NCBI GenBank assembly: GCA_021775955.1
Contig: JAJFGU010000002.1
Location: forward strand, 1-64,000
Direction of reading: 5' to 3'
DNA: 64,000 nucleotides
Source of the DNA: Alphaproteobacteria bacterium
GTDB taxonomy: Bacteria; Pseudomonadota; Alphaproteobacteria; Micavibrionales; Micavibrionaceae
In this document: positions 1 through 64,000 of the stretch, piece by piece
Layout: each line of letters opens with the position of its first letter
How positions within the stretch are numbered: position 1 is the first letter of the stretch
Translations under genes and position numbers: made by a program
Notes under the pieces: model-generated
Databases searched by the model: none
Seen by the model: the letters and a program-made list of their open reading frames with translations, nothing else
Told to the model about the DNA's origin: nothing

Positions 1-171
1 TCATGAACCTTGCCCCACTAAAAACTAAAACTAATTACCAATCACTCGCTTTTAACCATACCATATTGAAGCCCCTAAAAAGAGACCCTTCTCTATTGTG
101 GAACAATAATACTTAAAATTTTATGAAAATTATTGAGATTGAACCTAATTTAAAGACTTAAGTATAGGAGT

Positions 172-1137
172 TTAGTGGAGTCTTGCTTTTCTAACCGCTT
201 CAAATTCAGCAAAGGTAATATTGTCAGCTTTGCCTTTTTCATGAATATCCTGCATCGCCGTGAAAATTTCGCGCGGTACATTGACCTCGACGCAGGATTC
301 CAGCCCCTTGAAACCGGGGAATGTGTTGGCCTCACAAATCGTGTAGCCGTTATCGTCATAAAGAAGATCAATACCGGCAACCTGAATGTCTAAAATTTCT
401 GCGGTCTTGATGGCCATCTTTTTTGCCTTTTCATCGGGGATAAATTCACTGACCTGACCCCCCGTCGAATAATTGGTTTTAAAATCTCCCTCCGGCGCGC
501 GGCGTTCCATAGAGCCGATCACCTTGCCATCCACCACGAACATGCGAATGTCACGTCCCCTGCTTTTGGCAATAAACTTTTGGAAGATGAGCTGAATATT
601 CGGATTGGTCTGCTCGATCAGATTCATCAAATCGGTAAAGGCTTTGCGGTTTTCAATCAAAAACACGCCGCTGCCGTTCACCCCGAGCAACGTTTTGACC
701 ACCACCGGAAAACCGATATGGCTTTCAACCAGATCGAGATCGACAGGGAATTTGGCGAGCATCGTCGTCGGTGTCGGCAAGCCGCTTTCCACCAGCACCT
801 GATGCGTGTGCAGTTTATCGGCAACCATCTCGATGGTTGCGGAGTTGTTGAACGTGCGCACGCCAAGGCGCTCGAGCTGACGGATCACAGCCAGGGCGAA
901 ATACCCCGTATCGATCACATAAGTCCGGGGCAAAACAAAATCGGGAAGCGGAATAAGATTGCCATCAATCAGAACGGATTCACGGTCGTCTTCCGAGACC
1001 AGCAAATCAAACTGTTCCGGATTGAAAACCTTGACGTCGATGCCCATCTCGCGACCTTCGGCAAGAAATCGTCTGATCTCAAAAGCCTCAGAGGACGGCG
1101 ACTCAATTTCCTCGTTAAAAAGTATCCAGACTTCCAT
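172..1137 (-). CDS. RimK-like ATP-grasp ligase (alpha-L-glutamate ligase family)
   Basis: The 321-residue product has the ATP-grasp layout of the RimK family, which joins amino acids (often glutamate) to a carboxylate using ATP. Visible are the nucleotide-binding stretch FPVVVKTLLGVNGSGV (near residue 143), a basic segment RGRDIRMFVVDGKVIGSMER, and the metal-binding end ICEANTFPGFKGLE near residue 270. The ATG at 1137 is preceded by GGGAG. The N-terminal domain (IESPSSEAFEIRRFLAEG) fits the pre-ATP-grasp domain. The substrate is unknown: ribosomal protein S6, a peptide or a cofactor are all possible. It stands alone, divergent from the TetR gene, with a candidate small RNA or attenuator directly upstream. 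Confidence 0.85.
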   Translation of the reverse strand: MEVWILFNEEIESPSSEAFEIRRFLAEGREMGIDVKVFNPEQFDLLVSEDDRESVLIDGNLIPLPDFVLPRTYVIDTGYFALAVIRQLERLGVRTFNNSATIEMVADKLHTHQVLVESGLPTPTTMLAKFPVDLDLVESHIGFPVVVKTLLGVNGSGVFLIENRKAFTDLMNLIEQTNPNIQLIFQKFIAKSRGRDIRMFVVDGKVIGSMERRAPEGDFKTNYSTGGQVSEFIPDEKAKKMAIKTAEILDIQVAGIDLLYDDNGYTICEANTFPGFKGLESCVEVNVPREIFTAMQDIHEKGKADNITFAEFEAVRKARLH

Positions 1138-1213
1138 ATAGCTCCCTGTCTCTTTTTATATTTATAGTTGGCTGAATATATAGGAAAAGCGCGGGTTTTA
1201 CAAATTTTGTCAT

Positions 1214-1240
1214 AAAAAAACGCAAGTCCAATGACTTGCG
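1214..1240 (-). terminator. Rho-independent terminator upstream of the RimK-like gene
   Basis: CGCAAGTC (1221-1228) and GACTTGCG (1233-1240) form a perfect 8-bp stem with a 4-nt loop. On the minus strand it is followed by seven T (1220-1214), the pattern of an intrinsic terminator. It lies between the RimK-like start codon and the second hairpin at 1252-1268. Confidence 0.7.
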
Positions 1241-1334
1241 TAATTATTCTCAAAAAAGGGCAATGCCCCGCCTTCGTTCTCGCCAGGTCTTTTTAAGCTG
1301 TTTCCATGGCCGGGAACCCAACGCTATCCTTATA
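1214..1334 (-). ncRNA. Candidate minus-strand small RNA or rimK-like leader
   Basis: Read on the minus strand, a possible -10 (TATAAG, 1334-1329) is followed by an imperfect stem pairing GUUCCCGGCCAUGG with CCUGGCGAGAAC, then a short GGGC-AUU-GCCC hairpin with six U (1268-1252) and then a second perfect hairpin (1240-1221) with a run of seven U. No reading frame of note lies here. Two consecutive terminators reading toward the RimK-like gene but upstream of its start suggest either a separate small RNA or an attenuated 5' leader. No good -35 was seen, so the 5' end is a guess. Confidence 0.35.
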
Positions 1335-1473
1335 ATTTACCATAGAAATCCTTTGGGAATTATTAAAATAGCAGAAAAAAAAATTTTAAATGGGGGGTTG
1401 CCTTCATGTATAAAATGGATCAATGTCACCTCCTCAATACGCAACGAACAGTTTTAAAAAAGGAGGAAAAGCT

Positions 1474-2076
1474 ATGCAAGCCACAGCTGCAAACACGAAT
1501 ACTGGTAAAAAAGGAAGGCCCCGTAGCGAAAAGTCACGCAAGGCCATTTTGAATTCCACAAACAAATTGCTCCTTCATATGTCTGTGCAGGAACTCAGCA
1601 TCGAAGCCATTGCCAAAAAAGCGAAAGTCGGCAAGACAACGATCTATCGCTGGTGGCCAAATAAGACCGCTGTTGTTATGGACGCGCTGATCAACCAGCC
1701 CGGCATGCAGACACCACTGCCGACACCTGCCAATGATTCAGAAGCGATCACCATGCAGCTCGACAAGCTGATCCGTTTGCTCCACAGCAATAACGGCACA
1801 ACCATTGCCCAGTTGTTTAGTGAAGCGCAGTCCAGCGAAAAATCACAAAAGATTTTTGAAAATAATTTCCTGGCACCGCTGATTGATGCGATCGAATTCA
1901 GCATCGAGGAAGGCAAAAAGAAAGGCCTTTTCCGCAAGGATCTTGATACCAAGACCGCGATCGATATGCTGTGCGGCCCTATCTTTTTCCGTCTTATGGC
2001 GCATCCTTATGACTTCAACGCGGACTTCCAGAAAAGATACCCGTTTGAAGCCATCAAGCTGCTAAAAGCCGCTTAA
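1474..2076 (+). CDS. TetR/AcrR family transcriptional regulator
   Basis: About 200 residues with an N-terminal helix-turn-helix of TetR type: KSRKAILNSTNKLL followed by LSIEAIAKKAKVGKTTIYRWW and NKTAVVMDAL. The GKTTIYRWW recognition-helix signature is typical of TetR proteins. The C-terminal half (roughly 80-200) is the ligand-binding and dimer domain and ends in a TetR_C-like helix. The start at 1474 is chosen because a perfect AGGAGG lies at 1461-1466, 7 nt upstream; an upstream in-frame ATG at 1423 has no such site. It may control the MscS gene downstream or itself; the ligand is unknown. Confidence 0.85.
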   Translation: MQATAANTNTGKKGRPRSEKSRKAILNSTNKLLLHMSVQELSIEAIAKKAKVGKTTIYRWWPNKTAVVMDALINQPGMQTPLPTPANDSEAITMQLDKLIRLLHSNNGTTIAQLFSEAQSSEKSQKIFENNFLAPLIDAIEFSIEEGKKKGLFRKDLDTKTAIDMLCGPIFFRLMAHPYDFNADFQKRYPFEAIKLLKAA

Positions 2077-2105
2077 TACAAGCAAACATACTGAACTTAT
2101 GCGAT

Positions 2106-2135
2106 AGGGGATTTTCATTTCGGTGATAATCCCCT
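2106..2135 (+). terminator. Hairpin between tetR and mscS genes
   Basis: AGGGGATT (2106-2113) and AATCCCCT (2128-2135) are perfect inverted repeats with a 14-nt loop, 12 bp before the MscS start. There is no proper T-run after it, so it may be a weak terminator, an operator for the TetR protein, or a translational control hairpin. The following gene has no clear Shine-Dalgarno. Confidence 0.35.
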
Positions 2136-2146
2136 AAGCTTTATGC

Positions 2147-3445
2147 ATGTTCGAAAACTTCGACATTGCCGCGCTTTGGGAAAAGACCGTCAACTGGTGC
2201 GGCGGTGTTTTCTGGAACCAGGAAACGATATTCCAGCTGGTCGTTATCGCCGGCGCCTTCATCATCAGCGCCATCATCAACAAAATCGTCAGCAAAAGAC
2301 TGATCGATGCCATTGACGGCTCCAACATGCCAATCCAGGCAAAACGAGTCACCAACAATTTGCGCCGTTTAATCCTGCCGTTTATCTGGCTGGCCATCAT
2401 TTTCTTTGTCTCACAAATAGCCGGCCCCGCTTTGCTGAATATGGATATAACCCTGTCGCAGGCGATCATGAAATTATTGCTGGCATGGATTGTCATTCGC
2501 ACCGCGCTGCAATTTGTTGAAAACAGATTTGCCAGGAACTTTTTTGCGCTTTTTATTCTCGCTATTGCCGCCTTAAGCGTTTTTGGCATTCTCGATGAAA
2601 CCACAGCGGCGCTGGATTCCGTCGGTATTAACCTTGGGGAATCACGATTATCGGCCCTGGCCGTCATTAAAAGCATATTCCTGCTCTTCTTCCTGATGTA
2701 TCTGGCCCTTTTCGCCTCCAGCTTTGCCGAGCGCAAGGTGCTGCAAATCAAGGGCATGAAGCGCTCCTCACAAGTTCTCATCACCAAGATTGTGCGCATT
2801 ACGCTGATTGTGTTTGCGCTGCTGATCGGCGTGACCAGCGCCGGGATTGACTTATCGCTCTTTGCCGTCTTTGGTGGCGCCGTCGGTCTTGGTGTCGGTT
2901 TTGGCCTGCAAAAAGGCATCTCCAACCTCTTTAGCGGCATGCTTTTGCTGATGGACAAATCGATCGTCCCCGGCGATGTGCTGGAGATGGAGGGCGGCAC
3001 TTTCGGCTGGGTCCAGCATATGGGCGCACGCTATACCGAGGTCGTCACCCGCGATAACAAATCTTTCCTCATCCCGAATGAAGATTTCATCACGCAAAAA
3101 GTTGTCAACTGGTCACACGGCAACACTTTAATCCGCATTGAAGTCGTCTTTGGTGTTGATTACAGCCACAACCCGCATGAAATCAAGGCAATGGCGGAAG
3201 AAGCAACGAAGCATGCCGATGAACGTATTTGCCACGACCCGGAGCCGGTCTGCCACCTGGCGGAATTTGGCGATAGCGCGCTGAATTTCAAGCTGCGTTT
3301 CTGGATTAAGGATGCGGAAAAAGGCATCACCAATATCCGCGGCTCTGTGATGCTGGCGCTGTGGGATGTCTTTGATAAAAACAATGTCAAAATCCCGTAT
3401 CCGCATCGTGAAGTGCTTATTACGGAACAAAAAAAGGCACCTTAA
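2147..3445 (+). CDS. MscS-family mechanosensitive ion channel
   Basis: 432 residues with several N-terminal membrane helices (about 25-215) and then the MscS core: pore helix FGGAVGLGVGFGLQKGISNLFSG (about 245-268; glycine- and alanine-rich) followed by the beta domain with VPGDVLEMEGGTFGWVQ and RDNKSFLIPNEDFI. These are hallmarks of channels that open on hypo-osmotic stress in the inner membrane. The product is longer than E. coli MscS (286 aa) because of extra N-terminal helices. It ends within a terminator. Confidence 0.9.
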   Translation: MFENFDIAALWEKTVNWCGGVFWNQETIFQLVVIAGAFIISAIINKIVSKRLIDAIDGSNMPIQAKRVTNNLRRLILPFIWLAIIFFVSQIAGPALLNMDITLSQAIMKLLLAWIVIRTALQFVENRFARNFFALFILAIAALSVFGILDETTAALDSVGINLGESRLSALAVIKSIFLLFFLMYLALFASSFAERKVLQIKGMKRSSQVLITKIVRITLIVFALLIGVTSAGIDLSLFAVFGGAVGLGVGFGLQKGISNLFSGMLLLMDKSIVPGDVLEMEGGTFGWVQHMGARYTEVVTRDNKSFLIPNEDFITQKVVNWSHGNTLIRIEVVFGVDYSHNPHEIKAMAEEATKHADERICHDPEPVCHLAEFGDSALNFKLRFWIKDAEKGITNIRGSVMLALWDVFDKNNVKIPYPHREVLITEQKKAP

Positions 3446-3458
3446 AGACGCCTTTTTT
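3430..3458 (+). terminator. Intrinsic terminator overlapping the mscS stop
   Basis: AAAAAAGGC (3430-3438) pairs with GCCTTTTTT (3450-3458), 11-nt loop; the TAA stop at 3443-3445 lies in the loop. The A-rich left arm means it could also act on the opposite strand, for the convergent ahpC gene. Confidence 0.65.
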
Positions 3459-3467
3459 ATTCTTTAC

Positions 3468-3539
3468 CGTCATCGCGAGCGACTGAAAGGAGCGCGGCGA
3501 CCCAGTCTTCTGGATTGCTTCGCTACGCTCGCAATGACG
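3468..3539. repeat. Palindromic repeat, family A, copy 1
   Basis: The ends CGTCATCGCGAGCG (3468-3481) and CGCTCGCAATGACG (3526-3539) are inverted repeats with one mismatch; the interior carries TTCTGGATTGCTTCG. A second copy lies at 29988-30070. It fills the gap between the convergent mscS and ahpC genes. This is the widespread 'CGTCATTGCGAGCG' type of mobile palindromic repeat. Confidence 0.8.
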
Positions 3540-3547
3540 AGAATGGA

Positions 3548-4129
3548 TTAAGCAGCAATTTTCTTCGCTTCACCCGACACATCAATCGTATCGCCGCCCG
3601 CAGCGCGGTTACAGGCGCACAGACCCTGCGATTGCGCGGCATCAAGAATGCGCAGTGTTTCCTGCGGATTGCGGCCAACGCTGAGGCCATTGACCGAGAC
3701 ATGCTGGATCACATTATCCGGATCGATTATGAACGTTGCACGCAAGGCCACACCGGCCTGCTGCTCACGAACACCAAGGCCGTCAATCAGACTGCCATTT
3801 GTATCGGCAAAGCTCCACTGGTTGAGTTTATTCAGCTCCGAATGCTCACGCCGCCAGGCCAGCTTGCAAAACTCGTTATCCGTGCTGCCGCCCAGAACAA
3901 CCGCACCGCGCTTTTCAAATTCAGGACCCAGATTGGCAAATTCAACAATCTCTGTCGGGCAGATAAAAGTAAAATCCTTCGGATAGAAAAAGAACACCTT
4001 CCACTTACCGGCAAAGCTGTCTTCCGTGATTTCCTGGAAAGCGGACTCGCCGTTTTCTTCATGGGTGTTAAAACCGGGCTTTACCCCCGTGATCGTAAAT
4101 TCGGGTAATTTATCGCCAATACCAAGCAT
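3548..4129 (-). CDS. ahpC: Peroxiredoxin AhpC (mycobacterial-type)
   Basis: 193 residues. The peroxidatic cysteine is C57 in FYPKDFTFICPTEI, and the C-terminus carries C171 and C173 in LCACN, the resolving pair seen in the AhpC proteins that work with AhpD or related thiol reductants rather than with AhpF. The reaction is reduction of hydrogen peroxide, organic hydroperoxides or peroxynitrite in the cytoplasm. Start at 4129 has AAGGAG 7 nt upstream. No ahpD is visible nearby, so its reductant is encoded elsewhere. Confidence 0.9.
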   Translation of the reverse strand: MLGIGDKLPEFTITGVKPGFNTHEENGESAFQEITEDSFAGKWKVFFFYPKDFTFICPTEIVEFANLGPEFEKRGAVVLGGSTDNEFCKLAWRREHSELNKLNQWSFADTNGSLIDGLGVREQQAGVALRATFIIDPDNVIQHVSVNGLSVGRNPQETLRILDAAQSQGLCACNRAAGGDTIDVSGEAKKIAA

Positions 4130-4246
4130 GATGCGTCTCCTTTTGTTAAATCCAGGAGGAAGAATAGCGCCAAAACCGCCAAATTCAAGGGGTAAGGTTA
4201 AATTTATGGATTTGCAAAACCGGCCTTCATTCCGTATATAGGGCCC

Positions 4247-5134
4247 ATGACCTATAAAATCGCCGCTTTATACCGTTTTACGCCGATTGACGACACCGCC
4301 GCCATGCGCGGGGAGATCGTTGATTTTTGTGCGGATTTGGATGTTTGCGGCACGCTTTTGATTGCACCGGAAGGGGTCAACGGCACCTTTGGCGGCCCGG
4401 CAACCAATATGGACAAAGCCATCGATTTTCTTGATGAAAAGCTCGGTATAAAAAGCGGCGAGTTGAAATTCTCGGAAAGTGAAAAGAAACCCTTCAACCG
4501 TTTTAAAGTGCGGCTGAAAAAAGAAATCATCACTATGAAAGCGCCCGAGGCTGATCCCAACAAACAGGTCGGTGCTTATGTTGAGGCCGGGGACTGGAAC
4601 GATTTGATCGCTGACCCGGAGACAATCGTCATCGACACGCGCAATGATTACGAAACCAAAGTCGGCACGTTTAAAGATGCGATTGATCCGGGCATTGAAT
4701 CCTTCACCCAGTTTAAAGATTATGTGAGCGCCAATCTCGACGAGGCCGACAGGAAGAAGAAAGTCGCGATGTTTTGCACCGGCGGTATTCGCTGCGAAAA
4801 GGCCTCAAGCTATATGATGGCGCATGGCTTTGATGAGGTTTATCACCTCAAGGGCGGCATTTTGAAATATCTCGAAACCATTCCCGCCGATCAAAGCCTG
4901 TGGGAAGGGGAATGTTTTATTTTCGATCAACGTGTTGCGGTGACGCATGGTCTAGAGCAAGGCAGCTGGAGCATCTGCCATGGCTGCCGCGAACCGCTCT
5001 CCCAGGAAGAGATTAAACACGAAACATATGAAGAAGGCGTCTCCTGCCCGCATTGCGCAGAGGGCCTCACACCAGAACGCATCAAATCCTTACGCATGCG
5101 GCACAAGCATTACGTGACGCAAAATGACACATAG
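4247..5134 (+). CDS. trhO: tRNA uridine(34) hydroxylase TrhO (rhodanese-like)
   Basis: 295 residues in the YceA/TrhO layout: an acylphosphatase-like N-terminal domain (1-95, with IAPEGVNGTFGG), a rhodanese domain (about 115-220) with the active loop CTGGIRC (C177), and a C-terminal zinc-like CxxC...CxxC segment (CHGC and CPHC, about 245-275). TrhO makes 5-hydroxyuridine at tRNA position 34. The gene overlaps the acylphosphatase gene by 11 nt, implying co-translation. Confidence 0.9.
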   Translation: MTYKIAALYRFTPIDDTAAMRGEIVDFCADLDVCGTLLIAPEGVNGTFGGPATNMDKAIDFLDEKLGIKSGELKFSESEKKPFNRFKVRLKKEIITMKAPEADPNKQVGAYVEAGDWNDLIADPETIVIDTRNDYETKVGTFKDAIDPGIESFTQFKDYVSANLDEADRKKKVAMFCTGGIRCEKASSYMMAHGFDEVYHLKGGILKYLETIPADQSLWEGECFIFDQRVAVTHGLEQGSWSICHGCREPLSQEEIKHETYEEGVSCPHCAEGLTPERIKSLRMRHKHYVTQNDT

Positions 5135-5468
5135 ATATATTCGGGTTTATGGACAAGTTCAACATGTCGGATACAGGGGCTGGGCCGTTCAGAAAGCTAC
5201 AGAACTTGGCCTTGATGGATCCGTTAAGAATATAGAGGACGGGACGGTTGAGATATTCATCTCTGGCCCGAACGATAAGGTAGATAAATTTACACAGGCC
5301 TGTCAAATAGGCCCTGAGCGTGCAGAGGTGGATGGCATTCATACGAGGGACAAGGATTGGGCATATCGCGGCGAACCCGGCTTTATAAATCTCGGCGGCA
5401 AGCTTCAATACCCGAACACGCTACCTTGCTCTTTACCTTCACAAGACCCTGCATTTGATTGCAAATAA
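5124..5468 (+). CDS. Acylphosphatase (first of two)
   Basis: 114 residues. The signature YGQVQHVGYRGWA with the phosphate-binding loop and Arg, followed by GLDGSVKNIEDGTVEIFISGP with the catalytic Asn, marks an acylphosphatase (hydrolysis of carboxyl-phosphate bonds). The first 90 residues are the domain; about 24 extra residues form a tail. It starts inside the 3' end of trhO. It diverges from the second copy and is lower in GC than its neighbours. Confidence 0.8.
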   Translation: MTHRYIRVYGQVQHVGYRGWAVQKATELGLDGSVKNIEDGTVEIFISGPNDKVDKFTQACQIGPERAEVDGIHTRDKDWAYRGEPGFINLGGKLQYPNTLPCSLPSQDPAFDCK

Positions 5469-5493
5469 TCCTACAACAAACCATATTGGTACC

Positions 5494-5769
5494 ATGATCA
5501 CAAAACATCTTCGCATTAAAGGCCGGGTGCAGGGCGTCTGGTACCGCGCATGGACGATAGAACAGGCAACAAAGCTGGGATTAAAGGGCTGGGTGCACAA
5601 TTGCACCGATGGCAGTGTTGAAGCGCTCGTTCACGGCCCCGAAGAAGATGTTGAACAAATGATCACGGCCTGCCGGGGCGGCCCACCAAGTGCACAAGTA
5701 TCAGACATTGAAATCAGTGACGGCACGTATGATGGCGGGCAGACTTTTGAACAACGTGCAACGTGTTAG
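5494..5769 (+). CDS. Acylphosphatase (second of two)
   Basis: 91 residues from the ATG at 5494, the usual family length (about 90). IKGRVQGVWYRAW (P-loop with Arg) and GLKGWVHNCTDGSVEALVHGP (catalytic Asn in VHN) are both intact. An in-frame upstream ATG at 5455 would add 13 unrelated residues and overlap the first acylphosphatase, so it is less likely. The tandem with the previous gene and with TrhO, whose own N-terminal fold is acylphosphatase-like, is notable. Confidence 0.85.
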   Translation: MITKHLRIKGRVQGVWYRAWTIEQATKLGLKGWVHNCTDGSVEALVHGPEEDVEQMITACRGGPPSAQVSDIEISDGTYDGGQTFEQRATC

Positions 5770-6032
5770 ACTTCTAAAGGGGGCTTGGGGCAATCATATA
5801 CAGTAATATTACCCTCATCATCATGCACCAAAGAAAGGCATGTATGACCTGTAAAAAGTGATCCCCCCATAATTTGAGATACACCCTTAAATGGATCGGC
5901 TAATTGCTGATGATTGGTTTTACCATCAGATGGAAGCGAAAACGCCTGCTTCAAACTTATACTTGATGGCACCACCAATAAAGCTAAAGAGAGTACTGCT
6001 CCTAGAGCACCTTGTGTCTTCGAAAACATCAT
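5766..6032 (-). CDS. Small secreted protein, unknown function
   Basis: 88 residues starting at ATGATG (6032) with AAGGAAA just upstream; an earlier in-frame ATG at 6077 lacks this. The N-terminus is a signal peptide (GALGAVLSLALLVVPSSIS). The mature part has two cysteines (HTCLS and YDCPK) that could form a disulfide. The family is not recognised. It overlaps the acylphosphatase gene tail to tail by 4 bp. Confidence 0.55.
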   Translation of the reverse strand: MMFSKTQGALGAVLSLALLVVPSSISLKQAFSLPSDGKTNHQQLADPFKGVSQIMGGSLFTGHTCLSLVHDDEGNITVYDCPKPPLEV

Positions 6033-6107
6033 ATTTTCCTTATAAATCAGTGTTAAATCCATAAAACACCGATACAATACAATAAAAATTATGAAAAATC
6101 AAGCTTT

Positions 6108-6569
6108 TCATTCCGTACGCTCTTTTCCTTTATGATCCCCGCGCCTGCCGCCATGCTTGCGATCCCCAAATCTTTTAAATTTCTGCGCCAGTTTCTTGCG
6201 CTCGCTTTGCGGGAGTTGCGCCGCCATTTCTTTGGTCGCTTCCATGCGCTTTGCGCCCATTTCCGCCCTGGCCTTCACAATTTTTGCCATCGCCACGTCA
6301 TAGGCCTCCGGGTCAAACTCTTCCGCTGACATTATCTTCACCAGATCATCCCGGCCTTTGCGCATATCTTTAATAGCCACACCCATCTCGCGCCGCGAGT
6401 CCTGATATGCTTTCGCCATCAGATGCTGTGTTTCCGGCGCCATTTCATTTTTGACCTCATGCCATGGCTGGTGGCTGCGGTGCTTGAGCGCTAGGCCTGC
6501 AAACGCCCCCACCAGCAAAAGGTTGAGCAGGATAGACACTGTGAAAATAATTTTAACCGCTTTGGTCAT
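6108..6569 (-). CDS. Periplasmic heavy-metal sensor/resistance (CpxP/CnrX-like)
   Basis: About 153 residues: one N-terminal membrane helix (IIFTVSILLNLLLVGAFAGLA) and a long charged, helical periplasmic part with RREMGVAIKDMRKGRDDL and a basic, His-rich tail. This fits the Metal_resist (Spy/CpxP/CnrX-type) family, which binds metals or misfolded proteins at the inner-membrane outer face. The ATG at 6569 overlaps the TGA of the preceding gene (ATGA), which fixes the start; a TTG two codons earlier is unlikely. Last gene of the sigma-factor operon. Confidence 0.75.
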   Translation of the reverse strand: MTKAVKIIFTVSILLNLLLVGAFAGLALKHRSHQPWHEVKNEMAPETQHLMAKAYQDSRREMGVAIKDMRKGRDDLVKIMSAEEFDPEAYDVAMAKIVKARAEMGAKRMEATKEMAAQLPQSERKKLAQKFKRFGDRKHGGRRGDHKGKERTE

Positions 6570-6883
6570 AGCCAATCTCCCGTATCAAAGCTTTCGTCAA
6601 CAAACAAATAAGAGACCAAATCTTCGCCTACCTCATCCGTGGGCGTCTCTATATTCATCCCGGCAAATAGACCGAGCACCAAAAACACCGCCATCGCCAG
6701 CGCCGGCCTGGGCAGCAAAAACTCATCCGCCAGCGCGCCGAACCAGCCTGCCAGATCAAAACCTCCGGCTTTTGATTTTTGTCCACGCCCTTCCAAAGAC
6801 GCGGCAATAATCTTTTCGGCCAGATGGCTCCGCGCCTGCGGTTCCGCTCTTTTCGTCAGCAATTCATCCAGTTCATCAACCAT
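6566..6883 (-). CDS. Single-helix membrane protein, probable anti-sigma factor
   Basis: 105 residues. The N-terminal half is cytoplasmic and charged; a single membrane helix follows (ALAMAVFLVLGLFAGMNI, about 62-79) and a short acidic outside tail. Its place directly after an ECF sigma gene (8-nt overlap) and before a periplasmic sensor (4-nt overlap) is the usual position of an anti-sigma factor. No zinc-binding HxxxCxxC is present, so this is inference from context. Confidence 0.6.
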   Translation of the reverse strand: MVDELDELLTKRAEPQARSHLAEKIIAASLEGRGQKSKAGGFDLAGWFGALADEFLLPRPALAMAVFLVLGLFAGMNIETPTDEVGEDLVSYLFVDESFDTGDWL

Positions 6884-7457
6884 AGTCTTCTTTCCTCCTT
6901 ATCAACCCTCTCCTTGTTAATTCATCGCGCAGCCCCGCCTTGGCACGCATCAATAATGACTCCAACGCCTTGATCCCAACACCCAGTGCTTCTGCCGCTT
7001 CCTTGTTGCTCAACCCCTCGTAAAAACATAAATTCAGCGCCGCTTTTTGACGCTCCGGCAAAGCCTGTATCGCTGCCTCGATATATTTTTGCTCCTGACT
7101 GTCTTCCATTTCACGCTGCTGGTCTTTGGACGGATCGACCAGACGCTCGACAACTTCAGTGCCGTAAGAGTTTTTCCTTTTGCGCAAGCGGTCCAGCGCC
7201 TGATTGGTGACCACCCGGTAAAACCATGTGGTAAATTTGGCACCTTTGCTTGCATCCCAGCTTTCGGGCCTGTCCCATAATTTTAAAAACGCTTCCTGCA
7301 CAATATCCTCTGCTTCTTCCTGCTGGCCGCACATGCGAAAAGCCGTGGCATAAAACCGGTCCGTATGCCGCCTCACCAGCATAGCGAATGCCTGATGGTC
7401 CTGCTCACGCACGCGAACCATCAGGCGTTCATCGCTTTCTTCTTCGGCATCAGCCAT
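6876..7457 (-). CDS. ECF-type RNA polymerase sigma factor
   Basis: 193 residues. Sigma region 2 shows DHQAFAMLVRRHTDRFYATAF and EDIVQEAFLKLWDRPESW; the DNA-melting motif is FTTWFYRVVTNQALDRLRKRK. Region 4 is LPERQKAALNLCFYEGLSNKEAAEALG with the recognition helix ALESLLMRAKAGLRDEL. There is no region 3, as expected for ECF. It forms an operon with an EF-hand protein upstream and a probable anti-sigma and metal sensor downstream, suggesting control by metals or envelope stress. Sub-group not assigned. Confidence 0.92.
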   Translation of the reverse strand: MADAEEESDERLMVRVREQDHQAFAMLVRRHTDRFYATAFRMCGQQEEAEDIVQEAFLKLWDRPESWDASKGAKFTTWFYRVVTNQALDRLRKRKNSYGTEVVERLVDPSKDQQREMEDSQEQKYIEAAIQALPERQKAALNLCFYEGLSNKEAAEALGVGIKALESLLMRAKAGLRDELTRRGLIRRKEDYG

Positions 7458-7475
7458 AAGCTAAATTCTCTTACT

Positions 7476-7832
7476 TTATTCGGAAGAAGAATCCTCGCCT
7501 CTGTTTTCGCGGCGGTCCTCAATCCTGTCTTGCCTCTTTTCGCGATGTTCTTTCATTTTCTCTTGGATCTTATCACGCGAGGCCTTGGCTTCGTCTTCGG
7601 TTATTTTACCATCGCCATTCGCATCCATCCTGTTAAAACGATCCTCATGCATGGCGTTGAATTCGTCTCTGGAAATTGCGCCATCACCGTCTTTATCGGC
7701 CTTTTTGAACATTTTACCCTTGTGGTGACCAGAGCCGCCATGATGACCGGCCTTGTCGCTACTGTCTTCTGCAAAGGCCGCCGGAGCAGCCAAAACCATA
7801 GCCACAGCCGTTAACATGATAATTTTCTTCAT
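7476..7832 (-). CDS. Secreted EF-hand protein
   Basis: 118 residues with a signal peptide (IIMLTAVAMVLAAPAAFA) and two calcium-binding loops, DKDGDGAISRDE and DANGDGKITEDE, then a highly charged tail. A His-rich stretch (HHGGSGHHKGK) before the first loop may bind other metals. It sits 18 bp ahead of the ECF sigma gene, which suggests a secreted sensor or target of that regulon. Confidence 0.85.
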   Translation of the reverse strand: MKKIIMLTAVAMVLAAPAAFAEDSSDKAGHHGGSGHHKGKMFKKADKDGDGAISRDEFNAMHEDRFNRMDANGDGKITEDEAKASRDKIQEKMKEHREKRQDRIEDRRENRGEDSSSE

Positions 7833-7926
7833 TTTTTTTCCTCCGTTTGATGTTGGTAATATTTATACGTATGGAAACTCAAAACCCTTCGGAATTACCC
7901 ATATCTGGATTTTATCATGTGGCGTT

Positions 7927-7973
7927 CTCCTGGTCACTGACTTCCTGTATGGTAATTTAAGAATCACCAGGAG
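7927..7973 (+). promoter_or_regulatory. Hairpin holding the symporter ribosome site
   Basis: CTCCTGGT (7927-7934) and ACCAGGAG (7966-7973) are perfect inverted repeats. The right arm contains the AGGAG Shine-Dalgarno (7969-7973) of the symporter gene at 7983, so pairing would hide it. The 31-nt loop makes strong pairing uncertain. Confidence 0.4.
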
Positions 7974-7982
7974 CCAAAAAGC

Positions 7983-9341
7983 ATGACCAACACAGCCGCA
8001 CCAAAAAACCCAAAAAGAAACGGGCAAGCCAAAAGCAACCGTGAAAAGAGCCTGTCCGAAAGCACGCAGCTTATGATCGATCAGCATTTATGGCTGAAAA
8101 TCCTCATCGGCATGGCGCTCGGGATTACCCTCGGCTTGGCCTTGTCCCCATCGGGCGGCGCTCTGCTGGAAAAAGAGCTCGCCTTTAGCCTTGGCGAATG
8201 GATCTCCCTGCCCGGTGTGTTGTTTCTTGGCCTGATCCAGATGGTCATTATTCCGCTGGTGGTTTGCTCGATTATTCTCGGCATTGCCGAAAGCGGATCA
8301 ATGGAGTTTTTAAAGCGCATGGGGCTGCGCATCATTCCTTATTTTATTATCACCACTATGATTGCCATCACCATCGGCATTATCCTGACGCAGCTTGTTC
8401 AGCCGGGCATGGTGGTAGATCGCGCTGTTGCTCTGGAGATATTAAATTCCGGCGCGGTGGCGGGCCGTCTGCCGGGCGAGACATTCGAAAGCCTCACCAT
8501 CCCCGAGCGCATTGCCAATATCATCCCGACCAACCCCGCCAAAGCGCAGGTTGACCGCAACATGCTGCAAGTCGTCATAGCCTCAATTCTCATCGGCATT
8601 GCGCTGATCACCATTCCAACAAAGACCGGCAAGCCGTTTAAGGATTTATGCATCGCCGGCCAGGTCCTGTCGATGAAAGTCATCAGCTGGGCTATGATGA
8701 TCGCGCCTTACGCCGTATTCGGCCTGTTGTGCAACATCACCATTCGCCTTGGGCTTGATGTGCTGGTCAGTGTCGGGTTTTATGCCGTCACAGTGCTGGC
8801 CGGACTTGGCCTTATGATGCTGGTGTATCTAACCATCATTGCCACGCTGACCAAAAAACCGCTCGGCGAATTCATAAAAGGCATACGCGAGGTACAATTG
8901 CTCGCCTTTTCCACCTCGTCTTCCGCCGCCACCATGCCGTTTTCGATTCAAGCCGCCGAGGAAAAATTACACTTACGCCCGGAAGTCAGCCGCTTTGTTA
9001 TCCCCCTCGGCGCGACAGTGAATATGGACGGTACAGCACTGTATCAGGCCGTGGCCGCTTTGTTCCTGTGCCAGGTCTTTGGCGTCGATCTCAGCACTAC
9101 CGAAATTATTTTGCTGCTGTTGACCACGGTCGGCGCCTCGATCGGCACACCCGCCACGCCCGGCGTTGGCATTGTCGTTCTGGCCACCATTCTCGTGGGC
9201 ATCGGAATTCCGGCCGGGGCGATTGCGCTCATTATAGGAGTCGACCGTATTCTGGATATGTGCCGCACCACCGTAAATGTAACGGGTGACTTAACGGCCT
9301 CAACAGTCATGGATCGCTGGTTGCCGGATAAAAAGACATAA
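7983..9341 (+). CDS. Dicarboxylate/amino acid:cation symporter (DAACS)
   Basis: 452 residues with about eight membrane helices plus two re-entrant loops. Key motifs: STSSSAATMPFSIQAA (first re-entrant loop, about 311-326) and VNMDGTALYQAVAALF (NMDGT substrate/sodium motif), followed by GTPATPGVGIVVLATIL and GVDRILDMCRTTVNVTGD (substrate Asp/Arg/Asn on the last helix). This is the GltP/DctA/SLC1 family, moving glutamate, aspartate or C4-dicarboxylates inward with cations. A 35-residue basic N-terminal tail precedes the first helix. Which substrate is not decided by sequence. Confidence 0.9.
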   Translation: MTNTAAPKNPKRNGQAKSNREKSLSESTQLMIDQHLWLKILIGMALGITLGLALSPSGGALLEKELAFSLGEWISLPGVLFLGLIQMVIIPLVVCSIILGIAESGSMEFLKRMGLRIIPYFIITTMIAITIGIILTQLVQPGMVVDRAVALEILNSGAVAGRLPGETFESLTIPERIANIIPTNPAKAQVDRNMLQVVIASILIGIALITIPTKTGKPFKDLCIAGQVLSMKVISWAMMIAPYAVFGLLCNITIRLGLDVLVSVGFYAVTVLAGLGLMMLVYLTIIATLTKKPLGEFIKGIREVQLLAFSTSSSAATMPFSIQAAEEKLHLRPEVSRFVIPLGATVNMDGTALYQAVAALFLCQVFGVDLSTTEIILLLLTTVGASIGTPATPGVGIVVLATILVGIGIPAGAIALIIGVDRILDMCRTTVNVTGDLTASTVMDRWLPDKKT

Positions 9342-9387
9342 TTTTTTACATAACTTTTGACAGCCGCGTTAATTTTATGGCATATAG

Positions 9388-9861
9388 ATGCCTATGAGCA
9401 AACTTATTGAGTATATAGAAGAACACACAGACATCTGTGTGTTCAATGACATAGCTTTAGACAACAGAAACCCTATTGATCTCTTGGTTGCCAAAGTTGC
9501 TGTAAAAGGAAACCCAGACGCAAAGGTCTTGGGGGAAATAGTGGCCAATTATATGCCGACCCCTTTTCATACCTTAAACCCTTTTGACGGCAGACCACAC
9601 AGCCCTGGAAGCATTGCTTTCTGGCTCGTGGAAGGAGATGAAGAATTAAAGGCCGATCCTGATGCGGCTAAAAAAAAGATGATCCCAGCCATAAGGTTTA
9701 TGGGGCTGGTACACTATTTGGAGCTGGCTAAGATTGATATCTCTGTCAATGAGCCTCTTTCTAAACTTTCGTCTTTCAATAGGGCAACATTATTTACTCA
9801 CGGACGAATATCTCTGCAGACTGATCAGACACAACAACCTGCACTAGCTCTCCACCCCTAG
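9388..9861 (+). CDS. Hypothetical protein
   Basis: 157 residues, no signal peptide or membrane helix, family not recognised. It is more AT-rich than its neighbours. The first codons ATGCCTATGAGC offer two starts; no Shine-Dalgarno is visible for either. Its last 18 bp overlap the convergent AMIN lipoprotein gene. Probably an orphan gene of recent origin or transfer. Confidence 0.5.
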   Translation: MPMSKLIEYIEEHTDICVFNDIALDNRNPIDLLVAKVAVKGNPDAKVLGEIVANYMPTPFHTLNPFDGRPHSPGSIAFWLVEGDEELKADPDAAKKKMIPAIRFMGLVHYLELAKIDISVNEPLSKLSSFNRATLFTHGRISLQTDQTQQPALALHP

Positions 9862-10686
9862 CGGTACAAAATCAAAAATCAGCCTGTGGCCCTTGCCTTT
9901 ATCAGGCGGAAAGGTTGTCGCCCAAACAATTTTTGCAGGCCGTACAAATTTCAGCGTTAATCTCGTGCCGTTTTCATCCGATTGCGCACGGTACCCCAAA
10001 ATAAGCGGATGCTTCATGATCTTGGCTTCAAGCCCGGCATCCCAGGCCACCCCCGGCATTTGTATCGCCAGCTGCTCTTTGGCCTCATCAAACTTACGCG
10101 AAAACGCCGCCTTCCCAGTTAGATCAATCACCATTCTTGTCTTATCCGGATGCTCGCCAAAACGCACGCGCGCAATTTTTAATCCATCCTTACCGCCACC
10201 CTTTACGGCCCGCGCCGTTTTTTCTGTCTTAGGTTTAGGGGCCGGCGCAACAGAAGCAACTGATATCTCCTGCCTGTCCTCTTTTTTAAAGTCCGGCTTA
10301 TGACCCGGAATTCTTCCCGCATAAGCAAGCACCGTTTCCTCTTCCCCTGCAGCCGGTGCAATCACCTGCAGGGTACGAAAATTCATATTGGAGCTGTGCG
10401 GATTATAGTGCGTGGTGTAAAGCGCGGTCTGGGTTTTGCCGTGATCAACTCTTTTGCGCGCCTTCATGTGCTCCTGCAGCGGGGAAATTTCAACCTTGCG
10501 CTTATCCTCGACCTCGATCATATCCCAGGCCCCGCTTTCCGCTGCCAACAGCCTTTCAACCGTCAACTTCTTTTTCGATTTAAAACCGGAATACACATAG
10601 GTGTTTGAACTTGTCGATGTATTGCAAGCCGCCACCATCAATGAACAGGCAAGAAATCCCGAAATAAAAACGTTTTTGATAGGCAT
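9844..10686 (-). CDS. AMIN-domain lipoprotein
   Basis: 280 residues. The N-terminus has a lipobox ending at Cys21 (LMVAAC), so it is predicted to be lipid-anchored in the envelope. The C-terminal part from about 165 (RVRFGEHPDKTRMVIDLTGKAAF ... RLIFDFVPL) matches the AMIN fold, which targets proteins to peptidoglycan-associated sites in amidases and secretins. The middle is low-complexity and Lys/Pro-rich. The partner is unknown. Confidence 0.7.
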   Translation of the reverse strand: MPIKNVFISGFLACSLMVAACNTSTSSNTYVYSGFKSKKKLTVERLLAAESGAWDMIEVEDKRKVEISPLQEHMKARKRVDHGKTQTALYTTHYNPHSSNMNFRTLQVIAPAAGEEETVLAYAGRIPGHKPDFKKEDRQEISVASVAPAPKPKTEKTARAVKGGGKDGLKIARVRFGEHPDKTRMVIDLTGKAAFSRKFDEAKEQLAIQMPGVAWDAGLEAKIMKHPLILGYRAQSDENGTRLTLKFVRPAKIVWATTFPPDKGKGHRLIFDFVPLGVES

Positions 10687-10795
10687 GATTATGAAGTCGT
10701 TTATTGGCTAAAACCCTGCATAGTCTAGGCTTGCCTCAAAATGATCGCAAGAGATTAACCCGATATTAACGCCAAAAATATACAAATAAGGTGTT

Positions 10796-11389
10796 ATGGC
10801 CGGTAAGAGCAGTATTAAACATAATCTTTTAGGGTGTCTGGAAACCGCTTTGTTCATGCCGGGAGGCGCGGAGCGTTTCTGCGCAAGCCGCTCTTCCATG
10901 CTCAAATCTTTCCTGATTCCGTTGCTGGTTTTGCCCTTATCCCTCATCACCGTCATCGCCGCGCATCCGGACCCGGAGCTGCCGCCCACAGCCGCCAAAA
11001 TCCTGATTGCCGTTTACAGCCTGCGGACCGTGATTTATCTCAGCGCCTTTCTCGGCTTTGTTTACGTCATGGCCAAAACCATGGACCGGCTGGAGAGCTT
11101 TTACCGTTTTGTCACCGCCAATAACTGGCTGGCTCTGCCTGCGGCGGTTTTGATGATCCCGCTGGTCTTGCTGTTTGTAACCGGCGCTTATGGTTGGAGC
11201 GAAATTTATCCTCTGATGGTATTGGTGACGCTTTATTCTTACGCCTATACCGCGTTCATGGCGAGTTACGTTTTGCGCATCCCGATGGAGCTCGCCTGCT
11301 TTATTGCCATCGCCGGTATGGCGATCAACCAGACCTCGCTCGATGTCATGAAATGGCTGGCGGTGAATACGCTTTATCTTATTTCGTAA
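10796..11389 (+). CDS. Multi-pass membrane protein (Yip1-like)
   Basis: 197 residues with about five hydrophobic helices (near 38-56, 65-85, 103-125, 135-155, 160-180). AAGG lies just before the ATG. The short N-terminal amphipathic segment followed by the helix bundle resembles bacterial Yip1-type proteins, but this is a loose likeness. It overlaps the convergent transferase gene by 11 bp. Confidence 0.55.
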   Translation: MAGKSSIKHNLLGCLETALFMPGGAERFCASRSSMLKSFLIPLLVLPLSLITVIAAHPDPELPPTAAKILIAVYSLRTVIYLSAFLGFVYVMAKTMDRLESFYRFVTANNWLALPAAVLMIPLVLLFVTGAYGWSEIYPLMVLVTLYSYAYTAFMASYVLRIPMELACFIAIAGMAINQTSLDVMKWLAVNTLYLIS

Positions 11390-12446
11390 ACCTCGAAAGC
11401 ACCACTATAAACCCCTGCGGCTTTAACGATATCATCATATGCACCACCCAGTACCCCAGCCAGGCAATCATCAGCACCGGCGCAGGGATACCGAGCAAAA
11501 TACCACCATAACCGATTGCGCCGAACACCACACTCACCAGTAGAATCAGCGCTGTCGCCCGGCCAGGCGAAAAACCAGCGGCAATAAAGTGGTGATGAAA
11601 ATGACCGCGATCAGGATCAAACGGGTGGCGTCCTTCTTTCATCCGCCGGACAAACTGTCCGCAGGCATCCATCACCGGCAGCGCGACAATCCAGGCCACC
11701 GAAACGGGGAGCAAAACAGGCTCGACCCCTTGCGAAAGCGTAATCACATACCAGGCCAGCACCAGGCCCAGCGCCATGCTCCCCGCATCGCCCAAAAACA
11801 CGCTCGCCTTTTCCCGCAAAGGATGACGCATATTGTAGTATAAAAACCCGAGCAAAGCGGCATCAAGCGCGCATAAAATCCCAAATACCTGCCATGCACC
11901 GCCAAGCGCGCAAGCAATCTTCAACCAACCAAACATCACCAGCCCCTGCCCACCCGCAAGGCCGTCCAGCCCGTCCATCAAATTCACCGCATTGATCAGA
12001 AGCACCACACAAAACACCGAAAACGGTACCGACAGCAGGCCAAGCCCAATGGGCCCAAAGCCGAACATATCGCCAAGCTCAAAAACCTGCGCGCCACCAG
12101 GCAGAACAATCAAAAACGCCGCGACAAACTGGATCATAAATTTAATCCAGGGTTGGATATGCCGGTAATCATCCACCGCTCCTGTCACTAAAATAAGCGC
12201 GAGCGCGGCAAATAACGGCCAGTAAACGTCCATGTCAGCGCCCGCCAGTAAACTGGCAACCATAAAAACCGGAAACACCACCAGCCCGCCAATCGGCGGC
12301 ACGGGCTCCGCATGATCTTTGCGCCCGCCGGGCTTATCGACAAAATCAAAACGGATAGCAGCGCGCCTTGCAACCGGAAGCGCGGCAAGAACAACAAACA
12401 ATGGAAAAACTGTTACCCAGAAAAGCCCCATAACTGCAATTATCAC
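11379..12446 (-). CDS. MraY/WecA-family undecaprenyl-phosphate sugar-1-P transferase
   Basis: 355 residues, about ten membrane helices. The catalytic motifs of the family are complete: VDDYRHIQPW (DDxxx), NAVNLMDGLDGLAGG (NxxNxxDGxDGLA), FLGDAGSMALG, and DPDRGHFHHHF (the HIHH-type loop for the nucleotide sugar). It transfers a HexNAc-1-phosphate from a UDP sugar to undecaprenyl phosphate in the inner membrane, the first step of O-antigen or capsule units. The overall pattern is WecA-like rather than MraY, and fits the nucleotide-sugar genes further on. Confidence 0.85.
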   Translation of the reverse strand: MIIAVMGLFWVTVFPLFVVLAALPVARRAAIRFDFVDKPGGRKDHAEPVPPIGGLVVFPVFMVASLLAGADMDVYWPLFAALALILVTGAVDDYRHIQPWIKFMIQFVAAFLIVLPGGAQVFELGDMFGFGPIGLGLLSVPFSVFCVVLLINAVNLMDGLDGLAGGQGLVMFGWLKIACALGGAWQVFGILCALDAALLGFLYYNMRHPLREKASVFLGDAGSMALGLVLAWYVITLSQGVEPVLLPVSVAWIVALPVMDACGQFVRRMKEGRHPFDPDRGHFHHHFIAAGFSPGRATALILLVSVVFGAIGYGGILLGIPAPVLMIAWLGYWVVHMMISLKPQGFIVVLSRFTK

Positions 12447-12488
12447 CCCTTGCTACCCATAAATAAAGAATCTTTTTTGGCAGAGCGG

Positions 12489-13589
12489 CTAAACCCCAAA
12501 ACGCACCGGATTTAACTTTTTTACCACTTCATCAGGCAGCGACAATTCCCGCTCCAAAATCATATCGGCAATCAAATGCGCCCCGGCCAGTGAGCCGATA
12601 ATCCCGTGGGCGCTATGCGCTGTAGAAACGTAAACATCCCTGCAATCATGCGCCCGCCCGATAACCGGGAAATGATCCTTTGACGTGACGCGCACCGATG
12701 CCCAGCTCCCGCCAGGCTTCAACCCTTTCGCAACATCCGGCGCAACCCCGGCCAACGCCGCAATATTGTCCCGGTCGTCGTCTTCATGAATATCACTATG
12801 ACGAACCCCCTGCTGGAATGTCGCCCCTATGATGTGGCCACCATCTTTGACGGGCAGAACATAGCCGTCATAACACAAGGCGCAGCGTAGCTTTTCCGAC
12901 TCTGCCGTGGCCTTTACAAACGTCACCTGCCCGCGCACCGGAGAAAGCGGCAACTCGCGTGTCTCCTCGAATTTCCTGACCCCCATCCCGCAGGCAAGAA
13001 CAACCGCATCGGCATCCACATCCGCAATGCTTTTAATCTTTGTGTTGAAATGAACCTCCACCCCGTCGGCATATCTCTCACATAATTTCTTCGGTGATAC
13101 ATATCCCGATCCCGGCAGATAAATTGCCTCATGACGCAATTCCACACCGGCAATTTCTGATGTCTGCTCCGCGTCCAAAAGCTGTATATCCTTTTCCGCC
13201 CAGCCCCATGTTTCAATGGTTTGCTCTAATTGCTTTTTCTTTCTTTCATCGGTGATTAGATGCAGCGCACCGCAGGGATTCCAATCTATAATATTGTCAT
13301 CCTGAAGCGCTCGCGCTGAAGGATCTAGATTCTTCAAGGCAAGCCTTTCAGAATGACAAAGACTGGAAAAAGTCTCCAACGCCAAACGAAACGCATGAGC
13401 ATAAAAATCACTCTCCGGCGTGCGGTGGGCGGACAGGCGCGGATTATACAAACCAATGGGGTTTCCCGACGCGCCCGGCGCTATTTCCGCACCGGCCTCG
13501 TATATCACCGGCTCCACGCCCGCGCACTTTAACACATACGCACAAGCCGTTCCCGCCAGCCCACCGCCGATAATCGCTATTTTTTTCAT
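12489..13589 (-). CDS. mnmC: MnmC oxidoreductase (FAD-dependent cmnm5s2U34 oxidoreductase), split
   Basis: 366 residues of the D-amino-acid-oxidase fold: FAD-binding IAIIGGGLAGTACAYVL at the N-terminus, ASGNPIGLYNPRLSAH, and near the C-terminus DVYVSTAHSAHGIIGSLAGAHL. This is the C-terminal half of the E. coli bifunctional MnmC, which converts cmnm5s2U to nm5s2U at tRNA position 34. The methyltransferase half is a separate gene (mnmD) about 450 bp away. Residues about 78-98 (CHSERLALKNLDPSARAL...) are encoded by a 64-bp palindromic repeat inserted in frame. Confidence 0.85.
   Translation of the reverse strand: MKKIAIIGGGLAGTACAYVLKCAGVEPVIYEAGAEIAPGASGNPIGLYNPRLSAHRTPESDFYAHAFRLALETFSSLCHSERLALKNLDPSARALQDDNIIDWNPCGALHLITDERKKKQLEQTIETWGWAEKDIQLLDAEQTSEIAGVELRHEAIYLPGSGYVSPKKLCERYADGVEVHFNTKIKSIADVDADAVVLACGMGVRKFEETRELPLSPVRGQVTFVKATAESEKLRCALCYDGYVLPVKDGGHIIGATFQQGVRHSDIHEDDDRDNIAALAGVAPDVAKGLKPGGSWASVRVTSKDHFPVIGRAHDCRDVYVSTAHSAHGIIGSLAGAHLIADMILERELSLPDEVVKKLNPVRFGV
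13295..13358. repeat. Palindromic repeat, family B, copy 1 (inside mnmC)
   Basis: A 64-bp palindrome: outer stem TGTCATCCTGAA (13295-13306) with TTCAGAATGACA (13347-13358), central ATCTAGAT, and two side hairpins. Its reverse complement matches the copy at 23201-23264 at 59 of 64 positions with no gaps. Here it is read through in frame, adding about 21 residues to MnmC. Confidence 0.9.
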
Positions 13590-13668
13590 TTAAATTCCCT
13601 AAAAAAGATTTGACATAATTTTAATAATGTGGTTTATTAGCCCTCTTAATATATAAAAGGACAGACCA

Positions 13669-14061
13669 ATGAATGACAAAATAAAATTTAGTGATTTTTA
13701 CAATGGCCTGCAGAATCCCATGAGGATTTTGATTCACGGCATTCAGGTCGACCAACTTCCTAGCACTGACCTTCGCCAAAAAATAGAAAATACGGTCAAG
13801 GATTTGCGAAAAGTCAGCAAGCATTTCATGACACTTAATATCCCACAGGGTGCACAGCACGGTGAATCCGATGATGAAGAGATTTCCATTAGAAATTTTA
13901 ATGCATACTTCCAAGCAACCAGCGTTGATTTATCTATATTAAATACACTAGCAGATCTACTTGAAAACGAAGGAGTCATAGGTTTTATGGATGCAGAACA
14001 AAGGCCTACAGAAAATGCACAAGCTGCAAGACAGCTATATGAAGTTCTTAGTCATGGCTAA
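13669..14061 (+). CDS. Hypothetical protein
   Basis: 130 residues with AAGGAC upstream of the ATG. It looks helical and soluble, without signal peptide or known motif. It lies between the two halves of the MnmC system and on the opposite strand, overlapping the 3' end of mnmD by 14 bp. It is AT-richer than both neighbours. Function unknown. Confidence 0.5.
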   Translation: MNDKIKFSDFYNGLQNPMRILIHGIQVDQLPSTDLRQKIENTVKDLRKVSKHFMTLNIPQGAQHGESDDEEISIRNFNAYFQATSVDLSILNTLADLLENEGVIGFMDAEQRPTENAQAARQLYEVLSHG

Positions 14062-14791
14062 ATTCACCCACTAACATATCCCGCTTTGATCCAAAGCCCG
14101 GAACCTTAGAAACATCAAACCCTGCCGCCTGCAAGCCGCGTTTGACGAACCCGGCGGCGGTGAAGGTGGCAAAACTAGAGCCTTTCTTACTTAGCCGCAC
14201 CATTTCCTGAAAAACAGTTTCGCTCCACATTTCGGGATTGGCCGAGGGTTTAAACCCATCCAAAAACCAGCAATCGACTTCGCCCTCTAAAGCCGGCAAC
14301 ATGTCATTCACATCGCCGATCAGCAGCTCCAGAGTTACCTGCGGGCTGAATTCAAACCGCCCGCCTTCCGGGCCATAGCGCGACAATAATTGTTCTAAAT
14401 ATATATCATATCTCCCTTCTTCGTCATCCCGGCGAAAGCCGGGACCCATACGTTGGTCCATCCCTATAGATCCCGGCTTTCGCCGGGATGACGGTAAAAG
14501 AGGGCCCAAAGTTCCTCTAATCTCTCCCGCCGATAACGGATATTTCTCCACCGAAATGAAATGCAGATTTTGCCCCGGCCCTGCGGTTTCCTCAAACAAT
14601 TTCCATGCGGCTAAAAAATTCAGCCCCGTGCCAAAGCCAGTCTCAGCAATGACAAACTCTTTATTTTCCCTCTCGCCCCCTTGCCAAGCGCCAGGCAGGT
14701 CATTACCTTCTATAAAGACATGATGCGTTTCACCCAGCCCGTCTTCGGCCGAGAAATAGACATCATCAAATTGCGCTGACCTTAAAACCAT
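14048..14791 (-). CDS. mnmD: MnmD tRNA (mnm5s2U34) methyltransferase, split from MnmC
   Basis: About 247 residues from the ATG at 14791 (VLRSAQFDDVYFSAEDGLGETHHVFI, the normal N-terminus; a longer frame to 14857 would overlap the oligopeptidase gene). SAM-binding motif: FVIAETGFGTGLNFLAAW. The later DCWFLDGFKPSANPEMW is the DAFxPxxNPxxW signature of the enzyme. It methylates nm5s2U to mnm5s2U. About 24 residues in the middle (SSRRKPGS ... GFRRDD) are encoded by a 72-bp palindromic repeat. The start is only 14 bp from the divergent oligopeptidase start. Confidence 0.85.
   Translation of the reverse strand: MVLRSAQFDDVYFSAEDGLGETHHVFIEGNDLPGAWQGGERENKEFVIAETGFGTGLNFLAAWKLFEETAGPGQNLHFISVEKYPLSAGEIRGTLGPLLPSSRRKPGSIGMDQRMGPGFRRDDEEGRYDIYLEQLLSRYGPEGGRFEFSPQVTLELLIGDVNDMLPALEGEVDCWFLDGFKPSANPEMWSETVFQEMVRLSKKGSSFATFTAAGFVKRGLQAAGFDVSKVPGFGSKRDMLVGEFSHD
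14422..14493. repeat. Palindromic repeat, family C (inside mnmD)
   Basis: Perfect 23-bp inverted repeat: arms at 14422-14444 and 14471-14493 (CGTCATCCCGGCGAAAGCC...) around a 26-bp interior. The unit is 72 bp, exactly 24 codons, and is read in frame within mnmD. Each arm itself folds (CCCGGC/GCCGGG). Confidence 0.9.
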
Positions 14792-14805
14792 GAAAGACCC
14801 TATAT

Positions 14806-16860
14806 ATGTCCGATAACCCGCTGTTGCAAAATTCAAGCCTGCCCAATCAAGCACCACCCTTTGATAAAATCAAGGATGAGCATTATTTTCCTGCGATTGA
14901 GGCGGCGATCGAGGAGGCACGCGCCAATATCGAGGCGATTAAAGCCAACACAGACGCTCCGGATTTTGAAAACACGATCATCGCGCTGGAAACGGCATCA
15001 GAAACCCTCGGCACCGCCAGCGGTATTTTCTACAACCAGATGAGCGCGATGGGCGGCGACGAATTGCACGAGCTGGCGGAAAAGATAGGCCCTATCTCTG
15101 CCAATTTCGGCAGCGACGTAATCCTCGATGAAGATTTATTTGCGCGCGTTAAAACCATCTACGATCAAAAAGACAGCCTCGACCTCACGCCCGAACAGCT
15201 TACATTGCTAGATGACGACTACAAAGATTTCGTACGTGGTGGCGCGCTTCTTAACGAAGATAAGAAAAAACGCCTGCGCGAGATCAGCGAACAGATGTCG
15301 GTGCTTGCTCCGTCTTTCATGAACAATGTCAGCAAATCCTCCGAAGCCTTCGAGATGATCATCGAAGACGAAGCCGATCTGGCCGGTCTTCCTGATACTG
15401 CGATTGACGCGGCAAAACATGCCGCCGATGAAAAATCCTATGACGGAAAATGGTTATTCACGCTGGATTACCCCAGCTACGTTCCCTTTATCCAGTTCGC
15501 AGACAACAGAGAATTACGCCAGAAAATATGGAGGGCTTTCGGCAACCGTGCCTGGGGCGATGAATACGATAACAGCGAAAACATTCTTAAAATCGTCAAT
15601 TTACGCCACGAACGCGCAAACCTTCTGGGCTACAAAACCCACGCCCATTATGTGTTGGAGCGCCGCATGGCCGAAACACCGGAAACGGTGATGGGATTTC
15701 TTGAAAAAACCAAAGCCGCCTACAAAGATGCCGCGCTTAAAGATCTCGACACGCTCAAAGACTTCGCCAAAGAGCATGACGGCAATGACGACATCCAGCC
15801 CTGGGACGTTACCTATTTCAGCGAAAAACTCAAACAAAAGCTCTTTGAGTTTTCCTCCGAGGACCTCCGCCCCTACTTCCCGCTGGACAATGTCTTAAGC
15901 GGCTGTTTCGAGCATTTCAGCAAATTATTCGGCCTCAAATTCACACCCTCGAACAAATACACAACATGGCACGAAGACGTCAAAGCCTTCGATGTAACGA
16001 ACACCAAAGACGGCAGTTTTATCGGCACGCTTTATGGCGATTTCCATCCGCGCACAGGGAAGAAAAACGGTGCATGGATGACCAGCTACCGCGATCAGGG
16101 GCTGTTTAACGCTAAAATTGAGCGCCCGGTGATCGCCATTGTTTGCAACTTCACCAAACCAACGCCGGACAAACCCTCACTGCTCACCCATGGCGAAGTG
16201 CTGACCTTGTTCCACGAAATGGGCCATGCCGTGCACGGGCTTCTATCGGATGTCACCTATCGCTCCATGGCCGGCACCAATGTGAAATGGGATTTTGTCG
16301 AACTGCCCTCCCAGGTCCAGGAAAACTGGTGCATGGAAAAGGAAACGCTCGATCTGTTTGCCGCGCATTATGAGACCGGTGAGAAAATCCCGGCAGAGTT
16401 AATCAAAAAACTCCGCGCCGCGCAGAACTTCATGGTCGGCTGGGGCGGCTTGCGCCAGACCAGCATGGGGTTGCTCGATATGGCCTGGCATAACGCCGAC
16501 CCGAGCACCATCAAAGACATCGCCGCCTTCGAGGATGAAGCGACCAAAGATACCTCCCTCTTCCCGCGTTTGGCCGGGCCGGTATCATCATCGTTCAGCC
16601 ATATTTTCGCCGGCGGCTATTCCGCCGGGTATTACAGCTATAAATGGGCCGAGGTTCTCGACGCCGACACCTTTGAGCTGTTTTTGGAGAACGGTTTATA
16701 CGATCAGGAAACCGCAGATGCATACAAAAACGAAGTCTTATCCAAAGGCGGCAGCGAGCCGCCAAACGTGCTCTACAAACGCTTCCGCGGCCGCGATGCC
16801 GACCCCGATGCCCTGTTGCGCCGCGAAGGCCTGCTTGAGAAAACCGAAAAAGCGGCGTAA
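14806..16860 (+). CDS. M3-family oligopeptidase (OpdA/PrlC-like)
   Basis: 684 residues, normal for the M3 family. The zinc site is LFHEMGHAVHGLL (HExxH), with the downstream Glu region NVKWDFVELPSQVQENW. The wording VKWDFVELPSQ...ENW matches oligopeptidase A better than Dcp. It cleaves short peptides in the cytoplasm, including signal-peptide remnants. The start MSDNPLLQNSS is kept because it leaves 14 bp to mnmD, which is divergent. Confidence 0.9.
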   Translation: MSDNPLLQNSSLPNQAPPFDKIKDEHYFPAIEAAIEEARANIEAIKANTDAPDFENTIIALETASETLGTASGIFYNQMSAMGGDELHELAEKIGPISANFGSDVILDEDLFARVKTIYDQKDSLDLTPEQLTLLDDDYKDFVRGGALLNEDKKKRLREISEQMSVLAPSFMNNVSKSSEAFEMIIEDEADLAGLPDTAIDAAKHAADEKSYDGKWLFTLDYPSYVPFIQFADNRELRQKIWRAFGNRAWGDEYDNSENILKIVNLRHERANLLGYKTHAHYVLERRMAETPETVMGFLEKTKAAYKDAALKDLDTLKDFAKEHDGNDDIQPWDVTYFSEKLKQKLFEFSSEDLRPYFPLDNVLSGCFEHFSKLFGLKFTPSNKYTTWHEDVKAFDVTNTKDGSFIGTLYGDFHPRTGKKNGAWMTSYRDQGLFNAKIERPVIAIVCNFTKPTPDKPSLLTHGEVLTLFHEMGHAVHGLLSDVTYRSMAGTNVKWDFVELPSQVQENWCMEKETLDLFAAHYETGEKIPAELIKKLRAAQNFMVGWGGLRQTSMGLLDMAWHNADPSTIKDIAAFEDEATKDTSLFPRLAGPVSSSFSHIFAGGYSAGYYSYKWAEVLDADTFELFLENGLYDQETADAYKNEVLSKGGSEPPNVLYKRFRGRDADPDALLRREGLLEKTEKAA

Positions 16861-16870
16861 TATTCTTCTT

Positions 16871-17251
16871 ATGAGCGAAGATCACCCCCTTGACGGCAAA
16901 TACCGCATTTCCACAACGACGAGCTATCAGGGCCCGCTGGAAAAGCGCAGCGACGGTGAAACGGAAATTGTAAACTCGCAAACCCAGCGCGTCGATGATG
17001 CCAATTGCAAATGGACCAGCACCTTTACCGTTTTGAACGACAACGAAGTCAAAATGACCTCGGTCGCCGATCCGTCCGAAGCGGCGGTGGATTTTCTCCT
17101 CACTGCGCCCGACGGCTCCCCCACCCGCGAAACAGTGACCTATGAGGCCACGCTCAAATATGCCCGCAAAGGCGATGACATCCAGCTTTCCGGCCAGATC
17201 GAATACGGCTCTGATGTGGTGTTTTTGACGATGCGGACGCTGAGGGATTAA
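16871..17251 (+). CDS. Hypothetical protein
   Basis: 126 residues from ATG 16871, 10 bp after the oligopeptidase stop. The same frame is open upstream to 16535, but that part is the shadow of the oligopeptidase. No signal peptide; beta-rich pattern (TVTYEATLKYARKGDDIQLSG). Family not recognised. It overlaps the convergent amidinotransferase gene by 4 bp. Confidence 0.55.
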   Translation: MSEDHPLDGKYRISTTTSYQGPLEKRSDGETEIVNSQTQRVDDANCKWTSTFTVLNDNEVKMTSVADPSEAAVDFLLTAPDGSPTRETVTYEATLKYARKGDDIQLSGQIEYGSDVVFLTMRTLRD

Positions 17252-18156
17252 AAAAGCTCGAGCAATGTACAGCGCGCCGAGCCGCCACCGTATTTCTCCA
17301 ATGTTGGCAACGGGCTATGCACCACCCGCTCAAAATGCTTGCCTATCACGCCCAGCTGGTCTTCGGTTAAAGCCTCATACGCTGCGCTCGATATTGCCAG
17401 GATTTTGACGTCATGCTCACCCCGAACTTCGAGCGCATTGCCGCAAAAAGCCTGCAATTGCTCCATCGACAATTCAATCACCTCATGGGTTGATTTGATG
17501 CGATCGACCACGCGCGCGCGATCAGACTCCACAATACAGGGCGGGCAAATCGCCGCCATCCCGGTGCCGATATACATCAGCAAATCCGTGTGATAGACTG
17601 GCTTGGCGCTATCACCGCCGGGATCACTTTGCGTGTCAAAAATTTCAATTTCATAGCCCATCATCTGCGCCCATTTTTCCGCCATCTCGCGGCTGGTGCG
17701 TTTCGACAGCCCTGCATAAGCGATCTTGTTCACATGGTCGGAACAAATACTGCCCGTGCTTTCAAGATACAGCCCTTCATCTTCATGCAGCGTCCAGTCG
17801 ATGACCTCGGGGTACATCTTTTGCAACAATGCAATCACCTCCGGCGTGCGTTCGGCGCGGCGGTTTTCATTCAGCATCGGGCACAGCATCATCTTGCCGC
17901 CCGCATAGGTCGCGACCCAATTGGGAAACACCATATCCGGGCAATCCTTATGGCCCAGAGCAGTGGTAATGTTCACGCCGTTTTCGACCAGCTTGTCACG
18001 AAAGGTTCGGAATTCCTGAAGCGCTCTTTTAAGAATGACACCATGGTCTTCCGCCTCGTCTTCCAGTTGATAAACATTGGTTTCCATCGTCTGCGGGTTC
18101 GCATAAAACGCGCCGGGTTCGATCATCAGCAGGTGATTGGTGGATTGTTCGGACAT
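17248..18156 (-). CDS. Arginine deiminase-related amidinotransferase (CtlX-like)
   Basis: About 302 residues from ATG 18156; a TTG six codons earlier is less likely. The pentein fold is suggested by FPNWVATYAGGKMMLCPM (Asn/Trp loop), EGLYLESTGSICSD, VYHTDLLMYIGTGMAAICP and the C-terminal GGGSARCTLLELF with the catalytic Cys. This resembles CtlX, a citrulline/arginine-related deiminase-like protein of unclear substrate. Confidence 0.75.
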   Translation of the reverse strand: MSEQSTNHLLMIEPGAFYANPQTMETNVYQLEDEAEDHGVILKRALQEFRTFRDKLVENGVNITTALGHKDCPDMVFPNWVATYAGGKMMLCPMLNENRRAERTPEVIALLQKMYPEVIDWTLHEDEGLYLESTGSICSDHVNKIAYAGLSKRTSREMAEKWAQMMGYEIEIFDTQSDPGGDSAKPVYHTDLLMYIGTGMAAICPPCIVESDRARVVDRIKSTHEVIELSMEQLQAFCGNALEVRGEHDVKILAISSAAYEALTEDQLGVIGKHFERVVHSPLPTLEKYGGGSARCTLLELF

Positions 18157-18172
18157 ACCGTAAGAGTATGCC

Positions 18173-18200
18173 AAAAAAAACGGGGCTTTAACAGGCCCCG
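18173..18200 (-). terminator. Rho-independent terminator (minus strand)
   Basis: On the minus strand CGGGGC (18200-18195) pairs with GCCCCG (18186-18181), 8-nt loop, followed by eight T (18180-18173). It terminates the small gene ending at 18228, before the CtlX-like gene. Confidence 0.9.
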
Positions 18201-18227
18201 CTCGCGGTTACAAACATTATAAATGTA

Positions 18228-18557
18228 TTAGCCAAACGCCCGCACTTCCTCTGACCCAGGCAAAGGCTCACCCAGGCGCTCTTCCAACATATCAATCGCC
18301 TTTTTTGTCATCGGCGCCGCATAGCCGGCCTTACGCAAGTTATGCTTTCTTTGCGCCAGAAAGGATGCACCGACGGCGAATGACTTCCTGCGGTTTTCCT
18401 GCGCCAGATATTGCTCGAGATAAAACACGGCCCGGTAACCCAGCGGGTCCTCACCGGCTGCACATTGCTCTATGGTGACGTCGTGGATATTGGCCTCCCA
18501 GTTACGGGGAGTAGCAATATCTTTGCGCACTTTACCACGATGAAACGGCGTAAACAT
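18228..18557 (-). CDS. Hypothetical protein
   Basis: 109 residues from ATG 18557, with GGGGT upstream. A TTG-start extension to 18587 exists but is less likely. Basic, soluble, no known motif. It has its own terminator downstream. Confidence 0.5.
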   Translation of the reverse strand: MFTPFHRGKVRKDIATPRNWEANIHDVTIEQCAAGEDPLGYRAVFYLEQYLAQENRRKSFAVGASFLAQRKHNLRKAGYAAPMTKKAIDMLEERLGEPLPGSEEVRAFG

Positions 18558-18695
18558 GTCGTAACCCCACAAATTAATGCCTGTCAAAAAAAGGCTTAAT
18601 TGAGGCTAATCCACAACATCATTTTTATGCAAGAAAAATCGTTCAAACCGTTATGAGTTCTTGGTTTCGGAGGACATATTTTGAGAAAAAGACAA

Positions 18696-19349
18696 CTATT
18701 GATTATTTTTATGACTTATAAATTCAGCTTCGATTCTTTGCATCGCATCGTAATCACTGTCACGGCGCAGATTTCTACGAATCGCGCGACCCGAGGCCGG
18801 GAAGAAATGCAGATGGCGCAGGAACGGTCCTGACAAGTCCTCGTTGACGATGTTCAGGCCTTTGCGCTCCAGATACTGCTTTACAAAGATATGGGTCTTT
18901 GTGCCCTTGTCATCAGGATCATCGGGCAGCGAGCTACCGCCAAAAAGGCGAATACGGATTCTGTTTTTGCCGGCCCCTTTTTGCTTCATCTCAATAATGC
19001 AGCGCTCAAGCGGTTCGCAGGCATCCTGCATCAAGTCCGGATCGACATCATCCAGATGGGGAAAGGCACCAATAATCTCCGGATCCAGCAGAACGTAAAC
19101 AAGCGCGCCCAATTTCAGCTCCAGATCATATACGGCAACCGCCACACCGGAGCCAAGAATAGCCGCCAGAACATCATCCTCTTCCTGGCTGCAAACGACC
19201 TCACCCGGATTAACGGATAAAAGATTACTTTTGATATATCTGGATTTTAGAAAGGCATCATAGCTTTCATAGAAACGGCGATCATCACCGTCCGGATTTT
19301 GCAGCATGATTTTGCCGCTTTTCTGCTCTGTATCCCGCCCTTGTGTCAT
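18696..19349 (-). CDS. CheD-family protein lacking catalytic residues
   Basis: 217 residues matching the chemoreceptor glutamine deamidase CheD over LAAILGSGVAVAVYD, GKNRIRIRLFGGSSL and ERKGLNIVNEDLSG. In active CheD the first motif reads LGSC with the catalytic Cys; here it is Gly68. The catalytic His of the following GGxxH segment is Tyr85 (LGALVYVLLD), and the Thr before the Cys is Ala. So deamidase activity is not expected; it might act as a binding protein, for example toward CheC or receptors. Its start overlaps the 3' end of the ManC-like gene by 65 bp. Confidence 0.75.
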   Translation of the reverse strand: MTQGRDTEQKSGKIMLQNPDGDDRRFYESYDAFLKSRYIKSNLLSVNPGEVVCSQEEDDVLAAILGSGVAVAVYDLELKLGALVYVLLDPEIIGAFPHLDDVDPDLMQDACEPLERCIIEMKQKGAGKNRIRIRLFGGSSLPDDPDDKGTKTHIFVKQYLERKGLNIVNEDLSGPFLRHLHFFPASGRAIRRNLRRDSDYDAMQRIEAEFISHKNNQ

Positions 19350-20259
19350 AGCCTCTATTAACTTTTCTTGTGCCCAGTAACGATAATAACTTTATACGAA
19401 GCAGCGCCTGCCAGCATCCGACATCGTCCCATTTCGTATCCAGTACTATTAGAAGGTTTTGCTCACACCTCTCCATTACAGCATAATCAATAGATATTGA
19501 CATTAAGTTAACATAATACTTGTGTTCGGGTTCAAAAAACGGCGTTTTCTCTTCTCCTGCGGCGTAAGAACGGGCCACGCAATCATAGATATCCCTTTGA
19601 TAAGTCCTTAATTCTTCAAGCAAAACTCGGGGTGTACAAAGAAAAATCCCGGTATTCCAAAAGCATGCATTGCTTCTTATATATGCCCTGGCGGTTTTTT
19701 TATCCGGCTTCTCTGCAAAACGCCTGATTTTAAAGCCTTCATCCAACGAAGGCCCATCCGTGCAGATATAACCAAAGCGCGTATTGGCGCTCTTTGGCTT
19801 CACGCCAATCTGCACAATTGAGCCGTTTTGCGCGTGCTTTATACCTTTCTGAACCGCCTCCTGAAACGCCTTATGATCCGGCAAAACATGATCGCTCGGC
19901 ATCACCAGCATAAGCGCATCTTTGTCTTTCATATGAAAGGCGGCCAGTGCAATTGCCGCCGCTGTATTGCGGCTATCCGGCTCTAATAAAACTCCATCCG
20001 GCCAGACACCTATTTCCTCCAGATGTTCTAAAACCGTTTGCCCGTGATCTTCATGACACACCACCAAAGGCGCACCAAAACACCCGGCTCGTAAAACCGT
20101 ATCCTGAAAAAGTGAATGCGCTCCGAAAAGACGCAAGAAGGGCTTCGGTCTTTTCGGTGACGTTAAAGGCCGCAGCCGCATGCCGTTTCCACCGGCCAGA
20201 ATGATGGGGATGATATCAGGCTGCACAAGCGCGCTCCCGGTTGCCGAGGTACCATTCAT
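19285..20259 (-). CDS. Mannose-1-phosphate guanylyltransferase-like, C-terminally short
   Basis: 324 residues. The nucleotidyltransferase pattern is complete: IILAGGNGMRLRPLTSPKRP, MPSDHVLPD, RFAEKPDKKTA, NTGIFLCTP and WDDVGCW. This would make GDP-mannose from mannose-1-P and GTP for the Gmd/Fcl genes upstream. Past WDDVGCW only about 45 unrelated residues follow; normal enzymes have a longer C-terminal beta-helix. A GTG at 20226 with GGGAG upstream is an alternative start. Overlaps fcl at its 5' end by 44 bp. Confidence 0.75.
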   Translation of the reverse strand: MNGTSATGSALVQPDIIPIILAGGNGMRLRPLTSPKRPKPFLRLFGAHSLFQDTVLRAGCFGAPLVVCHEDHGQTVLEHLEEIGVWPDGVLLEPDSRNTAAAIALAAFHMKDKDALMLVMPSDHVLPDHKAFQEAVQKGIKHAQNGSIVQIGVKPKSANTRFGYICTDGPSLDEGFKIRRFAEKPDKKTARAYIRSNACFWNTGIFLCTPRVLLEELRTYQRDIYDCVARSYAAGEEKTPFFEPEHKYYVNLMSISIDYAVMERCEQNLLIVLDTKWDDVGCWQALLRIKLLSLLGTRKVNRGYDTRAGYRAEKRQNHAAKSGR

Positions 20260-21175
20260 AGGTCTGCCTCAGCCCCTCTTCCAGAGCTGTCGAGGGCTTC
20301 CACCCGGCCTTTACGATCCGCGCACTATCAAGAATTTTGCGCGGCGTGCCGTCCGGCTGGGACGCATCGAAAATCAAATCGCCTTCAAAACCGACAATGC
20401 GCGCGATCATCCCGGCCAGCGCCGCAATGCTGACCTCCGCGCCCGAGCCGACATTGACGGGTTTCTCACAGGAATAGTTCTCCAGCAAAAACACCAGCGC
20501 ATCAGCTAGATCGTCGACATATAAAAATTCCCGGAGCGGTTTTCCGCTGCCCCAAACGTCAAGTGTGTCCGCATCTTTCATCTTCGCTTCGTGCGCTTTC
20601 ATCATCAGCGCCGGAATGACATGCGATCTTTCCGCATCGAATGTATCGCCGGGTCCGTATAAATTGCACGGCATGGCGCTGATAAAATCACAGCCATATT
20701 GCTTGCGATACGCCTCGCATAATTTTAGGCCCGCAATCTTGGCAATCGCGTAAGCCTCATTGGTTGGCTCCAGCGGTCCCGTTAAAAGCGCGTCTTCTGT
20801 CATCGGCTGCGCCGCCTCGCGCGGGTAAATACAGGACGATCCAAGAAACAGCAGTTTCTCCACCCCGGCCTCATAGGCGGCGTGAATGACGTTGGCTTCA
20901 ATCATTAAATTGTCGTAGAGAAATCCCGCCGGCTGCTCATGATTGGCTTTGATACCCCCAACCTTCGCAGCAGCAAGAACAATGACATCGGGCTTGCTGT
21001 CCTGCATCCATTCCCTCACGGCACCCTGATCACGCAGATCAAATCTTTCATCTCCAAGAAGGTCTTCCCTTTGTAGCTTCCGGGCGACCGCCGAGCCGAC
21101 CATGCCACGCGCCCCGGCCACCCAGGTTTTCTTACCCGCAAACCCATAAGGCGTGTCTAACCAGCCATCTGCCAT
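20216..21175 (-). CDS. fcl: GDP-L-fucose synthase
   Basis: 319 residues of an SDR epimerase/reductase. The NAD(P) site is VAGARGMVGSAVARKL; the catalytic Ser and Tyr-x3-Lys are in FLGSSCIYP and NEAYAIAKIAG. GVEKLLFLGSSCIYPREAAQP is typical of Fcl/WcaG. It turns GDP-4-keto-6-deoxymannose into GDP-L-fucose, downstream of Gmd (19-bp overlap). An N-terminal extension of about 14 residues precedes the Rossmann strand. Confidence 0.92.
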   Translation of the reverse strand: MADGWLDTPYGFAGKKTWVAGARGMVGSAVARKLQREDLLGDERFDLRDQGAVREWMQDSKPDVIVLAAAKVGGIKANHEQPAGFLYDNLMIEANVIHAAYEAGVEKLLFLGSSCIYPREAAQPMTEDALLTGPLEPTNEAYAIAKIAGLKLCEAYRKQYGCDFISAMPCNLYGPGDTFDAERSHVIPALMMKAHEAKMKDADTLDVWGSGKPLREFLYVDDLADALVFLLENYSCEKPVNVGSGAEVSIAALAGMIARIVGFEGDLIFDASQPDGTPRKILDSARIVKAGWKPSTALEEGLRQTYEWYLGNRERACAA

Positions 21176-22215
21176 GGCTCTTTCCTCTCACGCAAAGCCT
21201 CACGGTCAGCATTGACCATTTCACTGACCAGATCGTCAAAACTGGTTTTCGGTTCCCAGCCCAGTTTTTCTTTCGCCTTCGATGCACACCCAAGCAAATG
21301 ATGGACCTCCTTGGGCCGGAACAGCGCCGGGTCGATTTGTACAACCACCTTGCCGGTTTTGGAATCCCTGCCAATCTCTTCCGCGCCATCACCTTCCCAG
21401 GCCAGACTCATACCGATATGGGCAAAACCACGCTCGGCAAACTCCCGCACGCTATGGGCCTTGCCTGTGGCCAGCACGTAATCATCCGGCTCGCTTTGCT
21501 GTAACATCAACCACATACCCTCGACATAGTCCCGTGCATGACCCCAGTCGCGCAGCGAATCCAGATTGCCCAGCGTTAACACCTCCTGCCGCCCGGCCTC
21601 GATCAAAGCCACGGCCTTCGTGATCTTGCGCGTGACGAAATCTTCACCGCGCACCGGGCTTTCATGATTGAACAAAATACCGTTGGAGACATGCATCCCG
21701 TAAGCCTCACGATAAACCCGCGCCATATGATACGCCGCCAGCTTCGCTACGCCGTACGGGCTGCACGGCTGAAATGGTGTTTGCTCATTTTGCGGCGGCG
21801 GGGAGGAGCCGAACATTTCCGAGCTCGACGCCTGATAAATCCGAACGGTTTTTTCCATCCCGAGCAGCCGAACCGCCTCCAGCACATGCAACGTACCCTT
21901 GGCATTGGTATCGAGCGCCGAGGATGGCGTTTCAAAGCTCACCTGCACATGGGACAGCGCCGCGAGGTTATAAATCTCCTCCGGCGCGATTTCTTTGATC
22001 AAACGTGTGATATTTTGCGCGTCATTCATATCCGCAAAATGCAAATATAAATTACGATACGTATCGTTTAGATTTTGAAGGCGCTGCGTGGTATCAACCG
22101 CGTCCCAACGCACCAGACCATGCACCTCACAGCCCTTTTCCAGCAAAAATTCCGCCAGGATCGACCCGTCCTGCCCGGTAATGCCGGTAATCAGCGCTTT
22201 TTTCTGCTGTGCCAT
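21157..22215 (-). CDS. gmd: GDP-mannose 4,6-dehydratase
   Basis: 352 residues. ALITGITGQDGSILAEFLL is the NADP site; SSSEMFG holds the catalytic Thr/Ser-Glu region; YGVAKLAAYHMARVYREAYG is Tyr-x3-Lys; GNLDSLRDWGHARDYVEGMW is a Gmd signature. First committed step to GDP-fucose. First gene of the gmd-fcl-manC group. Confidence 0.93.
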   Translation of the reverse strand: MAQQKKALITGITGQDGSILAEFLLEKGCEVHGLVRWDAVDTTQRLQNLNDTYRNLYLHFADMNDAQNITRLIKEIAPEEIYNLAALSHVQVSFETPSSALDTNAKGTLHVLEAVRLLGMEKTVRIYQASSSEMFGSSPPPQNEQTPFQPCSPYGVAKLAAYHMARVYREAYGMHVSNGILFNHESPVRGEDFVTRKITKAVALIEAGRQEVLTLGNLDSLRDWGHARDYVEGMWLMLQQSEPDDYVLATGKAHSVREFAERGFAHIGMSLAWEGDGAEEIGRDSKTGKVVVQIDPALFRPKEVHHLLGCASKAKEKLGWEPKTSFDDLVSEMVNADREALRERKEPWQMAG

Positions 22216-22260
22216 GCCCGCATCCTAGCGTATGAGCCGGAATGCGCAAGAATCAAATAC

Positions 22261-23184
22261 CTATTCAGCCGCCTGCTTGAAATGCATACCTTCGGGGTGT
22301 TTCTTCTGGATCGCCTGTTTCTGACGCTCATTCAAAAACGGCCAGAGCAACTGATGGCTGAATTTCTCCGGCATGAAATCACCAATGCCGATATTGTCCG
22401 GCGGGCGGCGCTTTGGATTGATATAGGTGCCGAAAACCTGATCCCAGATCATGACGTTTTCGCAATAATTGCGGTTGCCCTCTTCAAGTTTGCGACTGTG
22501 ATGCCAACGATGCAGCCCCGGCGTGTTAAATACCCACGATAACGGCCCGAACCGCATCTCGACATTGCAATGGGTGAGCATGCCGATAAAGGCGGTGATC
22601 GCGGCCTGCCACTGAATAATCTCCATCGGCGCGCCCAGCAAAATCAGCGGCACCATCCCCAGCACCACGCTAATCAGGCTGTCGATAAAATGAAAGCGCC
22701 CGGTATTGACGAACCAGAGCTTCAGCACCGAATGATGCACGGCGTGAAAACGCCAGAGAAACGGAATTTCATGTGCCAGACGGTGCGCCCAGTACAGCGC
22801 GAATTCCGAGGCCACCACACCGAGCGCAATCTGCGCCACCATCGGCCAGCTACCCGGCCACAGCCCGTAATCCAGCGCACCGGATTCGAACATCCCGGCC
22901 AGGCCGATCACCCCACCAAAAATCAACAATATCTGCACCGTGCCTTTGCTGGTCAGGGTATGGGCGATATTGGCAAAGCTCTGGCCATCCGCCGCCAGCC
23001 ATTTGCGCTCATGCGGCATGGCGCGCTCGAGAAAATACAAAGAGACAATCAAAAACAGATAAGCGAGATTGAAAAACCGCATCATCATGTCGTTGGAAAC
23101 ACCATAAGCGGTGATGGCCAGACAAATCACCATCAGCCCCGGCCATGTGAGATAGGAAATTATGTGTCTTAACTTGCTTTTCAT
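22261..23184 (-). CDS. Sterol desaturase/fatty acid hydroxylase family membrane protein
   Basis: 307 residues, four to five membrane helices. The three His boxes of the di-iron family are HRLAHE, HAVHHS and HRWHHS, with NTPGLHRWHHSRKLEEGNRNYC. These enzymes hydroxylate or desaturate lipids in the membrane. Placed within the sugar cluster, it may modify a lipid carrier or membrane lipid; the substrate cannot be read from sequence. Confidence 0.85.
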   Translation of the reverse strand: MKSKLRHIISYLTWPGLMVICLAITAYGVSNDMMMRFFNLAYLFLIVSLYFLERAMPHERKWLAADGQSFANIAHTLTSKGTVQILLIFGGVIGLAGMFESGALDYGLWPGSWPMVAQIALGVVASEFALYWAHRLAHEIPFLWRFHAVHHSVLKLWFVNTGRFHFIDSLISVVLGMVPLILLGAPMEIIQWQAAITAFIGMLTHCNVEMRFGPLSWVFNTPGLHRWHHSRKLEEGNRNYCENVMIWDQVFGTYINPKRRPPDNIGIGDFMPEKFSHQLLWPFLNERQKQAIQKKHPEGMHFKQAAE

Positions 23185-23200
23185 TTTCTTACACTTTGAC

Positions 23201-23264
23201 TGTCATTCTGAAACGCTTGCGTTGAAGAATCTAGATCCTTCAGGGCAAGCCCTTCAGGATGACA
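23201..23264. repeat. Palindromic repeat, family B, copy 2
   Basis: 64-bp palindrome with outer arms TGTCATTCTGAA and TTCAGGATGACA and central ATCTAGAT. It lies between the sterol-desaturase and the epimerase genes and provides the last codons and the TGA stop of the epimerase (stop at 23254-23256). It is the inverted-orientation relative of the copy inside mnmC. Confidence 0.9.
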
Positions 23265-24258
23265 TTGTTTTTTTATTTTCATTTAAACCATAATATTCTT
23301 TATACCAGCTCACAAACTCTGCCAGCCCTTCGGAAAGCTTTGTCGCCGGCTTAAAGCCGATATCACGCTCGAGATCATCGGTATCGGCATAGGTCTCGTA
23401 CACATCACCGGGCTGCATCGGCAACATATTTTTCTCGGCCTTCATCCCGGTTTCTTTCTCTAAAATACCGATCATCTCCATCAGATCTTCCGGGCTGTTA
23501 TTGCCGATATTATAAAGCTTATACGGCGCGCCATCTGCGTCAGCCTGCGGCACTTTATCAATCGCCCGCACAAGGGATTCAATTACATCATCAACATAAG
23601 TAAAGTCACGCTTCATATCGCCATTGTTGTAAACATCAATCGGCGTGCCTTCATAAAGCGCTTTGGTGAATTTAAAATACGCCATGTCCGGACGCCCCCA
23701 CGGACCATAGACTGTAAAGAACCGCAAAGCCGTCGAGGGAATACCGTAAAGATGCGCATAGGAATGCACCATCAGCTCACCGGCCTTTTTGGTCGCAGCA
23801 TAAAGGCTGATCGGATGATCGACATTATCGTCTGTCGAAAACGGCACCTTCTTGTTCGCACCGTACACGGAAGAGCTCGAGGCAAAAATCAAATGCTTCA
23901 CATTGTTATGGCGGCAGCCTTCAAGCACATTGATAAGCCCCATTACATTGCTTTCGCCATAGACATGCGGATTGTCAATCGAATAGCGCACCCCGGCCTG
24001 CGCACCCAAATGCGCCACGACGTCAGGCTGAAATGACGAAAACGCACCTTCCATAGCACCACGATCCGCCAGATCAATTTTGTGGAATTCAAAATTCTCG
24101 TGCGCTTTTAATTCATCCAGCCGGGCCTGTTTTAACGCCGGATCGTAATAATCATTAAGATTATCAATGCCCAGCACCGCATAGCCCTCAGCGCACAAAC
24201 GCTGCGCATAGTGAAAGCCGATGAACCCGGCAGCTCCTGTGACCAGTATCTTTTTCAT
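23254..24258 (-). CDS. UDP-glucuronate 4-epimerase-like NAD-dependent epimerase
   Basis: 334 residues: ILVTGAAGFIGFHYAQRL (NAD site), DNLNDYYDPALKQARL (typical of UDP-GlcA epimerases), ASSSSVYGANKKVPF, SLYAATKKAGELM (Tyr-x3-Lys) and RFFTVYGPWGRPDMA. This signature set marks UDP-glucuronate 4-epimerases, giving UDP-galacturonate for capsule or LPS. The stop codon lies in the palindromic repeat; about the last four residues come from it. Confidence 0.88.
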   Translation of the reverse strand: MKKILVTGAAGFIGFHYAQRLCAEGYAVLGIDNLNDYYDPALKQARLDELKAHENFEFHKIDLADRGAMEGAFSSFQPDVVAHLGAQAGVRYSIDNPHVYGESNVMGLINVLEGCRHNNVKHLIFASSSSVYGANKKVPFSTDDNVDHPISLYAATKKAGELMVHSYAHLYGIPSTALRFFTVYGPWGRPDMAYFKFTKALYEGTPIDVYNNGDMKRDFTYVDDVIESLVRAIDKVPQADADGAPYKLYNIGNNSPEDLMEMIGILEKETGMKAEKNMLPMQPGDVYETYADTDDLERDIGFKPATKLSEGLAEFVSWYKEYYGLNENKKTMSS

Positions 24259-24267
24259 GACACCACC

Positions 24268-24678
24268 TTATAAAGGATCAGGAGCGGAATCTTCAATGCT
24301 TTGTTCGGATTCCCCGGTGTTTATATCTTTGGTAATTTCCTTCAAAGCCTTCATTAAATCCAGCTTTTCCAGCAAAAACCCGACATTTTTGCAATCGGGG
24401 CGGCGCTCTTTGATATCCGCCACAGAGTCCTCATAAACGATATCGCGTATCTCGCGCAGGGTTTTCCCCTCCTCATCAGGGGCAATAACGCCTTCCGCTT
24501 CACCGCGCACCACAAAATCGGCGCTCATCTGTGTCTCCACCTCGCAATGGGCATTATAGGCATCAACCCGCGCCGCCAGCGCCACGCCTTGCGAAAATTT
24601 CTCATAAGCGGATTCCTGTGCGGACGCAAACGACGGAACGACGAGAAAACATATAAGTAAGTACCATCTTGGTTTCAT
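24268..24678 (-). CDS. Secreted hypothetical protein
   Basis: 136 residues with a signal peptide (WYLLICFLVVPSFASA). The mature part is acidic and helical with two cysteines. Overlaps the 3' end of the Sua5 gene by 4 bp. Not recognised. Confidence 0.6.
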   Translation of the reverse strand: MKPRWYLLICFLVVPSFASAQESAYEKFSQGVALAARVDAYNAHCEVETQMSADFVVRGEAEGVIAPDEEGKTLREIRDIVYEDSVADIKERRPDCKNVGFLLEKLDLMKALKEITKDINTGESEQSIEDSAPDPL

Positions 24679-25664
24679 GACGACCCCTCCGCCGCTCTTC
24701 TCAGACGGTCACTGATCGCCACGCCGAGGCCTTGTTCCGGCACCGCCATCACCGCAATCGCTTTATGCTCCGGCTTATCCAATGCCCGCAACATCATAAA
24801 TAAATGCGCCGCCGCCTCGTTGAGATCGCCATCCTCGCTTAAATTCCGGCGCTGCGTTTCGGGTAAATCCTTTGCAGAACCACCACCTTTAACGCCCATG
24901 AATGTATCAGACCCGAATGCCAACAACGCCTCTCCCGGCTCGAGATCAATCGCGTTCAACCGCACTGGAATGGACGGCGCATAATGTTTTTGCAGCATGC
25001 CAGGGGATTTTGGTTGTTCACTATCGCCGGAATCAATCTTCACGTCACATTCAAGAACGCGCGATAATTCCTCCGTCGTCACCGCACCCGGCCTTAAAAT
25101 AACGGGAACGTCTCCGCTACAATCCAGCACTGTCGATTCCAGCCCAACCGCGCAGGAACCAGCCGCCAAAATCATATCGATTTTATTACCCAGGCTTTCC
25201 TCGACATGGATGGGGGATGTCGGGCTTAAGGTGCCTGAGGCATTGGCACTCGGCGCGGCAACAGGAATGCCCGCTGCCTTCAAAAGCGCCAGCGCAACCG
25301 GGTGCGACGGCACCCGAATTGCCAGCGTATCCAGCCCGGCGCTCACCAGTTCATTCACTGGGCAATCTTCCTTACGCGGCAAGATAAGAGTCAGCGGCCC
25401 CGGCCAGAAATGATGCGCCGCCGTTTCGGCCCATTCATTAAATTCAACCAGCGCCGCCGCCTGGTCTTTATTGCTGACATGCACAATCAACGGATTGAAT
25501 TGCGGCCTGCCCTTGGCCTCAAAAATCCGCGCCACAGCCGTGCCGTCCAGCGCATTGGCACCAAGCCCGTACACCGTCTCGGTCGGAAACGCGACAAGCC
25601 CGCCTTCCTTAAGCAAAGAAGCGGCTTCTCTAATCGAGTCTTCAATCGCTGTCACTATGCGCAT
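24675..25664 (-). CDS. sua5: L-threonylcarbamoyladenylate synthase (Sua5 type)
   Basis: 329 residues: the YrdC domain (about 10-200: LKEGGLVAFPTETVYGLGA, GPLTLILPRK, AAPSANASGTLSPT) followed by the Sua5 domain (SPGMLQKHYAPSIPV onward). It makes threonylcarbamoyl-AMP for t6A37 of tRNA. Overlaps anmK by 10 bp, forming a minus-strand operon anmK-sua5-secreted protein. Confidence 0.92.
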   Translation of the reverse strand: MRIVTAIEDSIREAASLLKEGGLVAFPTETVYGLGANALDGTAVARIFEAKGRPQFNPLIVHVSNKDQAAALVEFNEWAETAAHHFWPGPLTLILPRKEDCPVNELVSAGLDTLAIRVPSHPVALALLKAAGIPVAAPSANASGTLSPTSPIHVEESLGNKIDMILAAGSCAVGLESTVLDCSGDVPVILRPGAVTTEELSRVLECDVKIDSGDSEQPKSPGMLQKHYAPSIPVRLNAIDLEPGEALLAFGSDTFMGVKGGGSAKDLPETQRRNLSEDGDLNEAAAHLFMMLRALDKPEHKAIAVMAVPEQGLGVAISDRLRRAAEGSS

Positions 25665-26770
25665 TTGGTCAAAACTCCACCGGTTAAAGGCTCTTTCACG
25701 CCCGTCGTCGAAGGCAGGCTGAGTGGCAGGCCCAATAAACTCCGCACCGCCAGATAGGCGAACCCTTCCGCCTCCAGCGCATCGCCGTTCCAGCCGATAT
25801 CCTCGACGGGCTTCACGGGCGCATCCAAGACCTTTTGCAATTGTTCCATCACAAAATCATTATGCCGCCCGCCGCCAGTGATATACCAGGCTTTCACCGG
25901 GGCCGGGAAATGATCCTGTGCTTTTACAATCGAGCGCACCGTAAACGCCGTAAGCGTCGCCGCCCCATCCGCGTCCGAAAGATCGGCAACCATGGCGGCG
26001 CTCCATTCATCCCGATCGAGCGATTTTGGCGGGGGCAGATCGAAATAATCTGAAGAAATTACATTCTGCAGAATTAGATCATGGGATGCTCCACTTTTTG
26101 CAAGAGTCCCATCTGCATCAAAAGCCTGACCTGTTCGCTCACGCATAAAATCATCAATCAACGCATTACCCGGCCCGGTATCAAATGCAAGAATGTCATC
26201 CTCATCTTCTCCAAGCCATGTCACATTGGCCACGCCGCCAATATTCACAATCGCCACCGGCTTATCCAAATCCGCCGCCCGCGCGCGATGATACAGCGGC
26301 AGCAGCGGCGCGCCCTGCCCACCAGCCGCGACATCGCTCCCACGAAAATCATTCACCACATCAATCCCGGTTTCGCGCGCCAGAAGTTCCGCATCGCCGA
26401 TCTGTACGGTAATCCCTCCACCCCCAGGATTTGGATTATGTAAAATAGTTTGTCCATGGAGCCCGATAATGTTAGGATTAACGCCTTCTCCTTCTTTATA
26501 TAATTTTACATAACTCAATACTTTTTTTGTAGCTTCGATGTGCGCTTTTGTCATGAAGCGCTCCGCCTCTTTAACCTGCGCATCGTCCCGATCTGCCAGC
26601 CCCAGACAGGCGCGGATTTTCTCCCGCAGGCTTTCCTCATACGGCACACTGACAAAGCCGAGCGGCTCGACATGATCCGCCCCGTCCGTCCTGATCAGCG
26701 TCGCATCCACCCCGTCCAGCGAGGTGCCGGACATCAGGCCAATGGCGGTATAGACTTTCTCTGCCGTCAT
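25655..26770 (-). CDS. anmK: Anhydro-N-acetylmuramic acid kinase
   Basis: 371 residues: [15 protein letters not shown] (ATP/sugar site), [29 protein letters not shown] and [17 protein letters not shown] are the AnmK signatures. It phosphorylates anhydroMurNAc from cell-wall recycling to MurNAc-6-P. Divergent from tyrS with 15 bp between starts. Confidence 0.93.
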
Positions 26771-26785
26771 GCGTACAAATACCTC

Positions 26786-28042
26786 ATGAGTACATATAAA
26801 TCAGACTTCCTGAATATCCTAGACGAGCGCGGCTTTATTCACCAGTGCTCCGATTTTGACGCGCTCGATGCCAAATTATGCGAGGGCGTGCAGAGTGCCT
26901 ATATCGGCTTTGATGCCACGGCGCAGAGCCTTCATGTCGGCAATCTGACCGGTATTATGATGCTATACTGGTTCCAACAATCCGGGCACAAGCCAATCAC
27001 TTTAATGGGCGGCGGCACGTCAAAGATTGGCGATCCGTCCTTTAAGGACGAGCAACGCAGCCTGCTCGACGATGAAACCATCGAGGCCAACATTCATCAG
27101 ATCCTGAACACTTGCTTTCACCAGTTCCTGAAATATGGTGACGGCAAAACCGACGCGCTGATGGTCAACAACAATGACTGGCTCGACGGACTGCATTATT
27201 TATCTTTCCTGCGCGATTACGGACGGCATTTTACCGTTAACCGCATGCTGGGATTTGACTCGGTCAAGACGCGGCTCGAGCGCGAAAGCCCGCTTTCCCT
27301 GCTCGAATTCAACTACATGGTGATGCAGGGCTATGATTTCCTTGAGCTGAGCAGGCGCCACAAATGCTCGCTGCAAATGGGCGGGTCCGATCAATGGGGC
27401 AATATCATCAACGGCGTTGATCTGGGCCACAAATCCGACAGGGCGCAATTATTTGCGCTCACCGCGCCACTGCTGACCACGCCCGACGGCAAGAAAATGG
27501 GGAAAACAGAATCCGGCGCGGTTTGGCTTAATGCGGAGATGCTCAGCCCTTATGATTATTACCAGTACTGGCGCAACGTCGATGATGCAATGGTGAGCAC
27601 CTTGCTACGCCGCTTTACAGTCTTGCCGATGGATGAAATTAAAAAACTCGACACGCTTGAGGGCCAGGAAATTAATGAGGCCAAAAAAATCCTCGCCTTT
27701 GAGGCCACCAAGCTCTGCCACGGTGAAGATGCTGCCAATGATGCACAAGGAACAGCGCAAAAGGTTTTTGAACAAGGCAGCGTCGGCGATGATCTGCCGA
27801 GCATTGAAATTGATGAAGCACGTCTTGCGGGTGGTGTATCTGTTGTCGACCTCCTTGTCGAAACCGGCCTCGCCTCCTCCAAAGGCGAAGCACGCAGACT
27901 GATCAAAGGCGGCGGCGCGAAAGTGAACGATAATAAAATTGAAGCCGAAGACGAAAGCGTTTCAAACGCCGACCTGTCTGGCGAAAGCTACCTCAAACTC
28001 TCATCCGGCAAAAAGAAACATGCGCTGGTGAAGGTTTCTTAA
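26786..28042 (+). CDS. tyrS: Tyrosyl-tRNA synthetase
   Basis: 418 residues from ATG 26786 ([20 protein letters not shown]); the frame is open upstream but overlaps anmK. HIGH-type motif [10 protein letters not shown], tyrosine-binding [16 protein letters not shown]-type motif KKMGKTESG, and a C-terminal S4 RNA-binding domain ([18 protein letters not shown]). It charges tRNA-Tyr. Its 3' end overlaps the sigma factor gene by 4 bp. Confidence 0.95.
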
Positions 28043-29691
28043 ACAGGTTCGAATTCTAAAGCCGAGGTTACAGAGGCTGCCTCCTTATCCTCCAACTCAC
28101 CGCCTCTCACCGATTTAATCGATATGTTGTTATCTGGACCATAAAGGTTTTGCGCTTTATTTTGAAAAGACACCTCCAGCTTTTCTCTTGGCAAATCTGG
28201 AATTTCCTCTAACCGCAATCCTGTCTTTTTTTGATACCTGTCTAAGATAATGCGCCTAACCTTCTCTTTTGCCTCATACGTTCTCAAACTTACTCGACTT
28301 CCAGGACTGCCGTGCAAAAGGTTTTCGGGGACGCCCCTCTTCCCTCCCAAAGCATGCCTGACCAATATAGAGGCGTTTTTTACGTTTAATTCCCTGCCAA
28401 TCTGAACCAGCTTTATATCTGTTCGTAAAAACAGAAGAGCTGCCTGAAAAGCCACCCCCCCCCTTGCTCCAAACAACTTTCTAAACCAACCTTCAAAGTC
28501 AGGAGACTTAAAAATCTCCTGCATATTATTGTTGCGTGGAAGAGGTGGAAAATCTGAAAAATTTGTCTCTATTTGATATTTTTTAAAAATGGATTGTCTT
28601 ATTTGTTCTCTTACGTTGCGTTTTTTTAAGTCCACGGCCTTAAGGTCTTTACGACCCACCAACTTTTGATGAATTGCCAGTTTTTTACTACTGAATCCTC
28701 TTTTTAAGCATGTAGAAACACTTCTTGCCCCTGAACTATCTTCTATCTCTGGTAAAGAAAAGTCCGTTCCCAGATAAAGCAATCCCGCCGCAAAAACCCT
28801 TCTTCCGTCTTTTCTAAACAGGCCTTTAAACCACTCCTGAAATTTTCCAGTATTAAAAATGTCCTTCACGAAGCTTTCAGAATCCCATCCGCCGTTTATA
28901 GCATTCATCTTTTCCCTAAGCGCAATGATGGCCTGTCCATGAAGTTGGCAAATACGCGATTCAGTTACATTCATTCTGTCGCCTATTTCATGCATTGGGA
29001 GTTCAGAATCGTAATATAGGTGGAGAATTTGGGCTTGGTTTTCGGGTAGGCTATCAATAAATTGTGATAGAATTTCAGATTTTTGCTTACTGCCCATTTC
29101 ATCAAGAACGCTAACATCATCAGAAGGAATAATATCGCCGAGCACCAGACCGTCCTCACCAATTGGGTCGTCAATGTTGAGATCAGGCCTCCACAACATG
29201 GCCCTTTTTATTCTATCCAATGGACAACCGAGCGCCACGAGTTGTTCTGTAACCTCATCATCGCTTAAAGGCCCCTCAGCCCTCTGCCGAATTTCTCTTA
29301 TCTTTTCACGCATCTCATAAACAGAACGCGGCAAACCATTTTGATTACTTTGCCCCCGCAAAAAGTCCAGCATGGAGCCGCGGATACGAAAACTGACAAA
29401 TGTCTTTAACTTTGTTTCTTTTTCTAGTTCAAATCTTGGAAGACACTGTAACGCCCCCATCATTCCTTCGGAAAAAAGCTCTTCCTGTAGTTCTCGTGTT
29501 TTTGCAAGTTTTGTCGCTTGCACTCGACACTCAACAATAAAGCCCCTCATAAGCTGATCGAGAAGCTCTGGATTGCCCGTATCCATCCAGTTTTGCCACA
29601 AGGTAATATCCGGGTCCGTCCCATTAGAGACAGAACCCGAATGACCGCTCAGTTCGACAGGTATAATATTTCCATCTACAGCTTGTTTCAT
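28039..29691 (-). CDS. FliA-class sigma factor with duplicated C-terminal module
   Basis: 550 residues from ATG 29691 (562 from TTG 29727; residue numbers here use the longer form). Residues about 60-280 are a sigma-28/FliA factor: [17 protein letters not shown] and [13 protein letters not shown] (region 2), [12 protein letters not shown] (region 3), and [26 protein letters not shown] with [17 protein letters not shown] (region 4). FliA normally ends here (about 240 aa). This protein goes on for about 275 residues as two similar modules, about 287-398 and 402-516: each has F..(G/P)DFxxWFxxLF, then a hydrophobic L-L-x-L-x-T-D stretch, a helix-turn-helix-like part, and ends in PxLPR. The tail (517-562) is low complexity. 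Role: probably flagellar or envelope genes, inferred only from family. Confidence 0.85.
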
Positions 29692-29769
29692 AAGCTGTTT
29701 TTTACATATAAACAGAGCGGGTTTCAAGCTTTTTCCGCGTCCTCCGCGCCTCCGTGTTTAAAACCCCCC

Positions 29770-29798
29770 TTGACAATATATGCTTTTTTTCCTATAAT
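29770..29798 (+). promoter_or_regulatory. Consensus sigma-70 promoter
   Basis: TTGACA at 29770-29775 and TATAAT at 29793-29798 with 17 bp between: a perfect match to the consensus. It points rightward into a 300-bp region without a conventional gene, divergent from the sigma factor gene. Confidence 0.8.
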
Positions 29799-29866
29799 GG
29801 GGCTGCAAACTGGAGAGGCCACCTATACCTATTTGAGTTATGTAAAATAATATTGGGGAGTGCACG

Positions 29867-30076
29867 GTGTTTTCTTTGTTACAGAAAACCAACGGACTAT
29901 TAAGATCGCAAATAAAAGCAAGAAAAATCAATCATATAACAAATCCCGGGAAAAAAACGACCAACGAACTATTAAAGTCAGGAAGGCCGTCATTGCGAGC
30001 GCAGCGACGCAATCCAGTGCCCAGTAGAAAGATTCTGGATTGCTTCGTCATTTCATTCTTCGCAATGACAAGTTAG
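29867..30076 (+). CDS. Possible small protein behind the consensus promoter
   Basis: A 69-codon frame with GTG start at 29867 and GGGGAG 6 nt upstream. The first 42 residues are basic; the rest is encoded by the palindromic repeat at 29988-30070 and is therefore not conserved gene sequence. Whether it is translated is uncertain; the transcript may instead be a small RNA. Confidence 0.25.
   Translation: MFSLLQKTNGLLRSQIKARKINHITNPGKKTTNELLKSGRPSLRAQRRNPVPSRKILDCFVISFFAMTS
29988..30070. repeat. Palindromic repeat, family A, copy 2
   Basis: Starts CGTCATTGCGAGCG (29988-30001), contains CAATCCAG / CTGGATTG inverted arms, and ends TTCGCAATGAC. Same family as 3468-3539. Flanked on the right by TTATTCGTGTTCATTCGCGG (30079-30098), another common intergenic repeat type. 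Confidence 0.75.
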
Positions 30077-30106
30077 TGTTTATTCGTGTTCATTCGCGGT
30101 TTCATT

Positions 30107-33100
30107 CTACTCAAATAAAATCCGGCGTAAAATTCCCGGTGTCAGAACGGAAAGCGGATTGACGCTGATCTCCGGCTCGGTGGCTTTGCCCTTCACCGTA
30201 TACGTTGCCGCAAACACACCGCCACTGCCGCCGGTGAGAATATCACCGAACAGCGGGATGGCACCGATGATCTCATTGACCAGTGAGAGCGGCACGATGG
30301 TGCCGGAAGCATCCACGGTCCCTTCGGCCTTGTCGAACACACCGTCAAAGGTCAGCCCTAGCGAATTGCCCGAGGTGCGACCGTTCTTCAAAACAAGCAA
30401 CGAGCCGCGCTTACGATAGAGCCAGTTAAAATCGGCTTCCATCTTGGTGAAAGACACGCCTTCATCACCGAGCAGATTGACAATCCCAGTCAGTGAGATC
30501 GCGCCGAGCAGCCGCGCCAGGGCCGGTGCCTTAACAACCTTGAAGTCACTGATCTCGGCCAGGCCGATTAAATTGCGATCATAAACGCCGCGGATCGGCT
30601 CGCCGTAAGCAATCAGTTTGCCGCCGACGATCTTGTCATACACGCTGAAGGCCTTCAACGTTGCCCCGGCATCATCGGCCTCGAGACGAAAAATGCGCTT
30701 GCCGGTTTCATCAGGCTTAAAGCGCAAATAGACATCACCCTTACCGGCAATTGCATCCAGCTCAAGCTGGTTAAAGCGTCCCTCATGATCGATATCGGCG
30801 TAAATTTTGGCGTACTGCACAACCTGCTCATCAGCCGTGCGCATGGCATCGGCCGCAACCGAGAGCACAACCGGCGGATCGTCATAGGCTTTCTTCTCCC
30901 CTTCATCCTCCGCCAGGAAAGGGCGCAAATCGAGAAACGGCCCGTTCATGACGATCTTCATCCGGCCGCTATCGGCAATTTCGAAATCAACCTTGCCAAC
31001 CGTCTCACCAAGGGTGAAACGGCTGATCGTGCCGCCGGCTAAAATCGTTTCCGGCCCTTTTTGCCGAAACGTCAGCAACGAATCCTCCAGCGTAAAGCCC
31101 GGGGCGGTTCCTTTAAGACCGCGCACTTCGCGCAGCACGCCACCCTCGAACAGCGCCTTCAACGATGCGCTACCCGGAACGCCTTCGGGTTTTTCGTAGT
31201 CAAAAGGCTTGGCAAAAAACCGCGCCGGCTTTGTATCAACTTTAACATCGGCCTCTGCACGACCGCCTGCAAACTCGGTATAGACCACATCAACTGGAAT
31301 CGGGCCTTCAAGAAACTCATCGAGCACAATGCCAAAACGCTCCCTTAACGCCGGATCAGCCACAATCCTGGCCGTAACTTTACTCTTATGCGGTTTACCC
31401 TTGCTCTCGAGATATTCCATCCAGGTGAGATCAACAGGCCGCCCGTCCAGCTTGCCTTTGCCCTCTATCCTTGCCGCTTTATTGGTGACGCTGAGCGTAA
31501 GCGGCCCTTCCGACAAAGCCATCCCCTTCAAAACATCCGGCACATAGACATCACGCAGATCACCTTCAATATTGATGTTGAGTTGCTCCATCTTAAGGTC
31601 TTTGATCGTCGGGAAGTCGAGCTTTACATCAAGGGCGACATGACCTTTCACCGCGTTCATATCGAAATTGACCTTCTTGTGTAGATCAATCGGCTCCTTG
31701 GCCGCATAAAGCAGGGCCGTTTTCGCCGGCCCGTCCAGCTGAAGATGAATATCGGCAACACCAGTGCCTTCCGAGATGATATTAACCAGCTCAACTTCGC
31801 CGCTCACAACCTTCATATCCTCCAGCATGCCCTCTTCCACCGTGACGCTCAGCTTTTCCTCATCGTAAATGAAACGCCCCCTACCCTTGGCGGCAGTAAC
31901 CGGGCTAAGCGGTGGGCGGTAATTCACGCTCATATCCTCAAAGGCAAAATCGGCAAGAATGTTTTTGGCGTCAATATTCCACTCCCCCGCTTCATCCTGA
32001 GCGGCCATCAAATCGAGCGTCGCCGATGCACTGGTATACGTGCCACCGGTGATGTTTTCGACGATCCAGACCCGGCTATTGTCATCTTTCAGCGCATCCG
32101 GCCAGATCGGCCCGATATCCTTTTGCGGCAAATCATTGACCTCAACGCTTACCGGCCCGGTGATTGTGTTGTCCCCCTGGGTCAGTTTGGCTTTGGCAGA
32201 CGCGGTGACATCTTTGAGCGTGATCTGCAGCCTGGCGACATCAAGTTGATGCTTTTCATCATCATAGGATGCTTCAACAAAAAAATCCCGATAGGGAACC
32301 GGCGAAGACGACAATTCTTCAGCCAATATACTACCCTGCGCAGAGGAGACATTAACCGTGGCCTGAAGCGGCCTGAGGTCGGCGCCAAGCAGCGCTTCAA
32401 CTTTACCATCGAGCACAATGTTCTGATTGTCAAAAAACGCAAGCGCAGGAATTTTTCCGGCAAAAATATGGGTATCAAAATTCTTGAGACCAAGCGCGAG
32501 CGCAATATCCTTACGCTCCCAGGAAAAATCGGCATCACCCCTGATATGCGCGGCTTCGCCCTCTACATTGGGCAGGTCAAAATACAGTGAAGAACTCAAT
32601 CCCGTATTGGTGCTGAAAAAGGCAATATCAAAGCGCGGCAAAAACCAGGAAATGCCAAGAACGTGATCCTCGACCACGACGCGCGCTTCCTGAATTTCAA
32701 ATGCTTCAAGCGAAGCCAGCGGCGAAGTTTCGCCAGCCTCATCTCCTGGCTTGGCAATATACTCTACAATGCGCGTCACAATATCGGTTTGCCGCTCAGC
32801 CTTATCACCTAAATCTTGCGTGGCCGTCCCAAAGCCAATATCAAAACCTGAGTCTTCTTTTCTGATCACTTTGAGCGACGGCTTTTTTAAAACCAAAGCC
32901 TTGGGCACGACCTTGCCGGTAAACAACTTGGCCAGCGACAGGCTGAGCGCAGCCTCCTCAACGGAAATCACCGTTTCGCCCGCATCGTTTACTATCTTGC
33001 CGTTATGCAGACCAATAAAAATGGGTTCACTTAAATCCGGCCAATGCAACACCACCCGGTCCATCGAAGCATGAACGCCGCGTTCCGGATCACGCAAAGC

Positions 33101-33244
33101 GCTTTCGAGATAATCCTTGGCAAAACCGATATCGACCGGCGCGGCCGTCAGCCGCCACACGAACCCGCCGACAGCAAGAACCAGCAGGATAACTATGATG
33201 ACAGACACACGAACACAATGACCGAATATCCTGATCCTGGTCAT
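30107..33244 (-). CDS. AsmA/YhdP-like envelope protein
   Basis: About 1045 residues from ATG 33244 (AAGG upstream); a GTG at 33322 would add 26 residues. One N-terminal membrane helix (VIIVILLVLAVGGFVW) anchors a long periplasmic beta-rich part. The DUF3971-type middle and the AsmA-like C-terminal region (LGAISLTGIVNLLGDEG and ATYTVKGKATEPEISVNPLS, ending PGILRRILFE) are as in the YhdP family, which forms bridge-like lipid transport structures between inner and outer membrane. Confidence 0.82.
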   Translation of the reverse strand: MTRIRIFGHCVRVSVIIVILLVLAVGGFVWRLTAAPVDIGFAKDYLESALRDPERGVHASMDRVVLHWPDLSEPIFIGLHNGKIVNDAGETVISVEEAALSLSLAKLFTGKVVPKALVLKKPSLKVIRKEDSGFDIGFGTATQDLGDKAERQTDIVTRIVEYIAKPGDEAGETSPLASLEAFEIQEARVVVEDHVLGISWFLPRFDIAFFSTNTGLSSSLYFDLPNVEGEAAHIRGDADFSWERKDIALALGLKNFDTHIFAGKIPALAFFDNQNIVLDGKVEALLGADLRPLQATVNVSSAQGSILAEELSSSPVPYRDFFVEASYDDEKHQLDVARLQITLKDVTASAKAKLTQGDNTITGPVSVEVNDLPQKDIGPIWPDALKDDNSRVWIVENITGGTYTSASATLDLMAAQDEAGEWNIDAKNILADFAFEDMSVNYRPPLSPVTAAKGRGRFIYDEEKLSVTVEEGMLEDMKVVSGEVELVNIISEGTGVADIHLQLDGPAKTALLYAAKEPIDLHKKVNFDMNAVKGHVALDVKLDFPTIKDLKMEQLNINIEGDLRDVYVPDVLKGMALSEGPLTLSVTNKAARIEGKGKLDGRPVDLTWMEYLESKGKPHKSKVTARIVADPALRERFGIVLDEFLEGPIPVDVVYTEFAGGRAEADVKVDTKPARFFAKPFDYEKPEGVPGSASLKALFEGGVLREVRGLKGTAPGFTLEDSLLTFRQKGPETILAGGTISRFTLGETVGKVDFEIADSGRMKIVMNGPFLDLRPFLAEDEGEKKAYDDPPVVLSVAADAMRTADEQVVQYAKIYADIDHEGRFNQLELDAIAGKGDVYLRFKPDETGKRIFRLEADDAGATLKAFSVYDKIVGGKLIAYGEPIRGVYDRNLIGLAEISDFKVVKAPALARLLGAISLTGIVNLLGDEGVSFTKMEADFNWLYRKRGSLLVLKNGRTSGNSLGLTFDGVFDKAEGTVDASGTIVPLSLVNEIIGAIPLFGDILTGGSGGVFAATYTVKGKATEPEISVNPLSVLTPGILRRILFE

Positions 33245-33391
33245 TCCAGCCTTCTTATCTGATTTCGTTTCTTGTTCTTTTTCGGTCAAAAAAACCACCG
33301 TTTTATTAATTCGAATGGGCACCTGTTGACAAAGCCTGCAACCCTACCATTTATATTCTTACAGCTACACATGTAACAAGGGAGATTTTCT

Positions 33392-33871
33392 ATGTCTGAA
33401 CTGAATATTGGTGATACCGCCCCCGATTTTACCCTGCCCACCGATGGTGACGGCGAAATCACCCTATCAGACTTCAAAGGCGAGAAGGTCGTACTTTACT
33501 TCTATCCCAAGGATGACACACCCGGATGCACGCAGGAATCGTGCGAATTCCGTGATGCGATCGGCGATTTTGCGGAAGTCGGTGCGCAGATCATTGGGAT
33601 ATCCAAAGACAGCGCCACCAAGCACGATAAGTTCAAGGAAAAATACGGGCTCAACTTCCCACTAGCCTCGGACGAAGACTGTAAGGTTTGCGCAGCCTAT
33701 GGCGTGTGGAAAGAAAAATCCATGTACGGCAAAAAATATATGGGAATTGAGCGCTCCACCTTCCTGATCGATGAAACCGGAAAAATTGCGCAAATCTGGC
33801 GCAAAGTGAAAGTCACCGGCCATGTTGAAGAGGTCAAAGCCGCCGCGCAAGGGCTTGCGCAGGCTGCTTAA
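33392..33871 (+). CDS. bcp: Thioredoxin-dependent thiol peroxidase Bcp
   Basis: 159 residues. YFYPKDDTPGCTQESCEFRD holds the peroxidatic Cys and the near resolving Cys of the Bcp/PrxQ group, with GISKDSATKHDKF and FLIDETGKIAQIW. Reduces hydroperoxides using thioredoxin. GGGAG lies before the ATG. Convergent 4-bp overlap with the hydrolase gene. Confidence 0.93.
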   Translation: MSELNIGDTAPDFTLPTDGDGEITLSDFKGEKVVLYFYPKDDTPGCTQESCEFRDAIGDFAEVGAQIIGISKDSATKHDKFKEKYGLNFPLASDEDCKVCAAYGVWKEKSMYGKKYMGIERSTFLIDETGKIAQIWRKVKVTGHVEEVKAAAQGLAQAA

Positions 33872-34542
33872 GCCGCTTTCGTTATCCTGACAGGGGTTTC
33901 ACGGCCACCGCCAGCCTTGTTAAGGTGGTCATGGACATGGTCGGATAAAACATCCGTATGGTCGTGGAAGAAGTGATTGGCACCATCCACGGTGCGGTAA
34001 TCAACTGTGATACCCTTTTGCTGATGTAGTTTTTCAACAAAAACATCCACTGATTCCGCCGGCACGACATCATCGCGCTCACCATGCAAAATCAAACCTG
34101 ACGTCGGGCAGGGTGCCAGAAAACTGAAATCATAAATATTGGCCGGCGGCGCTACGGAAATAAAACCCTTCACCTCCGGGCGGCGCATCAAAAGCTGCAT
34201 ACCAATCCAGGCACCAAACTCAAACCCGGCGACCCAGACATAAGGCGCATTCTGATTAATGTCCTGCATCCAGTCGAGCGCGGAAGCGGCATCACTAAGC
34301 TCGCCCTCACCACGGTCAAAAATGCCTTGCGAGCGGCCAACGCCGCGAAAATTAAAACGCAGCACAGAAAACCCGCGCGAGACAAAATTCTGAAACAGCG
34401 TGTAATTGATTTTGTTGTTCATCGTACCGCCATGCTCTGGGCTGGGGTGGAGAATAAGAGCCAGCGGCGCGTTTTTAATCTTGGAATGGGAATAGCGGCC
34501 TTCCAGTCGTCCGGCCGGGCCATTAAAAATTATCTCGGGCAT
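33868..34542 (-). CDS. Alpha/beta hydrolase-fold protein with Glu at the nucleophile position
   Basis: 224 residues, the size and layout of small COG2945-type hydrolases: LILHPSPEHGGTMNNK (oxyanion loop), VLRFNFRGVGRSQG, LILHGERDDVVPAE (Asp) and DGANHFFHDHTDVL (His). The nucleophile elbow, normally GFSFGA, reads GFEFGA: residue 108 is Glu (GAG at 34221-34219). So the usual serine mechanism cannot work. It may be a non-catalytic binding protein or use another mechanism. Confidence 0.75.
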   Translation of the reverse strand: MPEIIFNGPAGRLEGRYSHSKIKNAPLALILHPSPEHGGTMNNKINYTLFQNFVSRGFSVLRFNFRGVGRSQGIFDRGEGELSDAASALDWMQDINQNAPYVWVAGFEFGAWIGMQLLMRRPEVKGFISVAPPANIYDFSFLAPCPTSGLILHGERDDVVPAESVDVFVEKLHQQKGITVDYRTVDGANHFFHDHTDVLSDHVHDHLNKAGGGRETPVRITKAA

Positions 34543-34781
34543 TTATACCCCTTCTCAACTAATTGTTTTACCATAAGAAATAAAAAACCAAGGGGAGATT
34601 AAACCTGTCTCCAGTGCCTTATTTTTTATATTGCCTGATGTATATTGAAATTACCCGGCAATGTCTAGAAATTTATTCTAACGCATTGATAACTATGTGG
34701 ATAATAGATATCCACGGCTCGTATCGCTATTAAATTGCATTTTGCTAATGTTGCTGAGCGTTCATTGCTATAAGGAATACG

Positions 34782-35237
34782 ATGAGTAAAAGCGTAAAAC
34801 TGACGACAAGAGGACGCTATGCCATGATGGCTATGGTCAGTCTTGCCAAAAGCGATCAGGGTAAGCCCGTTCCACTTTCACAGATTGCCCGGGACGGCCA
34901 TATTTCGATATCCTATCTGGAGCAGCTCATAGCTGCCTTGCGCCGCCACAAGCTGGTCAAAAGCTACCGTGGGCCTGGCGGCGGTTATATTTTGGGACGA
35001 ACAATATCCAATATCAGCGTTTCAGACATCTTAATGGCCGCTGAAGACAGCACACCAGCCAAAAGAATTGCCCGTAACAAAGAAATAAAAGCTGATCACT
35101 GCCCGAAAACACACGCCCTTTGGAATCATATCGGTAAGATTCTGTACCTCTCTTTTAAGGATGTATCTTTGCAGGATGTGTTGCACGGACGCTTTGAAGA
35201 CGGTGCCGACAGCAAAACATTTGAAATTATATCCTAA
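34782..35237 (+). CDS. Rrf2-family regulator (IscR-like, few cysteines)
   Basis: 151 residues. Winged helix with LTTRGRYAMMAMVSLAK, ISISYLEQLIAALRRHKLV and RGPGGGYILGR, all typical of IscR/Rrf2. IscR binds [2Fe-2S] through three Cys and one His; here only C107 and H111 remain (CPKTHALW). It heads an operon with cysteine desulfurase and ferredoxin (20-bp gap), so it likely regulates iron-sulfur genes but probably senses differently. Confidence 0.85.
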   Translation: MSKSVKLTTRGRYAMMAMVSLAKSDQGKPVPLSQIARDGHISISYLEQLIAALRRHKLVKSYRGPGGGYILGRTISNISVSDILMAAEDSTPAKRIARNKEIKADHCPKTHALWNHIGKILYLSFKDVSLQDVLHGRFEDGADSKTFEIIS

Positions 35238-35257
35238 AACCCCCTATATAACGGGTT

Positions 35258-36385
35258 ATGAAAGAGCGCATATACCTCGATTATAACGCGACAGCCCCCA
35301 TACGCCCGGAAGCCGCGGCGGCGGTTGCCCGTGCTATGGAGCAACCACATAACGCTTCATCTGTGCATCGGTTCGGACAGGAGGGGCGCAAACTGGTTGA
35401 GGATGCACGCGCGACAGTTGCCCATCTGGTTGGCGCACCGCCGGCGCAGGTGATTTTCAACAGCGGCGCCACCGAAGGCAACAACACCGTCCTGCATCAC
35501 TTTAAAGGCGAGCGCATTCTGGTTTCCGCCATTGAGCACCCTTCCGTTTTGGAATCCGTTCCTGACGCTGAAAGGATACCCGTCACCAAAGACGGGATTG
35601 TAGATTTGGACGCTCTGGAGGAATTGCTAAAGGCAGAACCAAAGCCTGCCTTAGTCTCTGTGATGCTGGTCAATAATGAAACCGGCGCCATACAACCAAT
35701 ACGAGACGTTGCGGATTTATCAAAGAAATATGGCGCGCTCGTTCATTGTGATGCGGCGCAGGCGGCCGGAAAAATTGCGATTGATATGAGTGCGCTTGGC
35801 GTAGACTTCCTCACCCTGTCCGCCCACAAAATCGGCGGGCCGCAAGGCGTCGGCGCTCTTGTGTTGGGACTGTGTGGGATCACACCAACCCTATTGCAGG
35901 GCGGTGGCCAGGAAAAATCTGCGCGCGCCGGCACCGAAAACGTAGCCGGGATTGCCGGGTTTGGCGTGGCGGCGAAACTGGCCGCACACGACCTCCCTCG
36001 CTACCAGCAACTGGAACCCCTACGCTCCTCTCTCGAGCTAGAATTATGTAAGGCACAACAAGACGTCGTCGTACATTCCCAAAATGTTGAAAGGGTGGCC
36101 GGTACATCCCTGTTCTCTTTCCCCGGCGCGGCGTCGGAAACGCTGCTGATGGCGCTCGACCTTGAAGGCATCGCCATTAGTAACGGCTCGGCGTGCTCCA
36201 GCGGCACCGTCAAGCCCAACCATGTTTTAAAGGCGATGAGGGCCAGTGAAGATATTGCATCCAGCGCCTTGCGCGTGTCGATGGGATGGGATACGAAAGA
36301 GCGCTATATTGAGGAATTTCTTAAAGCCTTTGAAAAAATCGTAAAACGCATAACTGATAAAGAGAAGAAAGCCACCAATGCCTAA
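35258..36385 (+). CDS. Cysteine desulfurase (IscS/NifS-like)
   Basis: 375 residues, fold-type I PLP enzyme. YLDYNATAPIRPEA, FNSGATEGNN, HCDAAQAAGKI, SAHKIGGPQGVGA (the PLP-lysine) and ISNGSACSSGT (the persulfide Cys) are present. It delivers sulfur for Fe-S clusters and tRNA thiolation; MnmA is encoded 1.3 kb further on. Overlaps the ferredoxin gene by 8 bp. Confidence 0.92.
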   Translation: MKERIYLDYNATAPIRPEAAAAVARAMEQPHNASSVHRFGQEGRKLVEDARATVAHLVGAPPAQVIFNSGATEGNNTVLHHFKGERILVSAIEHPSVLESVPDAERIPVTKDGIVDLDALEELLKAEPKPALVSVMLVNNETGAIQPIRDVADLSKKYGALVHCDAAQAAGKIAIDMSALGVDFLTLSAHKIGGPQGVGALVLGLCGITPTLLQGGGQEKSARAGTENVAGIAGFGVAAKLAAHDLPRYQQLEPLRSSLELELCKAQQDVVVHSQNVERVAGTSLFSFPGAASETLLMALDLEGIAISNGSACSSGTVKPNHVLKAMRASEDIASSALRVSMGWDTKERYIEEFLKAFEKIVKRITDKEKKATNA

Positions 36386-36716
36386 AGTGACATTCATCAT
36401 GACAGACGGAAGCCCCAAAGAAGTTGACGCCCCTTTGGGCTGGTCGCTGATGGAAGTGGCCGTGGAAAATAAAATAGAGGAAATCGAGGGGGCCTGCGGC
36501 GGCGCGATGGCCTGCGCCACCTGTCACCTTTATGTCCATCCCGACTGGCAGCAAAAAGTCATCGATCAGGACAATGAAAAATGTGACGAAGAAGAGGACA
36601 TGCTTGATCTGGCCTTTGATATCCGGAATAATTCACGATTAGGCTGCCAGATCAAAATCACCAAAGCCCTCGACGGCCTCGTTGTTGCTCTGCCGGGCAC
36701 GAAAACGGAGTGGTAG
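36378..36716 (+). CDS. [2Fe-2S] ferredoxin (adrenodoxin type)
   Basis: 112 residues. The cluster ligands are in GACGGAMACATCHLYV (C-x5-C-x2-C) and SRLGCQIKIT (fourth Cys). ISC-type electron donor. It overlaps the cysteine desulfurase gene, confirming one unit. Confidence 0.92.
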   Translation: MPKVTFIMTDGSPKEVDAPLGWSLMEVAVENKIEEIEGACGGAMACATCHLYVHPDWQQKVIDQDNEKCDEEEDMLDLAFDIRNNSRLGCQIKITKALDGLVVALPGTKTEW

Positions 36717-36744
36717 CTCTCGTTCTTAAGCACTCCCTAAAAAG

Positions 36745-37602
36745 TTAGGGTATGAGCTGCTGTTCATAAACGTATTTAAACGCCTTAAAAGATGCGTGGT
36801 TTTGCAAAACTTCTCTCATCCATGTGTTACTTATCGAGATTTCTGTTTCTACAAGCCCGCACCCATTTCTGGCCCCGAAGTCAGCAGCCTCTTGTACAGC
36901 CTTTAATAAAGCCCCTTCATCATATGGCCCCGCCGCATCGCCAAAGCTCAGTTTAAGAGTGCTATGCTTGTACCAACTTCTGCTGCTTTGGTGTTTGATA
37001 GAGGCGCTAAGCAATCCGTGTTCGAAATGGGTTGCCTCATTCAGACCTTCTTCGGATGCCCCGGTTCGCGGTTCAATATTTCTGGCCAAAATAATCCGGG
37101 CAGGCTCGGCTTCCAACGTTGAAGCAATGCGCGAGGACCATAAATTGTTGCATAATATATCGGCTCTTACTGTCTCGTAGCCTTGTGCGGACGCCCAGTT
37201 CATAAAATTTCCGACCAGACGAATACCGGTATCAAGCCGACCCCCTGCAACACCGACATTATCCAAAATGACCGTTCCCGGAGACTGGGCTGATTCAATG
37301 CCATACAACGCACCGACAGGTCTATCGTCTTTTTCAGCTATCCTGAGGTAAAAAGGCTCCTGTTTTTCGCCTGTAACCAGCTTTGCAAGCTTTAGCAGGG
37401 GAGGAAATCCTTGCACCAGTACAGAAAGCTTGTATTTAGAGGCGGTAATATTGGTTACAGAGTTCCGGTATACGTCCAGACTCATTCTCTCCGTTAATTT
37501 GAGATGCACCTGATGCACACCGTCAAAAACATTCTTGACGAACAGATAGTCTGACGCCTTGCCACCAAACAGGCCTCTGGGACGACGAACATTAATGCCC
37601 AT
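36745..37602 (-). CDS. GNAT-like hypothetical protein
   Basis: 285 residues from ATG 37602 (AAGGAAG upstream; the longer frame to 37626 is less likely). The middle resembles an acetyltransferase core: RPVGALYGIES, then TVILDNVGVAGGRLDTGIRLVGNFMNWASAQGY, DILCNNLWSSRIASTL. The canonical acetyl-CoA loop (R/QxxGxG/A) is not clear, so activity is uncertain. Possibly two degenerate GNAT units. Confidence 0.5.
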   Translation of the reverse strand: MGINVRRPRGLFGGKASDYLFVKNVFDGVHQVHLKLTERMSLDVYRNSVTNITASKYKLSVLVQGFPPLLKLAKLVTGEKQEPFYLRIAEKDDRPVGALYGIESAQSPGTVILDNVGVAGGRLDTGIRLVGNFMNWASAQGYETVRADILCNNLWSSRIASTLEAEPARIILARNIEPRTGASEEGLNEATHFEHGLLSASIKHQSSRSWYKHSTLKLSFGDAAGPYDEGALLKAVQEAADFGARNGCGLVETEISISNTWMREVLQNHASFKAFKYVYEQQLIP

Positions 37603-37734
37603 AAATATCTTCCTTCTGATCGACAACCTTATACATTATAGAAAATAAAATATCAACTTACATAAAATCAGGCTCTTTTGAGCTAACAGTCCATTTTCTT
37701 GCGTTTTTAGCCCGAAATCCCTATATTCCGCCCC

Positions 37735-38856
37735 ATGAACAGTCTTGGCATCAACAAAGACCCGAAAGACACCCGTGTGGTGGTCGCTATGTCGGGCGGA
37801 GTAGACAGCTCCGTCGCCGCAGCGTTGTTGCATGAGCAGGGCTATGATGTCGTCGGCGTAACGCTGCAGCTGTTCGATTATGGTGAGGCGGTTGCCAAAA
37901 GCAAAACCTGCTGCGCCGGGCAAGATATCTATGACGCCAAGCGTGTCGCAGAAGAGCGTGGCTTTCCGCATTACGTGCTCAATTACGAAAGCAATTTCCG
38001 CGAGGCCGTGATTGACGATTTTGCCGACTCTTATTTACGCGGTGAAACGCCGATCCCCTGCGTGCGTTGCAACCAAAGCGTTAAATTCCGTGATCTGCTT
38101 GAGGTAGCGAATGACCTTGGCGCTGACTGCATGGCCACCGGTCATTACATCCAGCGAAAAACAAATGGAAGCGGCGCAGAGCTTCACCGCGCCGTCGACG
38201 ATACCAAAGACCAAAGCTATTTCCTCTTTGCCACCACACAGGAGCAGCTCAACTTCCTGCGCTTTCCCCTCGGCGGCTGGGAAAAGGATGTAACACGCGG
38301 GCACGCCGAGCGCCTCGGCCTAACCAATGCCGACAAGCCCGACAGCCAGGATATTTGCTTTGTCCCGCATGGCGATTACGCCAAAGTCGTTAAAAAACTG
38401 CGCCCTGAATCTGAAAACCCCGGCGAGATCGTTCATGTTGATGGCCGCATATTGGGCGCGCATAAAGGCATCGTCCACTACACGATCGGCCAACGCAAAG
38501 GCATTGGCATTGGCGGCGGCGTATCGGACAATAATGATCCGTTCTATGTGGTGGCCATTGACCCGGCGGCCAATCAGGTCGTCGTCGGCCCCAAGGAAGC
38601 ACTGGCGCGCGACACAATAGAAGTGAAAGACTGCAACTGGCTGCAAAGCGATATCAAGGACGGCACGGATATAGACGTCAAGTTCCGCTCGGTCATGAAA
38701 CCGGTCGCGGCTAAACTCTGCGTAAAGCCCGATAGCGCCGAAATTCACCTGAAAGAGCCCCAATACGGCATCGCGCCGGGTCAGGCCGCCGTATGCTATC
38801 AAAGCGGGCGCGTCATTGGTGGCGGCTGGATTGCGGGCACAAAGAACAGTTCTTGA
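37735..38856 (+). CDS. mnmA: tRNA-specific 2-thiouridylase MnmA
   Basis: 373 residues. PP-loop [17 protein letters not shown], then [40 protein letters not shown], and CFVPHGDY. It forms s2U34 on tRNA Lys, Glu and Gln using sulfur relayed from IscS. It acts on the same nucleoside as MnmC/MnmD in this window. Confidence 0.95.
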
Positions 38857-38882
38857 CAAAAACCCCACATAAAAGCGATAAA
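38853..38882 (+). promoter_or_regulatory. Promoter of tRNA-Met
   Basis: TTGACA (38853-38858) overlapping the mnmA stop, and GATAAA (38877-38882) 18 bp away, about 22 bp before the tRNA. Position and sequence fit a sigma-70 promoter. Confidence 0.6.
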
Positions 38883-38903
38883 ACCACTGCAGACAATGCG
38901 TAT

Positions 38904-38980
38904 GGCGGAGTAGCTCAGCTGGTTAGAGCGGTGGAATCATAATCCATGTGTCGGGGGTTCAAGTCCCTCCTCCGCTACCA
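38904..38980 (+). tRNA. tRNA-Met (anticodon CAT), elongator type
   Basis: 77 nt, with CCA encoded. Acceptor GGCGGAG pairs with CTCCGCT; D-stem GCTC/GAGC; anticodon stem GTGGA/TCCAT with loop ATCATAA (CAT); T-arm GGGGG-TTCAAGT-CCCTC. The G1-U72 pair and non-initiator features fit elongator Met; a CAU-Ile2 tRNA is a less likely alternative. Confidence 0.93.
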
Positions 38981-39073
38981 ACACTTTTTCACTATATTTC
39001 TTCCCTTTTTCCACGGAACTGTAGTAGGACTTGCCGTTCACTTAAAAATGCCGAAAGCGAGAACAAGAGATAA

Positions 39074-40897
39074 ATGACTCAGGAACTACGCAATATCGCG
39101 ATTATCGCCCATGTTGACCATGGCAAAACCACGCTGATTGACAGCCTGATGAAGCAAAGTGGCATGTTCCGCGACAATCAGCAGGTGGATGTTTGCGTCA
39201 TGGATAGCGGCGATCTCGAGAAAGAGCGCGGCATTACCATCCTAGCCAAGCCAACCTCGATTCAATGGGGCGAGGTCAGGATCAACATCATCGACACGCC
39301 GGGCCACGCCGATTTCGGCGGCGAGGTCGAGCGCGTGCTGCACATGGCCGATGGTGTGATCCTGCTGACTGATGCGGCGGAAGGACCGATGCCGCAAACC
39401 AAGTTTGTGCTGGGCAAAGCACTGAAACAGGGCCTGCGACCCATCGTTATCATCAACAAAATTGATCGCGCCGATGAACGCGCCGAAGAGGTTGTCGATG
39501 AGGTGTTTGATCTTTTTGTCTCACTCGATGCCACAGATGAGCAGCTCGACTTTCCAATTTTGTATGCTTCGGGCCGAGATGGCTGGTGCGTGCGCGAACT
39601 GGAAGACCCGCGCGATAATCTGCATCCGCTGCTCGATCTGGTGCTAGAGCATGTGCCTTCGCCTGCTGGCGATAAAGATGCACCCTTTGCCATGCTGGCA
39701 ACCTTGCTAGATTCCGATCCGTTTTTAGGCCGCTGTCTGACCGGACGTGTTATGCAGGGCAGCGCCAAAGTGAACGACACGGTTAAGGCCATCAACCTCG
39801 ATGGTGAGAGCGTTGAGACCGGCCGCATGACCAAGCTGTTGAAATTTGACGGTACCGAGCGCGTGCCCGTCGAAACGGTGAATGTCGGTGACATTATATG
39901 TATCGCCGGTCTAACCAAAGCCTCTGTGGCCGACACGATCGGCGCGCCGAGCCTGGAAACCCCGATTAAATCCACCCCGATTGATCCACCAACCATGTCT
40001 GTCACCATCAGCGTGAACGACTCTCCCTTTGCCGGACAGGATGGCAAGAAGGTAACCTCAACCATGATCCGTGAGCGCTTGCTCGCCGAAGCGGAAACAA
40101 ATGTTGCAATTACCTTTAGTGAAAGCGCCGATAAGGACTCGTTTGAAATTGGCGGCCGCGGCGAGCTGCAACTCGGCGTGCTAATCGAAACCATGCGCCG
40201 CGAAGGATTTGAGTTGACCGTTTCGCGCCCACGCGTGCTTTACCAAACTGATGAAAACGGAGGCCGCACCGAGCCCGTCGAAGAAGTTACCATCGATGTT
40301 GATGAAGAATATGCCAGCACGGTTGTAGATAAAATGAACCGCCGTAAGGCTGACATGGTTGATATGCGCTCCTCTGGTGCCGGTAAACAACGCATTATCT
40401 TTCATGCACCCTCACGCGGACTGATCGGCTATCAGAGCCGTTTTATGACCGATACGCGCGGCACCGGGGTCATGAACCGGGTGTTTCATTCCTACACAGC
40501 TTATAAAGGCGATATCCCGCAAAGGGCCAAAGGCGTGCTAATTTCCAACGCGCAGGGGCAGGCAGTGGCCTATGCCATTTTTAATCTACAGGATCGCGGC
40601 ATTATGTTTGTTGAGCATCAACAGCCGGTTTATGAAGGCATGATTATTGGTGAGCATAGCCGTGACAATGATCTGGAAGTGAATATCCTCAAAGGGAAAA
40701 AACTGAGCAATGTGCGGGCTTCGGGTACGGATGATGCGGTCACATGTACGCCGCCAGTAAAGATGTCGCTGGAGCAGATGATGTCCTACATCAATGATGA
40801 TGAGCTTTTGGAAGTGACGCCAAATAATATGCGACTGCGCAAAAAAGACCTCTGCCCGCATGATCGTAAAAAAGCCGGCCGCGCCGCAGAGGGCTAG
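39074..40897 (+). CDS. typA: Translational GTPase TypA/BipA
   Basis: 607 residues, standard length. [15 protein letters not shown] (G1), [11 protein letters not shown] (G2), [14 protein letters not shown] (G3), INKIDR (G4), then the EF-G-like domains and the TypA C-terminal part ([32 protein letters not shown]). Ribosome-binding GTPase involved in stress and ribosome assembly. Confidence 0.95.
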
Positions 40898-40899
40898 TC

Positions 40900-42174
40900 C
40901 TAAGCGGCTCGTATCTTTTCAAGAAACAGCCCGACACTTTTATCAAGACTTTGCGCCTGAGATGTCAGACCGGATACCGATTCCTGCATGCCTTTCGCCG
41001 CCTGGCCGGTCTCTTCCGCGGCCTGCGTTACACCGGCAATGTTTTCCGATACCTCGCTGGTACGCCCGGAAGCCTCTCTGACGCTGCGTGCAATTTCCTG
41101 AGTGGCCGCCCGCTCCTGCTCAATCGATGTGGAAATCGATATGGCAATCTCATCCAGCTTCTGGATCGTGTTGGTGATGTTTCCAATCGCGGCAACGGCG
41201 TCTTTGGTTTCATTCTCAAGCCTTGATACATCGCTGGCAATACGCTCCGTTGCCTGCGCCGTCTGATTGGCCAGGCTTTTTACCTCACTGGCAACAACCG
41301 CAAAACCTTTACCCGCCTCTCCTGCACGCGCAGCCTCAATCGTTGCGTTGAGAGCTAAAAGATTTGTCTGTTCGGCAATATCACGGATAATCGATGTGAC
41401 TTCGGAAATCTCACCCATTGCCCGCGCCAGTTCTGTCACTTGGGCATTGGCCTTACCGGCCTCATCCACAGCAGAATTCACAAATTTCGATGACTCCGAC
41501 ACATGAACATTCACCTCTTCAATCGCTGAGGTCAGCTCCTCTGCTGCCGCTGCAACCGTATTGACGTTATTGGCAGCATCCTGCGTGGCATTGGATGCTG
41601 CTGAAATTTTGCCATTGGTGTCACTCACAATAACACCAAGGTCTTCCGCGGTAGAGCCAAGATCTTTGGTCGCATCATTCAACGCCTTGATGACATGCCC
41701 GACATTTTGCTCAAAGTCACTGGCCAAACCTTCCATCAATTCTTTCTTTTCGAGAACGGCGCGCTTCTGCTCTTCTTCCTGCCTTTGCTCCAAAGCCTTT
41801 TTCTCAATCGCATTTTCCTTGAAACCCTGAACGCGCCTAGCCATAGAACCAATCTGGCTTTGTTGATCCTTATAAGGGACCTCAACATCAAGTTCATCAT
41901 TCGACAGACTTACCATCGTATCGGTTAAATTTTGTATTGGGTGAGAGACCGTTTTGTGTATACCAAAAGCCACAAACGCGTTTACTACAAGCGCTACAAT
42001 AAGCTGTACGACCAAGTCATTAATAAAGGGCTCGCTGGCCTCAACGCCAAAGCTGTGTTGAATATGAAAGAAACTTTTAAAGCCGAAGAAAATCCCTACC
42101 AGTGATAGAAAAACTGCTGCAACTTGAAGCCTGAAGCTTAGATTGTTGTATAGCCTGACGATCTTTATTTTCAT
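40900..42174 (-). CDS. Methyl-accepting chemotaxis protein
   Basis: 424 residues. Two membrane helices (about 17-36 and 55-72) enclose only about 18 periplasmic residues, then HAMP (74-125), a coiled region, and the signalling hairpin with [34 protein letters not shown]. With almost no periplasmic domain, it likely senses a membrane or internal signal, or another protein's state. Passes signals to CheA/CheW, which are not in the window. Confidence 0.92.
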
Positions 42175-42355
42175 AATAACTCCATGCTTTTGCGATTTGC
42201 AACGAATACCTAAGTATGATTCTTATGATAAAAAGGTAAAAAATCAACTAATTTTAGGAATATTTAATATGTATTTTATGGAATTATAATACGAAAGGAT
42301 ATATGACTACACTGAATAACCGATTAAACACGCCTAAAGATTATGATAATGCAAG

Positions 42356-42823
42356 CTAGTCTTTCTCTACATCGGTTTCGAATTCCTGAACCGTTATTTG
42401 ACTATCATTATTGCTATCAAAACGTTTATAGCGCTTATTAAAATAGGTGGAATACTCGCTCCACGTCAGTTGGCCATCGTCATTACGGTCAGCATTGCCC
42501 AAACGGTGACGCAACTTTAGAAGCTGCTTGAAGAGCACTGTCCCGTATATTTCTCCGTAATCCGCAGAAAAGCGCTGTACTATACCCTCCAGCTCCGCCG
42601 CTGAAATAATCCCGTCTTCATCTTTGTCAGCCGCCTTGAACTTGCCTTCAATCATGGCTGTTATCTCTTCTTTTTGCAGGACCATATCTTCATTCTGGTC
42701 ATATTCTGCAATAAAGACCGCCCGCCTCTCATACTTTCTTTCCACACTGGCTGGCGGCAAATCAGCACGCACTGAGACCGGAAACACCAAAAACGAAACG
42801 ATGACGGCAATTCTTAAAATCAT
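42356..42823 (-). CDS. Secreted protein with four EF-hand loops
   Basis: 155 residues with a signal peptide (AVIVSFLVFPVSVRA). Four calcium-loop candidates: DQNEDMVLQKEE (42-53), DKDEDGIISAAE (66-77), DRNDDGQLTWSE (112-123) and DSNNDSQITVQE (136-147). The second and third are canonical; the first and fourth lack the central glycine. Likely a calcium-binding periplasmic protein. Confidence 0.85.
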   Translation of the reverse strand: MILRIAVIVSFLVFPVSVRADLPPASVERKYERRAVFIAEYDQNEDMVLQKEEITAMIEGKFKAADKDEDGIISAAELEGIVQRFSADYGEIYGTVLFKQLLKLRHRLGNADRNDDGQLTWSEYSTYFNKRYKRFDSNNDSQITVQEFETDVEKD

Positions 42824-42897
42824 ATTCTCTCTTCCCTGCGAAGTTTTTGCCTGCTAGATAATATGCCTCTCTTAAGATAAAAAACAAGGAAAACGTT

Positions 42898-43146
42898 ATG
42901 ACCAAGCCAGAAATTGCCGGAAACGCTCCTGTTGAAGTCGAACTGGAAGAAGGAAAAATGTATTTTTTCTGCACCTGCGGCCGCTCTGAAAACCAGCCCT
43001 TTTGTGACGGCACGCATAAAGGCAGCGAATTCAGCTCTCACAAATTTACGGCGGAAAAAAGCGGTAAAGCCTGGCTGTGCATGTGCAAACATACGGAGAA
43101 TGCTCCCTTTTGCGACGGCACCCATTCCAAAGTTTGTGAAGATTAA
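42898..43146 (+). CDS. Tandem CDGSH iron-sulfur protein
   Basis: 82 residues containing two CDGSH-type motifs: CTCGRSENQPFCDGTHKG and CMCKHTENAPFCDGTHSK, each with three Cys and one His for a [2Fe-2S] cluster. Resembles MiNT/CISD3-like tandem proteins. AAGG precedes the ATG. Its stop abuts the convergent Hpt gene with no gap. Confidence 0.9.
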   Translation: MTKPEIAGNAPVEVELEEGKMYFFCTCGRSENQPFCDGTHKGSEFSSHKFTAEKSGKAWLCMCKHTENAPFCDGTHSKVCED

Positions 43147-43653
43147 TTATCTATATTTTTCAATTGCGATTTTAACGACCTTCTTCAGCTCTTCCGCCAA
43201 AGGGCTTTCATCGTCTTTAATGTTTTCTTTAAAGGCCACCTGCATGGCATCCAAATGCGCCTGAATAATCACGCGCTGTGCATCCATGTTGAGCTCTGTG
43301 TGCTGGATATAGTCGCGCAGAGATTCGGCAAAATACGCTGTCAGATCATAGCCGCACATCGACCCTATATCCTTAATCTCATGAGCGGTTGTAAACATGA
43401 CATCCGAAATATTTTGTCGCTCTGATGATTCCGGCAGATCTCGCATCTCCTCCCAGTTTTTGGAGAGCTCACTTAAGTAACCGCCAATTGCATTAGGGCA
43501 CTCCGCACAAAGGGCGACGAGCATAGCATCTGCCTCCTCGATGGCCTTCTCGTCAATACGACCGGGGCGCGCATCCTTTTCCCGCCCCATCTTAATCTTC
43601 ATGCGGTTGAGACGCTTAAAGACCTGGACCTCTTCTTCGTCAGAGTTTTTCAT
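43147..43653 (-). CDS. Hpt-like phosphotransfer protein
   Basis: 168 residues. TTAHEIKDIGSMCGYDLTAY resembles the histidine phosphotransfer motif HxxKGxxxxxG, in an all-helical protein. Its start overlaps the 3' end of the response regulator gene by 14 bp, so the two likely form a phosphorelay pair. The exact Hpt call is inferred. Confidence 0.65.
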   Translation of the reverse strand: MKNSDEEEVQVFKRLNRMKIKMGREKDARPGRIDEKAIEEADAMLVALCAECPNAIGGYLSELSKNWEEMRDLPESSERQNISDVMFTTAHEIKDIGSMCGYDLTAYFAESLRDYIQHTELNMDAQRVIIQAHLDAMQVAFKENIKDDESPLAEELKKVVKIAIEKYR

Positions 43654-44215
43654 TATGTTCCCTAATCTGCTCTGTTCTCATTTTTCGCCTATCTTCTCCC
43701 GAAGGAACCATTTCCTGGCGCCGTCGATCCGGCCCAAAAAAACCGGGCGCCTGAATAAAAGGCCTTGGGTTGTCTATAACCATACAAATCCTGGCCGCCA
43801 AGCTTTTTGCCGATAAAGGCTTCACCAGCGATTCATTGGCACCATGATCCCGCGCCATAGCAATCACCTTCTCGGTAGTATAGGCGCTCATTAAAATGAT
43901 GGGAAGAAATCGCAAGGCATCATCTTCATGCGCCCTCACCCAGTCAATCAATTCCTCTCCTGAACCACCAGGCATCAGCCAGTCGGTGACAATAATATCA
44001 ACATCGGTCACAAAGCGGCTTTTTTTACGCGCCTGAGTGATGGTTAGAATACCAATAGCCTCATTGGCGTTTTTACATGTCAAAATATCTCCAACACTGA
44101 AGGCCTTCAGCATAGAGGACATCAGAGACATCATATATTCGGAATCCTCAACGAGCAGCACTGTTAGGTTGCTGAGATCATAAGGTGGAGGCGGTTCGTG
44201 ATAAGTTACATTCAT
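43640..44215 (-). CDS. Response regulator receiver protein
   Basis: 191 residues. Receiver domain (about 18-135): VLLVEDSEYMMSLMSSML (acidic pair), VDIIVTDWLMPGGSGEEL (phospho-Asp) and the conserved Thr/Lys positions LMSAYT and LVKPLSAK. The C-terminal tail FFGPDRRRQ is basic and has no DNA-binding domain, so output is by protein contact. Upstream partner of the Hpt-like gene. Confidence 0.9.
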   Translation of the reverse strand: MNVTYHEPPPPYDLSNLTVLLVEDSEYMMSLMSSMLKAFSVGDILTCKNANEAIGILTITQARKKSRFVTDVDIIVTDWLMPGGSGEELIDWVRAHEDDALRFLPIILMSAYTTEKVIAMARDHGANESLVKPLSAKSLAARICMVIDNPRPFIQAPGFFGPDRRRQEMVPSGEDRRKMRTEQIREHNEKL

Positions 44216-44262
44216 TGTGCGATACAGAATAGCAGGATGGAATACTTATAAAAAGCGTGGAA

Positions 44263-44934
44263 TCACTCTCGCGGCAGGGCTGCCCCCTGTTTTTTTCTTT
44301 GATCTGCGATTGCATCCCTAAGAACCCTGGCTTTCAACTGATTCTCGGGGGTTTGAAAAAGAATTTCATTTTCATCCTGATTAAAGCTGTATTCACTCCG
44401 GTGCTCATAATAAAAGGCCATCAGCGTCTCATATAAGGGAAGAGTTTCCTCTTCTTTCATAAAAAAAACGATGAACTGACTGGCCTGCTTGTCTTTTAGA
44501 TTCTTCCAGGAGCGCAAAACCGTCTGCCTGAACTCCGGTGACGTCCCTTCGAGCAAAGAATGGATTTCTTTTTCTGTTTCAGCAAAGCTTCCCATCAAAG
44601 CATTCATCTTGCCTCGTAAATCAGGAACGATTTCGTGCACCAGAAGATAATTCTCCTCCACATAAGCCGTCGACCTTAAATTTTCAGGCCTTACCAGCTC
44701 ATTTAAAACCTTACGTTGCTTTTTATAGTCTCTGGCCTGAGCATGAACGCTGCGCAGAAAATTATTCAAGGCATCTTCAAACTGTTTTTCTATGTTAGGG
44801 GGTGAAGGCTCTTCAGGTTGACTGTCTTCAATAGATGCTTGTGACTTGTCATGCAGGATCAATTCCGGTCCGCCCGTCCACCAAAACGCTGCGAGAACCA
44901 CGATAACGAATAGGGTGCTTATAACAGCCTTCAC
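44263..44934 (-). CDS. Membrane-anchored coiled protein, unknown
   Basis: 223 residues from the GTG at 44934, which overlaps the TGA of the nucleosidase gene (GTGA), fixing the start. One N-terminal membrane helix (AVISTLFVIVVLAAFWW) and a helical, charged periplasmic part. Function not recognised. Confidence 0.6.
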   Translation of the reverse strand: MKAVISTLFVIVVLAAFWWTGGPELILHDKSQASIEDSQPEEPSPPNIEKQFEDALNNFLRSVHAQARDYKKQRKVLNELVRPENLRSTAYVEENYLLVHEIVPDLRGKMNALMGSFAETEKEIHSLLEGTSPEFRQTVLRSWKNLKDKQASQFIVFFMKEEETLPLYETLMAFYYEHRSEYSFNQDENEILFQTPENQLKARVLRDAIADQRKKQGAALPRE

Positions 44935-45488
44935 ATCTTCACTTTCTCTAGAGCACCCTTCAACACTTCGGCCGCATGGTGCAGATAGGTGTTCCAATCC
45001 CCTTTGGCATCATCATCCGCCCCGTCCGAAATATATTTCAGGCATAAGAATGGAATATTCTCCTTCTGACATATATAGGCCAGCGCGTAACCTTCCATAT
45101 CGACAACATCAAAGGCCGCCGCCTCGTCGCTGGCATCGAAATTATCGCCACTGCCACAAACCCCTTCAGGCAGATCATTAATACGCTGGCCGTATTGAAT
45201 TGTTATTGGTGTATCTGAAAATGGCGTCTGGAATTTTTTAAACCCCAAAACCGTGACATCCATATCACGCTGGATAAAAGAGGTGCAATTTATAACAGTG
45301 CCGTGTCCATGCTTACGGCTACCGGCCGTACCCATATTCACCACCAATTGCGGTCGATTTTCCTGCAATGCCCGGGTCAGGCCATAGGCTGCATTAACCT
45401 TGCCAATGCCGGTATGCAGCACGTTATAGCCTGCAAAAACGTCCTGGCTTTCCTGCTCCATGGCAAATACGAGAAGAAAATTGTTCAT
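44931..45488 (-). CDS. MTA/SAH nucleosidase-like protein
   Basis: About 185 residues from ATG 45488. NMGTAGSRKHGHG, and VVDMEGYALAYICQKENIPFLCLKYISDGAD, are the substrate and catalytic regions of the 5'-methylthioadenosine/SAH nucleosidase (purine phosphorylase) family; the Met-Glu pair and the Asp are kept. It is shorter than the 230-residue family average at the N-terminus. Substrate could be MTA, SAH or another nucleoside. Confidence 0.8.
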   Translation of the reverse strand: MNNFLLVFAMEQESQDVFAGYNVLHTGIGKVNAAYGLTRALQENRPQLVVNMGTAGSRKHGHGTVINCTSFIQRDMDVTVLGFKKFQTPFSDTPITIQYGQRINDLPEGVCGSGDNFDASDEAAAFDVVDMEGYALAYICQKENIPFLCLKYISDGADDDAKGDWNTYLHHAAEVLKGALEKVKM

Positions 45489-45615
45489 GGCCCTAAAATC
45501 CTTTCTTGGCAAAGCTTACCCGGGAGAATAGTGCTCTCGAAGCTGATAAGCAACAAAATGCAGAGAAATAGTTGTTTAATTACAAAGGCTTCCTTGAATT
45601 GATCTCCTGGCTTAG

Positions 45616-48600
45616 CTAGGCGGCCTTCACAAGCTTTTCTTCAACAAATTTTTGAACTGCTGTGTAATCGGTTTTACCACTGCCCAGCACTGGCATTTTA
45701 TCGATCTCTAAAATACTCTTGGGAACCGCCAGCTCAGTAATTCCATTTTGGGATGCGTAAGCTGATAAGTCTTTTTTATTTGTGCCTTTATGCGTGGTTA
45801 CAAAAATAAGCTGCTCCCCCTTACGGGCATCAGGAATACTCACCACCGCATGCTGCGCCTCCGGATAAATCGCCTGCACCATAGCCTCGACACTGGTCAA
45901 AGACACCATTTCACCGGCAATTTTAGCAAAACGTTTGGCCCTACCCAGAATTGTGACATAGCCCTGATCGTCAATATCAACAATGTCACCAGTATCATAC
46001 CAGCCACCTTCCGGAGGCTCCAATACGCCGGGGTTATCGGCTCTGTAATAGCCCAGCATGACATTCGGACCCTTTACAAACAGACGTCCACCGACCTCCA
46101 CACCGGGCACATCTTCTAACCTGTACTCAATGCCGGGCAACAAGCGCCCAACCGTCCCGGCGCGCGTATGCATAGGGGAATTAAGGGATAAACCCGGCGC
46201 TGTTTCGGTTGCCCCATAACCTTCCAGGACGCGAACACCAAAACGATCCATATAAATCTGGCGCGTTTCTTCCTTGACCTTCTCCGCTCCGGCAAAAATA
46301 TAGCGCATGCGGTAAAAATCATACGGGTCCGCCATGCGCGCATAACCATTCAAAAAGGTATCCGTTCCAAACATAATGGTGGCATTAGAGGAGTAAACCA
46401 GCTCTGGCACAATTCTATAGTGCAGCGGACTGGGATACAAAAATGTCTTCACGCCGGATAAAATAGGGAGCAACGTTCCCCCCGTCAGACCAAAAGAATG
46501 GAACATCGGCAGGCAGTTAAAAACTATATCCTGAGCATTAAAATCAACGCGGCTGGAAAGCTGCACAATATTGCTCATGATATTGGCATGGCTAAGAACA
46601 ACGCCTTTGGGCATGCCTTCCGAGCCGGATGTAAATAAAATCAATGACGGATCATGCGGGTCAACTTTTTGCTTTTTATGCGCTTTATCCGGTGACGAAA
46701 ATAGGCCATAAAGTTTGTCACCCAGAGTCAGATTTGATTTTATATCCTCCAGATAAACAACATCTGCGCATTTGCTAATTTCTTCAATCACCTCCTCCAG
46801 CCGGCCCAGCTCAACAAAACGCCGTGAGGTCAGAACAGTCTTTACCTTTGCTGTCTTACAAGCCGATGTGAGCGCGTGCGTTCCGGAAGAAAAATTGAGC
46901 ATTGCGGGCACACGCCCAAAGGCCTGCAACGCAAAGAAGGTGACAATTGCCGCGACAGAATTGGGCAGCATAACACCAACATTCTCGCCCTTTTCGCTCA
47001 TGGCGGAAAACTTTCGTCCCAAAATCATCGACCCCTGAATAAGCTTTTTGAATTTGAGAGGCTTGCGTTCAATATCCTCGGCAATAATTGCATCATCGCC
47101 ATTGATATAACGCGCGCGCAATAGAGCCTGATAGAGCGTTTGTTCACGATCTCCGGTCATAAACATCATTTCTTCCATCAGATCATAGAGCTGACGACCT
47201 GCAGCAGCACGGCGCGCACGCCCCTTGATTTCATCACCAATTTTAAACTTGCGCGGCTCTAAAATGGTGATCGTAATTTTAGGAAATTTGCGCATCGGCA
47301 CCTTGCCTTTTAGGCGCGCTAAAAATGTATGCTGCACGCCGTCCAGCCTGACAGGCAACACAACCGCATCGGCTTTATCCGCAATCATACCGGGGCCGTC
47401 ATAGACCTTCATCAACGCGCCTGTTTCGGTCAAACGGCCCTCGGGGAAAATCACAACCTGGCGATCTTCCTGAACCTTGCGGATAAGAGCCTTCAGTGAG
47501 AACGGATTGGTCGGATCAAGCGGAAATGCATCCACCAGCTTTAAAAACGGCTTAACCCAAAACCAGTTTGCTACAAAGCTGTTGACCGCAAACATCGGAC
47601 GCCCGGGCAGGAACGCCGCCAATAAAGGTGGATCAAGCAAGGACACATGGTTTCCGACAATAACAGCGCGCGGACCGGCTTTCTCAAAATTCTCAAGGCC
47701 ACGCACCTCAACCTTATAAAGCAGCTTGAAAAGACCCTGGAGAAAGCTTTTGAAAAGATAATCCGGCAGTAACTTGCAAATATAAAGCGCAACAAACGCA
47801 TTCATAATCGCAAAAGCCAAAAACAGCTCCCGGATTTCCCAGCCTCTCAGTATCAAGACAGCCGATAAAACCGACGATGCCACAATGAACAAAGCGTCCA
47901 TGATGGCACTACCGGCCAGGACTCGGGCACGGGTATCATCCGTCGTATCATGCTGAATAATAGCGTTCAAAGGCACCACGAAAAGGCCGCCGCACAGCGC
48001 GATCATGGATATATCGAGAACAATACGCCAATGCACCAGCGTGCCGAGAAATTCCTCAAGGCCGAGAAGTGCCCCTGAAGTACCCTGTACACCACCACCG
48101 GCAAAATACAGGTCAATCGAAAAAATCGTTATGCCGAGCGCCGCCAGTGGCACATAAACAGCCTCAACACGCCCCCTAAGCAAACGGTTATTGAGCAACC
48201 CGCCAATCGCAATCCCTACAGAAAAAACGACAAGGAAGAAAGCCAGAACATGTTCATTTGCGCCCAATGTGCCTTCCGTATAATTGGGCATCTGCGCCAT
48301 GAACATACCGCCGAGAAAATAAAACCATGCAACGCCTAAAATAGACTGCACAACGCCCCGGCTCTGGCGAAATGTATAGCCCATGATATCAAATATCTCT
48401 GTCAGGGGATTGAAGTTCAATTTTAGATCTGGAGCCTTAGGCAAAGCCTCCGGGATAAAGCGGCTGGCCAGATAACCACAGACAGCACACAGCACAAGCA
48501 ACCCGCAAACGAGGAGTTTACCCACGCCCAGTGTTATAAGAACCGTCCCCGCAATCGTGCCAAACAAAATGGCCAGGAACGTGCCGGTATTGAGCAAAGC

Positions 48601-49041
48601 ATTCCCGCCAATCAACTCATCCGTTTCCAGATGTTGCGGCAAAATGGAATATTTGCTGGGGCCAAAAAATGCTGACTGCGTCCCGAGCGCAAAGAGCGCC
48701 AAAAACGAAAAATGAACAGACCCACTCAGCAAAGCCACCGCACCAAGAACAGCAATACCAATCTCCGCCAGTTTTATGATACGGATAACTTTATGTTTCG
48801 GGAATTTATCCGCAAGCTGTCCGCCCAGCGCCGAAAACAAGACAAATGGCAGAATAAAAAGCCCCGCTGCCAGCGTGACCAGAAGCTCCGGGTTTTCTGC
48901 AGCGTTTGTACCCAAACCGTAGAGCAACAATACAACCAGCGCATTTTTGAACAAATTATCATGGAACGCCCCAAGAAACTGAGTAGCGAAGAGCGGCAAA
49001 AACCGCCTGTCTTTCAGTAGCGCAAACTGACTATTCTTCAT
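45616..49041 (-). CDS. aas: LplT-Aas fusion: lysophospholipid flippase, acyltransferase and acyl-ACP ligase
   Basis: 1141 residues, equal to E. coli LplT plus Aas joined. Residues 1-420 are a 12-helix transporter of the LplT/MFS type; about 440-640 a PlsC acyltransferase with NHVSLLDPPLL (HX4D) and FPEGRLTETG; about 650-1141 an AMP-forming ligase with ILFTSGSEGMPKGVVLSH, GYGATETAPG and YDTGDIVDIDDQGYVTILGR. Together these import lysophospholipid and re-acylate it, repairing membrane lipids. Confidence 0.92.
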   Translation of the reverse strand: MKNSQFALLKDRRFLPLFATQFLGAFHDNLFKNALVVLLLYGLGTNAAENPELLVTLAAGLFILPFVLFSALGGQLADKFPKHKVIRIIKLAEIGIAVLGAVALLSGSVHFSFLALFALGTQSAFFGPSKYSILPQHLETDELIGGNALLNTGTFLAILFGTIAGTVLITLGVGKLLVCGLLVLCAVCGYLASRFIPEALPKAPDLKLNFNPLTEIFDIMGYTFRQSRGVVQSILGVAWFYFLGGMFMAQMPNYTEGTLGANEHVLAFFLVVFSVGIAIGGLLNNRLLRGRVEAVYVPLAALGITIFSIDLYFAGGGVQGTSGALLGLEEFLGTLVHWRIVLDISMIALCGGLFVVPLNAIIQHDTTDDTRARVLAGSAIMDALFIVASSVLSAVLILRGWEIRELFLAFAIMNAFVALYICKLLPDYLFKSFLQGLFKLLYKVEVRGLENFEKAGPRAVIVGNHVSLLDPPLLAAFLPGRPMFAVNSFVANWFWVKPFLKLVDAFPLDPTNPFSLKALIRKVQEDRQVVIFPEGRLTETGALMKVYDGPGMIADKADAVVLPVRLDGVQHTFLARLKGKVPMRKFPKITITILEPRKFKIGDEIKGRARRAAAGRQLYDLMEEMMFMTGDREQTLYQALLRARYINGDDAIIAEDIERKPLKFKKLIQGSMILGRKFSAMSEKGENVGVMLPNSVAAIVTFFALQAFGRVPAMLNFSSGTHALTSACKTAKVKTVLTSRRFVELGRLEEVIEEISKCADVVYLEDIKSNLTLGDKLYGLFSSPDKAHKKQKVDPHDPSLILFTSGSEGMPKGVVLSHANIMSNIVQLSSRVDFNAQDIVFNCLPMFHSFGLTGGTLLPILSGVKTFLYPSPLHYRIVPELVYSSNATIMFGTDTFLNGYARMADPYDFYRMRYIFAGAEKVKEETRQIYMDRFGVRVLEGYGATETAPGLSLNSPMHTRAGTVGRLLPGIEYRLEDVPGVEVGGRLFVKGPNVMLGYYRADNPGVLEPPEGGWYDTGDIVDIDDQGYVTILGRAKRFAKIAGEMVSLTSVEAMVQAIYPEAQHAVVSIPDARKGEQLIFVTTHKGTNKKDLSAYASQNGITELAVPKSILEIDKMPVLGSGKTDYTAVQKFVEEKLVKAA

Positions 49042-49095
49042 GCTTAAACGCCCTCTCTTTCAAAAAAATAAGCTCCATAGCAACCAACCTATCAT

Positions 49096-49177
49096 AGCGT
49101 TCAAACACAGTATTTAATAAATTGGCATACAATTCTGAACGTTGTTTAATTTATAGGATGCCACAGTTTTGAACGCT
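49096..49177. promoter_or_regulatory. Inverted-repeat pair in the aas/cus intergenic region
   Basis: AGCGTTCAAA (49096-49105) and TTTGAACGCT (49168-49177) are perfect inverted repeats 62 bp apart; a partial third site, TTCTGAACG, lies at 49133-49141. They sit in the 338-bp gap between the aas gene start (49041) and the small secreted gene (49380). They may be operator half-sites for the aas gene. Nothing else clear was seen in this gap. Confidence 0.35.
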
Positions 49178-49379
49178 GTACAATAAAAATCTGGTCCTTA
49201 TTTTAAATCAACACCTTATGAGAGCTGTAGATTAGGGTCAGGAGATAAAGAACGCTACTTCCCCCTATCCAATTGGTTTAATTGTATATTTTTATTGAAA
49301 GCGCGCGTTTGTACTATGCTGAAGGGCTATATTAAACACCCCCGGAAACTTTAACACTTGTTTACCCGAATACTGTACT

Positions 49380-49754
49380 ATGAAGGACATGAGGAAAGTT
49401 CTGCTTGGATTTATGACGTTTTTAATGCTCACGCCTGTTTTGGCGTGTGCCATGGCGTTTTGTCCAACGCAAGCAAGCGCAGCAGATCAGCCGCCATGCC
49501 ATCAGACCGATAACAATGATGGTCCTATGCTGGCCCTTGACTGCATGGGCGTTGACCTTTTTCAGCAAGAGGCGAGCAATGACATTTCTCCTGACGGGTC
49601 CATAGACAGCGCCCCTTATGCATGGGCTGATCTGGTCACTGTTTATAGTTTTAGACCTGATAATAGTAACGGCATTCGTGGCCCACCAGATTGGGCCGCA
49701 GAGCCGAAAACTAAACCTTCCATACTTCTCACAACACAGCGTTTCCGCATCTAG
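49380..49754 (+). CDS. Small secreted protein ahead of the Cus genes
   Basis: 124 residues with a signal peptide (VLLGFMTFLMLTPVLACAMA) and cysteines in ACAMAFC and QPPCHQ, DCMG. It precedes the efflux adaptor by 48 bp and is likely in the same operon. A copper-binding role is possible but not shown by any clear motif. Confidence 0.5.
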   Translation: MKDMRKVLLGFMTFLMLTPVLACAMAFCPTQASAADQPPCHQTDNNDGPMLALDCMGVDLFQQEASNDISPDGSIDSAPYAWADLVTVYSFRPDNSNGIRGPPDWAAEPKTKPSILLTTQRFRI

Positions 49755-49757
49755 AGA

Positions 49758-49796
49758 ACTCCTTTTTCTGTTTCTTTAACGAAAAGGATAAGGAGT
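49758..49796 (+). promoter_or_regulatory. Hairpin over the cusB ribosome site
   Basis: ACTCCTT (49758-49764) can pair with AAGGAGT (49790-49796), which contains the AAGGAG Shine-Dalgarno of the adaptor gene at 49803. The same left arm can also pair with GAAAAGG (49781-49787), leaving the ribosome site free. Two competing folds are possible. Confidence 0.4.
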
Positions 49797-49802
49797 CTTG
49801 CT

Positions 49803-51020
49803 ATGCGTATTTTTATTTCATTATTATTTATTTTGGCGCTCGGCATCGGTGTTGGCGTGGGTCTTAAAATACCGCCCTCTTCTGATGAAGGCGGAGTGCA
49901 ATCTACCTCTGAATCCACTGAGCGAAAGATCGCTTATTGGGCCGCGCCGATGGACCCAAACTATCGCCGTGATGAGCCGGGCCAATCTCCGATGGGCATG
50001 GATTTAGTCCCTGTCTATGAAGATGAGTTAAGCGGCGGGGCGAGCGCACCGGAAGGAGCCATTAAAATTGATCCCACTTATGTGCATACGCTCGGTATAA
50101 AAACAGGTGAGGTCAAGGCATATGAGTTTGGCGAAATCATTCGTGCTTTTGGCCGGATAGTACCCAACACCCGCCTTGAGCAGCGAATTGATGTGCGCAC
50201 GGATGGCTGGATTGTTGATCTGGCCACGGGTGCTGTCGGCGATACCGTCAAAAAAGGCGATCTGCTTTTCACTTATTACAGCCCTGACCTGATGACGGCG
50301 CAATCTGATTTTCTTATTGGCAGGCGTGTCGGCAGCGGAAAACAGCGGCTGCGGCTTTACGGGATGGATGACAAGGCTATTACAGAGCTGCAAAACACGG
50401 GAAAATTCCTGGAAAAAACACCGTTTCATGCACCTGTCGATGGAACCGTGACCATATTGAATGTCCGCAAAGGGGCGCATGTTAGTGAAGGCGGCAACGT
50501 CATGATGATTCAGGATTTCTCTAAGGTCTGGGTCAATGTGGACGTGCCAATACGGGATATTCAGTTTCTGGAAGTGGGAGCGCCCGCGAAAGTCATTTCG
50601 CCGGAAACAGGTAAAGAGTATGAAACAGTTATTGATTTTATTCACCACGTTGCCGATCCGAACAAACGCACCGGCATGGTGCGGCTCATTCTAAACCATA
50701 AAAATGGAGAACCAAAACCGGGCAGCTATGTTGATGTGCTATTTAAAGGCAACACTCTACCCCGCCTGACTGTAGCGCAGGAGGCTGTTTTGTATAGCGC
50801 ACAAGGCGCCTATGTGATGGAAGATGTTGAGGGCGGATATTTCCGCCCTGTGATGGTGACGACAGGCATAACAGCAAACGGCCTGACCGAGGTTAAAACC
50901 GGGCTGAAACCCGGACAACGGATCGTCATCTCGGGCCAGTTTATGCTGGACGCGGAAACCAATCTAAAAGGCGGCATGGAAGCCCTGGGAAGTGATGGGG
51001 GGCACGATCATGGAGAATAA
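49803..51020 (+). CDS. cusB: CusB-like periplasmic adaptor of a Cu/Ag efflux pump
   Basis: 405 residues. N-terminal membrane anchor, then a metal-binding stretch WAAPMDPNYRRDEPGQSPMGMDLVPVYED. As in E. coli CusB the cysteines of the general heavy-metal motif are absent and methionines (PM, PMGMD) remain, which in CusB bind Cu(I)/Ag(I). Then the lipoyl/barrel adaptor domains (PVDGTVTILNVRKGAHVSEGG). It links the inner-membrane pump to an outer channel not present here. Overlaps cusA by 11 bp. Confidence 0.88.
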   Translation: MRIFISLLFILALGIGVGVGLKIPPSSDEGGVQSTSESTERKIAYWAAPMDPNYRRDEPGQSPMGMDLVPVYEDELSGGASAPEGAIKIDPTYVHTLGIKTGEVKAYEFGEIIRAFGRIVPNTRLEQRIDVRTDGWIVDLATGAVGDTVKKGDLLFTYYSPDLMTAQSDFLIGRRVGSGKQRLRLYGMDDKAITELQNTGKFLEKTPFHAPVDGTVTILNVRKGAHVSEGGNVMMIQDFSKVWVNVDVPIRDIQFLEVGAPAKVISPETGKEYETVIDFIHHVADPNKRTGMVRLILNHKNGEPKPGSYVDVLFKGNTLPRLTVAQEAVLYSAQGAYVMEDVEGGYFRPVMVTTGITANGLTEVKTGLKPGQRIVISGQFMLDAETNLKGGMEALGSDGGHDHGE

Positions 51021-54000
51021 TCACCATATCCACGATCCATCTAAAAGCTTCGCCGCCAAGATCATAGATTGGTCAGTGGCAAACCGCTTCTTTGTCATGC
51101 TTGGTGCCTTGGCACTACTGGCGGCGGGGATTATCTCACTCACCAAAATCCCACTGGACGCTATCCCTGATCTGTCAGACACGCAGGTCATTATCCGCAC
51201 GGAATTTCCAGGACAAGCACCGCAGGTGATTGAGGATCAGGTCACCTTCCCGCTCTCTACACAGATGCTAGGCCTGCCAAAAACCAAGGTGGTGCGCGGC
51301 TTTTCCATGTTCGGCACATCTTTCATCTATATCGTTTTTGAAGATGGTGTTGATATGTACTGGGCGCGCAGCCGCGTTCTGGAATCCCTTTCACAGGTGA
51401 GAGGCGAGTTACCGGATGGTGCAGACCCGCAATTAGGGCCGGACGCCACAGGGGTCGGCTGGGTGTTTCAATACGCGCTGTTTGATAAAACCGGTCAGCA
51501 TGATTTATCGGAGCTGCGCAGCCTGCAAGACTGGTTTGTGCGCTTTGAGCTGGCCACGATTGACGGTGTGGCAGAAATCGCCAGCGTCGGCGGGTTTGTA
51601 AAAGAATACCAGGTGCTGGTTGATCCGAATAAACTGCGCGCCTTTGATATTTCTCTGCAAACTGTCATAGAGGCTGTGCGCAGCGCCAATCAGGAAACCG
51701 GTGGGCGAACCCTGGAGATGGCCGAAACGGAATATCTAATCCGCTCGATGGGTTATGTCGGCAAGCCGGAAGATTTACAGGCTGCAGTTTTAAAAAGTGT
51801 GGACGGTACACCGATCACAATTGGGGATGTGGCGCGCGTGGTGGAGGGACCAGCGATCCGGCGCGGCGTGACCGAGCTTAACGGCATGGGCGAAGCGGTG
51901 GGCGGCATTGTGGTGATGCGTCCCGGCGCGAATGCTTTGGATGTAATACACAATGTCAAAACCCGCCTTGAAAGCGTCAGGCAAGGTTTACCGGAGGGTG
52001 TGGAGATCAAAGCTGTCTATGACCGCAGCCAATTGATTGAAGGATCAGTCGATTACCTCAAAGACAAGCTGATTGAAGAAAGCCTGATGGTTGCACTCAT
52101 CACCTTCCTGTTTTTGCTTCATGCGAGAAGCGCCTTGGTGGCAATCATCACCATCCCGCTCGGCATTTTAGCCGCCTTTATCGTGATGAATATGCAAGGC
52201 ATCACGGCCAATATCATGTCGCTGGGTGGCATTGCCATTGGTGCGATGGTGGATGCCTCGATTGTGATGGTAGAAAACGCCCACAGGAAACTATCGGGAA
52301 TGCCAGAAGGCGCCGATCGGTACGAAAAACAAGCAGCCCTCATACAAGCCGCCAAGGAAGTCGGGCCGGGACTGTTTTTCTCTCTGCTGATTATTACCGT
52401 TTCCTTCTTCCCTGTTTTTGCCCTGACGGGACAATCGGCGAAAATGTTTGCGCCGCTAGCTTTTACAAAAACTTACGCCATGGCAGCCGCAGCGTTTTTA
52501 TCGGTCACGGTGGTCCCGGTTCTGATGCTCTGGCTGGTGCGCGGAAAAATCAAACGCGAAGATGAAAACCCGATCAACCGGTTCTTCATTGCGCTTTACC
52601 GCCCGTTTCTGAACGCAGCGCTAAAATGGCGCAAAACCACGATCATTCTGGCTTTTGCAGCATTGATCAGCACCACCCTACCCGCCTCAAAACTGGGGAG
52701 TGAATTTATGCCGCCGCTTTATGAAGGTGGGTTGCTCTACATGCCGATGACTCTGCCGGGCGTTTCCATTACCAAGGCACGGGAGATTTTGCAGGTTACA
52801 AACCGCCAGATTATGGCCGTGCCGGAAGTGCAGCAGGCTTTCGGCAAAGCCGGGCGTTCAAATTCCGCCACCGATCCTGCGCCACTGGCGATGATTGAAA
52901 CATGGATTGAATTAAAGCCGCGCGAAGAATGGCGACCCGGCATGACTCCCAAAAAATTGATTGAAGATATGAACAAGCGCGTGCGCCTTCCCGGCATGAT
53001 GAATAGCTGGGGCTATCCGATTAAAATCCGCCTCGACATGCTGACCACGGGCATCCGCACGCCTGTCGGTATTAAAATCGCCGGATCGGATTTAAAGACA
53101 ATAGATAAAATTGCCAAGGAAGTTGAAATTCTGGTGCGTGACGTGCCGGGCACAAGAAGCGCCATTGCCGACCGTGTTGTTGGCGGCAAATACATAGAGA
53201 TTGAACCCAACCGCCGCGAAATCGCCCGCTATGGCATATCTATAAGAACCGTCCAACGTGTGATCCAAACGGCTCTGGGCGGGATGCAGCTTGATGAAGC
53301 GGTGGAAGGGCGAGAGCGTTATCCGATTATGCTGCGCTATGACCGCCCATTCCGCGAGCATGTTTCGGATCTGGATAATATTTTGGTTCCTACTCCAAAA
53401 GGTGCACACATCCCGCTGGCTGACCTAGCCGATATTCGCATTGCCGAAGGGCCGTCCATGATTAAATCAGAAGATGCACGGCTCAATGGCTGGGTATTCG
53501 TTGATATTGAAGGGCGCGATATTGGCTCTTACATTTCTGATTTACAAGACAAGCTGAAAACGCTTGATCTGCCGCAAGGCTATACGCTGAAACTCTCCGG
53601 TCAGTTTGAACAGATGCGCGAAGCGGGTGAGCGTTTGAAGATAGCTATTCCGGCAACGCTACTGATTATCCTGACACTTCTATATCTACATTTCGGGACC
53701 TGGGACCGGACACTCTTGATCATGCTGTCTGTGCCTTTTGGTGTGATTGGCGGGGTCTGGTGGACGTGGCTGGCCGGATATAACATTTCCGTGGCCGTGG
53801 CCGTCGGCTTTATCGCGCTGGCCGGAATTGCCGTGGAAACCGCGATTATTATGCTGATCTATCTTGATCAGCAAATGCGTGAACATCCGGTCCATAGTTT
53901 TGAGGATTTGTTAGAGAATGTGCGCCACGGCGCCATACAGCGCCTGCGTCCCAAGCTGATGACCGTTCTAACCGTCATTCTTGGCCTGATCCCAATTTTC

Positions 54001-54174
54001 CTGACTGATGGGCCGGGATCAGATGTGATGCGCCGCATTGCCCTGCCGATGGTCGGCGGCATGGTCAGCACCATGATCCTGACGCTTATCCTGATCCCCG
54101 TTTTATACGCCGTGTATATGCAATGGAAACTTAAACTGCCCCCTCTGCGTGACAGGAGTTCGGCAAAAGACTAA
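51010..54174 (+). CDS. cusA: CusA-like RND Cu(I)/Ag(I) efflux pump
   Basis: 1054 residues from ATG 51010 (GGGGGG upstream), standard for heavy-metal RND pumps with 12 helices and two large periplasmic loops. The methionine triad of E. coli CusA is kept: LLYMPMTLPG, APLAMIETWIELKP and IRLDMLTTGIRTP. This specifies Cu(I) and Ag(I). No CusC channel or CueR-type regulator follows. Confidence 0.93.
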   Translation: MENNHHIHDPSKSFAAKIIDWSVANRFFVMLGALALLAAGIISLTKIPLDAIPDLSDTQVIIRTEFPGQAPQVIEDQVTFPLSTQMLGLPKTKVVRGFSMFGTSFIYIVFEDGVDMYWARSRVLESLSQVRGELPDGADPQLGPDATGVGWVFQYALFDKTGQHDLSELRSLQDWFVRFELATIDGVAEIASVGGFVKEYQVLVDPNKLRAFDISLQTVIEAVRSANQETGGRTLEMAETEYLIRSMGYVGKPEDLQAAVLKSVDGTPITIGDVARVVEGPAIRRGVTELNGMGEAVGGIVVMRPGANALDVIHNVKTRLESVRQGLPEGVEIKAVYDRSQLIEGSVDYLKDKLIEESLMVALITFLFLLHARSALVAIITIPLGILAAFIVMNMQGITANIMSLGGIAIGAMVDASIVMVENAHRKLSGMPEGADRYEKQAALIQAAKEVGPGLFFSLLIITVSFFPVFALTGQSAKMFAPLAFTKTYAMAAAAFLSVTVVPVLMLWLVRGKIKREDENPINRFFIALYRPFLNAALKWRKTTIILAFAALISTTLPASKLGSEFMPPLYEGGLLYMPMTLPGVSITKAREILQVTNRQIMAVPEVQQAFGKAGRSNSATDPAPLAMIETWIELKPREEWRPGMTPKKLIEDMNKRVRLPGMMNSWGYPIKIRLDMLTTGIRTPVGIKIAGSDLKTIDKIAKEVEILVRDVPGTRSAIADRVVGGKYIEIEPNRREIARYGISIRTVQRVIQTALGGMQLDEAVEGRERYPIMLRYDRPFREHVSDLDNILVPTPKGAHIPLADLADIRIAEGPSMIKSEDARLNGWVFVDIEGRDIGSYISDLQDKLKTLDLPQGYTLKLSGQFEQMREAGERLKIAIPATLLIILTLLYLHFGTWDRTLLIMLSVPFGVIGGVWWTWLAGYNISVAVAVGFIALAGIAVETAIIMLIYLDQQMREHPVHSFEDLLENVRHGAIQRLRPKLMTVLTVILGLIPIFLTDGPGSDVMRRIALPMVGGMVSTMILTLILIPVLYAVYMQWKLKLPPLRDRSSAKD

Positions 54175-54869
54175 CTAAGGCTACCCATATCAAAAATACG
54201 TTGTTGCAGCCAAATAATGGACGGATAAGCTGCCAGCCAAATCCAGAAAAACCGGTTTAAGCCAAACAGGAAGGCATTGGCGAGGTGAAAAAAAGAGGCA
54301 ATCACCAGTCCAATAATGAGCGTTGTTTGTGTAAGCAATGTAAGAGGGAAAAGCAACTCAAACAACATGACCACCCAAGACATCAAGCATAACAGTCGCG
54401 GCCAGCTCGCCCATACTCTCAGAGCTTCACTGACCGGGTAAGCGGAGAAACTGAAAACATCTTGAAGTGCGCGCCCATTGCGCCACTCCGGATTAACGAT
54501 CTTGATCCAGCCCGCAATAAAGTATGACAGAACCAATTGCAGAGCCAAATACCCGAAAATATACTCCTGCCAGCGCAATGTGGGCATAAAGTGGGCTAGG
54601 CATAAGCAACACAGGATAAGCAAGCCCATACGGTCACTACCGCCATTATATGGGCCCTGAAAGCGCTTTAAAATGAGCAGCCCGTTTATTACCAGTGCAA
54701 GACATACCCACTGTGTCTGAAAGCCTATTAATAGTAAAAAACTTAGAACAATGCGTGGCAAGAATAAACGCTGTTCATCTCTTGGCGCATAAAGGTGTTC
54801 AACGCTTTGTTGCAAAAACGCCAGAGCCAGCAGCACCTCTGTGAAGCGTATTGTAAGATCCAGGCTCAT
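54171..54869 (-). CDS. HTTM-domain membrane protein
   Basis: 232 residues, about six membrane helices. SYFIAGWIKIVNPEWRNGRAL and the helix pattern fit the HTTM family (related to the membrane part of vitamin-K-dependent carboxylase). Its start codon overlaps the stop of the next gene upstream (TAATG). Convergent with cusA. Confidence 0.7.
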   Translation of the reverse strand: MSLDLTIRFTEVLLALAFLQQSVEHLYAPRDEQRLFLPRIVLSFLLLIGFQTQWVCLALVINGLLILKRFQGPYNGGSDRMGLLILCCLCLAHFMPTLRWQEYIFGYLALQLVLSYFIAGWIKIVNPEWRNGRALQDVFSFSAYPVSEALRVWASWPRLLCLMSWVVMLFELLFPLTLLTQTTLIIGLVIASFFHLANAFLFGLNRFFWIWLAAYPSIIWLQQRIFDMGSLS

Positions 54870-55327
54870 TATTCCACACCTCCCAAATATGGGTGTACCT
54901 TTGAGATAAACGCAATGTGTTTTTCTAACCTTGCGTCATGTCGGCTCCAAAATACTAGTCTGAATTGTAAATAAGGTGTCGTCAGAACATCAATAGAACT
55001 GCGCTCAAGCTCAGCTTTGATGCGGTTCAATATTTCCTGGTTGCTGTGCTCTGCAGGATTTTCCATGAGCCGTTCGGCGCAACTCACCAGAAAGAGTGAT
55101 TCATTCCAGCGTGGGTTCCAGAACATGCGCTTTAGCATACTAAGGATTGATAGCTGTTCGGGTCTGGGCCGAAATTCCTGCCAGCAATCAGGGGCACCTT
55201 GTACTGTTTGAAGCAAAGTAAATTCAATACGCGGCGACGGGGCAATCGTATCAAAAAAACGCCATGAAGGGACAAGGGCCGGTAAGAGTAATTTTAGGGT
55301 TTGCAGCATGTTTTTATAATGCTTCAT
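54869..55327 (-). CDS. Hypothetical partner of HTTM protein
   Basis: 152 residues, soluble, tryptophan- and arginine-rich. Joined to the HTTM gene by a 1-nt TAATG overlap, so co-translated. A similar pairing of HTTM proteins with a small soluble protein is seen elsewhere; its role is unknown. Confidence 0.55.
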   Translation of the reverse strand: MKHYKNMLQTLKLLLPALVPSWRFFDTIAPSPRIEFTLLQTVQGAPDCWQEFRPRPEQLSILSMLKRMFWNPRWNESLFLVSCAERLMENPAEHSNQEILNRIKAELERSSIDVLTTPYLQFRLVFWSRHDARLEKHIAFISKVHPYLGGVE

Positions 55328-55550
55328 TCTCTACGCTGTGCCAATACTATAGGGAACTACTGGAAAATAAATTTGGTGGCGGGAGGTCGATTTTGCACTA
55401 AATCATACCTTATAGATTTAGATCCCAAGAATGATGATTTTCTTAGCGCTGTTGACTGTAGTAACTGAAAATAAGGTGGGTAGGTGTAAGGGTGTTTTCT
55501 GTCCTTTATGGAGCTGAAATTGGCGCCGTACGGGATACTAACTAAATCAC

Positions 55551-58500
55551 TTAAGGCACCACAATATTATATTTTGCACCAAGGTATCGTTCAATCGCCT
55601 GACGATCAGCAACAGATAAACTTTCATCAAAGAGCAATATCTCACTAATATCACCATTGAGCGGTCTGGCATTATCATCAAAGTTATTACCAACCGCAAA
55701 GGTCGTGTTTCCATCAACATTCCCCAGGGGAGTCGCTCCGGTTGTAGAGCTGACGGTGTTATCAAAGATTACGCCATCATGACGGATATCTAACGAGCTG
55801 GAGGCAAAATCAAATCCGATAATCGCGGCTGCAGCCGGCGCTGAACCCCCGCTGCTATCATTTCTAAGCGCATTACCTGCGACATCTTCATGGAAAACAA
55901 TATTGTAGTTCTCAGATGAATCCATTTCTAAAGCAATCCCAGGTAACGTGCCTATCCCTCCATTCGGGCGGTGCCTTATGATCGTGGAGCTCGAACCGGA
56001 ATTGTTAACGTCAACAACAACAAACAATGTGTGACCGTTGGCTGACGCTATGCTTATCACTGCGGAGTTCAATGAATCATTCGTGCCATCAAACCTGGCG
56101 ACCGGGAGACCGTTGAGACCAGCAGCCACAAAGGTTGGGCGGCTGCCGGGTGCGCCCTGTAGAACATTTACACCGCCTCCTGATTTATCAACCCATGTTG
56201 CAATTGCACCCGCTGTAATACCGCTTTCAGCCACTCCTTCCGGTGCGCCATCTCCATCAAGGTCATTGCCATCAAGCCAAACAGCCAGGCTCGCAATATC
56301 GACCGGTGCAAAACCGCGGAAATTAAAGGCCGTTGTTGACGCAATGCCTGCATATGGGTTGCCAAACAGGTCATCAAACGCACCGGCATCAATCAAAACA
56401 TAAACATCTGTCGCCAGAGGATAGTCATTGGCCGGATTGATTGTAATGATGGCCGTACCGCCACCAGTGACAAGCCCCGTCGTCACGTCAATCGTTTCAA
56501 GCAAAACATTATCAGCTGTGCGTCTGATTTCTATGTTTCCAACGTTCTTATTCACTGCTTCACTGAACGTAATAATAATGTTTTCAGTCAGAAGAACATC
56601 GACATCATTATCAGCCGGACTAGAATCTGTCGCCGGATTAAAGGTCGGCGGCGTGACGTCGTTGGAAGTTGTAAAGTTAAGCGCTCCGCTCGCTATACCG
56701 GCAAAAGCATTACCCGCGATGTCCCGTATAACGTCAGCCCCAATCACAAAATCATAATCTGTTGTGAGATCAAGAATGCCAGTGGGATTGATCGTGACCA
56801 TGCTACCGGCAATAACAACCTGCGCGTCGCCGATCGGGATAACTGTTGTGCTTGATCCGTCTGTTGTGTCTGTAAGCGTAATATTGCCGATATTGGCCTG
56901 CACATTTTCATCAAAACTTAGAACAATGTTATCAGCCGCACCAAAGGCGGGCTCATTATCCACCGGCGTTGATCCGGTTAGCATAGGTGCTGTCTGATCG
57001 GTGATTGGCACAACGATGGGCGTAAAGGCCGTAATCGCCGGAAGTGTGTTGGTTGTGCCAATAATAGTACCGCCATTCAGGTCCAGATCATTGATGGTGA
57101 TCGCAGCGGCGCCGACATCCCCGGCGATATAAACGTGGCGGAACACCAGTTGCGTCGGCGTGCTGGCCGCCGCGTTATAAGCAAAGGTTCTGGCATTGGC
57201 ATCGATCAAACCATTGATAAACGGTGCACCAGCGACGGTGACTGCTTGTGTGAAGGTAAGCCTCAGATCTGCATTATTGCCAACGAACTGTGGCCCAGTG
57301 ATCAGGGCGGGTGCAACATTAATGAATGGCGCTGATTTATCCGTGGCTGGCGGAGACGGGTTAACCAAATCAAGATTGGTGTAAGCTGCTTCCTGACGCG
57401 TCTCCAGCGCTGGATTAACCAACAACGATGTCGCGCCCGTACCGATGGTCAAGCTCACCACATCAGCCTGATTACCCATTAACACCGCAACTCCAACCGC
57501 TGGCACAACATCAATCAAACCTGCGCGGACCTGAACCGTTGTAATTGCACCATCATCTGTCACATCGATATCCGTCCCGAGCAGGTTAACCGTACCACCC
57601 GGAACATTCACGACGGTGATGCCGCCGCCACTGCCGGAGATAAATTGCACGAAACCGCCATTGGTCGCTGTGACAGTCAGGGTTGTATTGTTAAACTCAA
57701 GAATAACATCACCGCCGCCAGACGCCGAAACATTGGCAATCGCACCATTGCTAAAGGTAATAATGCCAAAGTCACCGTTAGGAACGGTAATGGCTGTGTT
57801 AAAGGGTAAATTAACGCCCGCACCGGTCGCTACCCCGCCCACATCAAACGGCAACCCAACACTCAGCGCACTGAACTGCGCAGTAATGATGGTCGCTAAC
57901 GCAGGCACGGCCTTGAGGCGTTCTTCCACGCGAATGCGATTTTCCCTGCGGACTTTTTCAAAGACTTTAGAGCGCACAGAAGCCCTGCCCGCGGCAGGCT
58001 CCATAGCTGCCAGCACCAGATTAGGCTTATCCTCATCATAAAGCGGAATACGGTATTGCAGCGCCAACTCAACACCATCTCTCCCACCATTTTCTTCAAC
58101 AACAGAACCTTTGAGCGTAAAATTATCATGAACATTATATTCAGCACTGACCTCTAACCCGCGTATATCATCATCCGTCTCACGGAAATATTGATAGCCT
58201 TTTCCAAAGACACTGAGCTCCGGCAGGAACGGTAGCGTATAACCAAGCTCAAGATCATAGCCCTCAAGCGCGCGCTCTTCATACTCAAGGCCATTCGCAT
58301 CACGGCGGCTGTCCTGAAAATCTGTCAGCGGATAATAATAATTGGCCGCCAGATTAAGATCCTGTGCACTGGCATCCACCCCAACGCTCATCCGTGAATG
58401 ATTGTATGGCCATTGGTGATCAAAAAATACATTACCGCCGATCAAATATTTTTTATCAACGGTGAGATAGCGATAGGCCGCACCCATATTGAGCGTATGA

Positions 58501-59711
58501 TGCGCCACGTCATCATTAATATCAACGCTCCGTTCGTTAAGAATACCGCTCCCTTGAAGGAAAACGTTATGTCGTAGGTCGGCAGATTGATAAACTGGCT
58601 GGGTAATCAGAGCGCTGAAATATGAATCCTCAAAATTATTGATGTTATATTCGAGTTCCATATTGCGCAGCGCATAAAGATCACTACGCTTCGCCGCAGC
58701 AAGGCCCGCATCAATAAGGCCGCGCGCACCGGAGAGCATAAAGGCATCCGTTTTATCAGCATAGAAATCACTCGATCCATCTTCCGATCCGGCGCCGGAT
58801 ACAAGATCACCGATCAGGCCCTCAACTGTATTTCTGGTACTCTCACCGATGTTTTTCTTTACGTGATGAATGAAAGTTCTACCCGCACCAGCCTCGCTCG
58901 ATAGCGCCTCAGCCTGCCCCAACTCACGGTCCAAAAACCCGGAGAGGTAAATACTACCGGCGGCTTCAAAAACGTCCTGCCCAAGCGCTACAAGCTGCTC
59001 CCGCGCCACCTCATTACCCTGCCCGGCATTAACGCCATCGCCAACACTGCGCAACGTGTCGACAAAGCGATTACGTGCGACCCCATAGGCCGCCTTTGCT
59101 GCCTGGACACCGGGCGTATCAAGATATTGAGGCTCCAGAGAAAATTGCTCGCCATAAGCATCTATGTTTTGTTGATGCTCAAAAGGACCAGAAAACTCAT
59201 CAGTCAGCGCTAGATCCAAATCCTGAATATTAGCATTGGAAGAACGCGGTAGACGCATCCCCAATGGCTGCAGCATCTTGGGAAGGCCGCGCATTGTAGA
59301 ACTATCAGGCACCTGTGCTACTTGCTGTACGTTATCCGTAGCTTGAGCAGGCGCAAAAGAGGACGATGGTAATTGTGCTCTGCTCGAGATAAAGCACTGC
59401 ATTTCTTGCAGCCTAACATAGCCACACAGCGTTTTAGATTGCGTGTTTGTGAGCTCAGAAATTTCAAGATGGTGCTCTATCAACCCCGACGGTGTCTGGT
59501 AGGTATTCACCCATAACTGGTTACGACGAATATATTGTTTCAAATCAACGGGAATAGCTTCGAAAAATACTTGTGCTTTTTTTTGTGAATTGAACATGCC
59601 AATACGCAAAGATGCCGCCTGATTTTCAAAGGTCGCAGCATAAGCAGATACGCCCACCAAAACGGTAGCGCTGAACAGTAAGAATAGAATTTTAACGCGG
59701 TCAAAAGCCAA
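55551..59711 (-). CDS. Inverse autotransporter adhesin (intimin/invasin-like)
   Basis: 1386 residues. A TTG start with AGGAAG 7 nt upstream is used; no ATG lies near. Order: signal peptide (1-25), an N-terminal segment of unknown fold (26-330), an outer-membrane beta-barrel (about 340-590: EYNINNFEDSYFSALI, GAAYRYLTVDKKYLIGGNVF, DLNLAANYYYPLTDF) ending with NRIRVEERL, typical of invasin/intimin barrels; a FecR-like beta-solenoid (about 630-760: GGTVNLLGTDIDV); two to three Ig-like domains (about 795-1150: SSPADNDVDVLLTENIIITF); and a LamG/concanavalin-like C-terminus (about 1150-1386: ARFDGTNDSLNS, SEILLFDESL). A surface adhesin. Confidence 0.85.
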   Translation of the reverse strand: MAFDRVKILFLLFSATVLVGVSAYAATFENQAASLRIGMFNSQKKAQVFFEAIPVDLKQYIRRNQLWVNTYQTPSGLIEHHLEISELTNTQSKTLCGYVRLQEMQCFISSRAQLPSSSFAPAQATDNVQQVAQVPDSSTMRGLPKMLQPLGMRLPRSSNANIQDLDLALTDEFSGPFEHQQNIDAYGEQFSLEPQYLDTPGVQAAKAAYGVARNRFVDTLRSVGDGVNAGQGNEVAREQLVALGQDVFEAAGSIYLSGFLDRELGQAEALSSEAGAGRTFIHHVKKNIGESTRNTVEGLIGDLVSGAGSEDGSSDFYADKTDAFMLSGARGLIDAGLAAAKRSDLYALRNMELEYNINNFEDSYFSALITQPVYQSADLRHNVFLQGSGILNERSVDINDDVAHHTLNMGAAYRYLTVDKKYLIGGNVFFDHQWPYNHSRMSVGVDASAQDLNLAANYYYPLTDFQDSRRDANGLEYEERALEGYDLELGYTLPFLPELSVFGKGYQYFRETDDDIRGLEVSAEYNVHDNFTLKGSVVEENGGRDGVELALQYRIPLYDEDKPNLVLAAMEPAAGRASVRSKVFEKVRRENRIRVEERLKAVPALATIITAQFSALSVGLPFDVGGVATGAGVNLPFNTAITVPNGDFGIITFSNGAIANVSASGGGDVILEFNNTTLTVTATNGGFVQFISGSGGGITVVNVPGGTVNLLGTDIDVTDDGAITTVQVRAGLIDVVPAVGVAVLMGNQADVVSLTIGTGATSLLVNPALETRQEAAYTNLDLVNPSPPATDKSAPFINVAPALITGPQFVGNNADLRLTFTQAVTVAGAPFINGLIDANARTFAYNAAASTPTQLVFRHVYIAGDVGAAAITINDLDLNGGTIIGTTNTLPAITAFTPIVVPITDQTAPMLTGSTPVDNEPAFGAADNIVLSFDENVQANIGNITLTDTTDGSSTTVIPIGDAQVVIAGSMVTINPTGILDLTTDYDFVIGADVIRDIAGNAFAGIASGALNFTTSNDVTPPTFNPATDSSPADNDVDVLLTENIIITFSEAVNKNVGNIEIRRTADNVLLETIDVTTGLVTGGGTAIITINPANDYPLATDVYVLIDAGAFDDLFGNPYAGIASTTAFNFRGFAPVDIASLAVWLDGNDLDGDGAPEGVAESGITAGAIATWVDKSGGGVNVLQGAPGSRPTFVAAGLNGLPVARFDGTNDSLNSAVISIASANGHTLFVVVDVNNSGSSSTIIRHRPNGGIGTLPGIALEMDSSENYNIVFHEDVAGNALRNDSSGGSAPAAAAIIGFDFASSSLDIRHDGVIFDNTVSSTTGATPLGNVDGNTTFAVGNNFDDNARPLNGDISEILLFDESLSVADRQAIERYLGAKYNIVVP

Positions 59712-59826
59712 GAACAGGCTTCCTAAACTAAGAAAAGTTACAGTTACTCCAGTTTATATTAGCTGAACACCGCTGTATTGTTAATAAGTCAGCGTTTTTT
59801 AACCCACAACTATAGGCACTCCAGCT

Positions 59827-60144
59827 TTAGCAATTACCAGACCTTTGTACCTGAACAGCGCACCAGTAAAACCAGCCCTCCACCTTCCCCTTCATCCCCT
59901 CTATGCCCTGCATGATACAGTTGCGCGCTGTCTCTATGTCCTGTTCTGCATATGTTTGGCTGATTAGGCTTTGAATCTCTATATCCAGCTTCGCCACATA
60001 TAAACGTGCAAGAGCTACGTCCTTTGTGCTCAAGGATATCTTGATTTCTTTATGGGGAAACACCGTATGGAGCGGCTTTGGTAAGGTATAACGATAATAA
60101 AGGTAATTGTCTCGACTATATAGATGACGGTCTACAGCTTTCAT
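59827..60144 (-). pseudogene. Integrase N-terminal fragment
   Basis: About 105 residues from ATG 60144. HLYSRDNYLYYRYTLPKPL and EIKISLSTKDVALARLYVAKL match the N-terminal domain of tyrosine integrases of the DUF6538 type. The catalytic domain (R...HxxR...Y) is missing: the frame ends after QVQRSGNC. Likely a broken integrase at the edge of the mobile region. The frame is open further upstream to 60336, without integrase likeness. Confidence 0.6.
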
Positions 60145-60412
60145 TTTGTACCATTCTTTGTACCAAAAGGTTAACAAGGAATGTCGGTAATATGTGGAAA
60201 GCCTTAGTGAGTCATGCCTCGGAACGAAGTGTAGAGGTATTGGTTGCGGGAGTGCGATCTGATTTAAACCTGCAAGAAGATGGTAGCTCATCTTCAAAAG
60301 TGCAGGAATCGATGGTTGCGGGGGCGTGCAATCCATTTGCCCTGCTGTTCATGTCACCAGACATAGCAGCTCATGTAAGTCGTTATAAATCAAGATATAA
60401 ATCGGCCTAAGT

Positions 60413-60436
60413 GTTGCGGGATCAGTTTCCCGCAAC
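60413..60436. other. Candidate oriT / attenuator hairpin upstream of mobC
   Basis: GTTGCGGGA (60413-60421) and TCCCGCAAC (60428-60436): perfect 9-bp inverted repeat, 6-nt loop, 44 bp before the mobC start. The half GGTTGCGGG recurs at 60243 and 60312. Position ahead of mobC and relaxase is typical for an origin of transfer, but no nick consensus was identified. The rest of 60145-60412 holds no convincing gene. Confidence 0.45.
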
Positions 60437-60479
60437 CACCTGCTGTGTCTGTTTTAATCAAAAACAGGAGGTATTTATC

Positions 60480-60881
60480 ATGGCCAAAGAAAAACGCTAT
60501 GGCGGGAAAGATTTTGTTCCCGTTTCTATTCGTCTCGCTTTTGAAGAAAAAGCGTATTTACAGGAACAGGCTGGTTCTCAGTCGTTAAGCGGTTATATCC
60601 GTTCACAATTACTGAAGGACGCAAAACCTAGAAAGAAACAGCGCAAAAAACGCCGTAAACCAGCATTACGCGAGAAGCAAATGGTGCGCTTGTATGGCCT
60701 GATGTTAAATTCGCGGATTGCCGGAAATCTCAATCAGATAGCCAAAAAGGCCAATAGCGGATCACTAAATCTTTCCGACCCCGAAGAAAAAACGTTTCTG
60801 TTTGGTACACTTGAGGCAGTACAGAGCCTATGCAGTGCCTTCCACAAAGAACTTGGAATCAAGTTTGAAGAGGATGAATAA
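60480..60881 (+). CDS. MobC-like relaxosome accessory protein
   Basis: 133 residues from ATG 60480 with a perfect AGGAGG 8 nt upstream. Ribbon-helix-helix-like N-terminus (VPVSIRLAFEEKAYLQEQA), a very basic linker, and the MobC motif RIAGNLNQIAKKANSGSL. It helps the relaxase at oriT. Its TAA overlaps the relaxase ATG by one base. Confidence 0.8.
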   Translation: MAKEKRYGGKDFVPVSIRLAFEEKAYLQEQAGSQSLSGYIRSQLLKDAKPRKKQRKKRRKPALREKQMVRLYGLMLNSRIAGNLNQIAKKANSGSLNLSDPEEKTFLFGTLEAVQSLCSAFHKELGIKFEEDE

Positions 60882-62179
60882 TGCTGCTCAAGGCTTCTCA
60901 GCGCGGAGGAGCCAAACAACTCGCTAATCACCTCCTTCGCGGCAAAGAAAATGAACATGTTGAAGTGTATGATGTGCGTGGCAGCACATCTGATAACCCG
61001 CATGTTATATTTCAGGAAATGTATGCGCTGAGCAAGGGAACTGAATGCAGACAGTTCATGTTTTCAGTCAGTATGAATCCACCTCTGGATGCTGATGCAC
61101 CGCCAGAATATTTTGAAAACGCTCTGGCAAGTATTGAAAAAGAGATGGGGCTAGAGAATCAGCCGCGTATTGTCGTTTTTCATGAAAAGGAAGGCCGTCG
61201 TCATGCGCATTGCGTTTGGTCACGCATTGATCTGCTGGAGGTGAAGGCAATCAATCTCCCCTTTTACAAGAACAAGCTGAATGAAATTTCCAAGCAGCTT
61301 TATCTGAAACACGGCTGGGAGTTGCCCAAAGGCTATATTGATCGGCAGTATTCTGATCCAACCAATTTCAGCCTTGAAGAATGGCAACAGGCCAAACGTG
61401 CCAAGGAAGATGCTAAAATTCTGAAACGTCTATTTGCTCAGACGTGGCAAGCATCGGATAATAAGCAATCTTACGCTCAAGCCCTCAAAGAATATGGATT
61501 TACACTTGCCCGTGGTGATCGCCGTGGCTATGTCGCGATTGACTACAAAGGTGAAGTCTATTCCCTGAGCCGTTGGGCTGGTGTAAAAACCAAGCAATTG
61601 AAAGAACGCCTTGGTGATCCCGAAAACCTTCCATCCGTTGATGAAGCCAAAACTAATATTGCGCAGAAAGTGACACAAGTGCTTGATGGCCACCTTCAAC
61701 AGGTCAGAAATCACTGGCAAGCCAAGCTCAAACCGCTCCGGCGTGTTGTGCGCACAATGCGTAATCAGCATGACACTGAACGCAAACGCTTACAGGAAGA
61801 ACAAAAGAAACGGTGGGAGCATGAAGAGAAACTTCGTATCCAACGTCTGCCAAAAGGCATAAAAGGCTTATGGCACCGTGTAACAGGAAAGTATCAGAAA
61901 GTCCGCGCCCTCAATGAAAAAGATACAAGACGCGCCATAGAACGTGATCAGGCAGAAAAACAAGAGTTGATAACACGGCAACTAAAAGAGCGACAAAAAT
62001 TACAGAAGAAACTGCAAGGGCTGCGCTATGAAAGAAATGAGGCCATGCTGTCTCTACGGCTGGATATTGGCCAATATTTGGACATGCAAGGCAAGGAAAA
62101 TCCAAGCCTTACCGATAAACTCAGCGAAAAACTGAAAAACCAAGATCGTGATAATCCAGATTTTGATAGGGAAATATAA
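60881..62179 (+). CDS. Relaxase/mobilization nuclease
   Basis: 432 residues. The N-terminal relaxase domain shows the three-His metal site: FHEKEGRRHAHCVWSRID (H101, H108, H110). The remainder (about 250-432) is a long basic coiled coil. It nicks DNA at oriT to start conjugal transfer. TraG/T4SS genes are not visible, so this would be a mobilizable, not self-transmissible, element. Confidence 0.88.
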   Translation: MLLKASQRGGAKQLANHLLRGKENEHVEVYDVRGSTSDNPHVIFQEMYALSKGTECRQFMFSVSMNPPLDADAPPEYFENALASIEKEMGLENQPRIVVFHEKEGRRHAHCVWSRIDLLEVKAINLPFYKNKLNEISKQLYLKHGWELPKGYIDRQYSDPTNFSLEEWQQAKRAKEDAKILKRLFAQTWQASDNKQSYAQALKEYGFTLARGDRRGYVAIDYKGEVYSLSRWAGVKTKQLKERLGDPENLPSVDEAKTNIAQKVTQVLDGHLQQVRNHWQAKLKPLRRVVRTMRNQHDTERKRLQEEQKKRWEHEEKLRIQRLPKGIKGLWHRVTGKYQKVRALNEKDTRRAIERDQAEKQELITRQLKERQKLQKKLQGLRYERNEAMLSLRLDIGQYLDMQGKENPSLTDKLSEKLKNQDRDNPDFDREI

Positions 62180-62182
62180 ACA

Positions 62183-62515
62183 TCAAAATAAAGCCATTTG
62201 CTTGTCGCTTGGATCGGCAATGCCGAACACAATCCGGGCCATCTTTACCGTTTTCTGACCTTCAAAAATTGGCTGATCCATATAAGGATTAATGTTTTGC
62301 CAGCCAGCCCAGATTTTTAGACCTGAGCCTTCATAGGCGATGCTTAACGCATCTCGGCCACCGCTACCTCCTGCAATTCCTAATTCATAGCGCAGTGCCT
62401 GTGATAATTGTTCATCTGTTAAGCCTATTTCTGCACGCTCTTTCCAACGGTTTTCAGCGTCCTGCATATTGTTTACAGCGCGGATGAATGCTTTCTTTTT
62501 ATCGTCATTTGTCAT
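62183..62515 (-). CDS. Hypothetical protein of the mobile region
   Basis: 110 residues, soluble, no recognised motif. Convergent with the relaxase and 12 bp after the ArdA-like gene in the same direction. Likely accessory to the element. Confidence 0.5.
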   Translation of the reverse strand: MTNDDKKKAFIRAVNNMQDAENRWKERAEIGLTDEQLSQALRYELGIAGGSGGRDALSIAYEGSGLKIWAGWQNINPYMDQPIFEGQKTVKMARIVFGIADPSDKQMALF

Positions 62516-62527
62516 GATTTTGCCCTC

Positions 62528-63085
62528 CTATGCCATGCGGTAAATGTAATTGGTGCCATTCAGGCGGATTTCCGTGTAATCCATGCCTAAATCGCGTGCG
62601 ATAGCGTCATAGTCCAGATAAAAGCGGATGTTTTCAGGAATTTCACCGAAGAAACCTTCGTCGATAAATTGCTCAGCAAGATCACGCAAAGTATCCAGCT
62701 CATAAAGATCAATATCGAAGTCATCTGGATCATCACTTTCAGGATCGAAGCTATAACCAGCCTCGCCTACGGCGATAATCACCTTGATTTTCTGGTCGTC
62801 ATCCCAGTCTTCGCATGCGGTAAAGTAGTGGTTAAAATTTCCTTGATGTACGCTCAGGGCTTTAAAGAGGTCACAGTCAAGATCGTCACCATCAATGAAC
62901 TGGATTTCATATTCTTCAACTTCGTCACCGTAATCATTCTTATGATTAGTGGATTTTTGTTCGTACTCCTCAAGGCTTCGGAAATAAAACCCGCTTGCGG
63001 AAATGTCGTAAGGTTGAGCGTGAAGTTTAATTTCAGATGTTTGTGTTTCAATTTGGCTGGTTTGAATATGGTCTAAGTTTTCCAT
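62528..63085 (-). CDS. ArdA-like antirestriction protein
   Basis: 185 residues, strongly acidic. YDISASGFYFRSLEEYEQK at the start and the C-terminal FYLDYDAIARDLGMDYTEI...YIYRM match the ArdA family, DNA mimics that block type I restriction enzymes when elements enter a new host. This supports the mobile character of the region. Confidence 0.75.
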   Translation of the reverse strand: MENLDHIQTSQIETQTSEIKLHAQPYDISASGFYFRSLEEYEQKSTNHKNDYGDEVEEYEIQFIDGDDLDCDLFKALSVHQGNFNHYFTACEDWDDDQKIKVIIAVGEAGYSFDPESDDPDDFDIDLYELDTLRDLAEQFIDEGFFGEIPENIRFYLDYDAIARDLGMDYTEIRLNGTNYIYRMA

Positions 63086-63345
63086 GATATTCTCCGTTTC
63101 TTTGGGTTGTTATCGAACGCCAAAAAGAAGGACGGGGGTTTGAGACTCCTGTGCATGGTCAACACGGAACCTTGGAGCGGGCAGCACCATTGCACTGGCG
63201 TCGCCCTCGGCCATAAAGGCGGTCATAAACGATAACAGCGCCAAAAAACGGCAAGAATTCAGAAGGAAATAGGCATTTATTTATATGACGGACATATTGT
63301 AATCTGCATAAAATTAATTGTTTGCCTATCTATGATTACCTAGCT

Positions 63346-64000
63346 CTACTCCCAAGATGATACAGAAATAATTGGAGTTAATTCTTTAACGGGATACAAG
63401 AGAACTAGAATATTGTAAGTCGTGTCAAAGGCTTCGGCCAAGCATTCATGAATCTGTCCGTTCTTATCTTGAATTCTGACGGGCGTTGGATAGGTCATTT
63501 TTCTTCCAACTGGAACAGCGTCCCATAAAAAATGCTCTTGATTGATAACTTGGTCATTAGGCAAACCGAACCCTTCTATAAAACGCGACGAGGCTTCTAT
63601 TCTTCTAACATAAGCCTGCGCTCCAAAATCAGGTAAAAACTGCATCGGTTCTAAAATAAAAACAGCACAAGCTCTCTCATTGGTTCTGGCATATTCTCTT
63701 GTTGAAGCATACAAAGACGCGCCAAATTGCTTTGCGAGCTTCATCGGCGTTTTAATTCCAAACTCGTGATCTGCGGCGTGCTCTCCAAATGTATTGCCTT
63801 TAAATAATATATATCGAGCAAAATTATTTGCTTCGCGCTCGAATTGATCTGCGGTATCTGGCGAAAGTGTCTTTTCACAATCCTGAAAAAATCGAAATAT
63901 TTTTCGATGTGTTGGAATATCGTGATGACCAGTCTCATGCAATTTTAAAAAATTTTGTTTAGAAACGACAACGCTATCATCAATGTGAATGATACTTTCC
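63346..64000 (-). CDS. ImmA/IrrE-family metallopeptidase, partial (runs off right edge)
   Basis: The frame stays open to the window end; at least 218 residues are seen and the N-terminus is missing. Zinc motif: LHETGHHDI (HExxH), with third ligand in FEREANNFARYILF. IrrE/ImmA peptidases commonly cleave repressors in mobile elements or in toxin-antitoxin-like switches; a partner XRE repressor would be expected just outside the window. ESIIHIDDSVVVSKQNFLK precedes the motif. Confidence 0.8.
   Translation of the reverse strand, partial: ESIIHIDDSVVVSKQNFLKLHETGHHDIPTHRKIFRFFQDCEKTLSPDTADQFEREANNFARYILFKGNTFGEHAADHEFGIKTPMKLAKQFGASLYASTREYARTNERACAVFILEPMQFLPDFGAQAYVRRIEASSRFIEGFGLPNDQVINQEHFLWDAVPVGRKMTYPTPVRIQDKNGQIHECLAEAFDTTYNILVLLYPVKELTPIISVSSWE

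Follow-up and report, generated by a model that had tools for sequence, protein, structure and literature searches.

The window, by which we mean the whole stretch of 64,000 nucleotides that was analysed and on which open reading frames were called (contig JAJFGU010000002.1, positions 1 to 64,000), carries on its minus strand a gene for a sigma factor that, by sequence, belongs to the FliA/WhiG class. The protein continues for about 288 residues after region 4, which ends at residue 272, and this extension holds two modules that are homologous to each other, each about 115 residues long (Table 1). The ATG is a likelier start than the upstream TTG because the homologue in a second genome, G002, aligns from the ATG on. 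The stop of the sigma gene and the end of the tyrS reading frame overlap by four nucleotides, tail to tail, and the second neighbour is an asmA/yhdP-like gene (the Pfam run for this assignment was made on the window gene only); both neighbours are the same in G002, where the arrangement with tyrS is identical, and neither is an anti-sigma gene. A frame or assembly artefact was considered and ruled out: no stop interrupts the reading frame, and G002 carries the gene in the same location, again with the four-nucleotide overlap.

Table 1. Features of the sigma factor locus, with positions in the window unless stated otherwise.
Feature	Position	Strand	Remarks and basis
Sigma factor, open reading frame	28039-29727	-	562 aa from TTG 29727
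Sigma factor gene, probable start ATG 29691	28039-29691	-	550 aa
Sigma core, FliA/WhiG class by sequence	28906-29691	-	Acidic, pI 4.8, net -15; Pfam, NCBIfam, PDB sequences, tree, charge
Sigma-70 region 2 (PF04542)	29347-29517	-	Pfam, E 1.2e-9, 38.3 bits (over cut-off); residues 71-127 of 562
Sigma-70 region 4 (PF04545)	28912-29058	-	Pfam, E 3.6e-14, 52.4 bits (over cut-off); residues 224-272 of 562
Module copy A	28528-28872	-	Basic, pI 10.2, net +12; repeat alignment, charge
Module copy B	28183-28527	-	Basic, pI 10.4, net +9; predicted helix-turn-helix-like (AlphaFold, pLDDT 74.4, pTM 0.70); repeat alignment, model, charge
C-terminal tail outside the repeat	28042-28182	-	Acidic stretch of 47 aa, predicted with low confidence when the whole protein is modelled; alignment, model, charge
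Upstream block, candidate control site	29752-29799		G002 has the same base at 41 of 48 positions, as counted on the alignment
Sigma-70 consensus promoter TTGACA-17-TATAAT, perfect, divergent from the sigma gene	29770-29798; G002, L005 2791-2819	+; +	12 of 12 bases in G002

Several other features of the window and of its genome were recorded alongside this locus. A long imperfect hairpin lies between asmA and the sigma gene, at about 29990-30070; the window contains one 13-base stretch of it a single time. The window has another sigma gene, for an ordinary ECF sigma factor (6876-7457, minus strand), and elsewhere in the same genome (L004 838-1974, minus strand; contig C12 near 295.2 kb) a protein of 378 residues combines a region-4-like part, below the Pfam cut-off, with a long remainder that has no significant match. 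Two adjacent tandem open reading frames at 5124-5769 (plus strand) are presumably acylphosphatase-like, and an inverse autotransporter of 1386 residues with Big_5 domains is encoded at 55551-59711 (minus strand). Genes for a MobC-like protein and a MobA/VirD2-type relaxase (60411-62179, plus strand; relaxase GC3 0.42) perhaps lie at the border of a mobilizable element, close to where the window ends.

To place the sigma core, we compared it with profile libraries, with PDB sequences and with a midpoint-rooted tree of 50 cores (the window, G002, 36 FliA/SigD-type and 12 RpoD/RpoH-type rows). The best NCBIfam model is FliA_WhiG (TIGR02479, E 5.9e-35), which scores 121 bits and misses its cut-off of 189.6; the FliA model NF005413 gives 110.1 bits and misses its cut-off of 201. 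None of the five Pfam matches at E up to 10 is to a region 3 family, but the FliA_WhiG profile covers residues 81-274 as one stretch. Among PDB sequences, 6pfj and 6pfv score highest, at 90 bits (labelled 'RNA polymerase sigma factor'), and we take them to be WhiG; FliA follows at 80-81 bits. The region 4 recognition helix is of the FliA type over 10 residues, a likeness seen by comparison with the E. coli row of the alignment. In the tree, the window and G002 cores group with the FliA/SigD-type rows against the RpoD/RpoH-type rows with support of 100/99, and the pair has a stem of 3.62 changes per column and falls outside FliA plus SigD, at a fork without strong support (94/70). The tree tool warns of long branches and marks the window row for its length and its unusual composition. 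On its sequence, then, the core is a deep branch of the FliA class. The first-pass annotation had called the protein a FliA-class sigma factor, and that name holds at the level of the class (tree, TIGR02479) and fails if it is taken to mean an orthologue of FliA (121 of 189.6 bits; placement outside FliA plus SigD). Group 3 sigma factors usually have regions 2, 3 and 4, according to an excerpt of PMC4598750.

The distribution of flagellar genes points in the same direction. Flagellin domains score over their cut-off in all four genomes of the genus, and the window sigma factor is found in two of them. FlgM reaches its cut-off in none of the four; its best match in the window's own genome (E 0.003, 19.3 of the 25 bits required) lies inside a frame of 1274 residues. 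We also counted a flagellar promoter pattern, TAAAN{14,16}GCCGATA, against its reversed-pattern control, using one strict consensus over whole genomes, a count by which a small regulon could be missed. The genomes that carry the gene show no excess of the pattern (5 sites to 12 in the control for its own genome, 10 to 12 for G002); the genus mates without it give 10 to 7 and 7 to 5, and four other relatives 16 to 10, 12 to 11, 7 to 6 and 7 to 5. Because it is present in only two of four flagellin-bearing genomes, in a genus with no FlgM over cut-off, the window sigma factor is not the usual flagellar sigma factor of the genus. Nor is it an orthologue of FliA, since it falls outside FliA and SigD on a long stem, scores below the FliA and WhiG cut-offs and did not turn up in two genus mates that have flagellins. 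What it shares with FliA (sigma-28), SigD and WhiG is the set of core regions, the FliA-type region 4 helix and a place on the outer branch of the FliA/SigD clade; it differs from them in its long extension, in profile scores below cut-off and in the lack of a FlgM over cut-off in its genus. The extension had also been suggested to be an anti-sigma-resistant unit, for which the FlgM search, with none of four genomes over cut-off, offers no evidence.

The repeat in the extension is clear. Copies A and B align with a local score of 132, against 27.7 +/- 4.9 for shuffled sequences (maximum 59 in 2000, and 0 of 2000 in a rerun), so the earlier claim that a domain of about 115 residues has been duplicated after region 4 is borne out, and its boundaries and motifs were off by no more than a few residues. 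As a third copy, the module of G002 scores 158 against A and 178 against B (0 of 2000 shuffles each); it is not clearly nearer to either, and the duplication may have come before or after the two lineages parted. Identity is 27.5% between A and B over 109 residues, 32% between A and G002 and 38% between B and G002, compared with 65% for the pair of cores. Seventeen columns are invariant in all three copies, including those of F..WF..LF...G early in the module and of Y-Q late in it. Behind its module, the G002 protein continues for about 70 residues, in which we found no trace of a second copy (scores of 19-22 against shuffle means of 24-25), and the 47-residue tail of the window protein has no similarity to the G002 tail. 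As copy number differs, one in G002 and two in the window, two copies are not needed for the role of the module. All three copies are basic, with net charges of +12 (A), +9 (B) and +14 (G002) and pI of 10.2-10.4, and the adjoining cores are acidic (pI 4.8-4.9).

No relative of the module was found in the libraries that we searched. At E up to 10, Pfam returned no family for the window tail with both copies; PHROGs returned none for copies A and B, NCBIfam gave no significant match to the window module, and the best of the PDB sequences, at E 0.16, was not significant. With tblastn and an E limit of 1, plasmids and phages yielded no significant relative, and neither did viral contigs and genome contigs in a pattern-based scan that reaches close relatives only. 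The corresponding stretch of the G002 tail has weak matches only, to the winged helix PF23669 (E 0.15, 12.7 of 27 bits), to PF23735 (E 3.1) and to phrog_16293 (E 0.35). A further match to the module in the window's own genome (E 0.07), in a frame that is presumably RelA/SpoT-like, was taken as chance. The expectation that the extension is not an ordinary known domain thus held for the module searched alone, which has no significant match in these libraries. A literature search, largely without subscription papers, gave no FliA-class sigma factor with such a tail in the titles and abstracts of the matches listed.

Structure prediction gave a usable model for one copy. AlphaFold, run on copy B with three sequences, places helices at 26-37, 42-49 and 54-62 and a long C-terminal helix at 86-104, an order of helices as in a helix-turn-helix bundle. 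Four further models of copy B have pLDDT of 49.5-67.9. In Foldseek, the copy B model found no match in the PDB at E 0.001 (best E 2.5) and none in the viral structure library. The best VIA-align match is StyR (Z 5.1, 67 residues aligned, 4.4 A), and of the 50 rows shown, about 40 can be assigned, judging by their titles, to helix-turn-helix regulators, DnaA DNA-binding domains or sigma region 4. Because the tool calls such Z values common, these matches are support for a helix-turn-helix and not proof of one. The copy B model, itself of moderate confidence, is helix-turn-helix-like. The full-length model is poor (53.6, pTM 0.27), too poor for docking the tail; within it, A and B nevertheless show a similar helix order (282-291, 297-308, 313-320, 322-333 and 358-376 in A; 397-407, 411-423, 428-434, 440-447 and 472-490 in B). 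The statement that each copy has a helix-turn-helix-like part therefore has its basis in the model of copy B; copy A was modelled as part of the poor full-length model.

A putative helix-turn-helix behind region 4 raises the question whether the modules are themselves duplicated copies of region 4, which would make the protein a sigma factor with three readers of the -35 type. Some scores agree with this origin: copy B against region 4 of G002 scores 53 (shuffles 23.2 +/- 4.4, 1 of 2000, one of 21 pairs tested), copy B against its own region 4 scores 36 (22 of 2000) and copy A against its own scores 30 (107 of 2000), and three of the eight best VIA-align rows, probably a fourth as well, have titles of sigma region 4 or of sigma/anti-sigma complexes. 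However, a region-4 profile built from the 36 FliA/SigD rows stays at shuffle level, with 46 (A), 38 (B) and 61 (G002) of 200 shuffles reaching or exceeding the real score; hhalign against 20 region-4 rows gives a probability of 6.4% (P 0.0058); and the comparisons of the G002 module with either region 4, and of copy A with region 4 of G002, are at chance. The results on a region 4 origin point both ways but are for the most part negative, and we regard this origin as very doubtful.

The distribution of the gene is narrow. With the full protein as query, a sigma match at E 1e-5 was obtained in 53 of 58 genomes, its own included; besides its own genome only G002 gave a strong match (E 4e-133), and the next best (1.3e-12) groups with the RpoH-type rows. 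The module profile is found in 2 of 142 genomes of the order (its own and G002) and in its own genome only among 385 of the class and among 398 of the phylum, samples that overlap and of which the latter two are draws from larger groups. A scan of genome contigs for the core returned one record, JAJFGV010000113.1, an alphaproteobacterial MAG that is the G002 record. The related genomes searched yielded the module in G002 alone, as one copy and at the same place beside tyrS. FliA-type core matches occur in 206 of the 398 genomes of the phylum, and we examined 34 such frames, made up of 29 of the 30 best-hit loci (the thirtieth being the window's own) and five chosen for their long frames. All 34 end 0-12 residues past the core match, compared with about 288 residues in the window protein. 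The tailed sigma factor is real and, among the genomes searched, rare.

The place of the gene suggests how it may have arrived. At 29 other tyrS loci of the family, an asmA homologue lies within a stretch of at most 1.5 kb beside tyrS in 17, and the sigma gene in none; in the genus mate G003 a VWA/OmpA protein adjoins tyrS, and no tyrS was found in G001. The gap between tyrS and asmA at family loci L043, L044, L046, L053, L055, L059 and L067 holds varied genes or almost nothing across genera, presumably, from a reading of the genes, a transporter, a glycosyltransferase-like gene and a small membrane protein among them. As its contents differ across genera, the gap behaves like a small cargo site. 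Repeats bracketing the sigma gene were not convincing, with only a few imperfect matches of 14-22 bases. Probably an ancestor shared by the two genus members acquired the sigma gene between tyrS and the asmA/yhdP-like gene, presumably by horizontal transfer. The unusual base composition of the gene, described next, agrees with such a gain.

An acquired gene may also be one in decay, with a tail that is an accretion under weak constraint, a relic or a decoy. The presence of the module in only two genomes of the order, the faster divergence of the modules (27-38% identity, against 65% for the core) and the low GC3 would all fit such a fate. GC3 is 0.40 for the sigma gene in both genomes, compared with 0.62 for tyrS in both; nine of 11 sampled window genes have GC3 of 0.52-0.64, and because the other two are low as well (the autotransporter at 0.46 and the relaxase at 0.42) the value for the sigma gene is not unique in the window. 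The selection estimates argue against decay: dN/dS is 0.17 for the core, near the 0.15 of tyrS, and 0.21-0.44, below 0.5, for the module pairs, where dS is saturated. The sigma protein is under purifying selection, with that saturation attached to the values for the modules. The frame is moreover intact in two genomes, 17 columns are invariant in all three copies and the upstream block has been kept in G002, and we find decay decidedly improbable.

That upstream block stands out from its surroundings. The gap upstream of the sigma gene aligns poorly with that of G002, except for the block and for a stretch just before the start codon. The divergent promoter within the block leads into a gap of about 300 bases that has no obvious shared open reading frame; for the divergent transcript, Rfam at E up to 1 gave no match and folding was no better than that of shuffles (z 0.50). 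The promoter may drive a small or antisense RNA; alternatively, the block may serve to control the sigma gene.

As to the role of the tail, region 4 sits at the -35 element, so a tail at its C-terminal side would reach upstream DNA. Our preferred reading, to which we give slightly less than an even chance, is that the protein is an alternative sigma factor of the FliA/WhiG class, specific to its lineage, with a tail that binds DNA and docks the holoenzyme close to its promoters. Regions 2 and 4 would bind core RNA polymerase and the promoter in the usual manner, and the basic, helix-turn-helix-like module behind region 4, present once in G002 and twice in the window, would contact DNA next to the -35 element. 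A sigma factor with its own grip on upstream DNA would need no separate activator, and a second module copy would give a longer footprint. The class of the core, the duplication, the charge pattern, the position of the gene and its distribution in the genomes searched are observed; DNA binding by the module, its upstream placement and the self-sufficiency of the sigma factor are inferred. The earlier proposal of a built-in DNA-binding unit is plausible in view of the basic charge and the model of copy B. The case for a DNA-binding fold is weakened by the lack of a sequence family match, as the sole hint is the sub-threshold PF23669 in G002, by the weakness of the structure matches and by the low scores of the other copy B models and of the full-length model. 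The missing excess of the flagellar promoter pattern also counts against the reading, and the basic module could instead bind RNA, polymerase or the acidic core itself.

The last of these targets leads to a different function, in which the tail regulates the sigma factor that carries it: folded onto the acidic core, the basic modules would keep the sigma factor inactive until a signal arrives, replacing an anti-sigma factor. The opposite charges (core net -15 against the basic modules) agree with such an arrangement, as do the lack of FlgM over cut-off in the genus and a neighbourhood of tyrS and an asmA-like gene with no anti-sigma gene. The fused tail of ECF41 is a precedent: in an excerpt of PMC3426412, removing part of the C-terminus increased activity about 20- and 120-fold, and full removal abolished it. 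However, ECF41 tails are SnoaL-like and the window tail matches no Pfam family; the helix-turn-helix-like model of copy B also speaks against regulation of this kind, and a varying copy number fits a footprint or a linker better than a precise inhibitory fit. By analogy with ECF41 the tail might act in this way, and we think it rather unlikely.

Sigma factors with additional domains are known from other classes. At least 26 ECF groups have N- or C-terminal extensions, according to a passage of PMC8999054, and those with C-terminal extensions share with the window protein the extra C-terminal domain and the absence of an evident adjoining anti-sigma gene. They differ from it in that the tails named in that passage are SnoaL, TPR or Cys-rich, whereas the window protein joins a FliA-class core to a basic, repeated and unmatched module. 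Cyanobacterial sigma-70 proteins have accessory domains at their ends (DUF6596, NB-ARC, WD40 and others, as given in part of PMC11119718), as the window protein does, and its modules, unlike these, match no Pfam family at E up to 10.

Returning to the reading in which the tail binds DNA, it can be taken one step further. Sigma factors often act with separate activators or anti-sigma factors. Here, the sigma factor would be its own activator. Its modules, one or two in number, would form a new family that binds DNA in a sequence-specific way and reads it upstream of the -35 element; we put this forward as possible, while leaning against it. If it is true, one protein would provide both promoter specificity and enhancer-like specificity, and this combination would be changeable through the gain or loss of modules. 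Should the tail bind DNA, the protein would unite a sigma factor and an activator in one natural fusion whose reading heads vary in number, and the two genomes offer two natural versions of it, with one module and with two.
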